The translations under genes were made by a program, and so were the position numbers. From NCBI GenBank assembly GCA_032622095.1, contig CP136067.1:75046705-75110704 (forward strand): a DNA stretch of 64,000 nt. Direction: 5' to 3'. The stretch comes from Siphonodentalium dalli. Taxonomy: Eukaryota > Mollusca > Scaphopoda > Gadilida > Siphonodentaliidae. How positions within the stretch are numbered: the stretch's first letter is position 1; each line of letters begins with the position of its first letter. The notes under the pieces are model-generated. The model made no database searches, was not told the origin of the DNA, and saw nothing but the letters and a program-made list of their open reading frames with translations. Below, one piece after another: positions 1-64,000 of this stretch.

Positions 1-729
1 GGAAATGAAATCTCCCGATTCAAAAAATAAAACCCAAATTAGCCGACCGCTGTAGCAAGTAATAGGCCATGCATGCTATAGTGTTACAAATCAATTAGGA
101 ATTATATTGCCTGTGAATCATACAGCTTCACAATGTTGACACAACGTCAACTCTCTTTTGTTTAATAGTGTTGAGTAAGTAAATGTGGCTTCATTGTCCA
201 GGCAAGGATTATAATATACAAAACAAGAAGCCCTCCTTTGTGCCACACTTAATAAATTGTTGGTTTCTGCTTGCCCCGCCTGACTGCTTTAAAAGCTGCC
301 AACTCGAATTATTATATTGCTGGTTATATATTTTTTTGTGTCACTGAAAGTTCCATTTCCGTCTTGGTGGTATTCCTTGTTTTGTATACAAAATAACAGA
401 ACGCGAATCTAGTGGACCTCAAACATTACTATCAAATGTACTTTCTTTAAATTCACCGATGTTACCTGATATTACTGAATATATTTGGCGACAAAATTAT
501 CTGAAAGCACCATTTTATGGTGTAAATCTATAGTTTTAATCGTTTATTTGCCTTGTTCAAAATAAAACATGATCTGTAACCAGAAAATCATAATTGATTC
601 CCAATGATTCCGTGATTTTAGAGACACTGGGTGTCAAGGTGTCAATTTTGAAAGTAAACAGGTCTGGCTCTCGTGGTGTTTTCCTCATGGCAAGGACTGT
701 CATAAACTGCTGAAAGTAGACAAACTAAG
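1..729. other. AT-rich non-coding sequence
   Basis: I see no open frame of useful length, no RNA gene and no clear repeat boundary here. From about 730 the sequence passes into the degenerate repeat family described next. Confidence 0.5.
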
Positions 730-902
730 GGTCGAAACTCAGGTAAAATGGATCCGACAAATCTACCCCATCTACATGTCAATGTTAATATCCAGGACAA
801 ATTTCATGATGATCAGAAGAACATTGTGGCATGTAGCCCATGTTAATGGATTTGAATTTTGAAATCAAAGATGGCCGCTATGTTTTTTTGCCAAGTGTTG
901 AC

Positions 903-2329
903 TAGTGATGAGCCGATTGTCAAATAGAGCCTTGCGCCGTTTGCCAATTATTTGAGATCACAATCGGCCGATTCAGGTGCCGATTCCGATTATTGTAATA
1001 ATTATACCAAAATATGTTATATACTACTTTGATGTGGAAGCAACAACATCAGTAATATACCAGTATACATAAGTAAACGTTTGGGTAAGTATAAAGGTAG
1101 GCATGGGTGGACTTGTGAACGAATTCCTGCGTCCTGACAACCAATACACATGTTATATTATGCTAAATTTACCGTAGATTTATGTCTATAAGTCGCTATT
1201 TGATGACCCGGTATTTCCCCTCAAAATGGGCATGCGCCTTATACAACTAAGTCAATATAGGGGGTCTGAATTCTGGCTACAATCAAACACAGGTGAGTTT
1301 TGGCATTCGCCGCGATAACAACTCAGAAGAGTGCATGACCGTTCACACCAAAACAGGAACGAAATGTTTAATTACAAATAAAAACAATTAAATAATATTA
1401 ATAATTGTTACCAGTGTATTTATCACTATACAATTAATAAAATACAAGAATTCAACATGAGACCTCCGTCTGAGGAAGAGAATTTTGATGTTATACCCAA
1501 GCCTTGAAATAGTGTCTGTCATTTGCAGAATGAGGTCCCCAGAGGGTGAATTTAGTGATGCTACCCCACATAGCGGGCTAGCATCACCAAATTCACCCTC
1601 TGGGGATCTCATTCTGCTTACACCTCAGCAGAATGAGGTCCCCAGATAGTGAATTTGGTGATGCTAGCCCGATATGCGGGGTAGCATCACTAAATTCACC
1701 CTCTGGGGACCTCATTCTGCAAATGACAGACACCCTATTTCAAGGTTTGGTTATACCACATTATCCTGAACTCAACTGTAGAGACGCTGAATACCAATTA
1801 CTGTCTACATGTTTTTTTTGTTATGTCGGCTTTTAGATAAGAGGTCATTGAGGTCACTGGCTGACCTGGAATCAGTTTGAATACTAGTTACTACGTTGAA
1901 TAGTAGTTGTTAATTGGTGAACAATGGGAAATGTTGTAAACACACTACACTATATAATGGGTCTCGTCGAGATATTTTACATATTTATTTCAATTCATTC
2001 AATATATAATAACTGAAGCGTGGTGAATGCAGTCAACCGCGTAATTATGTGTCAGGTGACGTGTACTTTCGGGGGGTTTATACCCGTGTTTGGCAGGACC
2101 TGGCTGTATATTATCAAATTTGTGTTTGGTTACACTTTCCCCATGTTTACTGGTCATTTATTCAACAAAACATCGTTATATTTAACACAGTTTATTGAAG
2201 AAAAACAAGCACCTGATTATTATTTAGACAATCGGAAATGCCGATGTTGAAACCCGAGTACCGATTGTCATCCGATGGGCCACAATCGGCCGATTCCGAT
2301 TGTCGTTCCTGATTATCGGCTCATCACTA
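903..2329. mobile_element. Non-autonomous hAT-like DNA transposon with terminal inverted repeats
   Basis: The ends are inverted copies: TAGTGATGAGCCGAT at the left and ATCGGCTCATCACTA at the right. Subterminal copies of 'acaatcggccgatt' lie at both ends (959 and 2282). The flanks are GTGTTGAC (895-902) and ATGTTGAC (2330-2337), an 8-bp duplication with one mismatch, as expected for hAT. Removing the element rejoins the R1 repeat. No transposase frame is present in the 1.43 kb, so it is non-autonomous. hAT assignment rests on TSD length and TIR style, not on a protein. Confidence 0.75.
1491..1755. repeat. Compound palindrome: two hairpins inside an outer inverted repeat
   Basis: An outer inverted repeat ('ttatacccaagccttgaaat' at 1491 and its complement ending near 1755) encloses two near-identical hairpins at about 1527-1617 and 1630-1720. 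Each hairpin has arms of about 40 bp ('gaatgaggtccccaga' and its complement) around a short loop such as 'ccacatagcggg'. The two hairpins are also complementary to each other. Both short ORFs (1388-1612 minus, 1633-1836 plus) are products of this symmetry and not genes. Confidence 0.85.
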
Positions 2330-4859
2330 ATGTTGACAAATTTCATAATTATCAGACCAACGGTATGACCTATAGCCCATGCTAATGGATTTACATTTTT
2401 TAATACTGAAAACCAAGATGGCCATGTTTATTGCCGAATGACCCCAAATAACATGTTCTTTATCTACATGTCAATGTCGACATCCATGATAAATTTCATT
2501 ATCATCACACAAATGGTACGGCCTGTAGCCTGTGATAATGGATTCAATTGTGAAATCCAAGATGGCCACTGGCGGCCATGTTTTTTGCAGATTGACCCCA
2601 AAATCACTCGTTAATGTTAATAGCCATGACAAATTTAATAATGATCCGACCAAAGGTACGACCTGTAGTTTGTGCTAATGGAAATTAATGATGGACACAC
2701 GGACGATGGATACAACCCAAGTCAAGTCAAGTTGAGCTAAAAATGATGGCTCCCATCTAGTGGTCACTCCAAAGATCCATACGATGTATTTAGTGACAAT
2801 CGGATGAGGGATGTGCATGGCCTGTAGAGTCATGCAAAGAGTAAATCCAAGATGGCCATCGACGACCATCTTTTTCCTCTAAATTCGGAAAAATTTGATG
2901 GCTCCCATCTAGTGGTCACCCAGAAGGTCCATATGAAGTTTGGTGACGATTTGATGAGGAATGTGGTCTGTAGTGTGTGCAAAGGATTTAGTCATGTTTT
3001 TTTTTATCGAAAATTTGACCTTTAAACATGGAAATTAATTTTTAACATGTTTTTAACAGATTTCAGAAATGAAAATGTCAATGACAATGAAGCTTAACTT
3101 TGAGAGGGGCTACTGTCAAATGTTAGTTAATGGAGCGATGGGGAATGCAGAAAGTTGGTATGTCCATGTAATACTAAACACCAAATGGATTTAGTCATAC
3201 AAAGAGCAAAATCCAAGATGGAAACTGGCAGACATGTTTTTAACAGAATTCGGAAAAAATGGTAAGCTCCCATCTAGAGGTCTCTCCAAAGATCCATATG
3301 AAGTTTGGTGACGATCAGATGAGAGATGTGGCCTGTATGGTGTGCCAAAGTAAATTATTGACAGAAGCACACACTCACCCATGCACGGACGACCAACCCA
3401 CGGCAATAGCTCAAACTTTACAAAATAATGTTTGTATTTCATCACATGAAAATGTTTTAAAACTTTTTTAAACTTTTCAAAACTCTTCAGCTCTTGTTGA
3501 GATTGTCTAGATACAGTACTCAACTTTTAGTGAAATATGCAGGAAAGCAGATAGAAAAAGAACATTTTCAGAAAAATATATGGACACAACCTACCATTTG
3601 CTGTCTTGTTCACAACAAGTCCCTCATGTTCGCCACCACCAACATGAGCTGCATTTTTATCATTGTCAGAGCCATGTTTCAGTTTTCTTTCGATTGTTAT
3701 CACCGTAGCGCTGCCCTTCTTTGAGGGTGTCATCACAATTTCTGTAACAAATGTAAAGTAGATTGATCAAATGATTTCACATAGGTTTCACATATTGCAC
3801 AGAAGGTCAGCAGATTTTAACCAGGAAACCTGTCAAAATCAGACATACATTCTTATATCCAGTCAAAGCCAGGGTTCACACTGTCGGTGGCCAGACTTTG
3901 GGCTGCAGTGTGTGCCGATGGATTCACATGTGAAATCCAAAAAGGCTGCTGATGGCCATGTTTTTTAATGAATTTTGGAAAAATTGGATAGCTCCCATCT
4001 AGAGGTCACCCCGAAGAGTCATACGAAGTTTGGCGACGATCGGATGAAGGATGTTGCGTGTAGGGTGTGCAAAAGTCTTGAAAAGAGTAAAATCCAAAAT
4101 GGCTGGGGGCGCCCATATTTTTCAACGAAATTCAATAGATCCAATCCGGAGATGATCCTAAACACGTCTGTAAAGTTTGAAAATAATATTTTACAGATAA
4201 ATGCAGCTGAAGGGTGAGCCAATGTATTCAAATTTAAAAACCAATTCTGCATTAACTGTTTAGTGTGCTAGGTGGACAACCAGAAACTGTGTAGCAGCTA
4301 GAGCTCAAGTTTACTTGTTCTACAGTGTTCTTGGAAGACAACAGAGGAATTTACAGACAACAACGATGGCTACTGACGGCCATGTGTTGGGGAAAAAATT
4401 GACAGCTCCCATTTAGAGGTCACCCTGAAAATCCATATGAAGTTTGGTGATGATTGGTCATCAAGTGAAGTGGTCTGTAGGGCGTACCAAAGGATTTAGT
4501 CATGCAAAGAGTAAAATAAAAGATGGTTGACGGTGGCCATGTTTTAAAAATCTGATAGCTCCCATCTGGAGGTGATCCTAAACATGACTGTAAATTTTCA
4601 AAACATTTGTCCAATAAATGTGGGCTGCAGGGTGTGCAGGGGGGGGGGGGTGTTAGTAAAAAAAATTGCAGGAAGCTATGCCGTTTTTTTGCATTTTGCA
4701 CTAAAATTGGTCTAAAATCTCATAAATCTCTACTAATATCACTCTTATGGCTGGAGATGATCTCAATTAGTTCAAATAACCGTTTACCCTGTTTCAGAAG
4801 CTGTTTTAATTGAAAAAATAGAAGTTTTATAGGAGTAGCTTTTTACGAGAAAGATAATG

Positions 4860-7400
4860 GTCGGGGTTAGAATTTTCTAAAGTGACATCGTTGTTGTCAG
4901 GGGCAGAAAAGGGAGAGGGGCAGAAAAACAATTTGTCGCCGATTGCCACCAAACTTATATATAATCATCCCCATAATATGAGGAATCTAATGGCGTGGTT
5001 TAAATATGGCAAAAGTCGCGCTGTTCGCGTCAGGGGTGCCCGGAAGGGGGGGCAGATTTTGTTTTCTGTCGCCGATTGCCACGAAACTTACATATAATCA
5101 TCCCCATGATATGAAGAATCCAACAGTGGTTTAAATATGTCAAAAGTGGCGTCGTTTGAGACAGGGATGAACGGAAGGGGAGAGGGGCACCAAAATTGAT
5201 AAAACTTATTTTAGCGCCGATTTCCACCAAATTGATATATATTCTTCTTCATGATACAAGGAATCTAATTGTGCGATTTAACAACGCCAAATTGTTGTTT
5301 TTGAATGAGAGATTGGGAGGGGGTGGGCACTAAATTTGATAAGTCGTCGCCGATTGCCACCACACTTATACAAAATCATCCCCATGGTATGAGGAGTCTA
5401 ATGGTGTGGCTTTTATCTGTCAAATGCGGCCTCATTCGAGCCAGGGTTGCATTGAAAGGGACAGGGGCACCAAAATTTATGCACAATTTTTTTACCGCCA
5501 ATTTCCACCAAATTGATACACGTTCTTATCCATAATACGAGGAATCTAATCGTGATTTAAAGACGCCATAGTGGTGCTGTTTGGGTGAGAGATGGAGAGG
5601 GTGGGATTGGCGCCAAATTTGATAAAAAAATTGTTTAGTCGCCGATTATCACCAAACTTATAAACAATCATCTCCATGATATCAGGAGTGTAATCGTGTG
5701 GTTTAAGGATGTCACAAGTGGGGCCATTCGAGTCAGTGGTGTATAGAGATGAGAGGGACACAAAAAATTATATCTATATGTTTAGTGCCGATTTCCACCA
5801 GATTGATACATATTCTTCTCCGTGATACGAGGAATCTTATCGTGTGGTTTAGATACTAGTGTTGAAACGATTAATCGACTAGTCGAAATCGATGCGATTA
5901 TTAAATTAGTCAATCCCGAAATCTGCTAGTCGACTAGTCGGGAAAAAGCAGTACCTATGTGCGATCATGACAGCAGTGCCATTGCACGGCCATATTATCA
6001 TGTAATCTGTAACAGTTAACACATATTAACTTCTTAAAGCCTTATTGCATCGTACCTTTAACGATGCCACTGCCAGTCGTGCACTGGCGGTGAACTCCAT
6101 GACCTGAACTGAACCCAATGTATGCACGTGTAGGCGCAGTTTCTTTTATGTTGATCATCAAAGACATGTTCAAAGTGTCGCTGCCGACTGAACACTGTCT
6201 AGTTCCATGGACACAATTGACCAGTGATAACTTCTCACTGTCGCACTTGTAATATTAGAGTAATGATGCAACAAAATGGCTTCAATGATATACGAAACAT
6301 AATTCGCGACAAGTCAAGCTGGTAAAGCCAACTCACTAACTGAATAAATTCTAGATCACTCTTATACCCATACCACCCCCCAACTATCCCCCCCCCACGA
6401 CACATGAGGCGCCAAATTCAGAGAGACAATAGAACACACCCGACATCTCGTTAGCGACACTTACGAACGAGACTTGCCTATTTATTTCCATGTTACCAGC
6501 GACAATTTTTGTTTAAATAAAATGTTTTTATTACCTGCATTCCGCAAACCGTGAGATTATAGGAGAGCCAGGTTTAATACATCAAATTGGGAGACTCACG
6601 GGAAAAATGGAGATTACATAGTTCACGTGCTTTCTGTTTGAACGTTCTGACACGGAAGAGTTGGATACTCGAAACTGCGATGCCACATGGCCCATTTTAT
6701 ACGTCATATGGGCATAGAAACGGGAACTCTTAGAAGGGGTCCGACTAGTCGACTAGTAGTCGATTACCTCTGGCAACTAGTCGATTCCTTAAAATCGCTA
6801 ATCGTTTCAACACTATTAGATACACCAAATTGGTGCCCTATGGGTGAGAGATATGGGGACCTTAAATTTGATACGAATTTGTATACTCGCCAATTTTCAC
6901 CAATTTCATATATATGCATCTCTAATCTCTAATGAGTCTTAGTGTGTGCATCTTGAGTCCGAAATAGGGACGGGAGGGTCACCAAAATTGATACAAAATA
7001 GTTTTAGTACCAATTACCATCAAATTCAGACACGTTCTTCTCAAATGATACAAGAAATAAAATCGTGCTGTCTGTCTTTTTGTCTGTCTGTGTGCGTTCT
7101 ATATATAACTTCACGCGGTACAATCGAGATGGCACCAAGGCGTTCTAAGAGGGGTAACTTTTTACAAGGAAGATAATGGTGCGGGTTAAAATCTTCTAAA
7201 ATGACGCTGTTGGTGGGAGGGGAAATTAAAAAATTATGGTGAAATAGTTTTGTCGCTGAATTCCACCAAACGAATACATAATCACCTTCGCAATATGGCG
7301 TTGTTCGAGTCAGCGTTGCATCAACAATTGATTTAATAAACCAAATTCCACCAAATTCATACACGTTTTTCTCTAATGATATACCATGAATTAAATCACA
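4860..7400. repeat. Degenerate tandem repeat family R2, period about 133-155 bp
   Basis: The phrase 'gtcgccgattgccaccaaa' or variants begins near 4935, 5069, 5213, 5346, 5501, 5638, 5787, 6887, 7007 and 7250. It is followed by 'ataatcatccccatgatatgaggaatctaat' or a variant, then 'ggcaccaaaattgat'. Spacings alternate around 134 and 145-155 bp, hinting at a two-unit higher order. A hAT element splits the array between the seventh and eighth units. Confidence 0.75.
5857..6815. mobile_element. Non-autonomous hAT-like DNA transposon with perfect 8-bp target duplication
   Basis: The left end reads TAGTGTTGAAACGATTAATC and the right end is its imperfect complement, 'gctaatcgtttcaacacta'. Both ends carry repeated 'actagtcgactagtcg' subterminal motifs. 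The flanks are identical, TTAGATAC at 5849-5856 and 6816-6823, and excision restores the R2 unit. About 0.96 kb long with no transposase frame; the 81-residue ORF at 6687-6932 runs across the right end and is not a gene. Confidence 0.85.
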
Positions 7401-8490
7401 TTTGGTGTCGTTTGCGTCACGGATGGCGAGCGGATATTGATAAGATTGCTATTCGCCGATATCGACATATAAGTTATATACAGTCACCAGGCCATCTCCA
7501 TATCATTTTAAGTAGTTGGGCGTTCACATTTCACAATCCCGACATATGGTGACCCACATAAGTCACTTGAACAATTGTATCTTCTTAACAGTCATATTTA
7601 TATGGGAATGGCAATCAAGGCATTCACACAATGAGCTAGCAAAAAGAGTTAACTAGAAGAAGCATTAAACATATATTTATCATTCTACTAGTATTGTTCA
7701 AGAGATACATATATTCGTGCAAACTGAGAGACCTCGAACCGTCAGATGATTGCATATATATAATAACAAAATTTAGTCTGTTCCATTCAATACAGTTTCC
7801 ACAAAAAGTTACAATTTGTCAAGAGATATGGAAGGCCTGTTCAAAAATAGTGGTCACAGTGTGCAGTCAAATATAGTTTCTTCTGATATACAAGAAAATG
7901 CAGTTAGTAGCACAAGACTTTTCAGGATCCTACCAATACTGACATCTGACAAGGGTTTTAGTACAGACTCATCGACTGACATAAACAACTCAAAATCTCG
8001 CTCTGTGCCTGGCACATGTAGCTGATATATGTGCGCAGCAACATTTCGTTTAAACTAAGAATATTTAGCCAATATATAGCATCATGAACAGAGGAGCACC
8101 TGGAAATTTCTTTGAAACATCTGTATCTTCATGGAGATATGATAGCCAGGTGTCCTCGAGATCTTAGTCCAACCCACTAGATTGATTGATACATCTCAAT
8201 ATGTAAAACCCAATTATCATCTTTTATCGAACGAATGTGTTTATGATGTTCATGTATCATATTATAACGTCTAATATATACGCAGTTGTAAATAAATAAA
8301 TACTTCATTATTGGTGGAACGGATTAATCGCGATAAACAGAATGACAATTGACAAGGTGAGCCACTACTTATATTCCATGACTGTAATAATCATGTTTTG
8401 TGATGCTATTTGAATATACAATTTATGAGAAAATGTATAACACTTTAAGCAAGAGCATTCTCTATTCCCAACAAATATCCACAGCATACA
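7401..8490. other. Non-coding sequence, no feature recognised
   Basis: Short overlapping ORFs at 7694-7876 and 8 kb show no domain or codon signal. AT-rich with simple (ta)n stretches. Confidence 0.4.
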
Positions 8491-8961
8491 TTAACCTGGG
8501 CAACGCCGGGTAACCCTGCTAGTCTAACATATTCCATACCACTTATGTTATTCTACTGGAGCAGCTTAGTTCTATTATACTAAAACTAGGTGAAACAGGC
8601 TCCCTTTGGGAGCCTACATTCAGCATCGGAGATACCTGTGGCCCCCTTTGTTGGACTTCGCACACATTTTGATCTTAGACAGAGCCTTCATTTAGAGGTG
8701 GCCCCTTTGTGCGCTTCAAGCACAATTGGTCATTGAAACATTTTGATTTATATATATTGTTTTAATATACTTTTTTTTAAAGATGGAATTCCTTGCTCAA
8801 TTTAACAAAACCAATTTTATTTTATTTTTGTTTAATTAAAAATTTTGAAAAACTAATACCATTATAACATCCGCCAGGGTACCACGAGTCACAACACCAA
8901 ATTTGGTTGAACTCGGTCCAGGGTTCTGAGAGAAAACTACGGACATTTATATATATAGATG
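8491..8961. repeat. Possible retroposon or Penelope/Helitron-like fragment (family unresolved)
   Basis: One edge carries 'gggcaacgccgggtaaccct' and the other 'gttctgagagaaaactacgg' followed by 'ttatatatatagat'. Both strings look like element ends, and the inside has 'accaaatttggttgaactcgg'. I could not find target duplications or a coding frame, so the family is not assigned. Confidence 0.25.
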
Positions 8962-9560
8962 ACAAGCAGTCACAGCACTATACCAGACTTGGATTCTTTC
9001 GGTCTTGTGAGAGATCATCTGAGTTGAAAGACATGCAAATAATTCACTGATTGGATTGATGCACTGATGACAGATATTTTCTACCCATTGATAGTCAGAT
9101 TAATGTTTGAGACAGTTGCTCGCTCTTTTTCAATGCACACAATGATCTAGGCATTGGTTGGATCAGGACAAGTTTACTTATATATGCAAACTTAGGTCAT
9201 TGTACAGGATACACACAATTCCATAATTTCTAACCATTTCCCGATTAGTCTGTCAACCAGCCCATTATCTAGCATTATGCCTTAACACTTTTGTCTACTG
9301 GAGCAACCTCTGTTATAATAAATGACAAACAGTCACTATGCCAGACTTGGATATTTTAGGTGTTGTGAGAGTAACAGATCATATGAGTTGATAGACATGC
9401 AAATATTTCACTGATTGGCTTGATGCACTGATGAACAGTGTGATGACAGTTATATTCTAGCCATTGATAGTCACATTAATGTTTGAGGCAGTTGCTCTTT
9501 TTCCATGCACACAATTATCTTGGCTTTAGTTACATCAAGACAAGTTTATATATTTCAGTT
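8540..9560 (+). repeat. Two diverged direct copies of a ~340-360-bp unit
   Basis: The segment from 'gacaagcagtcacagcacta' (8961) to 'caagtttacttatata' (about 9185) is repeated from 9322 to 9555 with small indels (for example 'gacaaacagtcacta...caagtttatata'). The flanking 'tctactggagcaac' string is also repeated near 8551 and 9295. No coding potential. Confidence 0.7.
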
Positions 9561-12511
9561 TTACATTTTCTCGAAGCTTCTTTCCGAAGAGTGTCGGGAA
9601 GGAATTTTTTCACCCCACCACCCCATATGCAACATGCCATATAGCTTAATGTTATCTCTCATAAGGCCCTGAGGTCCCAGTAACATAAATATGGTGTTTT
9701 TGCAATTATAAATTCTTATAATATGTTTTAAACTGTTACAAATGTCATATAAGGGCACAAAAGGTCTTTTAGTAAAAAATTTGCATGAGGGTGTAAAAAA
9801 TGTGTAACCCACCCACCCCGGCATACCTTCCTGCAAATTTTTTACTACCCCCCCCCCTGATATCTCCAACAAATGTGGGCTCCAGAATGTGCCAATGAAT
9901 TCAGATGTGAAATCCAAGATGGCCACTGGAGGTCATGTTTTTATTGAATATCGGGGAGGGTGGTTCTGCAAAAGAATGCCGTACACAGCTGATTATGTGG
10001 TGAGTTATCTTTTAAAACCTGAATATACACATTGTGTAGCTACAAATTCAAAAAATCCAATTTTAATGCGGAGAAAAATGAAGCGAACGATCATTTTTAT
10101 CACTTCAAAGTGTAACTATTGCATTTTAAAATAAAATCAGTCCGCACATTGGCAGCGGTTGGAAAGAGTCAACATGCCCATGTCCATTGATGTATCAGTC
10201 GTATTGATCAGTCAACAGATATCATGACGAATATATGCACCATGTTTTGAAGACAATTACCTGCTGAAGGTGTACGGGTTGGAGTACTAATCTGGTGAGT
10301 TGCTGTATGGGTTTAATATCACACATTTGCATACTGTATATACCCGTCATTTAGCCCAGGGGACTCGTGAATTGTTTGACACAAAATCTTGGGACTGGGC
10401 TTACCTTCGAGGACTCCCACATGCAAAATCTGAATTTGTGTTCATAGTGATAATCCAATGTCATATTTTATAATTCATAATTTGGTTTGTGTTAGATTAG
10501 TATTTAAAATAAGACACAAAGATCATTTTATATATTGTAATACAGCATTTTGTGAAACACATTGGGGCAGGAACTAGGAATGAGTTTGCAATGGACATTA
10601 GCTGGATTAATGCTATTTTTTGCATTAATTTTTGTCATCTTTATTCAGAGTTAACCTGACATCAATGTATACTCGCCCCCCTCGCTTATCGAGGACCACC
10701 CCATGATTTTTTTAGAAATAAAAACATAGACTGGGCTTATCCTCAGGGATGGGCTTACTGACGGGTGTATACAGTATGATATATCTGGGTGATAAAACAC
10801 AACAGCTAGAGACTGGTCACTGTACATTCACCAAAAATGAAATAAGATAAACCAACCTGACGCCACGTGGTTTGGGGCTGTGGGAGGTGAGAGGGACTCT
10901 CAGAGAAATTCATGCCTGACATTATCAATTGGAAATTGAGGCGGGGATGGAGGTGTAAAAAATTCTAGACATGGGATGTTGGGTCCGCGGCAAAGGGGAT
11001 TTTACGATTGAGTCTCATTTTTCACTGGTTCAGATTTAGTATTAGGACGGATAACCTTTAAAGAAACTCAATGCCTTCAAAGTTGGTTCATGCAAAAGAA
11101 CACAAATTGCATGCGAAATAACACAATTTGTATAACAGTTCGTCAGAGAGAAAAACACATCCCAATAAGAATAGATTTGATATCTGATTCCGGAGTTGAT
11201 GTCAAAGGAGTATCAATTTTTATAGACTGTCAGTTGCATCAACACCACATCGAAGATGCGCAGGGGAGGGATAAACTGTTACACCAGATTTGCTTTCGGT
11301 TCCCAAATAAGGGCATATTTTTATCCACACAAAGAGAGGCCAGGTTAACTCATTCGAGTATGTCTTTTGTTAGTTTCTTACTGGGAAACATGAGGGAACA
11401 GTGGTTGCTATGAGAAGTGGAGTAATTTTCCTATAAAATTAACCCTCTGTGATTTCTTCCACCAATAGAACTGTGTCCTGGCCATTTCTAAGTACTTATG
11501 GTATGCTTGCCCAAATATTGAGTTCTGGTAGTAATAGAACGTCACAAAAGTCATTAATAGTACTTATGGTATATATATTAAAGGGAGACTGTACCCAAAT
11601 CCGATGTATAAGCCATCTCCTACTTTATTCAACTGAAAATATGAAACAAATAAATGAATTGGAGTCAGGGTGAGTGCAAAATACTCTAATGTGCTCTTAT
11701 AAATGATGTAAAACAACATGGTAATTACAATGAAATTGAGTAAATGACTTCAGCCTTTTACTTAATTTCGTTAAAATGATCAGGTTGTTATATGTGGTTC
11801 TTTGTGAACCTGAGTGAATTTAACTATCATTATTGACTCTAATTGAGTAATTGACTGAATTTAGGTACAGTATGCATGCAAACTACATTGTATGTCAAGT
11901 AACTGAAGTTCAAAGTTCTTTATCTAAACCTACCTACCGGTATTGTGGCCTAGAATGCGATCAGTAATTAAATCAGTGAAAAGTATGCCAATATATATTT
12001 TTCTTTCTTGTGTTTCAGATTGATTCATTATCATTTTACAATTTGTGTCTGTTTAAAAGTGATCTGAAAATGGATTATGTGTGCCTAGTAGGTTTATTTT
12101 CAGGATTGACTTATTTCCATTCTTGAGTACGGAGTTGACCATCTTTTTTCCGATATCCAGTAGCTCGTCCATTAACCTGACATAAGTGACAGTTGTGAGG
12201 AATGGAGTTTCTAACAACTGGATGTTGCGATGTATACTATATTAACTCATATAAACAACTGACTAACAATATAACTTGGCCGTGAGGTGAGTACAGTTCA
12301 TGGTTATGCTTATGCACATTGGAGTGACGTATTGGCTATCCCCCGACATCCTCTGCGGGGAGGCAACAAGATAAAAACATAGCACTGCTGTATAGCTGCA
12401 CAAATAACTATAACAACTTTGATTCATGAACAGTTCATAAAGTCAGCAATATGCAGCCGCTAATTCATATTGGTGCTCATTGTAACAATCATGAACATAG
12501 ATACACATATG
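9561..12511. other. Non-coding stretch with one MITE; no gene recognised
   Basis: The 121-residue minus ORF at 9561-9926 covers an R1 fragment and C/G homopolymers and is not credible as a gene. ORFs at 11090-11413 and 11449-11673 show no family resemblance. The only structured item seen is the TA-flanked MITE at 10334-10774. Confidence 0.4.
10334..10774. mobile_element. Tc1/mariner-type MITE with TA duplication
   Basis: The left end, CTGTATATACCCGTCATTTA, is matched by the complement of the right end (CTGTATACACCCGTCAGTAA), then 'gccca' on both. A TA lies immediately outside each end (10332-10333 and 10775-10776). It is 441 bp with no ORF. The superfamily is inferred from the TA flank and short TIR; PIF-like or other TA-targeting families cannot be excluded. 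Confidence 0.65.
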
Positions 12512-14650
12512 TCACGGATGTTCAGCTTTGTTAGTACAATCCAATACGGTTCTGATAGTCATCGTACTGGACTCTTTGAAAACAGGATGGTGGGAAACAT
12601 GACATTTACCAGTTTCATTGAGATTAACAACATAGCTTGACACCTTCGCATCAAATCCACATTTCATCGTGTCTGTTAGAATGCTATCGTATTTGAGAAG
12701 TCCTGGTGTCATGCTCACGTGTCGCAATACTGCACTTGTTCCTTGTGTCAGACCAAGGTAAATGTGCCACACAATGATTGTCAACATAATCAATGGAATC
12801 ACAGTATCTCCCAAGCAAATCACTGCTATTCTCCATTGGATAATCAACATCGATGTCGCCGTGTTTCTCAAATTCCTCAGTTCACGGTTCTCTGAACAGT
12901 CCTCGGTCAGTACACTCAACATCATATAGTCCAATTTTGGCGAAGATTTTATCCGACCAGCAAGATGATATTCTAATTTTGACTGAACTGCTATTGGGCC
13001 TGACTTTCCATGAATCTGAGGTCCATCATAACGTATAGTACGGATCCACAACAATTAGTATGTCAATCTCGAAAGAATCAGTGTTTCCTGTTGTATGGGC
13101 CAATTTGAGACCACAGATGTGTTCATAGTGTGATAAATTGCGATAAGTACTGATATCCAATGGTGTTGAGATTTAAGGAACTACTAGAAGTCTTAGTTTC
13201 ACATCCCCAGTGTCACATGGTAGTCTCACATGGGCGACATCAAGAGATCTTGTTCGAGGAATTCCATATCCAAATGCTGACACATTTATTTAAAGTTTAC
13301 CGATCGAGTTCAGTTCCAGTCTCTTTGCAAATGTTTCAGTTATGAATGAAAATTGTGAACCATCTTCAAACAGGAATTTTTCACTTTTACAACATATCTG
13401 GGAAGAAACGTCAGCCGCCACAGTTTTCAGCAACATTGTCGAGACACAAGCGGTACTGCAAGCAGCATTGTTTGTACTTACATTGAACCCACAATCTTGA
13501 TCGCGTGTGTCCGAAGATGAGGCAAACATTTGGTGAGTGGTCTGATTTTGGTTGAAATCGTTCATAGCCGTGATTCTGGATGGGTTACAGACTCGAGTGA
13601 TTTTTACGTTGACAAATTCTGCATCAAAATTTCGATGCACAAACGAACACAAGGTGAGAACTAGAAAGACAATTGTAACACAAATTCTGTTCTTTGATGA
13701 CATTGAGTCTATCCTCAAAATTACTGACATTAGAACAAGAATATAAAGAGTGGGTTTGAGATTTACAATAAACACAATACAGCTTATTTGAAGACGAATC
13801 ACTGAAATTGTTAGGAATTACATTTTTGGCACTCGTGAACATAGTTGAAATAGGTGATTGCTTGTAATAATGGTCTTCACAGCCAGCTTCAAGAATTTTA
13901 ATCTCTTGGATGAGCAATTTCTGAATTTCGGAACTTACTATTTCCATACTAACGGACAATCGTACAACATATAACAGGAGGCAACTTTTGTAATACTGTT
14001 GATGCCAACATGTCACTATTTGATACAGTATGTTTGTTCATCGCCTCCAGAGATCGCACATGCGACTCGAGTTCTTCTCGAAATCTGTTTAGGCTATACA
14101 AGTTATACTGAGGACGAGGAAGTGCAGACAATGCTTGGAGATGTGCGTTAATAATTTTAGGTGACTGTCAAAAATTCTGCTTCAGATTTTTGATAGCCTG
14201 AACGTAGTTATCATTGGTAAGTGGTAAACCCATTATACCACAGGAGGCTTGTTCTCTAAGTGTTGGAATTTCTGAATCCTGGGCAACTCAGTATCTGGAA
14301 CACTGCGAATGGCAGCTTCAAATGAGTCCCAGAATGTTTGCCACTCCATAATGTCACTCGAGAATATTGGCAAAGTTAATTTGGGAAGAGATACATTTCT
14401 GGTAAATGATTTCGGTGAATGATAATTTGTTGCTGTTTCGAGTTTAGCTGATGCCTTCTTGTGGTCGGAAATCACAATCTGAGCTGACAGTAATGTTTTT
14501 TTCAATTTTACACATGTAATTCTCAGTCTCATTTACACTTACATGCACCTGAAGTTTTTCATATACGGTACACATAACAACCGTTAATTGAAGACGGCGT
14601 ATCTCTTCGTTGCAATTTCTGTATTGATTCAGAGGTATATGTATCAAAAA
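12512..14650 (-). pseudogene. BEL/Pao retrotransposon gag-protease fragment, frame-broken
   Basis: Successive minus-strand frames give the usual 5' order of a BEL/Pao polyprotein. At 14532-14233 is a DUF1759-type gag segment with 'LPKLTLPIFSSDIMEWQTFW' and 'DSFEAAI'; it continues as 'ESHVRSLEAM' (14131-13949). A CCHC zinc-knuckle region follows (14016-13624), with 'CVYCKSQTH' and 'NLCYNCLSSSH'. A DUF1758-type aspartic protease follows (13802-13290), with 'FEDGSQFSFITETFAKRLEL'. The 3' part (13054-12512) ends in a segment like the RT entry ('HPVFKESSTMTIRTVLDC'). Frameshifts separate all parts. RT core, RNase H, integrase and LTRs are absent, so this is a dead 5' fragment. Family assignment is confident; the exact 3' edge is not. 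Confidence 0.85.
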
Positions 14651-14689
14651 CTGACTTTGAGTCTGAGTATTTTCTCGTTATCTAATGTA

Positions 14690-15469
14690 TAGCATAGGGG
14701 CGTAACTATTCATCGTGATTTTGATGCATCACGATTTCCAATTCTCGATTCGATTCACGATCCGTTTCCTTGCCAATTCGATTCCGTATTTTAAAATTAT
14801 AACAACCTAGAATTTTTCCGTTAAATGATTCAACACTCGTTGAATATGTTTCTTATCAAATTCAGATGTGAAATAAATATTGTGAACTATAAGTTCTATT
14901 GATTACACAAGTATTTCTAAATTGAACAGTTTAAATATCATGATAAGATAATATGCTGTGTAAAACTCTACTGAACCGCTGTCAGTCTGTATTACTGAAA
15001 AAACTTGGAAGCAGCCAATATCATACTCCAGAGTAGCTGCATCGCGATGTGCATCGAACGTCAGGCAAAAATCGCTGTTTTACTTTCATTTATACTGGGA
15101 GTTTAAATGTGAAATATCTAATCACGCATGCATAATCAATTGTCAATTTTCAGATCTCAGTCATTGCAACTGGTGTAAAGCCTTCCAAAAGTTCTGTCAT
15201 CTAAATGCTTCTAGCCCCGATAGATATTACTTGAAAATAAAATATATTATACGAAAAATTTACATTGTACCTGCACATTTATTGAGAGATTTGTAATTAC
15301 TCCACAGTATAGTCTTCTAACTTTCTTGCATAGATATAGAGCTGTGGCAGATGTTTAACCCATACCTTGGCGATAGTGATTAGCTATAACTGATAATTGG
15401 TCAAAGATATGATCACAGTAATCCATATATCAGTACCTAACTTAAAATCAAAAGCTCAAATAATTTGTC
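14690..15469. other. Non-coding; possible hAT-like terminus near 14695
   Basis: 'taggggcgtaactattcatc' followed by 'gtgattttgatgcatcacga' and further 'cgattc' repeats resembles a hAT-type end with subterminal repeats. No matching right end was found, so only a terminal fragment can be suggested. A short 'gatgtgcatcgaacg' echo lies near 15050. Confidence 0.25.
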
Positions 15470-15489
15470 TTAACCCTTTGAACCCGAGC

Positions 15490-15552
15490 GGCCGGAAAAC
15501 CGGCCACTGCGTGAACCTCCAAATACCCCAGCGGCCGGTATACCGGCCGCTG
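15490..15552. repeat. Paired GC-rich palindromes next to the left end of element A
   Basis: GGCCGG-aaaa-CCGGCC lies at 15490-15505, and a perfect 24-bp palindrome centred on 'ggtatacc' (arms CAGCGGCCGGTA) at 15529-15552. They are about 25 bp apart, just inside the TIR. Similar paired palindromes of other sequence occur in elements B and C of this window. Confidence 0.85.
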
Positions 15553-15710
15553 GACCGGCCATATATCGACCGCCACGTGTTTGTTGTTTACATACATGTT
15601 TACATCGTTTACATACATGTTTACATCGTCGTGGTCGTCTGCTTCTCCAATAATTATGTTTTTCTTTGTGTCTTGTTGCTATTGTGTTTAAGCACACAAC
15701 ATCATGAATT

Positions 15711-16028
15711 ATGAAGCCTAAAACATTTTCGGTAGACGAGGTGGTCCGGCAAATTTTGGAATCGGACGCGGAAGATTTCGATGAAGATGACTACGCCATT
15801 TGTGAGTTAGAATGGGAGAACGAAAAAACATTTTCGGTAGACGAGGTGGTCCGGCAAATTTTGGAATCGGACGCGGAAGATTTCGATGAAGACGACTACG
15901 CCATTTGTGAGTTAGAATGGGAGAACGAAAGCACAGTGACACTGGGATATATTCAGACGTCAGTCGCTCCAGGCGTGTGTGGCGTTGTTTCAAGTAGAGA
16001 TACGACAAGAGATCAATGTATGGGGTAG
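15711..16028 (+). CDS. N-terminal remnant of a piggyBac-type transposase with a duplicated 35-residue unit
   Basis: Starts at an ATG and reads 105 residues. Residues 3-37 and 38-72 are the same 35-residue acidic unit (begins KTFSVDEVVRQILESDAEDF), encoded by an exact 105-bp tandem duplication with one silent-looking change. An acidic, Asp/Glu-rich N terminus is usual for piggyBac transposases, and this ORF lies inside TTAA-flanked TIRs. The catalytic Asp residues and the Cys-rich C-terminal domain are absent. The tail after residue 73 runs into non-coding element sequence. Probably non-functional; family assignment relies on the element context. Confidence 0.6.
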   Translation: MKPKTFSVDEVVRQILESDAEDFDEDDYAICELEWENEKTFSVDEVVRQILESDAEDFDEDDYAICELEWENESTVTLGYIQTSVAPGVCGVVSSRDTTRDQCMG

Positions 16029-16799
16029 TTGAGGTGTTGTGGAAGTGGGCGGAGATTACGTCGAGGTAGGGGCGTGACAGGGGGCGTGGCTTCATACCTG
16101 CAATTAGTCACGGTGATTATAATGCCCATACGTTGAAAAGAGACGCAAATTCGTTTGTCATACGTACCTTTACACCGAACGAGAAGCCGGGACCAAAGAA
16201 TGTACCAACTTCAATAAGTATGGACAGTACACCCCAATTTATTCTGGGATGATGCACTCTGGCATTTGATTGTCGACGAGACCAACCGAAACGCTCGTCA
16301 CGTGATTTCGAAAAAACATAACATGCGCCTATGAAATGTCTAAAATGGGGCATAATACGATTGAATGCTCAGGGCAATGGTGTCATTGGATCATTAGGGT
16401 TAGCAACCATTGCCATACCCTTAATCAAAAATTTGGTTCACTCATCCGGCCAGATATATAACAAATTTCACAGTGGGGCATGGGCTGCATCGAAAACGCC
16501 ATTTCCTAGGGCTGAAATACGTCGATAAAAGCTATAATTGCATTTCAAATTCGATTTCGGGTAGCTGCATAGCAACCGTTGCCAGGGAGAGATCGTGTGG
16601 CAATGTATCCCGATCTTAAAATACTCAGTGGTCCATGGGGAACATACATGTAAAGTTTCAGATCTTTGGCACCACTTAAACAGAACCCACCCATTGCGCC
16701 TAAACAAAGTCGACAATAAATAAAAAATAACACTGGGAGCCCAGGGTCATGGTGTCGATCGTTGTGGGGAGCCAGGGTTCAAAGGGTTAAGAAGGGGTT

Positions 16800-18854
16800 A
16801 AAGTATTTGGGGTGGGGGAGGAGCCGTTTTAAATCTCATAACTCTGTCCCTATTCACACAAGGACCTCTCACTGTGAGATCCAATGGTTTAGCTATTAAT
16901 CAATTTGACAGATAGGATAAACAATTATCCGGTTGTTTATCTTTACCTTCATACAACCACCCCCTAGAGCTCTGTAGTCTGAAACATATGTCATCCCTCA
17001 ATTAATATCAGATTTCGCTTGGAATGACATCTATTAAAGGTACTCTCATATACTCAGGATATTGGATGTTCACAGGGTAATTTATTGATATCATTATATT
17101 ACATGCAACTATTGCAATAAAATCTTCATATTTTCAAATCAGGACATCACACCTAATTAAGGTATATAACTAAAATAAATTAGTGTCAATGACAATTTTT
17201 TTTTTTAATTAAATAATTTTTTTTATTATTATAAAAGTTTTTAAATATGTTTTGTGTGTTAAATTGAGCGAGGAGTTCAATCTAAAAAAATATTAAAAAT
17301 ACAAATTTCGAATTTTTTTCAAAAAAGGGTCATAACTCCTTTAAAATAAATCGGATCAAACCGATATTCAAATTGGATCTGTATTTTGGGCTGAAAATAT
17401 CACATACCAAATTTGGTGTCAATCTGAGTTATGGTAGCATGCATGAATTCTAAGTCGAAAAAGGGCCATAACTCTGTAAAACAAAATTCGGATCAAACCC
17501 ATATACTTGATCTGTATTTTGGGCTGAGAAACCTATATACAAAATTTGGTTCCGATCAAATAGAAAATGTTTGAGTTATCGCATTATGCCTAAAGTGTCT
17601 ACGGACGGACAGACAGACGACTAGACGGACGGACGAACGATAAGTGGCCAATCCAGACGTTGACACTATGTGTACCATACTATGGTATGGGTACACATAA
17701 AAAGTTTTATCTCATGCAGAGTACAAGAAAAATGTATCAAACCTGGTGTGCCCCTTTAATATTTCAATTCACATTTGTAATCAATTGAAATCAATGTCGA
17801 AAAAGCTTTCCATTAATATATAAATAAAACAAACTAGACCTACAGTTCTAAAAGTGTTATGCACAATTATTTTGTTCTCATAGACTGATACAGAGCTCTC
17901 AAGTTTTAAAAAATTTGAAAACCAAAGTTGTCTTCCCATGCAACAAACAAAATTCCAACGAATCTACTAAACACAATCACATTATTAACCTCCAATAGTA
18001 ATGCTATTAAACAATAAAACCAGATTATGCCTTTAAGATAAAATTTAAATATCCATGCATATAAAATATAATAGTATAGACATTCCATCTATGATATCTC
18101 ATCATATGGCCAACACATCTCCCTGCAGTTAATTCACTAAATGCAAGAGAGAGTCATTGTAACTGGATACTGTCTCTGTGTGAGAAGAGAACTTCATGGC
18201 ATTGTAAACCTGATTTATTAGATTCTATCTGGACAGTGCAAGCTGTGTATCTTTGTAATATATTCAGTAAAAGAGACTGTCAGAGAGAGAAATAGTTAAA
18301 AACTTCCATAGGGTTCATTGTTAAAGTGTCATGTTGCCCCCCTAAAAATGAACCGAGTGTGACGCCTTGAACAAGTTATGAACTAGTTGTCAAAGTAATG
18401 CTCCACAGACCACACCAAATATCACTCCCAACACCAATAGTAATTTTTCAAGAATTAATAGAGTTAATTAAAATAATCAAAGGGCCATAACTCCATTAAA
18501 AAATATCGGATCAAACCCATATTCGAACTCGATCTGTATTTTGGGCTGAGAAACTCGCATACCAAATTTGGTTCCGATCAGATAAAATTTGTTTGAGTTA
18601 TGACAGCATGCATGAATTCGAAAAAGAGTCATAACTCCGTAAAAAAAACTCTGATCAAACCCATATTTGAACTAGATCTGTATTTTGGTCTGAGAAACTC
18701 ATATACAAAATTTGGTTCTGATCAGTTAGAAAATGTTCCGAGTTATCGCACCATGTGTAAAGTGTCTATGGACAGACAGACAGACGGACGCACGACGAGT
18801 GGTCAATCCGGACAATGACACAATGTTTACCATACTATGGTATGGGTAAACATA
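16800..18854 (+). repeat. Dispersed repeat family R3, two copies ('ggtcataactcc...acggacagacag')
   Basis: Copy one covers about 17290-17699 and copy two about 18478-18854. Each has two or three sub-units with 'ataactccgtaaaa', 'tcggatcaaacccatat', 'gatctgtattttgggctgag' and 'accaaatttggttccgatca'. These are followed by 'aagtgtctacggacggacag' and a terminal palindrome (17667-17699 and 18823-18853). The rest of the interval is AT-rich filler without a gene. ORF 18600-18818 comes from the repeat. Confidence 0.7.
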
Positions 18855-19029
18855 AAAACCATATACAAAACAGAAATTAAAAATCTCCATGGCCAAATAA
18901 ATAGTTTCAAGATAACTACCTTCGTTGGGATTTGCCATCTTCTCTCCAGTCACCTGCAAGAGAACAACAATTATCATATTTTATATTGTCTAATAGTTTT
19001 TTTTATTTTGATTAATAGGCAAAAATAAA

Positions 19030-20588
19030 AAAGACCTGTGTTTCTGGTGCCCCCGACTATTTTCATTTTATTGAATTTTGCAAAATTAGTACGCATACGA
19101 TTATATTTTCGGTGTAAACTGATTCATTTCCATATAAAACGAACACATTTTGTGTTCTGTTAAACTGGAATTATACCACACTTCAATTAGGTCACAGCCA
19201 AATCAAAAAACTTATGCCGAATCAAATTAATTTTTTCATGTTTTAGTCAATAAAACAATAAATTGCACTATATTCTAATATTATATACTTAGTTTTATTA
19301 TTTTATTGTACATTACAAACAAGGAGAAGAAGTCCTGGGGGTATTCATATTTATTTTGAGCAAAGTTGAAAATAAAATGAAAAAATAAAATAAAATGAAA
19401 AGCCACTTACCCAAATAAACATGTAGAATGTACATGTGAGAAAATATTTACATAGCAATTGTTTTGTTTTTTTACACTAAAGCATGTTGGTTGGTCGATT
19501 GCCAATTGGGGAAGTATGTTATGCCCAAATAAAACAAACAAACGTCACATGCACAACTATAAACCAATTGATCTATAATTCATGGATATAGCTTTAAATA
19601 CTGTGCTGTGTGGTATAATCTCCATCCTGTAGATAGATTTCGGATTAAACAAGAGAACCCCAAGGCGTGGCTTAATACGCCAGCTTGCAAAGTAAATAGT
19701 TGTCATCGTTCAATTACTATCAAAGATGAAAGTGTCAACGACACTGTAGCTCAACTTGGGAAGGAGTTTTTTGCTGAGCAACGAATAGAATGATAAAGAA
19801 GAAAAGTAAACTAGAGGTCACCAGAAAATCCATATGAAGTTTGGTGATAATTGGATGAGGGATGTGGTCTGATTGGATTAGGTGACTAGAAAAGCATGCA
19901 TGTCCACTAGAAGTGATCTCTTTACAGCAATATGATGCACACTTGTGACCATGGCCCTCTGACTGGGCGGACTCTTTTCAATTTTATCTTATCTTATTGT
20001 AAATTCCTCCTATGTCAGGAGAACCGCTGATGGCCCGGCATAGGCATACACACTCATAGCTGTATAGACTTTTTGTTTGATTTTAGATGCGAAATCATGG
20101 CGTATCCTTGGTTACCTCCACTTGCGACGTAATCACAGTCGTGTGTACGTAAAAATCGTAGCTGGAAATGACCGTAGGGTAGTCAATCACATGCTTTAGA
20201 ACAACCTACGATTTAGACCATAACAGGTCAACTGAGATGACGCACACACAATCAACAATGATTACATGGGACAGTATGGTGAGATTACCATACCATTATA
20301 ACAAACCCAATTTTCAAGTAACAATAATTTCTTATAGATATTTCAAACTAGAGTACATTTAATCATATAAATTCCAATTCTTACTGGAGCATAGCACAAT
20401 GCTTCATTTACTGATTTACAATTATGAGGTTCTTTAATTAAGCCTTCTTCTATAGTACAAAGCTGATTAAAGACCACTTATGTTATCTGATAAAAGATAA
20501 ACAAAGAAAGACTTACCAACACAGTCACAGGTCAATTAATTATATGGTAAATGAGATAATTACCACCTTGCCCCTGGCAGGTGGCAAT
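19030..20588. other. Non-coding, with two repeat fragments
   Basis: An R1 fragment lies at about 19810-19875. A fragment of the MITE family seen in full at 39396-39714 lies at about 20080-20200 ('gatgcgaaatcatggcgtat' to 'aacaacctacga'). A string 'aaaataaaatgaaaaaataa' at about 19370 recurs at about 24680. No gene recognised. Confidence 0.5.
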
Positions 20589-20766
20589 GGGTACAGGACG
20601 TTTCGTACCATGGTCGTTTCGTACTTGGTCGTTTCGTACCATCTGGTCGTTTCGTACCATATTTCTTGGTCGTTTCGTACCGCATTGTTTGGTCGTTTCG
20701 TACCATGTAGAAAATCAATTGGTCGTTTCGTACCATGCGTTGGAAATGGGGAAAACACGGTATTTT
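20589..20766 (+). repeat. Left TIR of the MULE: seven iterons of GGTCGTTTCGTACC
   Basis: Begins 'gggtacaggacgtttcgtac'; then come six further copies of the word, one ending in 'tact'. Spacers are 2-17 bp ('at', 'atct', 'atatttctt', 'gcattgttt', 'atgtagaaaatcaatt'). It ends in 'gttggaaatggggaaaacac'. Confidence 0.9.
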
Positions 20767-21342
20767 ATATATATATTTATATTATGTATGTATAATTATT
20801 CATGTTCTGGAATGCGGCGAAAGATCTTATGAGATTTGCTTACATCGAATGTGAATAACAATCACGCTGACAATAGTATTCATCTGATTGACTGCGGGAA
20901 AGATCTTATGAGATGTTTTTACAACAAGTGTTAATACTAATCACGCTGTATAAACAAGAGGTGAGCTCTTACTGATTACCACTAATTACCACCTGGCTTC
21001 TTGATCACACCTTTTCGTGAGTTGTTTTTGTTGGAATCCTATAAGTAACATGAGATCCCCCATCATTTCATCATTCATCTCACAATCATGTCTGACTTTC
21101 TCTCCGACGTTAATTGTATACAACAAAAAAGGAGACGAACACAGGTAAATATTTGTTCTCATAGAATAGAATTGTATGAATAAAATAATAGAATTGTATG
21201 ATTAAATGATTTTTTTCAAAATATAACTTATATGATTTTATTTTTATTTCAATTATATAAGTAGAATAATGCTATTATTTCAATTAGCAGAAATAAGGGT
21301 ATAATTAGAATAATATATAACAAACTGAAATTTTTCTTATTT

Positions 21343-21873
21343 ATGTTTATATCTTCTTTTCATTTTTGTAGGCAAATGCGAAAGCTTTATGCTTTGCCAC
21401 TTCTGCCAGCCGAACACATCCGACTAGCATTTGCCAGGATGCGAGATCACCCGACAGCAAAAATCGGCAACATGCCGTTGATATACGAATATGTGCAATC
21501 GCAGTGGCTGGACTCTCGATGTCTACCAATGGAATCGTGGTGCGTCTACGGGCGCTCCATCCGAACGAACAACGATACCGAGGGATGGCACAGACGCATC
21601 CAATACAAAAACAAGGCAACAAACGTCCCGTACTATATCCTGGTTCCAATGCTCAAGAAGGAATCGGCAACGACAGACATGACTGTAAAGTTGGTTGGGG
21701 AAAAAAAGATGAAAAGGTACCAAAGACTCCAGTATCGGGAGAACCAGGCGCAACTATTCTGCTTGTGGAGCAACTACGAAAACGGCGGCATCTCCACCAG
21801 TGGTCTGTTGAAGGCATGTTCGAAACTGTTTGCGCCAAAAGTTGTTGACAATGTCGAGTCGGCTGATTGTTAA
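21343..21873 (+). CDS. MULE transposase, C-terminal fragment
   Basis: A 176-residue frame. From residue 10 it matches the C-terminal part of invertebrate MULE transposases: 'LLPAEHIRLAFARMRDHP' (residues 20-37), 'SWCVYGRSIRTNNDTEGWHR' (65-84), then 'YQRLQYRENQAQLFCLWSNY' and 'GGISTSGLLKACSKLF'. The 'IRTNNDTEGWH' block is the most diagnostic. A splice-acceptor-like 'tttttgtag' at about 21363-21371 precedes the conserved part, so residues 1-9 are probably intronic. A possible upstream exon ending at a 'cag|gtaaat' donor (about 21143) shows no recognisable domain. The DDE core is missing, so it is not an active transposase. No in-frame break is seen in the remaining part. Confidence 0.75.
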   Translation: MFISSFHFCRQMRKLYALPLLPAEHIRLAFARMRDHPTAKIGNMPLIYEYVQSQWLDSRCLPMESWCVYGRSIRTNNDTEGWHRRIQYKNKATNVPYYILVPMLKKESATTDMTVKLVGEKKMKRYQRLQYRENQAQLFCLWSNYENGGISTSGLLKACSKLFAPKVVDNVESADC

Positions 21874-21960
21874 TATCAAATATCATGTTCGTTGTGTAAA
21901 ATAATGTTGTTAATGTTAATATGTTATTGTTATTTTAAAATAAAGAATAAAGTATGAAAT

Positions 21961-22177
21961 TAATACTGTTTCCCCCCATTCCCAACATGGTACAACACAT
22001 GGTACGAAACGACCAATTGATTTTTCTACATGGTACGAAACGACCAATTGATTTTCTACATGGTACGAAACGACCAAACAATGCGGTACGAAACGACCAA
22101 GAAATATGGTACGAAACGACCAGATGGTACGAAACGTCCAGGTACGAAACGACCATGGTACGAAACGTCTAGAATCC
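21961..22177 (-). repeat. Right TIR of the MULE: eight iterons
   Basis: Reverse complement of the left TIR with one extra unit ('gaccaattgatttttctaca' plus iteron), so it is about 40 bp longer. It ends 'ggtacgaaacgtctagaatc'. The outermost bases match the left end only at alternating positions. Confidence 0.9.
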
Positions 22178-22339
22178 GTGGCAATCAGCACCTAATCTAA
22201 TCAAACTTCACCATCACTTCGGCTTTGACATAATTGACAAATATTACACCTATTGTAAAAACATGGACCAATGAAAGTATTATCCCATAGGATAAATAAG
22301 TCTTAATTTTGATCAAGAAGGCAGTCAGTTTTTGGAAAC

Positions 22340-23583
22340 TACCTCTGGCAGGGAGTGGAGCGAAAAGGTCGTGATTGCTTCGATCTGATTAGTTCCTCTT
22401 TGTCAGAGTGCCGAGCACGGGTGAGTTGTGTGGCCGCGTCCTCGGATGTAGCTGCCCCCGTGCTTGACGCCGGTGAGACGGTTTTGGATTAGGATTATGG
22501 ACTTAATCCCAGACGCCGTGTTGGCCGCAGTGCAAAGGAGTCGGGTATTGGACATTGCTAACTGGAGTCTCCAGTCTAGCAGGGGATACCTGACCCTTTG
22601 CCTGTAGTTCCGGACTGAAGATGCTGGCATCCAGAGATCGCAGGCCCGGGACACCAACTCCAAGACTGCCTCCTGTTCCATGAAGAGTGGGAAGGGGCCT
22701 CCCAAGAAGAAGACGCCTACCAGAAGAAGAAGGGACGCCGCCAGACGGGCGAAATGGAAGAAGAAGAAGGGGGTGACTGTTGATCTGCCAGTCACCCCTC
22801 CCGTGTGGTTCAGCCGACATCCAGTGTCACAGCCGGCAGGTCGGAGTTGTCTGAGAGACGCTCAGATGACCCGATCTGCATGGAGACAGGCGACATTGCA
22901 CCAGCTAGCAGGGACTCCGTTGATCTGCCGGAGGTCCCTGCTGTCGTCGTCGAGGCGAGCGGAGAAGGAGCAGGAAACCACCCCTGCTGTTCCTGCCGCC
23001 AGCTTCGAGGTAGAGTTGGACAGCTTGCCACCACGGACACCAGAGTTCCATCTCATCCCGGTGTCTCCCAGCTCTACCACTGGCAACAACAACAACATCA
23101 GTACAGACACCACCGAAGAAGACAAAGAAGAACTCATTCTGCTGAAACACGAAGCCTTGACAAGCCGAGTACCCGCTGCGGCAGCCAAACAACAAAAATA
23201 CATCATGACCAAGGCTGACTGCGCACTGTTGGAAAAAGATACAATATACACAGCAGCAGACTCTGGTGACCCGGCTAACCTAGAATACCGGTTAGTGGAC
23301 GGGATCATCCAGTTCCGGAGGGGGATGCCAGTCAGGAAGACCGACACCAACAGCTCGAGCTACACATCTCCCTTGGACGCCTCTTCGTCTGCACAACCGC
23401 CAGCGAAGAGGCCCAAAAAGAAAAAGATAGACCAAAAATTGCTTCTTTTTTTTTATTATTTATTTTCTTATGTGTTCTAAATAAAGGCAAAAAACATGAG
23501 GGGTTAAGGGGAGGACCAATCGGTCCTTCCGACAATCCCGGGGCTAGCCACCCCATCCCACCTTCCAAAAAAAAAATAAAAAA
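22340..23583 (+). mobile_element. Poly(A)-tailed retroposed element with 11-bp target duplication
   Basis: An 11-bp direct repeat, TTTTTGGAAAC, lies at 22329-22339 and 23584-23594. The 3' end has AATAAA (about 23480), then 'gaggaccaatcggtccttcc' and an A-rich tail just before the right duplication. This is the mark of target-primed reverse transcription. The 1.24 kb is GC-richer than its surroundings and carries a broken basic ORF. No RT domain is present, so it is either a non-autonomous retroposon or a short LINE ORF1 segment. Confidence 0.8.
22497..23480 (+). pseudogene. Basic ORF1/gag-like frame with in-frame stop and probable frameshifts
   Basis: An ATG at 22497 opens a frame broken by TAG at 22605. 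The same frame continues from 22608 and, from an ATG at 22680, runs 266 residues. Near the start is 'KKKTPTRRRRDAARRAKWKK', a basic run of the kind seen ahead of gag/ORF1-like regions in invertebrate retroelements (inference). The middle is low complexity, and the more protein-like reading shifts to the +1 frame at about 22845-22980 ('ETGDIAPASRDSVDLPEVPA'). The C-terminal part has 'YIMTKADCALLEKDTIYTAA' and a nuclear-signal-like 'KRPKKKK'. I do not recognise a defined domain. Confidence 0.45.
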
Positions 23584-23594
23584 TTTTTGGAAAC

Positions 23595-25195
23595 GATGAG
23601 GAAGGCAGTTGAAACTACAATAATGGATTCATGGGACTACAAACGAAAGCTAAGTTATATATATATTCTTTATTTATTAGGTTTATGACTTTAGCCCTAT
23701 GATCATGACTTAATTTCTACATGACAAATTTTATATTAGTGCTAATTTCAGGTTCATATGTTGAAATATAACAATACATATTTTATAACCAATAGGAGGA
23801 TTTTATGTCATCATGTCTTCAATTAAATTAAGTCAATCCTACTCTGATATTTATGAATTAGTTGCACATCCAGATTATGTATGATTCAACGAGAAGGGCT
23901 AGATAAATATTCCTACACAAAGGATAGTTATGGAACCAAGTACATGGTCTAATTCCTAATAGTGTTCTGTTCAGATGATTCATAAGGTATAACTCAAGGA
24001 ACCATATTTCTAGCCTTTTAGGCGGTGTTAAATATTAGTTCCAAGTAACTAATTATAGCCATATATGGCGGTGTCAATAACTAATTCAATCCAGTATCTT
24101 AGCCTTAGTATCTTTCCTCCGACTTCATTTTATTTTTTTGTAATTAGGAATTCGCGACCACGGAATTAGCTTAAACAAGTAAACCATTTCCTTGCAAATA
24201 TCGTCAATTCACGAAAAACGGAAGTGCCGCCATTGTTGTTGTAGTATATTCGTATTCCCTTGTCATTGTTCGGCAAACCTCGCCGATTTCTCGAAAGCGG
24301 AAACCAGAAAACACGCGATACTTGTGCCGGAATATGTATTAACTACCGGTAGTAAATCGAAAGTAACCGGATATTTTGCCGATTGCACATGGCGATTGAA
24401 TATGGCGGAAACACTTCCGTGTGCGGATAGATCCGGAGTTTTAGCTATTAAACTTCCCAAATGCGTTCATATGAATCAGAATAGAAACATCATGGCGCCT
24501 GTCAACTATAGCACAGACATGTTGTCGTGCGTGAACCGGTACCACACGGATTCTGAACTGACAGAAAAGGACATAGTAATAAAATGTCGGATTAAAAATA
24601 ATTCTGACACTTTTTAAATCGACCCAAAGCTCAAAATTCGATTATTATAGTTTATCCACCTCTCACCGCATCCACCCTGAAAAATAAAATGAAAAAATAA
24701 AATAAAATGAAGTACCCGCCCGCCCCTGTTTTTTTCCCTCATGTTACCCTAAACTCAGGTATTCTTCCTTTTGGCCTTATAGGCAGTGTCAAGTATTAGT
24801 TCTAAGTAACTAAAATTAAAGCTGGTGTTAACGATCATAATACATTCATATATGCAATGTTGAGCTTCAGTTGACATATATAACATAATCTGGTGACTTC
24901 TCGACAATTCACAAATATCAGGATATTTACACTTCATATATAATATCTACAAGGTAGAATGCATAACTGTTCTATAACTTCTATTGCCTACATATATCAT
25001 TCATATTCTATTGATTCCTCATTCAAATATGTTCATCATATATATAGATATAGGCACGTTTCTGTTCTACTTCTGTATCTTTTACGTCCAAGAGATCAGG
25101 CATGTTTCTGTTCTATTTCTGTATCTTTTACGTCCAAGAGATCACTGTGGGTTCCATAGTACGTTCAATCCCGGTGAAAAATGAGATAAGCAAAG
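23595..25195. other. Non-coding; CpG-richer island near 24180-24610
   Basis: A frame at 24192-24617 (141 codons) opens at TTG; from its first ATG only about 70 residues remain. It has no domain I recognise and no neighbouring exon. The segment is richer in CpG than its flanks and could be a promoter or old exon, but nothing supports a call. At 25060-25140 a ~57-bp unit ('gtttctgttctacttctgta' to 'caagagatca') is tandemly duplicated. Confidence 0.35.
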
Positions 25196-26375
25196 TTATT
25201 AGATGAGAAACTGAAACTGTAAGTATTGGAAGTATTGGAAGAATACGGTATAAGAGGGCAACTACATACATGGCTAACATCCTTCCTCACCAAAAGAAAA
25301 ATGAAAGTAGTACTTGAAGGCCACAGTTCCACCGAGGTAGACGTGGACTCCGGAGTACCGCAGGGAACAGTATTGGGGCCTCTCCTGTTCCTTTGCCATA
25401 TTAATGACTTACCGGACACAGTGTCATCAACAGTACGACTCTTCGCAGATGACTGTCTGCTATACAGACAAATAAACTCCATCAAAGACCAGGTCATACT
25501 CCAACACGACTTAAAGAGCCTTGAGACATGGGCAAAAAACTGGGGCATGACATTCAACGCCAAAAAATGCTACGTGATGAGTCTAAAAGGAAAACACAGC
25601 AAATACTACACGCTGGATGGCGAAATACTCAGCCAAGTCAACACCAACCCATATCTTGGTATCCAGATTTCTAAAGACCTGAAATGGACATCACAGGTGA
25701 ACAACACGGCCAAGAAAGCTAGTGCCACACTCGGTTTTCTCAGAAGAAACCTGAAGTTTATGCCAGAAAAATCCAAGAGAACTGCCTACATATCATTAGT
25801 AAGATCAATAATGGACTATGGAGCTATAGTTTGGGACCCCTACCAGCAGAAAAATATTCAACGAAAGGCAGCAAGATTCATCACTGGAGACTACAGGTCA
25901 AGAGAAGATGGCAGCATGACGAGAATGTTGAAAGAACAACAATTACCAACACTTCATGCTGTCGAAAAACACAGCGCCTAACCTACTTTTATAAGGTGGC
26001 AGAGGGTCTGGTACCGGCTATACAAACAAACAACTTCCTAACTAAGGCTAAGGCAAGGAGGAGAATCAAACCAAAACAATTCAAGGACCATCAAACAACA
26101 AATATCCTTGAGAGGAGAGAGACGAACAATAATAAGTGCTTTGAAATACCATCAACATCCTGTGACCAGTACAAACATTCATTCTTTGTGGACACAGCAG
26201 TGTACTGGAACAAATTACACCAAGACGTTGTTGCACTAAACACACCAGAAGAATTCGCAGCTGCGCTATCAGAAACATCTGCAGCAGCTGTTGGCGCCGC
26301 GCAATAACATCGCCCACCGCCCGTCCTATCATACCAAATTGGTTACTTGGACGTATTTATCCAGATCCAGATTCA
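25196..26375 (+). pseudogene. LINE (Jockey/CR1-like) reverse transcriptase, 5'-truncated, one frameshift
   Basis: The first frame (to 25981) carries RT blocks: 'GVPQGTVLGPLLFLCHINDL' (residues 43-62 of the 25226 translation), then the catalytic 'FADD' (73-76) and 'NPYLGIQISKDLKWTSQV'. Next is the C-terminal 'WDPYQQKNIQRKAARFITGD' typical of Jockey/CR1-group LINEs. The reading shifts frame near 25970 and continues to 26307 ('RLTYFYKVAEGLVPAIQT' onward). Endonuclease and ORF1 are missing, as in a normal 5' truncation. A 3' UTR-like tail runs to 'tttatccagatccagattc' near 26375. Confident as a LINE RT; the clade is less sure. Confidence 0.9.
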
Positions 26376-26410
26376 TAACTTTTATTCTCCCGCATCAGGG
26401 TATGACTTGT

Positions 26411-27323
26411 CAGTCCTTCGATTTTGAGGCGCGCAATTGCGCTTGCGCACCTTGGCGCACGCGGATCTAAAAACCAGCGAGTTATTAAATGCGCACGCCG
26501 AAAAATTTAAATGCGCGCGTCGGAATTTGCAGCCAGTGAACGAGATTTTAACAAACAGCACATCAATGGTTAAACGCCGACAAGACTATTCACCGTGTAT
26601 CTTTCTCAGCAGCGATGACATTGATTACGAACATAATAACAAAGATCAAAGCGGCCGCCGGCGTCTTTCTCACTCAATGATTGGGGTACACCTCGTCACA
26701 ACTGCTGCACGTGCGAGTTCCCGCAAAAAACAGTGTCAATTCTTTGGCAGCCTCGTTTGATGTTTCGGCATGCGGGATTCGCCGATTCATTTGAATATTA
26801 TTGCCATAGATTAGGTTTTAAGTTTAACTATACTTCGAAGCTATACTTCGAAGCCAGTATCTTTCGACTCGGAGAAAAATGGACATTGGAGCCTCCTCAA
26901 ATACCGACTCTATCAAAACGAAAGAGAGCCCCGGTTGATTCCGGTGAATCTGATTGCGGTAACGATTCCACTTCCGAGTTTGAAGTTTTAAGCGACTGCG
27001 AGTCTGGTGAGCATGCGCTCTCAGACGCGGAAGTGGACTCATTACCGTGATTAGCTTCACCTGGATTGCCAGATAATCGGATTATTGTGGACTAGATATT
27101 GTACTACAATATAAACATATGTTTTTATTTCTGTTTTCACTTTAAGTTGCCAAAGGCACACTTGGAATTACACGTGTGTATCATTATAATTGTGTTTGTC
27201 TTTATTCAGTAATCATTTCATCCATGTTAATTTGAATTGTGCTCCCGCAAAAAAGGCGCGCGCAAATTCCAAAAGCTCCGAGCAATATATCGCGCACCTA
27301 CGTTTTCCAAATTCGAAGGACTG
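26411..27323 (+). mobile_element. TIR element with 6-bp target duplication, superfamily unknown
   Basis: The left end CAGTCCTTCGATTTTG is matched by the complement of the right end (CAGTCCTTCGAATTTG). ACTTGT lies directly outside both ends (26405-26410 and 27324-27329). Subterminal zones are rich in GCGC ('ggcgcgcaattgcgcttgcg' at the left, 'ggcgcgcgcaaattcc' at the right). Inside are two overlapping ORFs with no recognised domain. A 6-bp duplication fits few DNA transposon superfamilies, so I leave it unassigned. Confidence 0.7.
26437..27050 (+). CDS. Two overlapping unknown ORFs inside the 6-bp-TSD element
   Basis: Frame one (26437-26760, 107 residues) contains 'MVKRRQDYSPCIFLSSDDID' from an internal ATG. 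Frame two (26733-27050, 105 residues) ends in an acidic tail, 'SEFEVLSDCESGEHALSDAE', after 'KRKRAPVDSG'. The arrangement suggests the N- and C-terminal ends of one transposon protein joined by an internal deletion and shifted out of frame, but no motif proves it. A tandem 'ctatacttcgaag' duplication lies at about 26827-26850. Function unknown. Confidence 0.35.
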
Positions 27324-27386
27324 ACTTGTACAAAATCATAATATAGAATTAGATCCCAAACAGGTGTTGTTGCTGTTACTTTCTGA

Positions 27387-28530
27387 CGGAACGTCGAAAT
27401 ACCAAGCAGAACCAAGCTGAAGAAAACTAATGCGGAAAATGACACTTAAAGCATGTTTTGTGGTGTATAATGAAGAAATAAACCATAATAATGCAACATG
27501 ACGTGGTTTTTTTTGACTTTTGATATCACAGCGAGCGTAAAACTAGAAAACAGTGCGGCGATCGCGAAAAACTTCAGCTTGGTATTTCGTCGTTTACAGG
27601 TACTGCTTGGTTTATCAGCGAAGGTGATAATTAATTTTCGGGAACATAATTATGGCACTGCGCGGTAGAGCCTTTGTTGCTGATTAATTATCGATGTGCG
27701 ATCGCGGCTTACTCTGGCTTACCGAAAATATTTCAGGGATGTTTTGACAGTGATATTCAAGCTAGGTTTCACAGGTTTCATAGAAACCAAAATGGTTGAA
27801 TAAACAATATATAAGTGATGATTAAATGAGTTAATGGTGTCATATCCATGCCTATATAGAGGTCTCATATTTTCTATTTCTCCATTCTGATCATTGATAT
27901 GAGTAAATTACAACATGCCTTCAAAGTCAATACTTTATCCATGTGGTGTATGTGCCGAGGAATGTCATGAGATTCGCAGCATCGGATGCGATCTTTGTGA
28001 TCGTTGGTTCCATTTGGACTGTGAACAGCTGAAGATAAGTGATTTCCGCAAATCCCATCTGGCAGATATTAATTATCACTTATCAGCGGATAAACTAATC
28101 CATGAGACAGAAGTTTGTGTTCGCGTTATACAAAACATCTAACAAAACACTCAGTATTGAACCAAACTTCGTATAGTAATAGTTTGAACGTGAATACATA
28201 TACCGGTACCAGATAAAGGACGAGGGGAGTTTAAACAAGTCGATACTACTGGTTGTGATAGAAATTATTAGTCTTTTGGCGAACCAAGCAATTCTATATA
28301 TCGCTGATAAACCAAGCAGTAGCCAGTACCTGTAAACGACGAAATACCAAGCCGAAGTTTTTCGCGATCGCCGCACTAGTTTTATGCTCGCTGTGTCATC
28401 AAAAGTCAAATAAAACCATGTCATGTTGCATTATTATGGTTTATTTCTTCATTATACACAACAAAACATAAGTGTCATTTTCCGCCTTAGTTTTCTTCAG
28501 CTTGGTTCTGCTTGGTATTTCGACGCACCC
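27387..28530 (+). mobile_element. Long-TIR DNA element carrying a PHD-finger ORF
   Basis: Arms of about 220 bp at 27394-27615 and 28305-28524 are complementary with few differences, from 'cgtcgaaataccaagcagaa' inward to 'tgcttggtttatcagcg'. CTTTCTGA flanks the element at 27379-27386 and 28531-28538, a perfect 8-bp duplication. The outer few bases of the TIR are mismatched. A further short inverted piece ('attaattatcac', near 27630 and 28070) suggests longer arms once. Inside is a PHD-finger ORF. TSD length fits hAT, P or Zisupton-like families; no transposase is visible. Confidence 0.75.
27915..28142 (+). CDS. PHD-finger small protein within a DNA element
   Basis: A 75-residue frame from an ATG. 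Residues 9-38 have the Cys/His spacing of the first part of a PHD finger: 'CGVC' (10-13), then 'CDLC' (25-28), 'WFHLDC' (31-36). The final Cys pair expected about 15-25 residues later is not visible, so the finger is truncated or completed by a downstream exon. PHD fingers read histone tails, but several invertebrate transposable elements also encode them; the location between TIR arms supports the latter. Residues 40-75 look like readthrough into the arm. Confidence 0.55.
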   Translation: MPSKSILYPCGVCAEECHEIRSIGCDLCDRWFHLDCEQLKISDFRKSHLADINYHLSADKLIHETEVCVRVIQNI

Positions 28531-28561
28531 CTTTCTGAAGATCACCGGTCCTCTCATAAGT

Positions 28562-28676
28562 TAACAACAACCAACGATATCATAATGCACGTGACATCGC
28601 AATCGTCTGAACAAACTATCAACGATCTCGTCGGGCCCGATTCCTCCACTGACGATTGTATCGTGGTCGTCTGAAG
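28562..28676 (-). repeat. Fragment of the MITE family at 39396-39714
   Basis: 'aacaacaaccaacgatatca' to 'attgtatcgtggtcgtctga' is closely similar to the reverse complement of 39402-39515. It includes the terminal repeat 'cgattgtatcgtggtcgtct'. The other end is missing here. Confidence 0.75.
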
Positions 28677-28992
28677 GTACACTCCCGAACAGTCGTAATT
28701 TTTGTTTTGTCGAAAAATTGAGCGCACGGCCACGAGAGTGCGTCGAAATAAGACGCCGGCGTCGAATTTTCAACGTAAAATCGGGGTGTTACGAATTATA
28801 TACACAGTAGTCAACATTTTAATGCTATTACTTAAAACAATTGATATAATTATCGCGATTTCATCGTTTAATTTCAACGAAAAATTACCGTTTTCTGCCC
28901 AAAAAATCGACGCTTCCTGAACACTATAAATAACCGGTGTTCAATGCGCATGCGTAAGACTAAAACCTTACTTATTTGACAACCATACTTAT

Positions 28993-29151
28993 ATGTCAGA
29001 ACACCGGGATCACTGCGGATTTGCATACTCTAACTGGGTAGACGAAGATGGCAATCAGTTGAGATGCGGTTACGAAATTTTATCTGCGATTACGTTATGG
29101 GACCGGAGACTCCCAGGTAGCGATATTGGCATTAACGAACTATCGTTTTGA
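28993..29151 (+). CDS. Small ORF of unknown function with an inverted relative at 34.6 kb
   Basis: A 52-residue frame from ATG to TGA with protein-like composition ('CGFAYSNWVDEDGNQLRCGY'). The stretch 'EDGNQ-(L/F)-RCGYE' is also encoded on the minus strand at about 34605-34660. That copy has a stop just upstream. The DNA match is about 40 bp, so shared protein constraint is not proven. It lies just upstream of the Ty3/gypsy relic and could be exon-like sequence belonging to another repeat. No domain recognised. Confidence 0.3.
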   Translation: MSEHRDHCGFAYSNWVDEDGNQLRCGYEILSAITLWDRRLPGSDIGINELSF

Positions 29152-29408
29152 AGTTTAATGGCGGACTTTTACGAAAGTGTCTCGACTGCGTTGTATTTTG
29201 CCGTCATCACATTATTATTGCAATGATGATTATGTGCAGTTTATTTTAACTTTTGCACTGCAGCGTAATGGTAAGTTAGGTGTTTGTTGTTATTTATTAT
29301 ACGATTATTTATTATTTTATGACAGCGATAATCCGATTGTTAGCAAAAACAAGGTCAAACTCAAACTTTGAATTGTGTAGTAGATTTGGCAGTCCGGCTG
29401 AAGTGCGC

Positions 29409-29573
29409 ATGCGCGGGATAACACCGGCAGAGATAATTACCACGCCGACCAACAATCACTACGACCTGCTTGCTCGATATAAATCCATCAGCATCAGCCG
29501 GCCAATGACAACAATCGACGGACACTCTCTACGACGACTTGCGGGGGATACGGCACAACATATACTTGTGTAA
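29409..29573 (+). CDS. Short ORF ahead of the pol fragment; possible gag start or leader
   Basis: ATG at 29409, 54 residues ('MRGITPAEIITTPTNNHYDL' onward), stop at 29571-29573. A consensus splice donor 'gtaagt' overlaps the stop (29570). Upstream 'tttggcagtccggctgaag' (about 29386) resembles a primer-binding site next to an LTR end, but no LTR could be paired. Joining the donor to the acceptor at 31114 would not keep the downstream ORF in frame, so a spliced fusion is not supported. Probably the deleted 5' edge of the retroelement. Confidence 0.3.
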   Translation: MRGITPAEIITTPTNNHYDLLARYKSISISRPMTTIDGHSLRRLAGDTAQHILV

Positions 29574-29584
29574 GTCTACTTTAG

Positions 29585-31084
29585 TGGCGTCGTCGACAGG
29601 ATTGGATTAACACTCAACGAAGCGACACAGAAATTCAGTTGATTTTCCGATGGTTACTGTGGAAAGAAGAGCCGACCGAGGAGATCCTGTTCCGATCGAG
29701 CCCAGAAGCTAAAAACTACTGGATCAATCGAAAACGATTCCTCATGAGGGATGGGCTCATTCACCGCAAACGCCGGGACGGGACACCGGTCTTGTGGATC
29801 CCACAGGCTTACCGGCAAGAACTCTTATCCCTTTGCCATGACTCTCCAGTGAGCGGCCATCAAGGATGGTCCCGAACTAAAGAGAGGTTAAAAACGCAGT
29901 ATTACTGGTACCACATGAGTACAAAGGCGGAAGAGTTCGTGAAGTCGTGCCGAGAATGCAACCTGCACAAGAAGCCTTCTAGAAAGGCACGATACCCTCT
30001 GACCATCTATCAATCCGGGGCGCCAATGGAAAGGATCCATATTGATTTCATTGGCCCGCTAACCAAAACCGCGGATGGGAACGAACACATCTTAATGATG
30101 GTGGAACAATTCACCAAATGGGTTGAATGTATACCGTTGCCATCACAGACGGCAGAACAGACGGCAACAGCTGCGGTGATAGGATTTTTCTGCAGATTTG
30201 GTTTTCCGCTACAAATATTCTCGGATCAAGGCAGAAATTTTGAGAGTGCAGTATTTACGCAGATGTGTGAAATGTTACACATTCATAAAGCAAGGACAAC
30301 CCCCTATCACCCCTCTAGTAATGGGCAAGTGGAACGCTACAACCGGACACTGATGGATGCGGTTCGCTGTTTCGTATCCAAGAAAAGCAATGACTGGGAT
30401 AAACATGTTCCCCTCGTCGCCAGCGCAATGCGTTCCTCCTTAAATCGGAGAACGGGATACACCCCGAACCGACTAATGTTGGGAAGAGAGGTAAACCATC
30501 CAGCAGATATAGTCTTCAAACCGCCTTCCGTGAGGGCTGACAGCTACTTGCCAGAGTATGTCCAAACTTTACAAGAGGGACTAAGGGAAGCACATGCAAG
30601 TGCCCGTAAATCACTGGAAACCACACAATATGTGATGAAGAGGGACTATGACGTGAAGGCCAAGATCGTCCAATACAAACCAGGGGATGCGGTTTACCTA
30701 TTGGACCCAAGCATTAAAAAAGGGCAGAGCAAGAAACTCTGTCCAGTATGGAAGGGGCCGGGCCTAGTTTTAGACCAGGTGATGCCATACATATTCCGGG
30801 TACAGATGTATAGAACAATGATGACAGTCAACCACGACCGTCTGAAACCCTGTAATGACAGGGACTTGCCAGACTGGCTGAAAAAACGACGAAGGAAACA
30901 GAAAGACATTAGTTCAAAGCAAGCCACCTATTGTACATGTGGGAAGGGAGATGACGGTCGCCTTATGATTCAATGTGAAACTTGCTTCGACTGGTACCAT
31001 GCAGCTTGCTTAGGCTTGACGCAGGAAGACGTTGATAGGGTAACGAAATATCTGTGTGATTCCTGCAGAATAGGCAGGGACTAA
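29585..31084 (+). CDS. Ty3/gypsy-type integrase with C-terminal PHD finger (pol 3' fragment)
   Basis: The frame is open from 29585, with no ATG needed because it is the 3' part of a pol polyprotein. Residues below count from 29639. The RNase H-integrase linker comes first ('SPEAKNYW'). Next is the HHCC zinc domain, H67, H74, C104, C107. The DDE core has D136 ('IHIDFIGP'), D196 ('FSDQGRNFE') and E232 ('NGQVERYN'), with 35 residues between the last two, as in active integrases. A GPY/F-like module ('CPVWKGPG' to 'VNHDRLKP') spans about 368-404. A full PHD finger follows: C432, C434, C446, C449, H454, C457, C473, C476, with Trp at 452. Chromodomains are the usual tail in related elements; a PHD there suggests chromatin-guided insertion. 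Protease, RT and RNase H are missing upstream. No break occurs in the 1.5 kb, so loss of RT was recent or this copy uses factors in trans. Confidence 0.9.
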   Translation, partial: WRRRQDWINTQRSDTEIQLIFRWLLWKEEPTEEILFRSSPEAKNYWINRKRFLMRDGLIHRKRRDGTPVLWIPQAYRQELLSLCHDSPVSGHQGWSRTKERLKTQYYWYHMSTKAEEFVKSCRECNLHKKPSRKARYPLTIYQSGAPMERIHIDFIGPLTKTADGNEHILMMVEQFTKWVECIPLPSQTAEQTATAAVIGFFCRFGFPLQIFSDQGRNFESAVFTQMCEMLHIHKARTTPYHPSSNGQVERYNRTLMDAVRCFVSKKSNDWDKHVPLVASAMRSSLNRRTGYTPNRLMLGREVNHPADIVFKPPSVRADSYLPEYVQTLQEGLREAHASARKSLETTQYVMKRDYDVKAKIVQYKPGDAVYLLDPSIKKGQSKKLCPVWKGPGLVLDQVMPYIFRVQMYRTMMTVNHDRLKPCNDRDLPDWLKKRRRKQKDISSKQATYCTCGKGDDGRLMIQCETCFDWYHAACLGLTQEDVDRVTKYLCDSCRIGRD

Positions 31085-31114
31085 TTGCTGTCTTTCTTTT
31101 TCCTCTGGTTGCAG
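31081..31114 (+). promoter_or_regulatory. Consensus splice acceptor ahead of the Tpt1 ORF
   Basis: 'ctaat' (31081, overlapping the pol TAA stop) resembles a branch point. A pyrimidine-rich tract 'tgtctttctttttcctctgg' follows, then 'ttgcag' ending at 31114. The next ATG in good reading is at 31132. An acceptor here would allow a subgenomic mRNA for the third ORF, as in env-bearing retroelements. No RNA evidence is available. Confidence 0.55.
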
Positions 31115-31131
31115 GTACATGTACACGCCGC

Positions 31132-33230
31132 ATGTCATCTGAGGAGGAAGGTCTTTTAGAGGAAGGACGGCCTTGGAGGGCTCGATACAGCACAGCTGTA
31201 ACAGCCGGAACCCCAAGGTCACCTTCAAAACGGGAAGTCACCATCAGTGATGGTAAAATAGCAGCCATCTCTGATGGCGAACTAAAAGGGAAGTGACCAT
31301 CGGTGATGGTATAAACCAAGAACTCAGGAGATCACCAAGGAAGTGGGGACCAGTGAGCCTAGCCACCGACAAGGATGGTCCATCCCTAACTAAGCTTTCT
31401 AGACTGGGAGGAACACCCAAGAGAAGGGTGGTAATCACGGACAAGCCATCTCTGATGGCTTCACCAACGATCGATCAGCGGGAAGTCGGGAACCAGCCAT
31501 CACAGATGGCATTGAGACCCAAACAACCTGAGGGGGGGCAGCCATCACAGATGGCATTGAGACCCACACAACCTGAGGGGAACCAGCCATCACAGATGGC
31601 ATTGAAACCCACACAATCTGAGGAACTAGCCCAATTAGGACGGTTCCTAGTGGGCATGATGAGGCATGGTAACAATATGCCAGAAGAATGGAAAGGGAGT
31701 ATGGCGGCCAATGGAAGCTTACCCCTGGATTTGATCCTCTCCCATCCACAACTGACAGGGGTGTCTCAAGATACCATTATAGGGATGGTTGACACCGATG
31801 AAAAACAACGATGGGGTCTAGAAATGAGCCTGGAAGACACTAGCCATCCCCGATGGCTGTTGAAAGCACGACAGGGCCATAGTGACACCATGCCAGTGAC
31901 AGAGGAGGGGCTATGCCCTGCTACACTAGAGACCTGCCCAGCGGCAGTGCATGGCACATTCCACCGCCACTGGGAAAGCATTAAAGCACAGGGACTGAGC
32001 CGGCGAAAACGGAAGCATATTCACTTTGGCCACGATGATAAAGTCTTGGGAGTGGGGGCAAGAACCAACGCCGAAATACTTATGTATCTGGACGTACCCC
32101 AGTGCCTGGAGGGAAACAGAATCCCAATATTTCTAGCTGAAAATGGGGTTATCCTAAGCCCGGGAAATAGGGATGGCTTTATCCCCATGCCCTTTTTCCA
32201 CCAAGTGATTGATCGCCAGACGGGGACGACAATATGGAAACCCCTGGAACTGCCTGTCCCATCCAGGAGGGATAGCGTGGAGATGCCCATCATCGAATCC
32301 GACTCCGACAGTGAGAGGGAAGATCAATCAGTCAGTCAACAAAAGCAGCTGGAAATGCCAACTGTGATGGCAACGAGTGGGAGAGATGAAGGTGACATCC
32401 AGAAATTGCTGGGGGTGACCCAAACAGGGCAATTAGAAGAATCCATCACCCCGATGGAAGTAGATCCACCCTCGGAGTCTAGAGTAGACCCACCAACGAT
32501 AGACCCACCAACGATAGACCTCGGCAACGGAGGCGCACTAGGAGATCCATCACCGATGGACCCTAATGTGATCGGTCGACAGCTCAGAACTGAGATTGCT
32601 AGGGGAGATATCTCAAAGGAAGGGGTGGCACAGGTCATACAGGACATGACCAGCAATGAAAACCTGCTACCGGCAGCCATCCTTTTCCAGATCCTTTACG
32701 GAAGACCCGGCTTCATGTTAAAGGAAAAGGCCTTGGAGTTACTGGATGGCCAATATAGACTGGCGCTAAGATTAGAGAAGCTCTCGTGGATCGGCGCAGC
32801 GAGGCAAGAGGGAGAGTTCTATCACTCCAACACATGGAACTCTATACACCTCCAGTACACCAGCAACGATCCCATCAAGGAGGACGTGCGGCTAAGGGTG
32901 GTAGGAGGGGCAGAGAGAGTTCTCTATATGAAGGACACGGCTATGGAAACCTCATCATTTGTCATGGACCTAAAACCGGTAGAGTCAATGGAGGTAACCC
33001 CACAACCCAGCCATCCACAGAAGCCAGGGAGATCTGCGAAAGGGACTTCAGGGAAGTCACAACCAAATGCTGCACAGACCCTGACATATGGGAAGTCTCA
33101 GCCTCAACAGGCGCCTGTAAAGCGGAAACAGACTTCACCGAAGTCGCAGCAGCAGGTCTCGCAGACTTCAGGGACTTTCGTCGAACAACATATTGCTAAA
33201 TATCACGATTCGGGCAATTTTATACTATAG
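31132..33230 (+). CDS. Accessory ORF with a Tpt1/KptA RNA 2'-phosphotransferase domain (one frameshift near the start)
   Basis: Tpt1/KptA enzymes move the splice-junction 2'-phosphate of RNA to NAD+. ATG at 31132 opens 54 residues to a TGA at 31294. The frame starting at 31293 then runs 645 residues. The repeated 'KREVTI(S/G)DG' across the junction shows a one-base loss near 31288. In the 645-residue frame, residues 112-308 follow the family end to end: 'LGRFLVGMMRHG' (115-126), 'LDLILSHPQL' (145-154), 'DEKQRWGL' (169-176), 'KARQGHS' (191-197), 'VHGTFHRHWESIKAQGLSRR' (219-238), 'KHIHF', 'GARTNAEILMYLDV' (255-268), 'NGVILSPGNRDGFIP' (284-298). The catalytic set aligns as R124, H125, R173, R257. 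Before the domain are three 15-residue repeats (QPSQMAL). After it come acidic and proline-rich linkers, an unknown helical region (about 425-560) and a Ser/Gln/Lys-rich tail. It is intronless, directly follows the integrase, and shares its strand. A host TRPT1 retrocopy is the alternative. Confidence 0.85.
31494..31628 (+). repeat. Three in-frame 45-bp tandem repeats (15-residue QPSQMAL units)
   Basis: Units start at 31494, 31539 and 31584 with 'cagccatcacagatggcatt'. Each encodes QPSQMAL(R/K)P(K/T)Q(P/S)E plus two residues. Each unit contains the inverted word CCATC-aca-GATGG. Confidence 0.95.
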
Positions 33231-34733
33231 TTGACAGTGGTTATCATTGTTTTTGGCAATTAATAGATTCTGATAACTGATGCGGCATTTCTAAAAAATT
33301 AAAAATGTTGTTAGACTCTCATTATATGGGGAACATCGAATCGGATTGAGTACCTTTAACCAACATGGGGTCCTATGTACCAGCAATTTTGAGATTGACT
33401 CCACCTGACAGAGTTGTTTCCATTTTGGACTTTAATATACAAAAAACAATAAACCCAACCCACCCAAATTCTTGTCCCTACATGGTTGATATAAGTTTTG
33501 TAGGATCAGTGTAGACTTAAATGAAGTCTGAACTGCCCCAAAGACAACATACCAGACCTCGATGTTTTATTAACTAGAACATAACGTAACACGTTAATAC
33601 TATATAGGGAATGTATAGAACTCAATTATTCACAAAATCCATCTCTGACCGGTACCAACCTATATACAAACCACTGTGGTTGTAACGCTAGGTTTTAAAG
33701 AGCGTTTTTTCTTCGAAGAAATATATATTGACTAAATAACGAAGGTATTCATAAATAATAAAAAATAAAGAGCGTTTGTTTAGTCGAAGAAATCTATAGT
33801 GACTAAATAACGGAGATATTCATAAATAATAAGCGTTTTAAAGAGCGTTTTTAAAGAGGTGATACCATAAAATATTCCTGAACTTTAAATGGGTTTACCA
33901 TACTCTAACAGAGTAGAGCCATGTAAACTATGGTTTATCTGGCTTTTATGGCCAGTTAATTTTCCTTATAATATTATCATAAGCTGGAGTTAGATATTAA
34001 GCAAATGTTTAATTTGAGTTTGTTACTGCCATGGATATGTATCTTTATTTAGGTGTGTTCCTAGATAAGTTTTTGAAACTTCAGAACTTCATATTTCTGC
34101 ATACAATTTAAATACAAAAATTAATTATACAACATCAATATGAACTTGCAACTTTATGATTTTCAGAACTAGATGGGCACCCCCCCCCCCCCCCAATCGT
34201 TCATATGGTGTCATATCAGTTGACACATCTAGAATAAACATTTTCTGGTCCACCCGGCTTGATCGAAACAACGGAGATGAAGAACGAGCGATGTTGCATG
34301 GCATCACCCGCCCGACCACGATGATCCAAGTAATCATGTGGGGAGGCTTAACGTGGATGTAAATGCTATTCATCGACATATAAACACGGTTACGCGAACT
34401 GGGCCAAGTAATTGCAATTGGTGGTCTTTAAATCCGCGTAATAGAGGCTCGAACACTTTGTATCTGTGAGTATAATATTGCGTTCGTCCGGTACGGCAAA
34501 CCGACAGTACGTTTTAGCTGACGCGATGACGTCACGAATACGTGTGTTGACATGAGTGCGGAAAAGTTCCCAGTCAAAGTTCGTACTCTATGCCATTATT
34601 TTCGTAACCGCATCTGAACTGATTGCCATCTTCGCCTACCCTCTAACTGCAGACCCCAAACTTCATCTGGATATTCTGGGTGAGCACTAGATGGGTATGG
34701 CAAGCCGTTTTCACATTTTCGATTTATTTGGAC
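33231..34733. other. Non-coding 3' flank of the retroelement; minisatellite at 33690-33865
   Basis: No LTR could be matched to the 5' side. About 33690-33865 holds two to three units of ~66 bp: 'aaagagcgtttgtttagtcg', then 'gaagaaat', 'gactaaataacgg' and 'attcataaataataa'. A C homopolymer lies at 34181. At 34605-34660 is the inverted relative of the 28993 small ORF. The segment 34480-34640 contains CpG-containing unique-looking sequence without a gene. Confidence 0.5.
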
Positions 34734-34737
34734 TTAA

Positions 34738-36398
34738 CACGTTCACTGCCGAAAACCAATGGGTAATTCCATCCCGTATGCCAACATGGGATTTGATGTT
34801 TTACCGATAGTAGATGATATTTTACGTATGTATGAGTAATGGTTCGACCAATATCGGGTCATATGATGCTGAAACATGTTATAAGACTACTACGAGATAA
34901 CTCGTAGTCGGCACCTGGGACGGAAGTTATTAGTGTTTCATCCCTGGTGCCAGCTACGAGTTATCTCGTAGGTAAATACAATTACGTTGTCAGTGTCTTA
35001 GATGACGAAGGTGCTATACATGTACAAGCATATCGTATGTAAGACATGGTAACTGAATTTATATATGATAATTGGTACAAACTACGTCGAATAAGACGTA
35101 AAAAAACATAATATGTAATTACCTACGAGATAACTCGTAGCTGGTACCAACGATGACCACTGGTGAGTTTCATCCCAGGTGCCGACTACGAGTTATCTCG
35201 TAACTAGTAGGAGCTTTATAACACGTTTCATCTTCATTTGACCGGGATTTTATCGACAAAAATTGTATAAAGCACGATAATTCCTTTATATATACACAAT
35301 GTGTCCGGGAATGGTCTAGTTGCAGATGTATATCATGGTTCATGGACTTACAGAAGAGGTCCTGGTGAATTGGAGTATCCTACCAAGATTTCTATCTGGA
35401 CCCCACCCCTTGTTCGGGCTGTGGGAATCGTTGTATCTCAAGCCATCGTAATTATACATATAAAATCGATCAATGGCATCGTTGCAGTCTGAGTAAACTC
35501 ATACCTAAATATGCATTACAACATTGAATATTATGTCTGACGGATAACATCGCTATCTCATTTCCAAGTCCTCGGGATTCCGTAATCTGATTGATTGCGT
35601 ATATTATTTTCCGTCCAATGAAACCGTATGGGTTAATAAACAAGTGTTAGTGGGCGGAGACTCCCACAATGTCACCTCTAAATATAGTAACAGATCGGAA
35701 TTTCGTCGGTATTTCTCCGATCGATAGCGATGCTTGCAAATACAACAGAGACAGAAAAAATGGCTTCGAAATTATTTGGTACGATTCGGATTAATTTGAA
35801 GGATGTGCTAGACCTGATAGATAGGCCTGCGCATGGTACCAACTTGGCCTCCCATAAATATAAATAGAACTCACTCATGTCCGTGTATTTGATTTACTTT
35901 ATTGTAACATGGTTTGCAAATCAAATTATTTGTCGTAAAAAAGTCATCTGAAAGTGAAAGTTAAACACCGAGGAAATGACTTAATTTTATGCTTTTAAAT
36001 AGTTCTAAAGCATCATTTTTGATGACGACCTTATTTTTTGCTCTCGGATGCAGCTTTCCGGTTGATGCAGCGAGTTCATCTCCCGAAAAAGAATAGTCGC
36101 ACACGACAAATATTATCTTCTGTAAGTTCATGTCGCGACACAGGCCATTGTTTGCGAAGCACAACAAATAACACGTGGGGACACCTGTCAATCACCGATG
36201 TATTTTTTTAAATCCGTGACGTCATTTTGGGGGGAGCTCTTCGCTGAATAGAAATGGTTTTGGCGACATTAGCTCCAGAACATTTCTTGCGGTTTGTGTT
36301 ATTATTTATGTGGTATGAACATTACTACGAGTTAACTCGTAGTAGCAGTCCCCATGGAACCGTTTACTACGAGTTAACTCGTAGTGGCAGTGAACGTG
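34738..36398. mobile_element. piggyBac-like element B (TTAA target), non-autonomous
   Basis: TTAA lies outside both ends (34734-34737 and 36399-36402). The TIR is CACGTTCACTGCC at the left with its complement at the right. Subterminal palindromes CTACGAGATAACTCGTAG or variants occur as pairs at about 34891/34958, 35123/35189 and 36325/36365. The last pair directly abuts the right TIR. No transposase frame exists in the 1.66 kb. Class is inferred from TTAA and TIR style. Confidence 0.85.
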
Positions 36399-36402
36399 TT
36401 AA

Positions 36403-36800
36403 GTCCAAATAATTGGACTTAAGTCCAAATACCACATAATTGTGAATTCGGCGAGGAATTGGACTTAAGTCCAAATAAAATACACTTAAGTGCAAATACT
36501 GATATTTTCATCTAGATTTGGACTTAAGTCAAATTCCTCGCCGAATTCACAATTATGTCGTATTTGGACTTAAGTCCAATTCATTTGCACTTAAGTGCAA
36601 TTCAACTGTATAAGAAACACACCAATCAGATATTAAGAAGGTCCATCATTTGGACTTAAGTCCAATTAGTGGATTGATTTGGACTTAAGTCCAAAATGAT
36701 TTGATTTGGACTTAAGTTCAATTCATTTGAACTTAAGTCCAATAAGTCCAATTATTTGGACTTAAGTCCAATTCATTTGGACTTAAGTTCAAATGCTAAG
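36403..36800. repeat. Array of CTTAAG-centred palindromes
   Basis: About ten copies of TTGGACTTAAGTCCAA (some with one mismatch) lie at about 36413, 36457, 36509, 36563, 36650, 36679, 36705, 36726, 36752 and 36776. Two copies of TTGCACTTAAGTGCAA type lie near 36483 and 36589. Positions 36412-36580 also form a larger inverted repeat around 'gtgaattcggcgaggaattg'. Element B sits inside one such palindrome. The TTGCACTTAAGTGCAA word recurs near 44683-44725. Confidence 0.9.
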
Positions 36801-38698
36801 TAGGAACTAGATGACCTATCTGGACTTGCCATAAATGTATTTATTTTGACACATGGGCATGCATCCATGCATGGTCATTTCCCTACTTACAGGGGCGTAC
36901 GCGTAGCCTTTCTAGTATTTAAGACTGAGAACCAATTACTTTGATTCATTGTATCATTGATGAAGAACGGACGTATGAATTTGGTTCAAACTAGCGCTAA
37001 ACATATTTGTATCAAATTTCAAAAATCAATATCTAATAACTCTGAGCTTTGTTTGGTGGGTTCCTCGACCCGAATCAAATATTTTTTTAACCCCAAAGCC
37101 AAAGAAATAGTAATATAGGACCCTCTGGTCGGATTGTTGTTGTTGGAATCTGTTGAGATGGGGACCCTCTGATCGGATTGAGTACCTTTAACTATCACGT
37201 TCGATCATAACTGGCGACGGAGTATACAGGATGTCCTTCGGATGCTGATATATCAGTGAGAAATACTCAATGTTTGTTTTTATATGTCTCCGAATGGTGT
37301 ATATTTGAACAATGTTCTAGATAACGAACAACCACATAGAAGATAAATACATTTTTAATGGATCATAAAAACTATAAGTAAGAAACGCTCTTTATTCATG
37401 TCTTAATTATCGCAAAATAAAAAAAGATTATAAGAGACGCTCTTAATAATACATCGTCAATATTTCATTAGAACAAAAACGGAATTTCACAATGACATGC
37501 AATTTCGTCGGAATTCCCCCAAGAGGTTGTAACCAAGATAGGCCTACACATAATCGACAAGCAAAGAAATAGAAACGTCATGCAATATTATTATATATAT
37601 AGCGGGACAGCAAGAAGAAACCGCGATTTTTTATAATAAAGAAATAAATAAATAGTTTTTTATTAATGTTATTATTTTAAATGATTTTTAATGTTTCATG
37701 GGTTTGGTTGCTGTTAATTATTACTATAATAAAAGTGAGCACAATCCATTATTTTGACTCCATCAAATTTGGGTTGAAAATGGGTTAGAAAAGTAATTAA
37801 TTATGTGTTTTCAAATAAAGAATAAACGTCAATTTCGTTCAGTTAAAAATTTCAATATAGCTACTGTTATGTATGTCTGTATTGTCCGTGACACCTTCTA
37901 TTAGCTTCTGTAAATATGTTTCATAATTTGTATTATATTATTCGTCCAATAAAGTGTGTTAAATATTACTACAACTAAGTTAATCAAGACCCTTGTAAAT
38001 GATCCCACAATCGCGTCAATTAGTTGTTATTGTTACAACTAAATGTTCTTTCGATAATACAAAGACCAAGCTGCCAACAAGCCACAATCCCTGCACTGTC
38101 AATAGACTGGTCGAATCTTCCCAGCCGAATCTTCCCGCGACCGAAAAATACCGAGCCGAATCTTCACGCGACCGAAACTTCCCGTTCCCGAAATCGATGG
38201 TCCCGTCCGCTCTGTGTTCGAACACTCACTGTGGACCGATACGACGAAACATGATAGAGCGTTGGTTGGAACACACCTAATGTCATAGCTAAATTTTATG
38301 AAAGTTGAAGCGCGTTAAATCTCAGAAGATTTCGAAGATAATGGTCAGAATCGAATGCAATTCAATACATCAAGAGATTTAATTTGGTAAGCTACATTTA
38401 TCGACCAGTATCAGAGTGAATAAACCGTACATTTGAACACATAATCGGAAGTCGCTTACCACTAGGCGAGAAAATTCTATTTTTAGAACAAAATACTGCA
38501 GAAGAATCAAAACAATACCATAAAAAAAACAACCTATGCATTTGCCGATCGCAACTGGGCTCCATTTGAGAGAAGGATTCTTTTTATAGATAAAAACGTC
38601 CTTTGAAAGTTTGATCACTTCAGAAAATAGTTTTCTCCACAAAAATTCCCTCTTCAAAAATATCATTTTTAAATTTAAGAATAAGATATCATTTACGT
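36801..38698. other. Non-coding sequence, no gene recognised
   Basis: AT-rich. An 'aagaaacgctctttatt' motif near 37380 is the complement of the 'aaagagcgttt' minisatellite at 33.7 kb. At 38090-38190 'cgaatcttcccgcgaccgaa' variants are repeated three times. ORF 37999-38280 is a product of that repetition. Confidence 0.45.
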
Positions 38699-38720
38699 AC
38701 GTTCAGATCACAGTTCGTGA

Positions 38721-39392
38721 CAGTTGTTGGAAACTTGTCAAAAAACCCGAAAAGAGATGTCACCACCACTACTTATTAATATAATTGACAAGTAGGGAAA
38801 GCTACTGAGCCCACCCATCTCCATCAAACCATGTCACCGCTCGTTTCGTGTTCAATTGCAACAATAAAAACATTAATTTCGGAAAAGTACCACATCCTAG
38901 TAATAAAACATATATTTCTTTTCATGTTTACCGTAAGTGCAGTAGAAAATTATCACTTTATAATTACTTTTATCGTATACAACATCCGAAAACAACTGTG
39001 CAACTGTGGGCTGCCGATTCCACGAGTCGCCATCCGAGAGTCAAGGGCAGATAATTTCAAATGCTATTATCTGCGCTTGACTCTCGGATGGCGACTCGTG
39101 GAATCAGCGAGCCGCTGTTGTTTGGGAAGTTGTATACGATAAAAGTAATTATAAAATGATAATTTTCTACTGCACTTACGGTAAACATGAAAAGAAATAT
39201 ATGTTTTATTACTAGGATGTGGTACTTTTCTGAAATTAATGTTTTTATTGATACAATTGAACACGAAACGAGCGGTGACATGGTTTGATGGGAGACGGGT
39301 GGGCTCAGTAGCTTTCCCAACTTGTCAATTATATTAATAAGTAAGGGTGGTGACATCTCTTTTCGGGTTTTTTGACAACTTTCCAACAACTG
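38721..39392. repeat. Large near-perfect palindrome, arms ~335 bp, 10-bp loop
   Basis: 38721-39055 is the reverse complement of 39066-39392 with few mismatches and one small indel near the centre ('aacaactgtgcaactgtggg' versus 'aacagcggctcgc'). The loop is 'ttcaaatgct' at 39056-39065. Matched ORFs on both strands (38831-39142 plus, 39057-39389 minus) simply mirror each other. It may be a foldback transposon; the right arm abuts the MITE at 39396. Confidence 0.95.
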
Positions 39393-39395
39393 TGG

Positions 39396-39714
39396 TTCAG
39401 ATGACCACGATTCAATCGTAAGTGGAGGAATCGTGCCCGACGAGATCGTGGATAGTTTGTTCAGACGATTTCGATGTCGTCGTGATTATGATATCGTAGG
39501 TTGTTCCTAAAGCATGTGATTGACTACCCTACGGTCAAATTATGTCACATGTGGAGGTAACCAAGGATACGCCACGATTTCGCATCTAAAATCAAACTGC
39601 GCTTGATACTATTTTATGACCTACGATTTTGACGTGAGCATGCGCAGTCCAACTACCGGTTACTTCCTATGACGGAAATATTTCCACTTACGATTGTATC
39701 GTGGTCGTCTGAAC
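39396..39714. mobile_element. MITE with ~30-bp TIR
   Basis: The left end 'ttcagatgaccacgattcaa' continues 'tcgtaagtgga'; the right end is its complement ('cgattgtatcgtggtcgtct', 'gaa'). Relatives lie at 20080-20200 and 28562-28676, each covering a different half. No clear target duplication was found. Since the palindrome's left edge reads 'cgttcagatcac', palindrome plus MITE may form one composite element from about 38700 to 39714. Confidence 0.7.
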
Positions 39715-42700
39715 GTTCACTTATTTATACAGCATATGTCGGAAATCCACTATAGGCACATTCTTATAGATAAGTGGGCCCAATGCCATTAATGGACATG
39801 ATGTTTCACCGAAAATCAAAGTTAACCGTAAGAGCCAATTAGGTCAGTTTCTTGAAGTAGGGTATCCATATAATTAAAATCTGTATTGGCGGACCTTTTA
39901 ACAAATTATCCCCTGACATACAACAGATGGAAATATGTGGCTCCAATTTCCCATGCGACAGAATACGTTAGGCCTATCACTGCCGACTATGCAAACGTCA
40001 TTATGTACAGCCCTCTTAATTCAGATTATTTGGCTTCGGCAATCCGCTACGGCAACACTATGCTGTGGCCCAGTTTTCTTCAGCAAATTGCTTCGGCAAT
40101 GCTGATTGCCGTAGCCAATTATGAAGTCTGTTATGTATAACACAACGAGATTGCATTCGGATTTGCAAAGTATTATAATGATCTGAAACTCGTCCAAGAT
40201 CACAAAACTAGTGCTCTAAATCTAATTCTTTATCTTCTCAAATTTTGGAAATTGTTATAATTCGTCACCATGGGAACCACAGTGGATAAGTATGGGGAAT
40301 AATAGGTTGCCAAGGCTAAATTAAGCAAACATGTATTGTGGAATTTGTGGCAGACATGCATATACAAAATGATATATGATTATATATAGGTTATTATAAA
40401 GTTATATAAACTAATGAATTTGAAAGGATATTATCTGCGATGGCTATCGATTAAAATCTAGATTTTACTAACAGTATGGGCGCTCGACATGATTTATATG
40501 AACGTTGTGAAGTCAGTTGCAATATTGTACATTGACGCACACATCACCCGTGCTCTTTAACATGAAACCTTTGTGATCACAATCGACTAGTCCACGCAAC
40601 GTGTATATATATACCTTCCCAAGAAACAACCAACAATCATTTCCCAATAAACAATTTGGTGTGTCAGGCATGAAGGCTAGTGAAGCTGTCGAACATTCCA
40701 AAAATATATGGATCACATGTGAGATACTGTTTTGAACTTATGATATATATGTTGAAAAAGATACGATTGTGTCACGATTGCATGACCACATATATTGTCA
40801 ATATATAAAGCATATATATATGAGTATACATATGGTCAATCTTGACGGCGTGACACATATCATTGTGGTAGAGCACAGGGGTGGGTCTTAAGTGAACCAT
40901 CAGTCGCTATATCACAAACATTTATGAAGCTCTGAGTCTAATCATCTGGCAGGGTCTATGGAAACACTAAGCCTACCTTAAAAGTCTTCTATATATTTAT
41001 TCATCAAACGGAACACATCCAACAAGCATCACAACATGAAGACGACATCACAACACATATATAGGCTAGCTTGACAGCAACATCACATCAAGCATCAATC
41101 CAGATGACCAACGTAAAACCAACAGGAGTTACAGGACCCTGGCGAACAAATACATAGGTTGTAGTTGCTGCCGAATAAATATCCAGTATGGATATAAATA
41201 AATATGTGAAATGTGATTGTGTCAAAAACCAACTTCCCTATTGTCGATATAAACAACTATTTTGACAAAATCCTAACTGTGACGAACAGTTAGAAATAAA
41301 ACCTACATGCTAGTATAAAAGGGTGATTATGAACGCAGTGTGCGATTTCCAACATCACTAAACTATTGGGCAAATATATATTGCAAATGTGACGTAACTC
41401 TAAACATACAAAACGAAGACAATAGTATTAAAATACATATATAATAATGGGTAAAAACGTAACAGAATATCACATACCATATCGTAGGAACATAGGCCAC
41501 GATGTCATAACGTAGTATTACTCTTATTCTTTATAACTTTATACTTCTACATTCTTCAAGGCATTTGAAGAATTTACGCTATCACCGACGCAATAACAGG
41601 AGCGATGTGGACAGCGCGAACGCTAATTATGAAATGACAAAAGGCGGCAAATAAGCTTACCTGCGATTGGCTAAGACAAATTAGTATCAGACAGTTAGAT
41701 CTAATATTGGGCGCTAACATAGACAGAGTAGACTTAAGCGGGTAAGAGATTGGGCTAAGTTAAGAATATGAAATAGCGAAATGCAGAACAGGTAATGCGG
41801 CTGGGGACGGGAAGTGTAAAGAACGGAATAGCGCGAAATGGAATGAAATGGACCAAGTACGCGGAATGAAATGATAATGCAGCTATAAAATGTATATTAG
41901 TGAATTAGGTATAATAACTTAGTTAGTATACATGTGTAGCATCTAATAAAGGCATATACTGTTTTGGTATATAAAGTAGCACTGTCACACTATGAGTTAA
42001 AAACAGTATCTCACATGTCACTTTTCTGACCTGATGCTGATGATCAAATTATTGAAATAAATGTGCCGTATGCAATTCATGCCACCATCCAATTCCCCCA
42101 GTCTCGACATGCAAGTTAAAGGCACGGATGGCCGCCGATAACACACATTCCGTTCACCTATAAAATAATCACAAATACCATTGGTGTATAGTAACAATGA
42201 ACGGACAGTTTCGCAATGATAGTTGTTGATTATTTAAATCTGTTTCTCAGCTTTATGTGGATATTCTCTTTCAAAATACTATAGATCACGTACCAACATG
42301 AGTGTGTCTGCTAAATACGCTGCTTCAATCTCTCGGGCACATTTTATTAACCCTTACTTTGCAAATTTATGCATTTTGGAAAAATACCACAAGCTACCCC
42401 ATATTGAGCGCATATAGGCCTATAAAACAACTGCTGCTGATAGTTCGACCATTATCTACGAATCCTGTCCAATCCATGCTCAAGATTGCCACATTACATA
42501 ATATTATACAGTATCCTATTGATTTGAGTGAAGTATGGCCTACAAGAGAAAGCTAGTTCTTCCAGCTTCATCATCCTTTATCATGGATAGTGACGCTGTT
42601 AAAACACCGAGTTTTTACATGATTCTTGTGAATTCATAAACAACTCTGGCATAGATTGCTATGTACAGTGGATGATTAATACAAATGGGTAACGTATTCT

Positions 42701-42806
42701 GTCGATAACGTATTCTGACGGAATCAAACAATTATTTCACTGGGAAATCATAAACATCTGCCAACTGGTCCCAATACTTGATGTGTATATAGAGGATATG
42801 AAATGA
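39715..42806. other. Non-coding; candidate TIR element at about 40715-42018
   Basis: 'acatgtgagatactgttttg' at 40715 is matched by the complement of 'acagtatctcacatgt' ending at 42018, with 'aactyat' continuing inward on both. That suggests a 1.3-kb TIR element, but the target duplication is unresolved and no ORF is present. Elsewhere the stretch is AT-rich with (ta)n runs. ORF 39886-40140 has no recognisable domain. Confidence 0.4.
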
Positions 42807-42925
42807 GTGTTTCTCTCATATGATATTCATGAAACGAGTCTTAAGAATTTTCAGTTTTCTCGAGCCTCCGGCGAGAGAAAACTGAAAATTCGTGACGAGT
42901 TTCATAAATATCATGAGAGAAACAC
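42807..42925. repeat. Hairpin with ~56-bp arms
   Basis: 'gtgtttctctcatatgatat' (42807) to 'tcagttttctcg' (42862) pairs with 42872-42925 across a 9-bp loop 'agcctccgg'. A downstream string 'cgaattacatattctattta' at 42925 recurs at 43169, followed in both by 'atgtccaaaac'. Confidence 0.85.
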
Positions 42926-44940
42926 GAATTACATATTCTATTTATCATATGACACCTATAAATTGATTATGATGTCCAAAACGCACACAAATCACTAAAT
43001 AGCTATATGACATCGGCAGCAAAAGGTTAATGTGACGTCACTTCATTGCACCGGAAGCCCAATTACACCTGGTGAACTAGCAGAAATAATATGCACGCGA
43101 AGATATAGTGCGCTATTCTGTTCTCAGTTTGTGACATTATATCGTATGTTTATTAGATAAATACGAATTACATATTCTATTTATCGTATAACAATGTCCA
43201 AAACTATATATTTCAAGATTATAATTGCGTGAATTTCGGCATCGCGTTGATTGACGCGCACAAATTTGACCTGCATTTAGTTAGAGACACGGTTCGGCCC
43301 CGGCTGCCATTCAGCCAATCAGAACACACTTTTTGTCAACAAACCAATCAAATTATCGGAAGGTGATATGAACTAGTAGTTCATATGAAATTGATTTATG
43401 ACATACTTTCCAAAGTAAATAATGATTGAGTCATATGATAAAATAAATTATAAGCAATATGCAAACAACTGAGTATGAATAAAGAAACGACTCCCAACCA
43501 TTTTGCTGATGCAGGGTAAAAGCTAGGTAACTTATCTGTGGCAAAATTTCCGTACCCTTCTAAAGTGGCACAACTTTATATGGAATTCCTTCGAACACTA
43601 TGCGGCAAACTTAACGGAACGGGCTTTACATATATCATGTGCGCGCTGTACGTTCACTTTTACTGAGTAATCCATGTTGTAAAAACAATTTCAAGAGCCA
43701 TGTATGAGTGTTATTTCGTCGGCAACGTATTCTGTCCTCATTTCGTCGGTAACGTATTCTGTTACATATTTTTGGGACACTCACTCCTGATGTCATAGAA
43801 CTGTGGTAATTATCCAGAGTTCAGGGTCTATGCATGTGTGCTAGCGCACTGGTCTTGTCATTTAAATCGGTGATATCACGTTCCGCCGGGGACCGTGAAA
43901 ATCGTCTTGTCGCGATGTTTCACATACAGCTGTATTCAAAGCCTTGGATAGTTGAGTTGTGATAATTTATTTGGCAGATAACACAAGGATAAAAACAATG
44001 AACAACATAATTTTACATTTGGGTACCCAGCTTTGTGAAAGCAGCTAGTCTGCAGCACTTACCTATATGCGTCCTATGCCTACAATTCTTCTCCGCTATT
44101 ATTGTTTTCAACCATTGTGATGAATATATATAATATAAACAAATTTATAACAGGTTCATTTCGCAATCAACTGACATCAATCACTAATTAAATCACACTC
44201 TGTGTCAGATTTTATAAAGCTGGGTTCCCAAATGTAAATTTTACAAAAGCTGGGTACCCAACTGAATATTAAAAAAAAATGGGTAGCCATGTTTTACATA
44301 TATCTCCGAGAGGTAATTTCATATCAATGTCAATGGAGGTAACGGAGGTAGGAGAACAGTTTGTATTCCCTTATTAGAATATTCCTTATTGTGCATAATT
44401 AAATTTTCCTTATTATGCTATTTAAAGCGCTATTTACATCCTTATTGCGTTTAAGCACAAATAATAAATAATAAATAATATCTCATAATATTTATGGAAA
44501 TAATCTGAATAGGCCTACATGTGGACTGTCACAAGGTCACCAATAAACTTCACCCATTGCAATATGGACTACACCATTTGAATTACAGGGAGTTTATGTA
44601 ATGTGGCTAATATTGCGCTTACTAACTTGTAAGCGCCATTAGCTCTTTTTGTGCTTTAGTGCAATTAGAGCTTCCTTTATTGCACTTAAGCGCAACTAGA
44701 TAATCCTTATTGCACTTAAGTGCAATTAGATATTTCTTATTAAGTTGAAAGTTACGATGTATAACTATAAGCGTTAGATTCCAATAGAAAGTGTCACATA
44801 TAGCACTTTGGAGTGGAATGTGGAATGCCATAAATTTTATTTGCTGCTAGGTTATTATGTCCTGTGATTAAGCGAATAATGTTTCATCTTGTTTGTTGCA
44901 AGCTGTATTTATATATCCACATCATTTTATGTTTATTCTG
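42926..44940. other. Non-coding; scattered short repeats
   Basis: 'aacgtattctgt' repeats lie at 42690-42715 and 43726-43765. An inverted pair 'acatttgggtacccagcttt' (44014) and 'aaagctgggttcccaaatgt' (44216) bounds a 0.2-kb segment. 'ttgcacttaagtgcaa' palindromes lie at 44683-44725. No gene. Confidence 0.5.
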
Positions 44941-44944
44941 GGGT

Positions 44945-46700
44945 ACAAGTCACGAGTGTGATATGCTTTGCCAGAAATATCCCAGCGTTTTTGCCATGTT
45001 TCACAGTCATCACTCCTCGACCGTCGTCCGTCCGTCCATCCGTTTGTCCATCCGTCCGTCAACAATTCTTTAAACATCTTCTTCGAATGGGTTCATATTT
45101 GGTGTGGATGTTCCCTAGGTGACTCACATTTAGATTTGTTCAAATGAGGTCACTGGGTAAAATAGTTGAGAAAGCAGGGCCATAACTCTATTCCTCCATA
45201 GTAATTCTTAGAATGACTTCTCAAGAACCATTGGGCCGATTTAGCTTATATTTCGTATGGAGAGTCCTTGAGTGACTGGGGTTCAGATTTGTTCAAATGG
45301 GGTCACTGGATCAAATAGGGGCAGAGCCAGGGACACAACTCTTAAAACAAATACCAAATTGTTTAGATTGAACTCATTGCTCAATTTGAAAAAAACAAAA
45401 CAAAAAAAATCAAATTAAGTTTTTTTAATTTTTGTTTAAAGCATGTATACATGTATGTTCATATATGTTGAATAACACTATTGTTATATGATGATAATGA
45501 TCTAAATAAAAATATTAAAACCAAAAAAAAAGTTTTCTTGCTCAATTTAAATGTTTTTTTGTTTTAACTTTTAAATTAAAAAAAAACAAAACATCCAGCA
45601 GGGTGACTCAACCAAATTTGGTTTAAATCAGTCTAAAATCAAGAACATGCAAACAGCAGATACTTAGAGCTCTATGAGGAAGGTGCCTGCGATCCCAGAA
45701 TGTTTACTTAACACCATATAGAAGTCACATTGATTATAAAGTAATAAATGCAATGGCAGTGTTAACAAAATCTGATTGGAGTGACAGCTCCTTTGATTAA
45801 TACCGGTACCCTAAAACTATCTGCCTGTTAGAGAGTTTGTATATAAATGACCTATGGCTTTTGATAACAAACTCCCAAGGCCAAGTGTGATTAATGAATC
45901 TGACAGCTAGGCCAGTAAAACTAAATACCTGTTTTATCAGGCAATTACATATGGGAAACTCAATGAGAAAGAAGGAGGCATTTTTCTTAGCTTACCTGAG
46001 ATTAAGAATGGAGTCATATTTTGTGTGGATGGTCCCTAGGTGGCTGGTATTCAGTTCTGTTCAAATGAGGGTCACATGGTAAAAAAAAAGTGGCATAGCT
46101 AGCGACCTAACTCTCTCCATCCATAGTAATTCTTAAAACATCTTCTCAAGTATCATCGGGGCTATTTAGCTTATAATTAGTATGGAAGGTCCTTGGGTGA
46201 CAGGGATAGAGATGTGTTAAAATGAGGTCACCGGGTCAAATAAGGGCGGTGCCAGGGACATAACTTGTCCATCCAATGTAATTCTTAAAATGTCTTCCTA
46301 TCAAGGACCATCAGGCCTATTCAGCTTATATTTGGTATGAGTGACTAGGATTCAGATTGATTCAGAATTTGATCACTGGGTCAAATAGGGTCGGAGCCAG
46401 GGACATAATTCTTTACCTCAATAGTTATTCTTAAAACATCTTCTCAAGAACCATTTGGCATATTTAGCATACATTTTGGTATAGAGAGTCCTTGGGTGAC
46501 TGGGATTCAGATTTGTTCAATTGGGTTCACCAGGTCAAATAGGGGTGCGACCAGGGACATAACTTCCCCCCCCCCCCATAGTAATTCTTAAAATGGCTCC
46601 TACTTAAGAGTCATCAGGCCTATTTAGCTTATATGTAGTAACCAGTATCAAGGGTCCTTATGTTACTTGGGACTGGGTTACAGATTTGTTAAAATGGGTT
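44945..46700 (+). repeat. Degenerate tandem repeat family R4, period ~150-160 bp
   Basis: Units share 'gtaattcttaaaacatcttc', 'tcaagaaccat', 'gcctatttagcttatatttg', 'gtccttgggtgactgggatt' and 'tcactgggtcaaataggg'. 'Tagcttatat' type cores start near 45240, 46163, 46321, 46463 and 46623. A (tccg/tcca)n tract at 45018-45062 sits at the 5' edge. Two A-rich insertions occupy 45390-45600. ORFs here are chance. Confidence 0.7.
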
Positions 46701-47049
46701 TGACCAATCAAAAAAATGGCATTTGGTGTATATGGCCTATGGAGAGTTGGGATCAAAATTTGTTTGAATGTGCTCCACCATTAAACAAAAAGGGGGGGGG
46801 GGGATGTCAGGTTGGAACTTTGCAACAGTTATGAAAACTTGAGGTATCAGATGTAAAATTCCAACATGTGCAAAGGAATTTTACAAACTTGGGAGTGTGT
46901 TTGCTTCAGTTGGGAGGGAGCAGACTATGGACTATGTGGGGTGGGGGGATCAGGACCAAATTTCAAGGTGGACACCCCACTGCTCAACTGGTACCCTCTA
47001 GGCTACGTCCCTCTTTAGGACTACTTGTTTTTAAGTGAATTTGACAAGT

Positions 47050-48060
47050 ACTAACTCTTATAGTCTTCCGAGTCCCAGTCTTTAGAGTCTGTGAGGGTCT
47101 CCACAGTCATTGACTGTCTTGTTAGCACATGTTTCAATTGCTTTATTGATAAGAGACCTGTCACTCTCCAAACTGCTACTGGTATCAGTATTGAATGTCT
47201 GATGAAAGTTTTATTTAATTTAATTCTAATTTTTGCTATGATCCCACAATTACCTAAGAATTGTCCTAGTTTAGCAGATGCTGCAGCTCCGTTCCACTTG
47301 CATGATCCTTGAATGTTCATTTTTGGTCTATTGTTAGACCAAGAACTTTCTTTAACGTAACAACTTCTAACGGTTGATTGTTCTCAGAATGTCAGGCATA
47401 TTGGACCAGTATACATCACATCAGTTTTTGTCACACATACATTTACACCATTTTGGAAGGTCAGTCATAAAGAATAAACAGAATTGGGCTTAACACAGAG
47501 CCTTGGGGAAGACCAATTGATGTTGTTATCCATTCGCTGATATGATTATTTACATTGTTCTGAGATTTTCAGTTCTTTAGAAAGCTTTGGATGTATGAAA
47601 ACATTCATCCATTTATGCCGTTGTTGAATAATTTATACAGAACTCCTTTTCTCAAGATGATTGAATCGAATGCACCTTCAAAGTCAATGAAAGTTAGAAG
47701 GCCGTGATCATGATTATTCTTTATAGAAAAAGCACTCTTCATTGATGTTTATAAGGGCATGAGTTGTTGATTTGAATTTTATGTATCATGCATATTGTTT
47801 TTCATTCAAGATGTTGTCACTTTAAAGTTTCTAAATTAACCAGTTTGTTACTATCCTTTCATAAAGTTTGCCCAAGACACTGGTAAGACTAATATGCCTA
47901 TAACTTTTTGCTTGATGATAGGTAGATTTACAAGGTTTTGGAATATACAATTTTTAGCAGTTAGAAACTCCGTTAGATTCAAACCGATCTCCCAGTATCA
48001 TTGTAAGAATTTGTTGAGAATTGATGATAATTTGTCAGCCCCTTATATTTTTGTCGCAGA
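47050..48060 (-). pseudogene. Degenerate LINE reverse transcriptase, minus strand
   Basis: Reading the minus strand, 47730-47640 gives 'LLTFIDFEGAFDSI', an RT block A. Further on, at about 47520-47480, is 'GLPQGSVLSPILFILY', block B. The 89-residue frame at 47320-47051 resembles the region after the RT core. Stops and shifts occur throughout, and the catalytic YADD/FADD box is not clear. Endonuclease is absent. The clade cannot be stated. Confidence 0.75.
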
Positions 48061-48092
48061 AACAGTCGAAAGCCCAGGCCTTCTAAACAGTG

Positions 48093-49610
48093 ATTATTAT
48101 ACCCCCTTTTAAAAAAAAGGGGGTATACTGTTTTGCACCTGTCTGTCCGTCCGTCTGTATGTATGTCGGATGTCTGTTCATGTCATAACTTGGAACAGTA
48201 GTGCTCGGATCTCAATGAAATTAGGTAGGGATGTTCACTAGGATATTAAATAGAGGGTTCCATCGTTTTGTTTGGATTTTCCATTCTAGAGTTATTCATC
48301 TTTGTTTATCTGGAAATGATGGCTTTTTGGTCCGTCTGGTGTCTCTTCATGTCATAACTTGAATAGTAGTGCTCGGATCTTAACTCATTACCACTCTGAC
48401 TGCAGCTGATTACAAACCCCAGGTTACTTTGACATTGTGACGTTAAAAACTCGGCGCACATTGCCACGGCGACGTAATTTACGTCCCATTTCCTCAGAGA
48501 TTTTGACGATTTAGTCGGCTTTAGCATGTTTTTACCTTAGTTCTGTGATCGCTGTCATTCTAATTTATAAATTCTAGAAATGGCCTTTCGTGATTTCGCT
48601 ATTTAGTATTTATACAGAATTTGTTGTTTCAAATTACCAATTTAATAGACTGTGCCACCTTTCCATAATGTCACAATTCCAAGTTTAAATGTAAAATGTT
48701 GCAACAGTTATCAAAAGCAATCATCTTTTTTATTATTTTTTAACAAATGTACTTTCGAGCAAGGTAAGGCGTGAATGGAATAAAATTTTCTGAATGGATA
48801 GAATATACTTCAACCGCATACTTCATGTAAAATGATGATTAATGGAGAAAGCCACGAAAATTTAGTTTTTACTTTTATTAAATAAAAAGGTGTCAAAAGG
48901 TGCTTCTGAGGAAATGACGTAAGGTGACAAAAGTTGCCTTTGAGGAAATGACGTAAGGTGACAAAATATGCTTCTGAGGAAATGTTGTGAGGTGTCAAAA
49001 GGTGCTTCTGAGTTGTAATGAGTTAATGAAATTTGGTATGTATGTTCACTACTATGAGGGCATTAAATAGAGGGTTCCATCGTTTTGTTCGGATTTTCCA
49101 TTCTGGAGTTATTCATCTTTGTTATCTGGAAATGTTGGCTTTTTGGTCCGTCTGGTGTCTGTTCATGTCATAACTTCAACAGTTGTGTTGGGATCTCAAT
49201 GAAATTTGGTTTGGATGTTCACTACTATGAGGACATTAAATAGAGGGTTCCATCGTTTTATTTGGATTTTCCATTCTAGAGTTATTCATCTTTGTTTATC
49301 TGGAAATGTTGGCTTTTTGGTCCTTCTGGTGTCTGTTCATGTCATAACTTCAACAGTTGTGCTGGGATCTCAATGAAATTTGGTATGGATGTTCACTACT
49401 ATGAGGACATTTAATGGCGCATTGAACTGTTTTGTTTTGGTTTTTCGTTCTATAGTTATTCACCTTTGTCTATATGATAATGCTGATTTTTGGGTCCATC
49501 TGTCTGAGTATACTCAGTATAGCAGTCATAAGTTATAGATATGCCCACACTAGGCGGTATGCCACAAGGGGGTATGCACCGGATGACAGCCCATCTCTTG
49601 TTGAGTGATA
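48093..49610 (+). repeat. Degenerate tandem repeat family R5, period ~165 bp
   Basis: Units contain 'gttcatgtcataacttcaac', 'gtgctcggatctcaatgaaa', 'ggatgttcactactatgagg' and 'gagggttccatcgttttgtt', then 'ggaaatgttggctttttggt'. They recur near 48178, 48345/49027, 49160 and 49335. A 5' cap 'accccc-tttt-aaaa-ggggg' hairpin with (gtcc)n lies at 48098-48160, and a 3' cap 'acaagggggtatgcaccgga' at 49563. TTAA element D interrupts it. Confidence 0.8.
48384..49022. mobile_element. piggyBac-like element D (TTAA target), short
   Basis: TTAA lies outside both ends (48380-48383 and 49023-49026), and excision restores the R5 unit ('ggatct-taa-tgaaatttgg'). The TIR is CTCATTACCACTC against CTCATTACAACTC. 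The right subterminal zone carries four ~34-bp direct iterons ('ggtgcttctgaggaaatgac' type, 48897-49013). The left zone has the same word inverted ('gtcccatttcctcagag') beside the palindrome 'gacgtaatttacgtc'. No transposase. Confidence 0.85.
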
Positions 49611-50812
49611 ATATATAATTTAAAATTAATTAGTCCACTTACTTTGATGTTAGAAAGGCTTAAAGTTGTGGTGAATAGGTCAGCAGACAGTATGCATTTG
49701 AAATGGGCTAATTACTAGCCCATTTTGTCAATGTTGGACGGATTGAGCTAACTTTTAACTGCCCTCCAGGAATGATTAACAGTCTGAGAGCCTACCGCTA
49801 ATAGGCCTGAGGGCTGTTAATCATCTCATAGTGGTTTCCATGTCATGTAACTGACAAACCGAAGCAGTGTAAATAGGTCGAAACACCTCAGTACATCATT
49901 CAAATAAATAGTGTGGCTCCCCTTACATCGTTCAACTGAAGTGAGCACCATCAGCACATATATTCTCCCCAAAATGGCCCAGATGTGAGTGAATATAGCT
50001 GACACTGAGTGACCCACCAGAGGCAATCGTCAACGTGTATGGGCAAATAGGCTGGGTTTTTGGTATATAATAGACTGTCAGTGTGCAATCAAACAGGGGA
50101 TGATCACAATGTATAAACAGCTACAGTCAAATCGGTTTCGAGGAATGATTACGTCATTGTGTCTCTATCTTGAAACATTGCGCTTACCCACACATGTCGC
50201 GGATGCCTTCCAAATCTATCCCCCCCTCACTCGTGTGTGCAAGTGGATGCATCCAACTCTAGATAACTGGTGTATCTATGACATTGCTTATGTGGACGCC
50301 AGCATTATCTCATTATTAGGGGGGCACAGCAGTTGTTTTTTTAAAATACATATTTCATAATGTGGGGCTCTATTTAGGGGCTAGGTATTTTATCATTTAT
50401 AATTCAAATAAAGCAGATCACTTCTGACCCCAAGCTAAATCGTACAACATTGTTGAGAGTTTTCCAATTGTTTTGGATAATGGAAAGTGTAGCAATTACT
50501 TTAGATGACTTTCAGTTCATCGAACTGTACTATGTATTGTATGGATCAGTCATATTAAAACTAGACCTAATTTTCATTACTTTCAACTTAGTCTTGAGAC
50601 ACTCATGGAATAAATTATTTCAAACAGGAGAAATCCACCAATGCGCATCAATGAGTGCATTGCTAAACCAATCAATAGCTTCCAGCAAAACCATTAACTA
50701 TTCACATTCTGCACTCAATAATAATTATTCATACTAGCCCCGCCCAATGTTTCTAAAAATAAGTATTACGGAAGGCGGAAATGATGAATGAAAGCGAGGC
50801 TTTGCGAAAACA
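49611..50812. other. Non-coding; small stem-loop at 49771-49822
   Basis: 'gattaacagtctgagagcct' pairs with 'aggcctgagggctgttaatc' around 'accgctaat'. ORFs at 49826-50026, 50100-50360 and 50450-50737 show no domain. The segment just before 50813 has 'ccccgcccaatg'. Confidence 0.4.
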
Positions 50813-50913
50813 ATGGCTGATTTTGGTGAAATCCAAATGATCAAAATTGCAATTAAGAACGTAGTGCAAAAAATAAGTATTGATTCACTGAAACAAAAAC
50901 AGGAGCATATTAA
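50813..50913 (+). pseudogene. Start of an ORF interrupted by the TTAA element array (possible RecQ-like helicase N terminus)
   Basis: ATG at 50813 encodes 33 residues ('MADFGEIQMIKIAIKNVVQK', then 'ISIDSLKQKQEHI') up to the TTAA where element C begins. The 'L-x-x-K-Q' pattern recalls the N-terminal Q-motif region of RecQ-like helicases abundant in invertebrate genomes. No helicase motif is present to prove it. Beyond the last element copy (55109) the same frame stays open for about 17 more codons. Low confidence. Confidence 0.25.
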
Positions 50914-52246
50914 CTCATTGAGTGCCAGGTCTCCTGAGGGGAATCGATATCTGTACGCCAGGTCTCCTGGGGAAAAAGAACATTATTCACACTAACTACA
51001 TATTTAGTTTGACTATTCAATATAGGACAGAATCGAATTGACAGCAGGCATTGCTAGTATAGGCCCTATCCATGACCTGCTTTTAAACTCCATGTCCGGT
51101 ACTCGGGGGTCATCATAGGTCAAAAATTTCATGTTGCCATGGCAACGAGGACTTAAAATTGACACCGATTGACTGAAATCACAAAGTTGTTGTTTTGTGT
51201 GGCCATCTAAATAATTTATTCAGTGTAGTTTTAGACATTAATTTTGCTGGTGGAATAACATAGTAATTTAGATAGGATTGGGGGGGGGGGGGGGTAATCG
51301 GTGTGACTAAACGAATTTTGTGAATGGGATGACGTTTACAATGAACACTCTCCGAGAAAAGCAGATTATTAAATTGAAAACTATTTGGAAATGCATTGTT
51401 TCGTTCTTTTTGGCATATAATATTCGCACTTGCCGCGGTGGGACGTATTTCCAGTTTGTACTGTATCTAGGTGACAATGCCACATATTAGTACATCGGAT
51501 TAACCCGGTGACGATTATATCCGATTCAGCGCATCGACCTCCCCCCCCCCCCCCCCCCCCTTCCATACCAAATTTCAGTTCGATATCGTAAATAATGTAA
51601 GAGCAATATACTAACAAATTTTTTCTATAGAAATTCTCATTGTAATTTGGCGAACCCCTTAAGGTACAGAGTTTGATTGACATATTGTGTACATTGTCGA
51701 CATCAGCGTTCCTGTGTCGTTTGGTGTCAAACCAAGTTTACGATGGATCAGGGCATGCCCGACTTTATAGGAATCGACATTTACGCAATTAAAATCGGTT
51801 TCCAATTAACAGATATGTACGCTGTATCCGTTGACCTCTTAGAGAGTTTGAACTCTGCAAGTCTAAGTCACGCCCACAGATCACATCAATTTTCACCACC
51901 TGTTTTCATACGACTGCATCTCCTAAACGCCTCGACGTGCGGAGCTGCCCGATGCGTCATTTGAACGGAGACATGCTGGGCTATACCCCGCTGTACAAGT
52001 TGAATCTGCGCATGCGCGTATATACAGACCCCCCCCCCCCACTTGAAAATTAAACAAACGCTTCTCCCAAAATGTGACTTGTAGTATGCAGGGTTCTAAT
52101 CATGTGCAAACAGATTGAAATTGTGAGATTGGATTAGAAGGCAGAATGTTACAAACGGTGTGTGTTGGGCGACGAGATATCTCGTCGCCGGCGCTCAGAT
52201 GGTGTTTTTCGGGCGACGAGATATCTCGTCGCCGGCGCTCAATGAG
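50914..52246 (+). mobile_element. piggyBac-like element C, copy 1 (TTAA target)
   Basis: TTAA at 50910-50913 and 52247-52250; TIR CTCATTGAGTGCC against the complement of GGCGCTCAATGAG. Left subterminal pair 'ccaggtctcctgagg' and 'ccaggtctcctgggg', about 43 bp apart. Right pair of palindromes with GACGAGATATCTCGTC cores, about 47 bp apart. A 95-codon frame (51677-51964, first ATG 51743) is repeated in all copies, but identity reflects recent duplication, not selection. G and C homopolymers vary between copies. Confidence 0.85.
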
Positions 52247-52250
52247 TTAA

Positions 52251-52409
52251 GGAGGCATTTTCTCGGAAAATTTCAAATTAAGGTATATGCTGTGAAATTA
52301 GTGTCAACTTGAAGAGCGCAGCAAATATATAAGATATCTGTTTACGGAATTGACAATTTCCAACTCAGTCCGGAGTTGTGCCCGATTGAATTCCCAAAAA
52401 CTGTAAGCC
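52251..52409. repeat. Linker between element C copies, first copy
   Basis: 'ggaggcattttctcggaaaa' to 'ctgtaagcct' is the same as 53739-53897. It duplicated together with an element, giving a repeat unit of about 1.49-1.50 kb. Confidence 0.9.
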
Positions 52410-52413
52410 TCAA

Positions 52414-53734
52414 CTCATTGAGTGCCAGGTCTCCTGAGGGGAATCGATATCTGTACGCCAGGTCTCCTGGGGAAAAAGAACATTATTCACACTAACTACA
52501 TATTTAGTTTGACTATTCAATATAGGACAGAATCGAATTGACAGCAGGCATTGCTAGTATAGGCCCTATCCATGACCTGCTTTTAAACTCCATGTCCGGT
52601 ACTCGGGGGTCATCATAGGTCAAAAATTTCATGTTGCCATGGCAACGAGGACTTAAAATTGACACCGATTGACTGAAATCACAAAGTTGTTGTTTTGTGT
52701 GGCCATCTAAATAATTTATTCAGTGTAGTTTTAGACATTAATTTTGCTGGTGGAATAACATAGTAATTTAGATAGGATTGGGGGGGGGGGTAATCGGTGT
52801 GACTAAACGAATTTTGTGAATGGGATGATGTTTACAATGAACACTCTCCGAGAAAAGCAGATTATTAAATTGAAAACTATTTGGAAATGCATTGTTTCGT
52901 TCTTTTTGGCCTATAATATTCGCACTTGCCGCGGTGGGACGTATTTCCAGTTTGTACTGTATCTAGGTGACAATGCCACATATTAGTACATCGGATTAAC
53001 CCGGTGACGATTATATCCGATTCAGCGCATCGACCTCCCCCCCCCCTTCCATACCAAATTTCAGTTCGATATCGTAAATAATGTAAGAGCAATATACTAA
53101 CAAATTTTTTCTATAGAAATTCTCATTGTAATTTGGCGAACCCCTTAAGGTACAGAGTTTGATTGACATATTGTGTACATTGTCGACATCAGCGTTCCTG
53201 TGTCGTTTGGTGTCAAACCAAGTTTACGATGGATCAGGGCATGCCCGACTTTATAGGAATCGACATTTACGCAATTAAAATCGGTTTCCAATTAACAGAT
53301 ATGTACGCTGTATCCGTTGACCTCTTAGAGAGTTTGAACTCTGCAAGTCTAAGTCACGCCCACAGATCACATCAATTTTCACCACCTGTTTTCATACGAC
53401 TGCATCTCCTAAACGCCTCGACGTGCGGAGCTGCCCGATGCGTCATTTGAACGGAGACATGCTGGGCTATAGGTACCCCCGCTGTACAAGTTGAATCTGC
53501 GCATGCGCGTAGATACAGACCCCCCCCACTTGAAAATTAAACAAACGCTTCTCCCAAAATGTGACTTGTAGTATGCAGGGTTCTAATCATGTGCAAACAG
53601 ATTGAAATTGTGAGATTGGATTAGAAGGCAGAATGTTACAAACGGTGTGTGTTGGGCGACGAGATATCTCGTCGCCGGCGCTCAGATGGTGTTTTTTCGG
53701 GCGACGAGATATCTCGTCGCCGGCGCTCAATGAG
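52414..53734 (+). mobile_element. Element C, copy 2
   Basis: Near-identical to copy 1. The left flank is TCAA instead of TTAA (52410-52413); the right flank is TTAA (53735-53738). It differs by shorter G/C runs and a 4-bp insertion ('ggta' near 53472). The 95-codon frame is at 53163-53450. Confidence 0.9.
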
Positions 53735-53738
53735 TTAA

Positions 53739-53897
53739 GGAGGCATTTTCTCGGAAAATTTCAAATTAAGGTATATGCTGTGAAATTAGTGTCAACTTGA
53801 AGAGCGCAGCAAATATATAAGATATCTGTTTACGGAATTGACAATTTCCAACTCAGTCCGGAGTTGTGCCCGATTGAATTCCCAAAAACTGTAAGCC
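53739..53897. repeat. Linker between element C copies, second copy
   Basis: Same sequence as 52251-52409; ends 'gcct' before TTAA at 53898-53901. Confidence 0.9.
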
Positions 53898-53901
53898 TTA
53901 A

Positions 53902-55104
53902 CTCATTGAGTGCCAGGTCTCCTGAGGGGAATCGATATCTGTACGCCAGGTCTCCTGGGGAAAAAGAACATTATTCACACTAACTACATATTTAGTTTGA
54001 CTATTCAATATAGGACAGAATCGAATTGACAGCAGGCATTGCTAGTATAGGCCCTATCCATGACCTGCTTTTAAACTCCATGTCCGGTACTCGGGGGTCA
54101 TCATACATGTAGGTCAAAAATTTCATGTTGCCAGGGGGGGGGGGGGGTAATCGGTGTGACTAAACGAATTTTGTGAATGGGATGACGTTTACAATGAACA
54201 CTCTCCGAGAAAAGCAGATTATTAAATTGAAAACTATTTGGAAATGCATTGTTTCGTTCTTTTTGGCCTATAATATTCGCACTTGCCGCGGTGGGACGTA
54301 TTTCCAGTTTGTACTGTATCTAGGTGACAATGCCACATATTAGTACATCGGATTAACCCGGTGACGATTATATCCGATTCAGCGCATCGACCTCCCCCCC
54401 CCCACCCCCCCCCCCTTCCATACCAAATTTCAGTTCGATATCGTAAATAATGTAAGAGCAATATACTAACAAATTTTTTCTATAGAAATTCTCATTGTAA
54501 TTTGGCGAACCCCTTAAGGTACAGAGTTTGATTGACGTATTGTGTACATTGTCGACATCAGCGTTCCTGTGTCGTTTGGTGTCAAACCAAGTTTACGATG
54601 GATCAGGGCATGCCCGACTTTATAGGAATCGACATTTACGCAATTAAAATCGGTTTCCAATTAACAGATATGTACGCTGTATCCGTTGACCTCTTAGAGA
54701 GTTTGAACTCTGCAAGTCTAAGTCACGCCCACAGATCACATCAATTTTCACCACCTGTTTTCATACGACTGCATCTCCTAAACGCCTCGACGTGCGGAGC
54801 TGCCCGATGCGTCATTTGAACGGAGACATGCTGGGCTATACCCCGCTGTACAAGTTGAATCTGCGCATGCGCGTATATACAGACCCCCCCCCCCCCCCAC
54901 TTGAAAATTAAACAAACGCTTCTCCCAAAATGTGACTTGTAGTATGCAGGGTTCTAATCATGTGCAAACAGATTGAAATTGTGAGATTGGATTAGAAGGC
55001 AGAATGTTACAAACGGTGTGTGTTGGGCGACGAGATATCTCGTCGCCGGCGCTCAGATGGTGTTTTTCGGGCGACGAGATATCTCGTCGCCGGCGCTCAA
55101 TGAG
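53902..55104 (+). mobile_element. Element C, copy 3 (internal deletion)
   Basis: TTAA on both sides (53898-53901, 55105-55108). It lacks about 130 bp before the G-run near 54135 ('ttcatgttgcca' joins directly to the poly-G). It has a 6-bp 'acatgt' insertion near 54104. The 95-codon frame is at 54532-54819. Confidence 0.9.
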
Positions 55105-55399
55105 TTAAACAGAGTTTTATAGAGGCAATTCATTTCAGACCGAATTGGCTTTACAGGGATTGAAGCAACAGCCATTGTTAGTCAATCATATATGAATTGT
55201 CACATGTCAATCAAAACAGTAAACCATACGCCTGAGTGTCATAGCACCATCACTGACATTTGACCCACAGCATACATTCCAGTGTTGACGTCATATAGAA
55301 ATATGGCGATCAAAGCACAATATAACTAAAATTGTGCTTTTACTTTGCACTAATGAGTCACATATAGGTTCATCCCACTGACTTTAGCAGCCAAATTGG

Positions 55400-56240
55400 T
55401 GATAGGGGTGGGGTGGTCTGTTTCTTCGCGCATTGCACAGATGCAGAAAGTTTCCAGATGAGAACTTTATTTTGGGCCATCAGATTGAAAACAAATTTGG
55501 TATGTGAGTTTATGAGTTCAAATACAGGTCAGTATTGATTATGGGTCGGTCCACACATTTTTGCCAGAGTTCTGGCCCCTTTTCTACTTAGAATCTTCCA
55601 TCCATCAGTCCGTCTGGAAAGTTCCTGGAATATAACTTTATTTGGCTAGGATCAAAACCAAATTTGGTATTTAGTTTATCAGCTCAAAACACAGGTCAAG
55701 TTCAAATATGGGTTCAGTCTGCCCATTTTTGCCCGAGTTATGGCCCCTTTTCGACTTAAAATATGTCAGTTTGGAAAGTTTCCGGATGATAACTTTATTT
55801 TGGGTTATCGGATCGAAACCAAATTTTGTATTGAGTTTATGAGCTCAAAATAAGGTCAAGTTCATTATGGGTGCGGTCTGCCCATTTTTGCTGGAGTTAT
55901 GGCCCCTTTACAACTTAGAATTATGTCGTTTTGAGGTTTCTGGATAACATTCGTTTGTGTGATTTGATCTGAACCAAATTTGGTATGTGAGGTTATCAGC
56001 TCCAAATACAGGTCAAGTTTGAATATTCGCACTGCCCATTTTTGCCAGAGTTATGGTCTTTGTCGACTTAGAATTTGCTGATTATTTTGGTTTCCGGATA
56101 ACTTTACTTTTAGTTATTTGATTGTTTTTAAATTCAACTGAATCTCTTGATATTTGGTAAATGGTTCCAATTTCAGAAGACAAAGGCCAAGTTTGAATTT
56201 AGTCACGGTCCGATGAATTTTGACAGAGTTAAAAAAACGC
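55400..56240 (+). repeat. Degenerate tandem repeat family R6, period ~150-160 bp
   Basis: Units share 'tttccggatgataactttat', 'tttgggttatcggatcgaaa', 'ccaaatttggtatgtgagtt', 'caggtcaagttc' and 'tctgcccatttttgccagag', then 'ttatggccccttttc'. Five to six units run from about 55440 to 56235. It lies just upstream of the WDR37-like start exon. Confidence 0.75.
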
Positions 56241-56433
56241 TATCCATACGAAAAATCCACCTTTTCGGGTGACTCATGTTCGGCGACCTATTATCTTATT
56301 TGAAGGAAATTTCATATGGAGATTCGCCTTTGAGAGTTCATTCAAACAAGAGTCCAATCACATTCTACACATTAATTTTAGATTTGTTATCCTTTGAAAT
56401 TGCCAACTGAAACTTGGGTGGCTTCAAGGAAAC

Positions 56434-56585
56434 ATGCCAACGGAAACTGCTACAAAACCAATAAGAAAGTCAAAAGGAATGAGAATATACAACCGTCATA
56501 GGACAGGTACTGAAGAATCCCAAGCTGACTCGCAGCTCTCGAAGTATGAATCTGACTCTGATGGGATCCTCCCTCTAAAACTAAG
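56434..56585 (+). CDS. WDR37: WDR37-like gene, first coding exon
   Basis: ATG at 56434 starts 'MPTETATKPIRKSKGMRIYN', comparable to the 'MPTE...K' start of animal WDR37. The exon continues with a Ser/Asp-rich stretch ('SDSDGILPLKLR') and ends in phase 2 at a perfect donor, AG|gtaaga. Phase agrees with the next exon. WDR37 is a WD40-repeat protein known to partner PACS proteins; this exon is the disordered N terminus. The 50 residues alone would be weak evidence; the exon 2 match makes the assignment. The transcription start and any upstream untranslated exon were not identified. Confidence 0.7.
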
Positions 56586-57538
56586 GTAAGATCTGAAACC
56601 AGTTTATCATTGAAAGAATATGTATATCAGTGTAAAGAAAAACCCATGAAAGCAAGGATCTCTAGACACAAATTTTGCTTGAATCATCAGTAAATAGTGT
56701 AACTTTAAATTCAGTGAGTTCAATCAACCTCTTGAAACTACTGAGTCATAATACTCATTTACAAATTTGATATGTGTGCATTTTTACTAATGCATTAACT
56801 CACTAAATGAAGCGTAATGCTGAGTATACATCTATTTATTTATGGTAATCATATGTGACAATTGGTTTAAACATTTAAGAAAATATGTGTCATGTGACCA
56901 ATCACAAGTGGTTCAATAGGGAGGATGGTAAATATTGCCTTCATGATATCATTCCCTTTTATCCAATACATGGATAGAACGATACAAGTGTGTGAACTGG
57001 TTAACGTTATTACACGAGTTTGTTGTGATGCGATGCTATGTACAATGAGAATGTGAGGTGAAATAACTAGTTAACCAGAGCCTGCAACTGTGTCGTTCTA
57101 TGTTTATTGCACACCCCAGAGACTGTAGATTGCAGAATACTAAAATTTATATTGGTGTTACCTTATTTAATTGAACAAATTCATAACTTAGTCATTTGCC
57201 ATCAAATATGTTGTTAACGTAATAGGTTTGTATTGCCTAAAGACAGTATCGGTACAGATTTTGTTATTGAATGTTTTGAAACCTTGAAAAACCATTATTT
57301 TGATAAAAAAAATTATTGAATGTTTGAAACCTTGAAAAACCTTTATTTTGATTATTATTCTATTATTAAAAATGCCCACAACATAGTTGAAGGAAGATGT
57401 GAACTGTCTCTCATAGCAAGTTTCTTTCACTAGCTTTACGCTAATGCACATTCTAGAGAATCTCTCATAGACCTTAGAGAGTATCACCAAATTTAATACG
57501 GATAGTACACAGTATTTAAGGGTTCTTGTTTATTGTAG
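56586..57538 (+). other. Intron 1 of the WDR37-like gene
   Basis: A 953-bp GT-AG intron (gtaaga...ttattgtag) joining phase 2 to phase 2. It contains AT-rich unique-looking sequence. Near 57265-57355 a ~60-bp direct repeat ('gaatgttttgaaaccttgaa' and 'gaatgtttgaaaccttgaaa') is seen. The minus ORF 57188-57490 is a shadow. Confidence 0.7.
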
Positions 57539-57609
57539 GGAGAGACTTTATGATCTATTTGGTCAGATTGAGAAAGAGTTTGAGAGCATCTATGCTGACA
57601 ACATTACTC
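57539..57609 (+). CDS. WDR37: WDR37-like gene, second coding exon
   Basis: A 71-bp exon between 'ttattgtag' and the donor 'gtgagt'. It completes the codon from exon 1 and reads 'ERLYDLFGQIEKEFESIYAD', then 'NIT'. This corresponds to the conserved 'LFGQIEREFE' segment at the start of the N-terminal coiled coil of WDR37. It ends in phase 1. The WD40 repeats must lie beyond the satellite, outside this window. The donor is only about 20 bp from the start of the satellite. Confidence 0.8.
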
Positions 57610-57629
57610 GTGAGTATGCCACTAGCCAG

Positions 57630-60600
57630 ATAGTACTAAGGACTACACTGTAATATAACATCATATGATGTTATAGTACTAAGGACTACACTGTAATATA
57701 ACATCATATGATGTTATAGTACTAAGGACTACACTGTAATATAACATCGTATCATGTTATAGTACTAAGGACTACACTGTAATATAACATCATATGATGT
57801 TATAGTACTAAGGACTACACTGTAATATAACATCATATGATGTTATAGTACTAAGGACTACACTGTGATATAACATCATATGATGTTATAGTACTAAGGA
57901 CTACAATGTAATATAACATCATATGATGTTATAGTACTAAGGACTACACTGTAATATAACATCATATGATGTTATAGTACTAAGGACTACACTGTAATAT
58001 AACATCATATGATGTTATAGTACTAAGGACTACACTGTAATATAACATCATATGATGTTATAGTACTAAGGACTACACTGTAATATAACATCATATGATG
58101 TTATAGTACTAAGGACTACACTGTAATATAACATCATATGATGTTATAGTACTAAGGACTACACTGTAATATAACATCATATGATGTTATAGTACTAAGG
58201 ACTACACTGTGATATAACATCATATGATGTTATAGTACTAAGGACTACACTGTAATATAACATCATATGATGTTATAGTACTAAGGACTACAATGTAATA
58301 TAACATCATATGATGTTATAGTACTAAGGACTACACTGTAATATAACATCATGTGGTGTTATAGTACTAAGGACTACACTGTAATATAACATCATGTGAT
58401 GTTATAGTACTAAGGACTACACTGTAATATAACATCATATGGTGTTATAGTACTAAGGACTACACTGTAATATAACATCATATGATGTTATAGTACTAAG
58501 GACTACACTGTAATATAACATCATATGATGTTATAGTACTAAGGACTACACTGTAATATAACATCATATGATGTTATAGTACTAAGGACTACACTGTAAT
58601 ATAACATCATATGATGTTATAGTACTAAGGACTACACTGTAATATAACATCATATGACGTTATAGTACTAAGGACTACACTGTAATATAACATCATATCA
58701 TGTTATAGTACTAAGGACTACACTGTAATATAACATCATATGATGTTATAGTACTAAGAACTACAATGTAATATAACATTATATGATGTTATAGTACTAA
58801 GGACTACAATGTAATATAACATCATATGATGTTATAGTACTAAGGACTACACTGTAATATAACATGATGTTATAGTACTAAGGACTACACTGTAATATAA
58901 CATGATGTTATAGTACTAAGGACTACACTGTAATATAACATCATATCATGTTATAGTACTAAGGACTACACTGTAATATAACATCATATGATGTTATAGT
59001 ACTAAGAACTACAATGTAATATAACATCATATGATGTTATAGTACTAATGACTACACTGTAATATAACATCATATGATGTTATAGTACTAATGACTACAC
59101 TGTAATATAACATCATATGATGTTATAGTACTAAGGACTACACTGTAATATAACATATGATGTTATAGTACTAAGGACTACACTGTAATATAACATCATA
59201 TGATGTTATAGTACTAATGACTACACTGTAATATAACATCATATCATGTTATAGTACTAAGGACTACACTGTAATATAACATCATATGATGTTATAGTAC
59301 TAAGAACTACAATGTAATATAACATCATATGATGTTATAGTACTAAGGACTACACTAATATAACATGATATGATGTTATAGTACTAAGGACTACACTGTA
59401 ATATAACATATGATGTTATAGTACTAAGAACTACACTGTAATATAACATCATATGATGTTATAGTACTAAGGACTACACTAATATAACATGATATGATGT
59501 TATAGTACTAAGGACTACACTGTAATATAACATCATATGATGTTATAGTACTAATGACTACACTGTAATATAACATCATATGATGTTATAGTACTAAGGA
59601 CTACAATGTAATATAACATCATATGATGTTATAGTACTAATGACTACATTGTAATATAACATCATATGATGTTATAGTACTAAGGACTACACTGTGATAT
59701 AACATCATATGATGTTATAGTACTAAGGACTACACTGTAATATAACATCATATGATGTTATAGTACTAAGGACTACAATGTAATATAACATCATATGATG
59801 TTATAGTACTAAGGACTACACTGTAATATAACATCATATGGTGTTATAGTACTAAGGACTACACTGTAATATAACATCATGTGATGTTATAGTACTAAGG
59901 ACTACACTGTAATATAACATCATATGGTGTTATAGTACTAAGGACTACACTGTAATATAACATCATATGATGTTATAGTACTAAGGACTACACTGTAATA
60001 TAACATCATATGATGTTATAGTACTAAGGACTACACTGTAATATAACATCATATGATGTTATAGTACTAAGAACTACACTGTAATATAACATCATATGAT
60101 GTTATAGTACTAAGGACTACACTGTAATATAACATCATATGATGTTATAGTACTAAGGACTACACTGTAATATAACATCATATGATGTTATAGTACTAAG
60201 GACTACACTGTAATATAACATCATATCATGTTATAGTACTAAGGACTACACTGTAATATAACATCATATGATGTTATAGTACTAAGAACTACAATGTAAT
60301 ATAACATTATATGATGTTATAGTACTAAGGACTACAATGTAATATAACATCATATGATGTTATAGTACTAATGACTACACTGTAATATAACATCATATGA
60401 TGTTATAGTACTAAGGACTACACTGTAATATAACATCATATGATGTTATAGTACTAAGGACTACACTGTAATATAACATATGATGTTATAGTACTAAGGA
60501 CTACACTGTAATATAACATGATGTTATAGTACTAAGGACTACACTGTAATATAACATCATATCATGTTATAGTACTAAGGACTACACTGTAATATAACAT

Positions 60601-63600
60601 CATATGATGTTATAGTACTAAGAACTACAATGTAATATAACATATGATGTTATAGTACTAATGACTACACTGTAATATAACATCATATGATGTTATAGTA
60701 CTAAGGACTACACTGTAATATAACATCATATGATGTTATAGTACTAAGGACTACACTGTAATATAACATATGATGTTATAGTACTAAGGACTACACTGTA
60801 ATATAACATCATATGATGTTATAGTACTAATGACTACACTGTAATATAACATCATATCATGTTATAGTACTAAGGACTACACTGTAATATAACATCATAT
60901 CATGTTATAGTACTAAGGACTACACTGTAATATAACATCATATGATGTTATAGTACTAAGAACTACAATGTAATATAACATATGATGTTATAGTACTAAG
61001 GACTACACTAATATAACATGATATGATGTTATAGTACTAAGGACTACACTGTAATATAACATATGATGTTATAGTACTAAGAACTACACTGTAATATAAC
61101 ATCATATGATGTTATAGTACTAAGGACTACACTAATATAACATGATATGATGTTATAGTACTAAGGACTACACTGTAATATAACATCATATGATGTTATA
61201 GTACTAATGACTACACTGTAATATAACATCATATGATGTTATAGTACTAAGGACTACAATGTAATATAACATCATATGATGTTATAGTACTAATGACTAC
61301 ATTGTAATATAACATCATATGATGTTATAGTACTAAGGACTACACTGTAATATAACATCATATGATGTTATAGTACTAAGGACTACACTGTAATATAACA
61401 TCATATGATGTTATAGTACTAAGGACTACACTGTAATATAACATCACATGATGTTATAGTACTAAGGACTACACTGTAATATAACATCATATGATGTTAT
61501 AGTACTAAGGACTACACTGTAATATAACATCATATGATGTTATAGTACTAAGGACTACACTGTAATATAACATCATATGTTATAGTACTAAGGACTACAC
61601 TGTAATATAACATCATATCATGTTATAGTACTAAGGACTACACTGTAATATAACATCATATCATGTTATAGTACTAAGGACTACACTGTAATATAACATC
61701 ATATGATGTTATAGTACTAAGAACTACAATGTAATATAACATCATATGATGTTATAGTACTAAGGACTACACTGTAATATAACATCATGTGATGTTATAG
61801 TACTAAGGACTACACTGTAATATAACATCATATCATGTTATAGTACTAAGGACTACACTGTAATATAACATCATATGATGCTATAGTACTAAGGACTACA
61901 CTGTAATATAACATCATATGATGTTATAGTACTAAGGACTACACTGTAATATAACATCATATGATGTTATAGTACTAAGGACTACAATGTAATATAACAT
62001 CATATGATGTTATAGTACTAAGGACTACACTGTAATATAACATCATATGATGTTATAGTACTAATGACTACACTGTAATATAACATCATATGATGTTATA
62101 GTACTAAGGACTACACTGTAATATAACATCATATGATGTTATAGTACTAAGGACTACACTGTAATATAACATCATATGATGTTATAGTACTAAGGACTAC
62201 ACTGTAATATAACATCATATGATGTTATAGTACTAAGGACTACACTGTAATATAACATCATATGATGTTATAGTACTAAGGACTACACTGTAATATAACA
62301 TCATATGATGTTATAGTACTAAGGACTACACTGTAATATAACATCATATGATGTTATAGTACTAAGGACTACACTGTAATATAACATCATATGATGTTAT
62401 AGTACTAAGGACTACACTGTAATATAACATCATATGATGTTATAGTACTAAGGTCTACACTGTAATATAACATCATATGATGTTATAGTACTAAGGACTA
62501 CACTGTAATATAACATCATATGATGTTATAGTACTAAGAACTACAATGTAATATAACATCATTATGTTATAGTACTAAGGACTACACTGTTATATAACAT
62601 CATATGATGTTATAGTACTAAGGACTACACTGTAATATAACATCATATGATGTTATAGTACTAAGGACTACACTGTAATATAACATCATATGATGTTATA
62701 GTACTAAGAACTACAATGTAATATAACATCATTATGTTATAGTACTAAGGACTACACTGGTATATAACATCATATGATGTTATAGTACTAAGGACTACAC
62801 TGTAATATAACATCATATGATGTTATAGTACTAAGGACTACACTGTAATATAACATCATATGATGTTATAGTACTAAGGACTACACTGTATTATAACATC
62901 ATATGATGTTATAGTACTAAGGACTACACTGTAATATAACATCATATGATGTTATAGTACTAAGAACTACACTGTAATATAACATCATATGATGTTATAG
63001 TACTAAGGACTACACTGTAATATAACATCATATGATGTTATAGTACTAAGGACTACACTGTAATATAACATCATATGATGTTATAGTACTAAGGACTACA
63101 CTGTAATATAACATCATATGATGTTATAGTACTAAGGACTACACTGTAATATAACATCATATGATGTTATAGTACTAAGGACTACACTGTTATATAACAT
63201 ATGATGTTATAGTACTGAGGACTACACTAATATAACATCATATGATGTTATAGTACTAAGGACTACACTGTAATATAACATCATATGATGTTATAGTACT
63301 AAGGACTACACTGTAATATAACATCATATGATGTTATAGTACTAAGGACTACACTGTAATATAACATCATATGATGTTATAGTACTAAGGACTACACTGT
63401 AATATAACAGCATATGATGTTATAGTACTAAGGACTACACTGTAATATAACATCATATCATGTTATAGTACTAAGGACTACACTGTAATATAACATCATA
63501 TCATGTTATAGTACTAAGGACTACACTGTAATATAACATCATATGATGTTATAGTACTAAGGACTACACTGTAATATAACATCATATGATGTTATAGTAC

Positions 63601-64000
63601 TAAGAACTACAATGTAATATAACATCATATGATGTTATAGTACTAAGGACTACACTGTAATATATCATCATATGATGTTATAGTACTAAGGACTACACTG
63701 TAATATAACATCATATCATGTTATAGTACTAAGGACTACACTGTAATATAACATCATATGATGTTATAGTACTAAGGACTACACTGTAATATAACATATG
63801 ATGTTATAGTACTAAGAACTACAATGTAATATAACATCATATGATGTTATAGTACTAAGGACTACACTGTAATATAACATATGATGTTATAGTACTAAGA
63901 ACTACAATGTAATATAACATCATATGATGTTATAGTACTAAGGACTACAATGTAATATAACATATGATGTTATAGTACTAAGGACTACACTGTAATATAA
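57630..64000 (+). repeat. 43-bp satellite array, about 148 copies, running off the window
   Basis: The unit reads 'tagtactaaggactacact', 'gtaatataacatcatatgat', 'gtta'. Each unit holds a perfect 22-bp palindrome (arm TATAACATCAT) and the 8-bp palindrome TAGTACTA. Variants include 'catatcatgtt' (palindrome lost), short forms missing 3-9 bp within the palindrome, 'ctaatataac' (missing 'gta' or similar), 'aagaactacaatg' and 'aatgactac'. Rare variants recur at about 1.5-kb spacing. It lies within intron 2 of the WDR37-like gene. Confidence 0.97.

What the first reader, a model, noticed from the sequence alone, without database searches (positions are those of the whole stretch)
31626..32216. Complete Tpt1/KptA RNA 2'-phosphotransferase domain in a retroelement accessory ORF
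Seen: residues 112-308 of the 31293 frame follow Tpt1/KptA end to end, including 'MRHG', 'DEKQRWGL', 'QGHS', 'VHGTFHRHW', 'GLSRRKRKHIHF', 'GAR...YLDV' and 'NGVILSPGNRDGF'. Known: Tpt1 catalysis needs an Arg-His-Arg-Arg set; here it aligns with R124, H125, R173 and R257. The ORF is intronless, on the same strand and 48 bp downstream of an integrase ORF. Inference: a retroelement family captured an NAD-dependent RNA-repair/tRNA-splicing enzyme, perhaps to process 2'-phosphorylated RNA ends, to counter an RNA-cleaving host defence, or to use ADP-ribosyl chemistry. I do not know of a described example, but cannot search.
Basis: partly seen in the sequence, partly recalled or inferred. Interest (0 to 1): 0.95.

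Follow-up and report, generated by a model that had tools for sequence, protein, structure and literature searches.

The report
Retrotransposon carrying an RNA-repair enzyme gene
A family of jumping genes in this (probably animal) genome carries, in the place where retroviruses keep their envelope gene, an extra gene that joins an RNA-repair enzyme (Tpt1) to a DNA-trimming enzyme (TatD), and both enzymes have kept their active sites while the family diversified.

Summary
In detail: ORF 31293-33230 carries a complete Tpt1/KptA domain (PF01885, E 5.5e-33) with the Arg-His-Arg-Arg tetrad. The window copy is a deletion derivative of a Ty3/Gypsy-like LTR retrotransposon: one LTR (29375-29601), integrase plus PHD finger, and the first part of a third ORF. 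Related copies in the same genome are fuller: protease, RT, RNase H, integrase-PHD, then an ORF3 frame of 950-1492 aa that reads Tpt1 - C2H2 zinc finger - TatD nuclease. Four families (pol 48-62% identical) share the design; 16 of 20 fetched loci have integrase, Tpt1 and TatD in that order. Pol, Tpt1 and TatD trees agree, both active sites are conserved, and dN/dS in the two catalytic domains is mostly low, so this is an old, selected capture and not a stray retrocopy. A splice-acceptor-like stretch precedes ORF3 in all four families, suggesting env-like expression; no donor was found. The protein and paper searches made showed no such element. Most likely ORF3 processes RNA/DNA ends of the element's own nucleic acids; the substrate is open.

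The parts
29375..29601 (+). LTR of the element (family A), starts TGTAGTAG; followed directly by the integrase part, i.e. gag, protease, RT and RNase H are missing here
   Evidence: matches sequence 3' of ORF3 in L011, L012 and L013 (209-227 bp, 95-99%) and pieces at 214-374 of L012 and 4614-4738 of L013
29639..31084 (+). pol remnant: H2C2 zinc-binding domain, rve integrase core, PHD finger
   Evidence: Pfam PF17921 1.5e-18, PF00665 1.1e-11, PF00628 2.2e-09; in sibling L011 of the same family the frame also holds protease, RT and RNase H
31085..31114 (+). pyrimidine-rich tract ending in TTGCAG, candidate 3' splice site for ORF3
   Evidence: similar arrangement in the four families between pol stop and ORF3 start; no RNA evidence, no donor found
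31132..31292 (+). N-terminal start of ORF3 (ATG 31132); in this copy out of frame with the rest
   Evidence: sibling ORFs in L009 and L010 run uninterrupted from MSSEEEG...
31293..33230 (+). ORF given in the finding; element-derived up to about 33184
   Evidence: main alignments to L009-L013 end at 33184
31488..31623 (+). three 46-bp repeat copies in the N-terminal linker of ORF3
31626..32216 (+). Tpt1/KptA RNA 2'-phosphotransferase domain with R124, H125, R173, R257
32562..32810 (+). helical module after Tpt1, no known family; a similar stretch was seen by eye near the N-terminal side of ORF3 in family C
   Evidence: AlphaFold2 model of 31578-33062, residues 329-411, block pLDDT 62-91; no Pfam match above cut-off in family A and B pieces

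Best explanation
The window holds a truncated copy of an LTR retrotransposon lineage (Ty3/Gypsy-like pol with integrase-PHD) that carries a third gene after pol. That gene encodes Tpt1 - C2H2 zinc finger - TatD. Shown by sequence: the architecture, its sharing by four families, conserved active sites, purifying selection on the catalytic domains, and a common branching order of pol, Tpt1 and TatD. Inferred: ORF3 is made from a spliced subgenomic mRNA (acceptor-like sequence just upstream), as env is in retroviruses. Inferred: its product acts on ends of the element's RNA or cDNA; Tpt1 uses NAD+ to remove a 2'-phosphate from damaged or re-ligated RNA or a tRNA primer, or puts ADP-ribose on a phosphate end, and TatD trims 3' ends or cuts abasic cDNA. 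I put the architecture and its selection at about 0.95, some role in nucleic-acid end processing at about 0.6, and any one named substrate at under 0.3. The single confidence below is for the whole statement.
For: Own-genome search: 78 matches (68 of 124 candidates scored, so a lower bound), which I cluster into 59 loci, 25 with an open frame of 800 aa or more. Domains: ORF3 of one copy per family, pol of families A and B, C, D. Order integrase-Tpt1-TatD in 16 of 20 loci L009-L028. One family-D copy (L022 with its neighbour stretch L029) has two identical 278-bp LTRs with TGT...ACA ends and GAAA on both outer sides, about 12.5 kb end to end. Tetrad kept in six of six family A-D sequences aligned; by motif search R-H in 13 of 14 and KxR in 14 of 14 ORF3s, and all five TatD motifs in 12 of 14 (the two misses, window and L027, do not reach TatD). 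dN/dS: Tpt1 0.21 (window vs L010), 0.17 at dS about 1 (L020 vs L027); TatD 0.10 (L015 vs L017), 0.12 (L010 vs L009). Trees: AB against CD with 100/100 for pol and 99/97 for TatD; in Tpt1, AB 99/97 and CD 94/93. Biochemistry of the two enzymes: passages of PMC6333775 and PMC10085689.
Against: No RNA, protein or activity data. No GTRAGW-type donor was found in the family-D leader or in the first 1.25 kb of the family-B upstream stretch, so splicing of ORF3 is unproven; the acceptor-like tract of family D is weak. In very young pairs whole-ORF dN/dS comes close to 1 (L015 vs L016 0.88, L015 vs L014 0.68), and Tpt1 values reach 0.48-0.56 in L010 vs L009 and L015 vs L016. Monophyly of the element Tpt1s is only moderately supported (86/87). 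Gag matches are weak: PNMA and CCHC are under Pfam's cut-off. No copy outside this genome was found. The host's own TRPT1 was not obtained.
Confidence: 0.6

Rival explanations
1. ORF3 is a counter-defence protein: host nucleases or ADP-ribosyl systems attack the element's RNA or cDNA, and Tpt1 with TatD undo or pre-empt this (repairing 2'-phosphate scars, masking 5'-phosphates with ADP-ribose, clearing abasic cDNA).
For: Env-like position and accessory nature; fast-evolving linkers next to conserved catalytic domains. [quoted passage not shown]
Against: No host defence was looked for or identified in this genome and no test of protection was possible. It overlaps with the main reading and differs only in who makes the damage.
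Confidence: 0.25
2. A Tpt1 gene arrived as a chance retrocopy of host TRPT1 next to an integrase remnant, without function in the element.
For: The window copy alone is truncated and broken, as a stray insertion would be.
Against: 16 of 20 loci keep integrase-Tpt1-TatD order; between-family Tpt1 identity is only 31-42%; congruent trees; low dN/dS.
Confidence: 0.01
3. The element is a Ginger1-type cut-and-paste DNA transposon (integrase-like transposase with a PHD finger), not a retroelement.
For: In the window alone there is no RT next to the integrase, and one Ginger1 transposase family is listed with PHD (PMC2836005 passages). Inverted repeats 29036-29077 / 34600-34641 flank the region.
Against: Siblings have protease, RT and RNase H in the pol frame or just upstream, and LTRs. 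The inverted repeats begin with GGGTAG and are flanked by 7 bp TCTAACT, not TGTNR ends with CCGG/CCGT; they lie outside the LTR, so they belong to something else.
Confidence: 0.01
4. Tpt1 in ORF3 is no longer a catalyst but an RNA- or NAD-binding module, and TatD does the work.
For: One divergent, orphan copy (L027) keeps a 486-aa frame although Tpt1 active-site residues changed (RH to RY, HGT to HST).
Against: In families A-D the Arg-His-Arg-Arg tetrad is kept in six of six sequences aligned.
Confidence: 0.1

Closest known systems
Ty3/Gypsy (Metaviridae) LTR retrotransposons with accessory or env-position genes (chromoviruses, errantiviruses, DNA-methyltransferase-carrying Gypsy elements)
   Same: protease - RT - RNase H - integrase order, LTRs TGT...ACA, 4-bp flanking repeat, in some of them an extra gene after pol
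   Different: the extra gene encodes Tpt1 - C2H2 - TatD and no membrane protein; integrase ends in a PHD finger; gag ORF of family B starts with a helix-hairpin-helix (PF12836)
Tpt1/KptA/TRPT1 RNA 2'-phosphotransferase (PF01885)
   Same: full-length domain, tetrad, fold
   Different: inside a retroelement ORF, fused to a zinc finger and TatD; 32-43% identical to the bivalve and vertebrate proteins compared
TatD nucleases, class II (TATDN2/TATDN3)
   Same: DSHFH, GE[IV]GLD, LH[LF]RG, HLHC, ETD motifs; fold hits are TatD enzymes; the HxH that sets class II apart is present (definition from PMC10085689 passages)
   Different: C-terminal part of a retroelement protein; no tree against cellular TatDs was made
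Ginger1 DNA transposons
   Same: Gypsy-like integrase, with a PHD finger in one listed family
   Different: Ginger1 is a DNA transposon with TIRs; other termini; extra domains are OTU or Ulp1 proteases (PMC2836005 passages)

Membership tests
Tpt1/KptA (PF01885) | full-length profile match above the curated cut-off | tested here: met
   114.9 bits against a cut-off of 26
Tpt1/KptA (PF01885) | Arg-His-Arg-Arg tetrad | tested here: met
   R124, H125, R173, R257; definition from PMC6333775 passages
Tpt1/KptA (PF01885) | NAD-dependent removal of RNA 2'-phosphate | not testable with these tools
   needs enzyme assay
Ty3/Gypsy-type LTR retrotransposon | two LTRs with TG...CA ends and a short target-site duplication | tested here: met
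   met in one related copy, L022/L029; looked for in three copies, not found for L015 and L020 with the stretches held; only one LTR in the window copy
Ty3/Gypsy-type LTR retrotransposon | protease - RT - RNase H - integrase | tested here: met
   families A, B, C by Pfam; protease of D under the cut-off; the window copy has integrase only
Ty3/Gypsy-type LTR retrotransposon | gag upstream of pol | tested here: inconclusive
   ORFs of 790 and 977 aa upstream of pol in B and D, but PNMA and CCHC matches are under Pfam's cut-off; not checked in family A
Ty3/Gypsy-type LTR retrotransposon | RT phylogeny inside Ty3/Gypsy | not tested
   no reference RT set was at hand
Env-type third gene | spliced subgenomic mRNA | tested here: inconclusive
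   acceptor-like sequence in four families, no canonical donor found, no RNA data
Env-type third gene | membrane or fusion protein | tested here: not met
   Pfam finds only Tpt1 and TatD; no 19-residue stretch above hydropathy 1.6 in six of seven ORF3s, and one in L020 that lies inside the Tpt1 domain
TatD DNase (PF01026) | profile match and metal-ligand motifs | tested here: met
   E 3.1e-39 to 9.5e-36 in one ORF3 of each family; motifs in 12 of 14 ORFs; not present in the window copy
Ginger1 | TIRs with TGTNR ends, CCGG/CCGT duplication, DNA transposon | tested here: not met
Troyka | CG...CG termini, 3-bp duplication | tested here: not met
   TGT...ACA and GAAA in L022/L029; definition from the abstract of PMC12440569

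The most novel reading that the evidence does not exclude
A lineage of LTR retrotransposons carries, in the env position, a two-enzyme nucleic-acid end-repair protein; its Tpt1 works on the element's RNA or cDNA, which would give Tpt1 a first defined job outside fungal-type tRNA splicing, in what is probably an animal.
Probability: 0.3. Interest if true: 0.92.

Novelty: new variant of a known kind. Interest (0 to 1): 0.82.

Why it matters
What Tpt1 does in organisms without a fungal-type tRNA ligase is an open question (PMC6333775 passages: removing it from E. coli or mouse had no phenotype). A selfish element that has kept a full active site through several families is a natural system in which the enzyme must pay its way, so its substrate can be looked for in a small, defined life cycle. 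It also adds an unexpected enzyme pair (NAD-dependent RNA 2'-phosphotransferase and TatD nuclease) to the accessory genes of LTR retrotransposons.

Tried and rejected
Ginger1 DNA transposon: my first reading of the window alone (integrase, PHD, no RT, flanking inverted repeats); dropped after sibling copies showed RT, RNase H and LTRs.

Homologues elsewhere: ORF of 645 aa, no hit among 7994 scored candidates; alignment of four ORF3s, one hit among 7995, Dreissena P0001; Tpt1 region of L022, 10 hits among 358 candidates, all with PF01885 alone in the Pfam column; the seven with a printed organism are oysters (Crassostrea/Magallana), three have no name; viral contigs, 54 pattern matches, no relative; GTDB genomes, 375 pattern matches, nine bacterial loci that match in the TatD part only, with no Tpt1 in the stretches held for any of the nine. 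These collections may miss unannotated eukaryotic repeats, so absence elsewhere is not shown.

Papers: searches for Tpt1/KptA with transposon words (20 of 8,552 listed), TatD with Gypsy (one paper), TatD with LTR retrotransposon (two papers), KptA/TRPT1 with retroelement words (10 of 1,902 listed), accessory domains (20 of 5,504 listed), Ginger (20 of 64 listed), Gypsy with PHD and mollusc (12 of 73 listed): no listed title or abstract start describes this. PMC6338049 was checked by word search only: no TatD, PHD or phosphotransferase.

The count of PF01885 places, the host TRPT1 and a TatD survey in the own genome were not obtained: the genome search answered only.

Full report

What the window copy is. 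Compared with sibling copies, the window holds one LTR (29375-29601) joined directly to the integrase part of pol, then ORF3 up to about 33184. Protease, RT, RNase H, the C2H2 finger, TatD and the second LTR are missing. Its ORF3 also has a frame break between the shared ATG (31132) and 31293. So this copy is a broken derivative, and the interest lies in the family.

The family. The genome in which the window lies is 2.23 Gb in 9 contigs; no call names the organism. A search with the ORF gave 78 matches, 68 of 124 candidates being scored; they cluster into 59 loci, of which 25 have an open frame of at least 800 aa. I fetched 20 loci. I sort them into four families: A (window, L009-L013), B (L014-L017, L025, L026), C (L018-L020, with a divergent L027) and D (L021-L024); L028 is a decayed relative of A. 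Pfam on one ORF3 of each family finds Tpt1 and TatD in all four. Pol frames have RT, RNase H, H2C2, integrase core and PHD in A and in B, C and D; protease is above Pfam's cut-off in A, B and C and under it in D. ORFs upstream of pol in B and D look like gag, but the PNMA matches (E 0.0011 and 0.00012) and the CCHC match in B are under the cut-off; only the helix-hairpin-helix of B is above. With profiles built here, 16 of 20 loci have integrase, Tpt1 and TatD in that order on one strand; L013 lacks integrase, L025 lacks TatD, L027 has Tpt1 alone, and L028 shows only a TatD remnant by these profiles. One family-D copy has identical 278-bp LTRs, TGT...ACA ends and GAAA on both sides, and spans about 12.5 kb: an LTR retrotransposon and a young insertion. 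For L015 and L020 no LTR pair was found with the stretches held.

Selection and history. Protein identity between families is 48-62% for pol, and in the three pairs computed 37-45% for Tpt1 and 43-46% for TatD (a multiple alignment gives 31-42% for Tpt1). Within-family dN/dS for Tpt1 is 0.21 (window vs L010), 0.20 (window vs L009), 0.48 (L010 vs L009), 0.33 (L015 vs L017), 0.28, 0.56, 0.30, 0.27 and 0.13 in five very young pairs, and 0.17 for L020 vs L027 at dS about 1; for TatD 0.12 (L010 vs L009) and 0.10 (L015 vs L017), with no amino-acid change in the five young pairs. Whole-ORF values in young pairs go up to 0.88. Pol, TatD and Tpt1 trees all split AB from CD. Element Tpt1s (eight rows, L027 included) form one branch against 11 proteins from the searches (eight named bivalves, three unnamed), two vertebrate and one bacterial sequence, with support 86/87. 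The simplest account is one old capture followed by descent with pol. The source of the gene is not resolved, because the host's own TRPT1 was not obtained.

Expression. In the copies printed, an AG that ends a more or less pyrimidine-rich stretch lies about 18-43 bases after the pol stop in the four families (further in L023), and the ORF3 start follows; family D's tract is weak. This looks like a 3' splice site and would allow an env-like subgenomic mRNA. A canonical GTRAGW donor was not found in the family-D leader or in the first 1.25 kb of the family-B upstream stretch. So the expression model is inference. ORF3 is not an envelope: no membrane-like stretch in six of seven ORF3s, and the one in L020 lies inside Tpt1.

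How it may work. Tpt1 transfers an RNA 2'-phosphate to NAD+ (abstract and passages of PMC6333775). Metazoa have Tpt1, but what it does in taxa without a fungal-type RNA ligase is not obvious (same passages). TatD enzymes are 3'-5' exonucleases and AP endonucleases (passages of PMC10085689); the element TatD has the extra HxH of class II. A protein with both acts most plausibly on ends or lesions of RNA and cDNA. Candidate substrates: RNA cut by a host nuclease and re-ligated, the primer tRNA, phosphate ends that are given ADP-ribose, abasic cDNA. The sequence after the LTR of L022 (TGGCGACGAG) resembles the complement of a tRNA-Ser end, by recall only. I rate end processing in some form at about 0.6 and counter-defence as a sub-case at about 0.25.

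What is known. LTR retrotransposons with added chromodomains, DNA methyltransferases or env genes are known (passages of PMC6338049, and PMC12440569). I found no paper on Tpt1 or TatD in such elements among the rows listed by the searches named under Tried and rejected. Hence: a new variant of a known kind, with an unexpected cargo.

Noticed in passing
window 29036-29077 and 34600-34641: 42-bp inverted repeats, 95% complementary, starting GGGTAG and flanked on both outer sides by TCTAACT: the LTR-element fragment seems to lie inside a 5.6-kb element with terminal inverted repeats and a 7-bp duplication.
   Followed up: partly
L027:4920-6377 (+): Solitary 486-aa ORF derived from ORF3 (Tpt1 + C2H2, no TatD and no pol match of families C or D in the 10-kb stretch), 71-72% identical to family C in Tpt1, open although Tpt1 active-site residues changed; dN/dS 0.17 with L020. 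Possible domesticated gene or a divergent element lineage.
   Followed up: partly
L030:1477-3846 (-) and L029:1-2931 (-): Gag-like ORFs of families B and D begin with a helix-hairpin-helix motif (PF12836 E 3.3e-09; PF00633 E 3.3e-04, below its cut-off).
   Followed up: no
L031:1-2373 (+): In a family-C locus 1848 bp identical to part of ORF3 run on into a frame that ends in a zinc-knuckle-like stretch just upstream of pol: a rearranged or recombined copy, or an assembly fault.
   Followed up: no
window 27392-28525: Long inverted repeats (pairs I1, I3, I4, 90-95% complementary) around a spacer of about 720 bp.
   Followed up: no
window 25226-26307: Reverse-transcriptase-like ORFs that look like a non-LTR element remnant, by eye only.
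   Followed up: no
window 34857-35243: Imperfect palindrome of about 390 bp built of CTACGAGATAACTCGTAG-like units.
   Followed up: no
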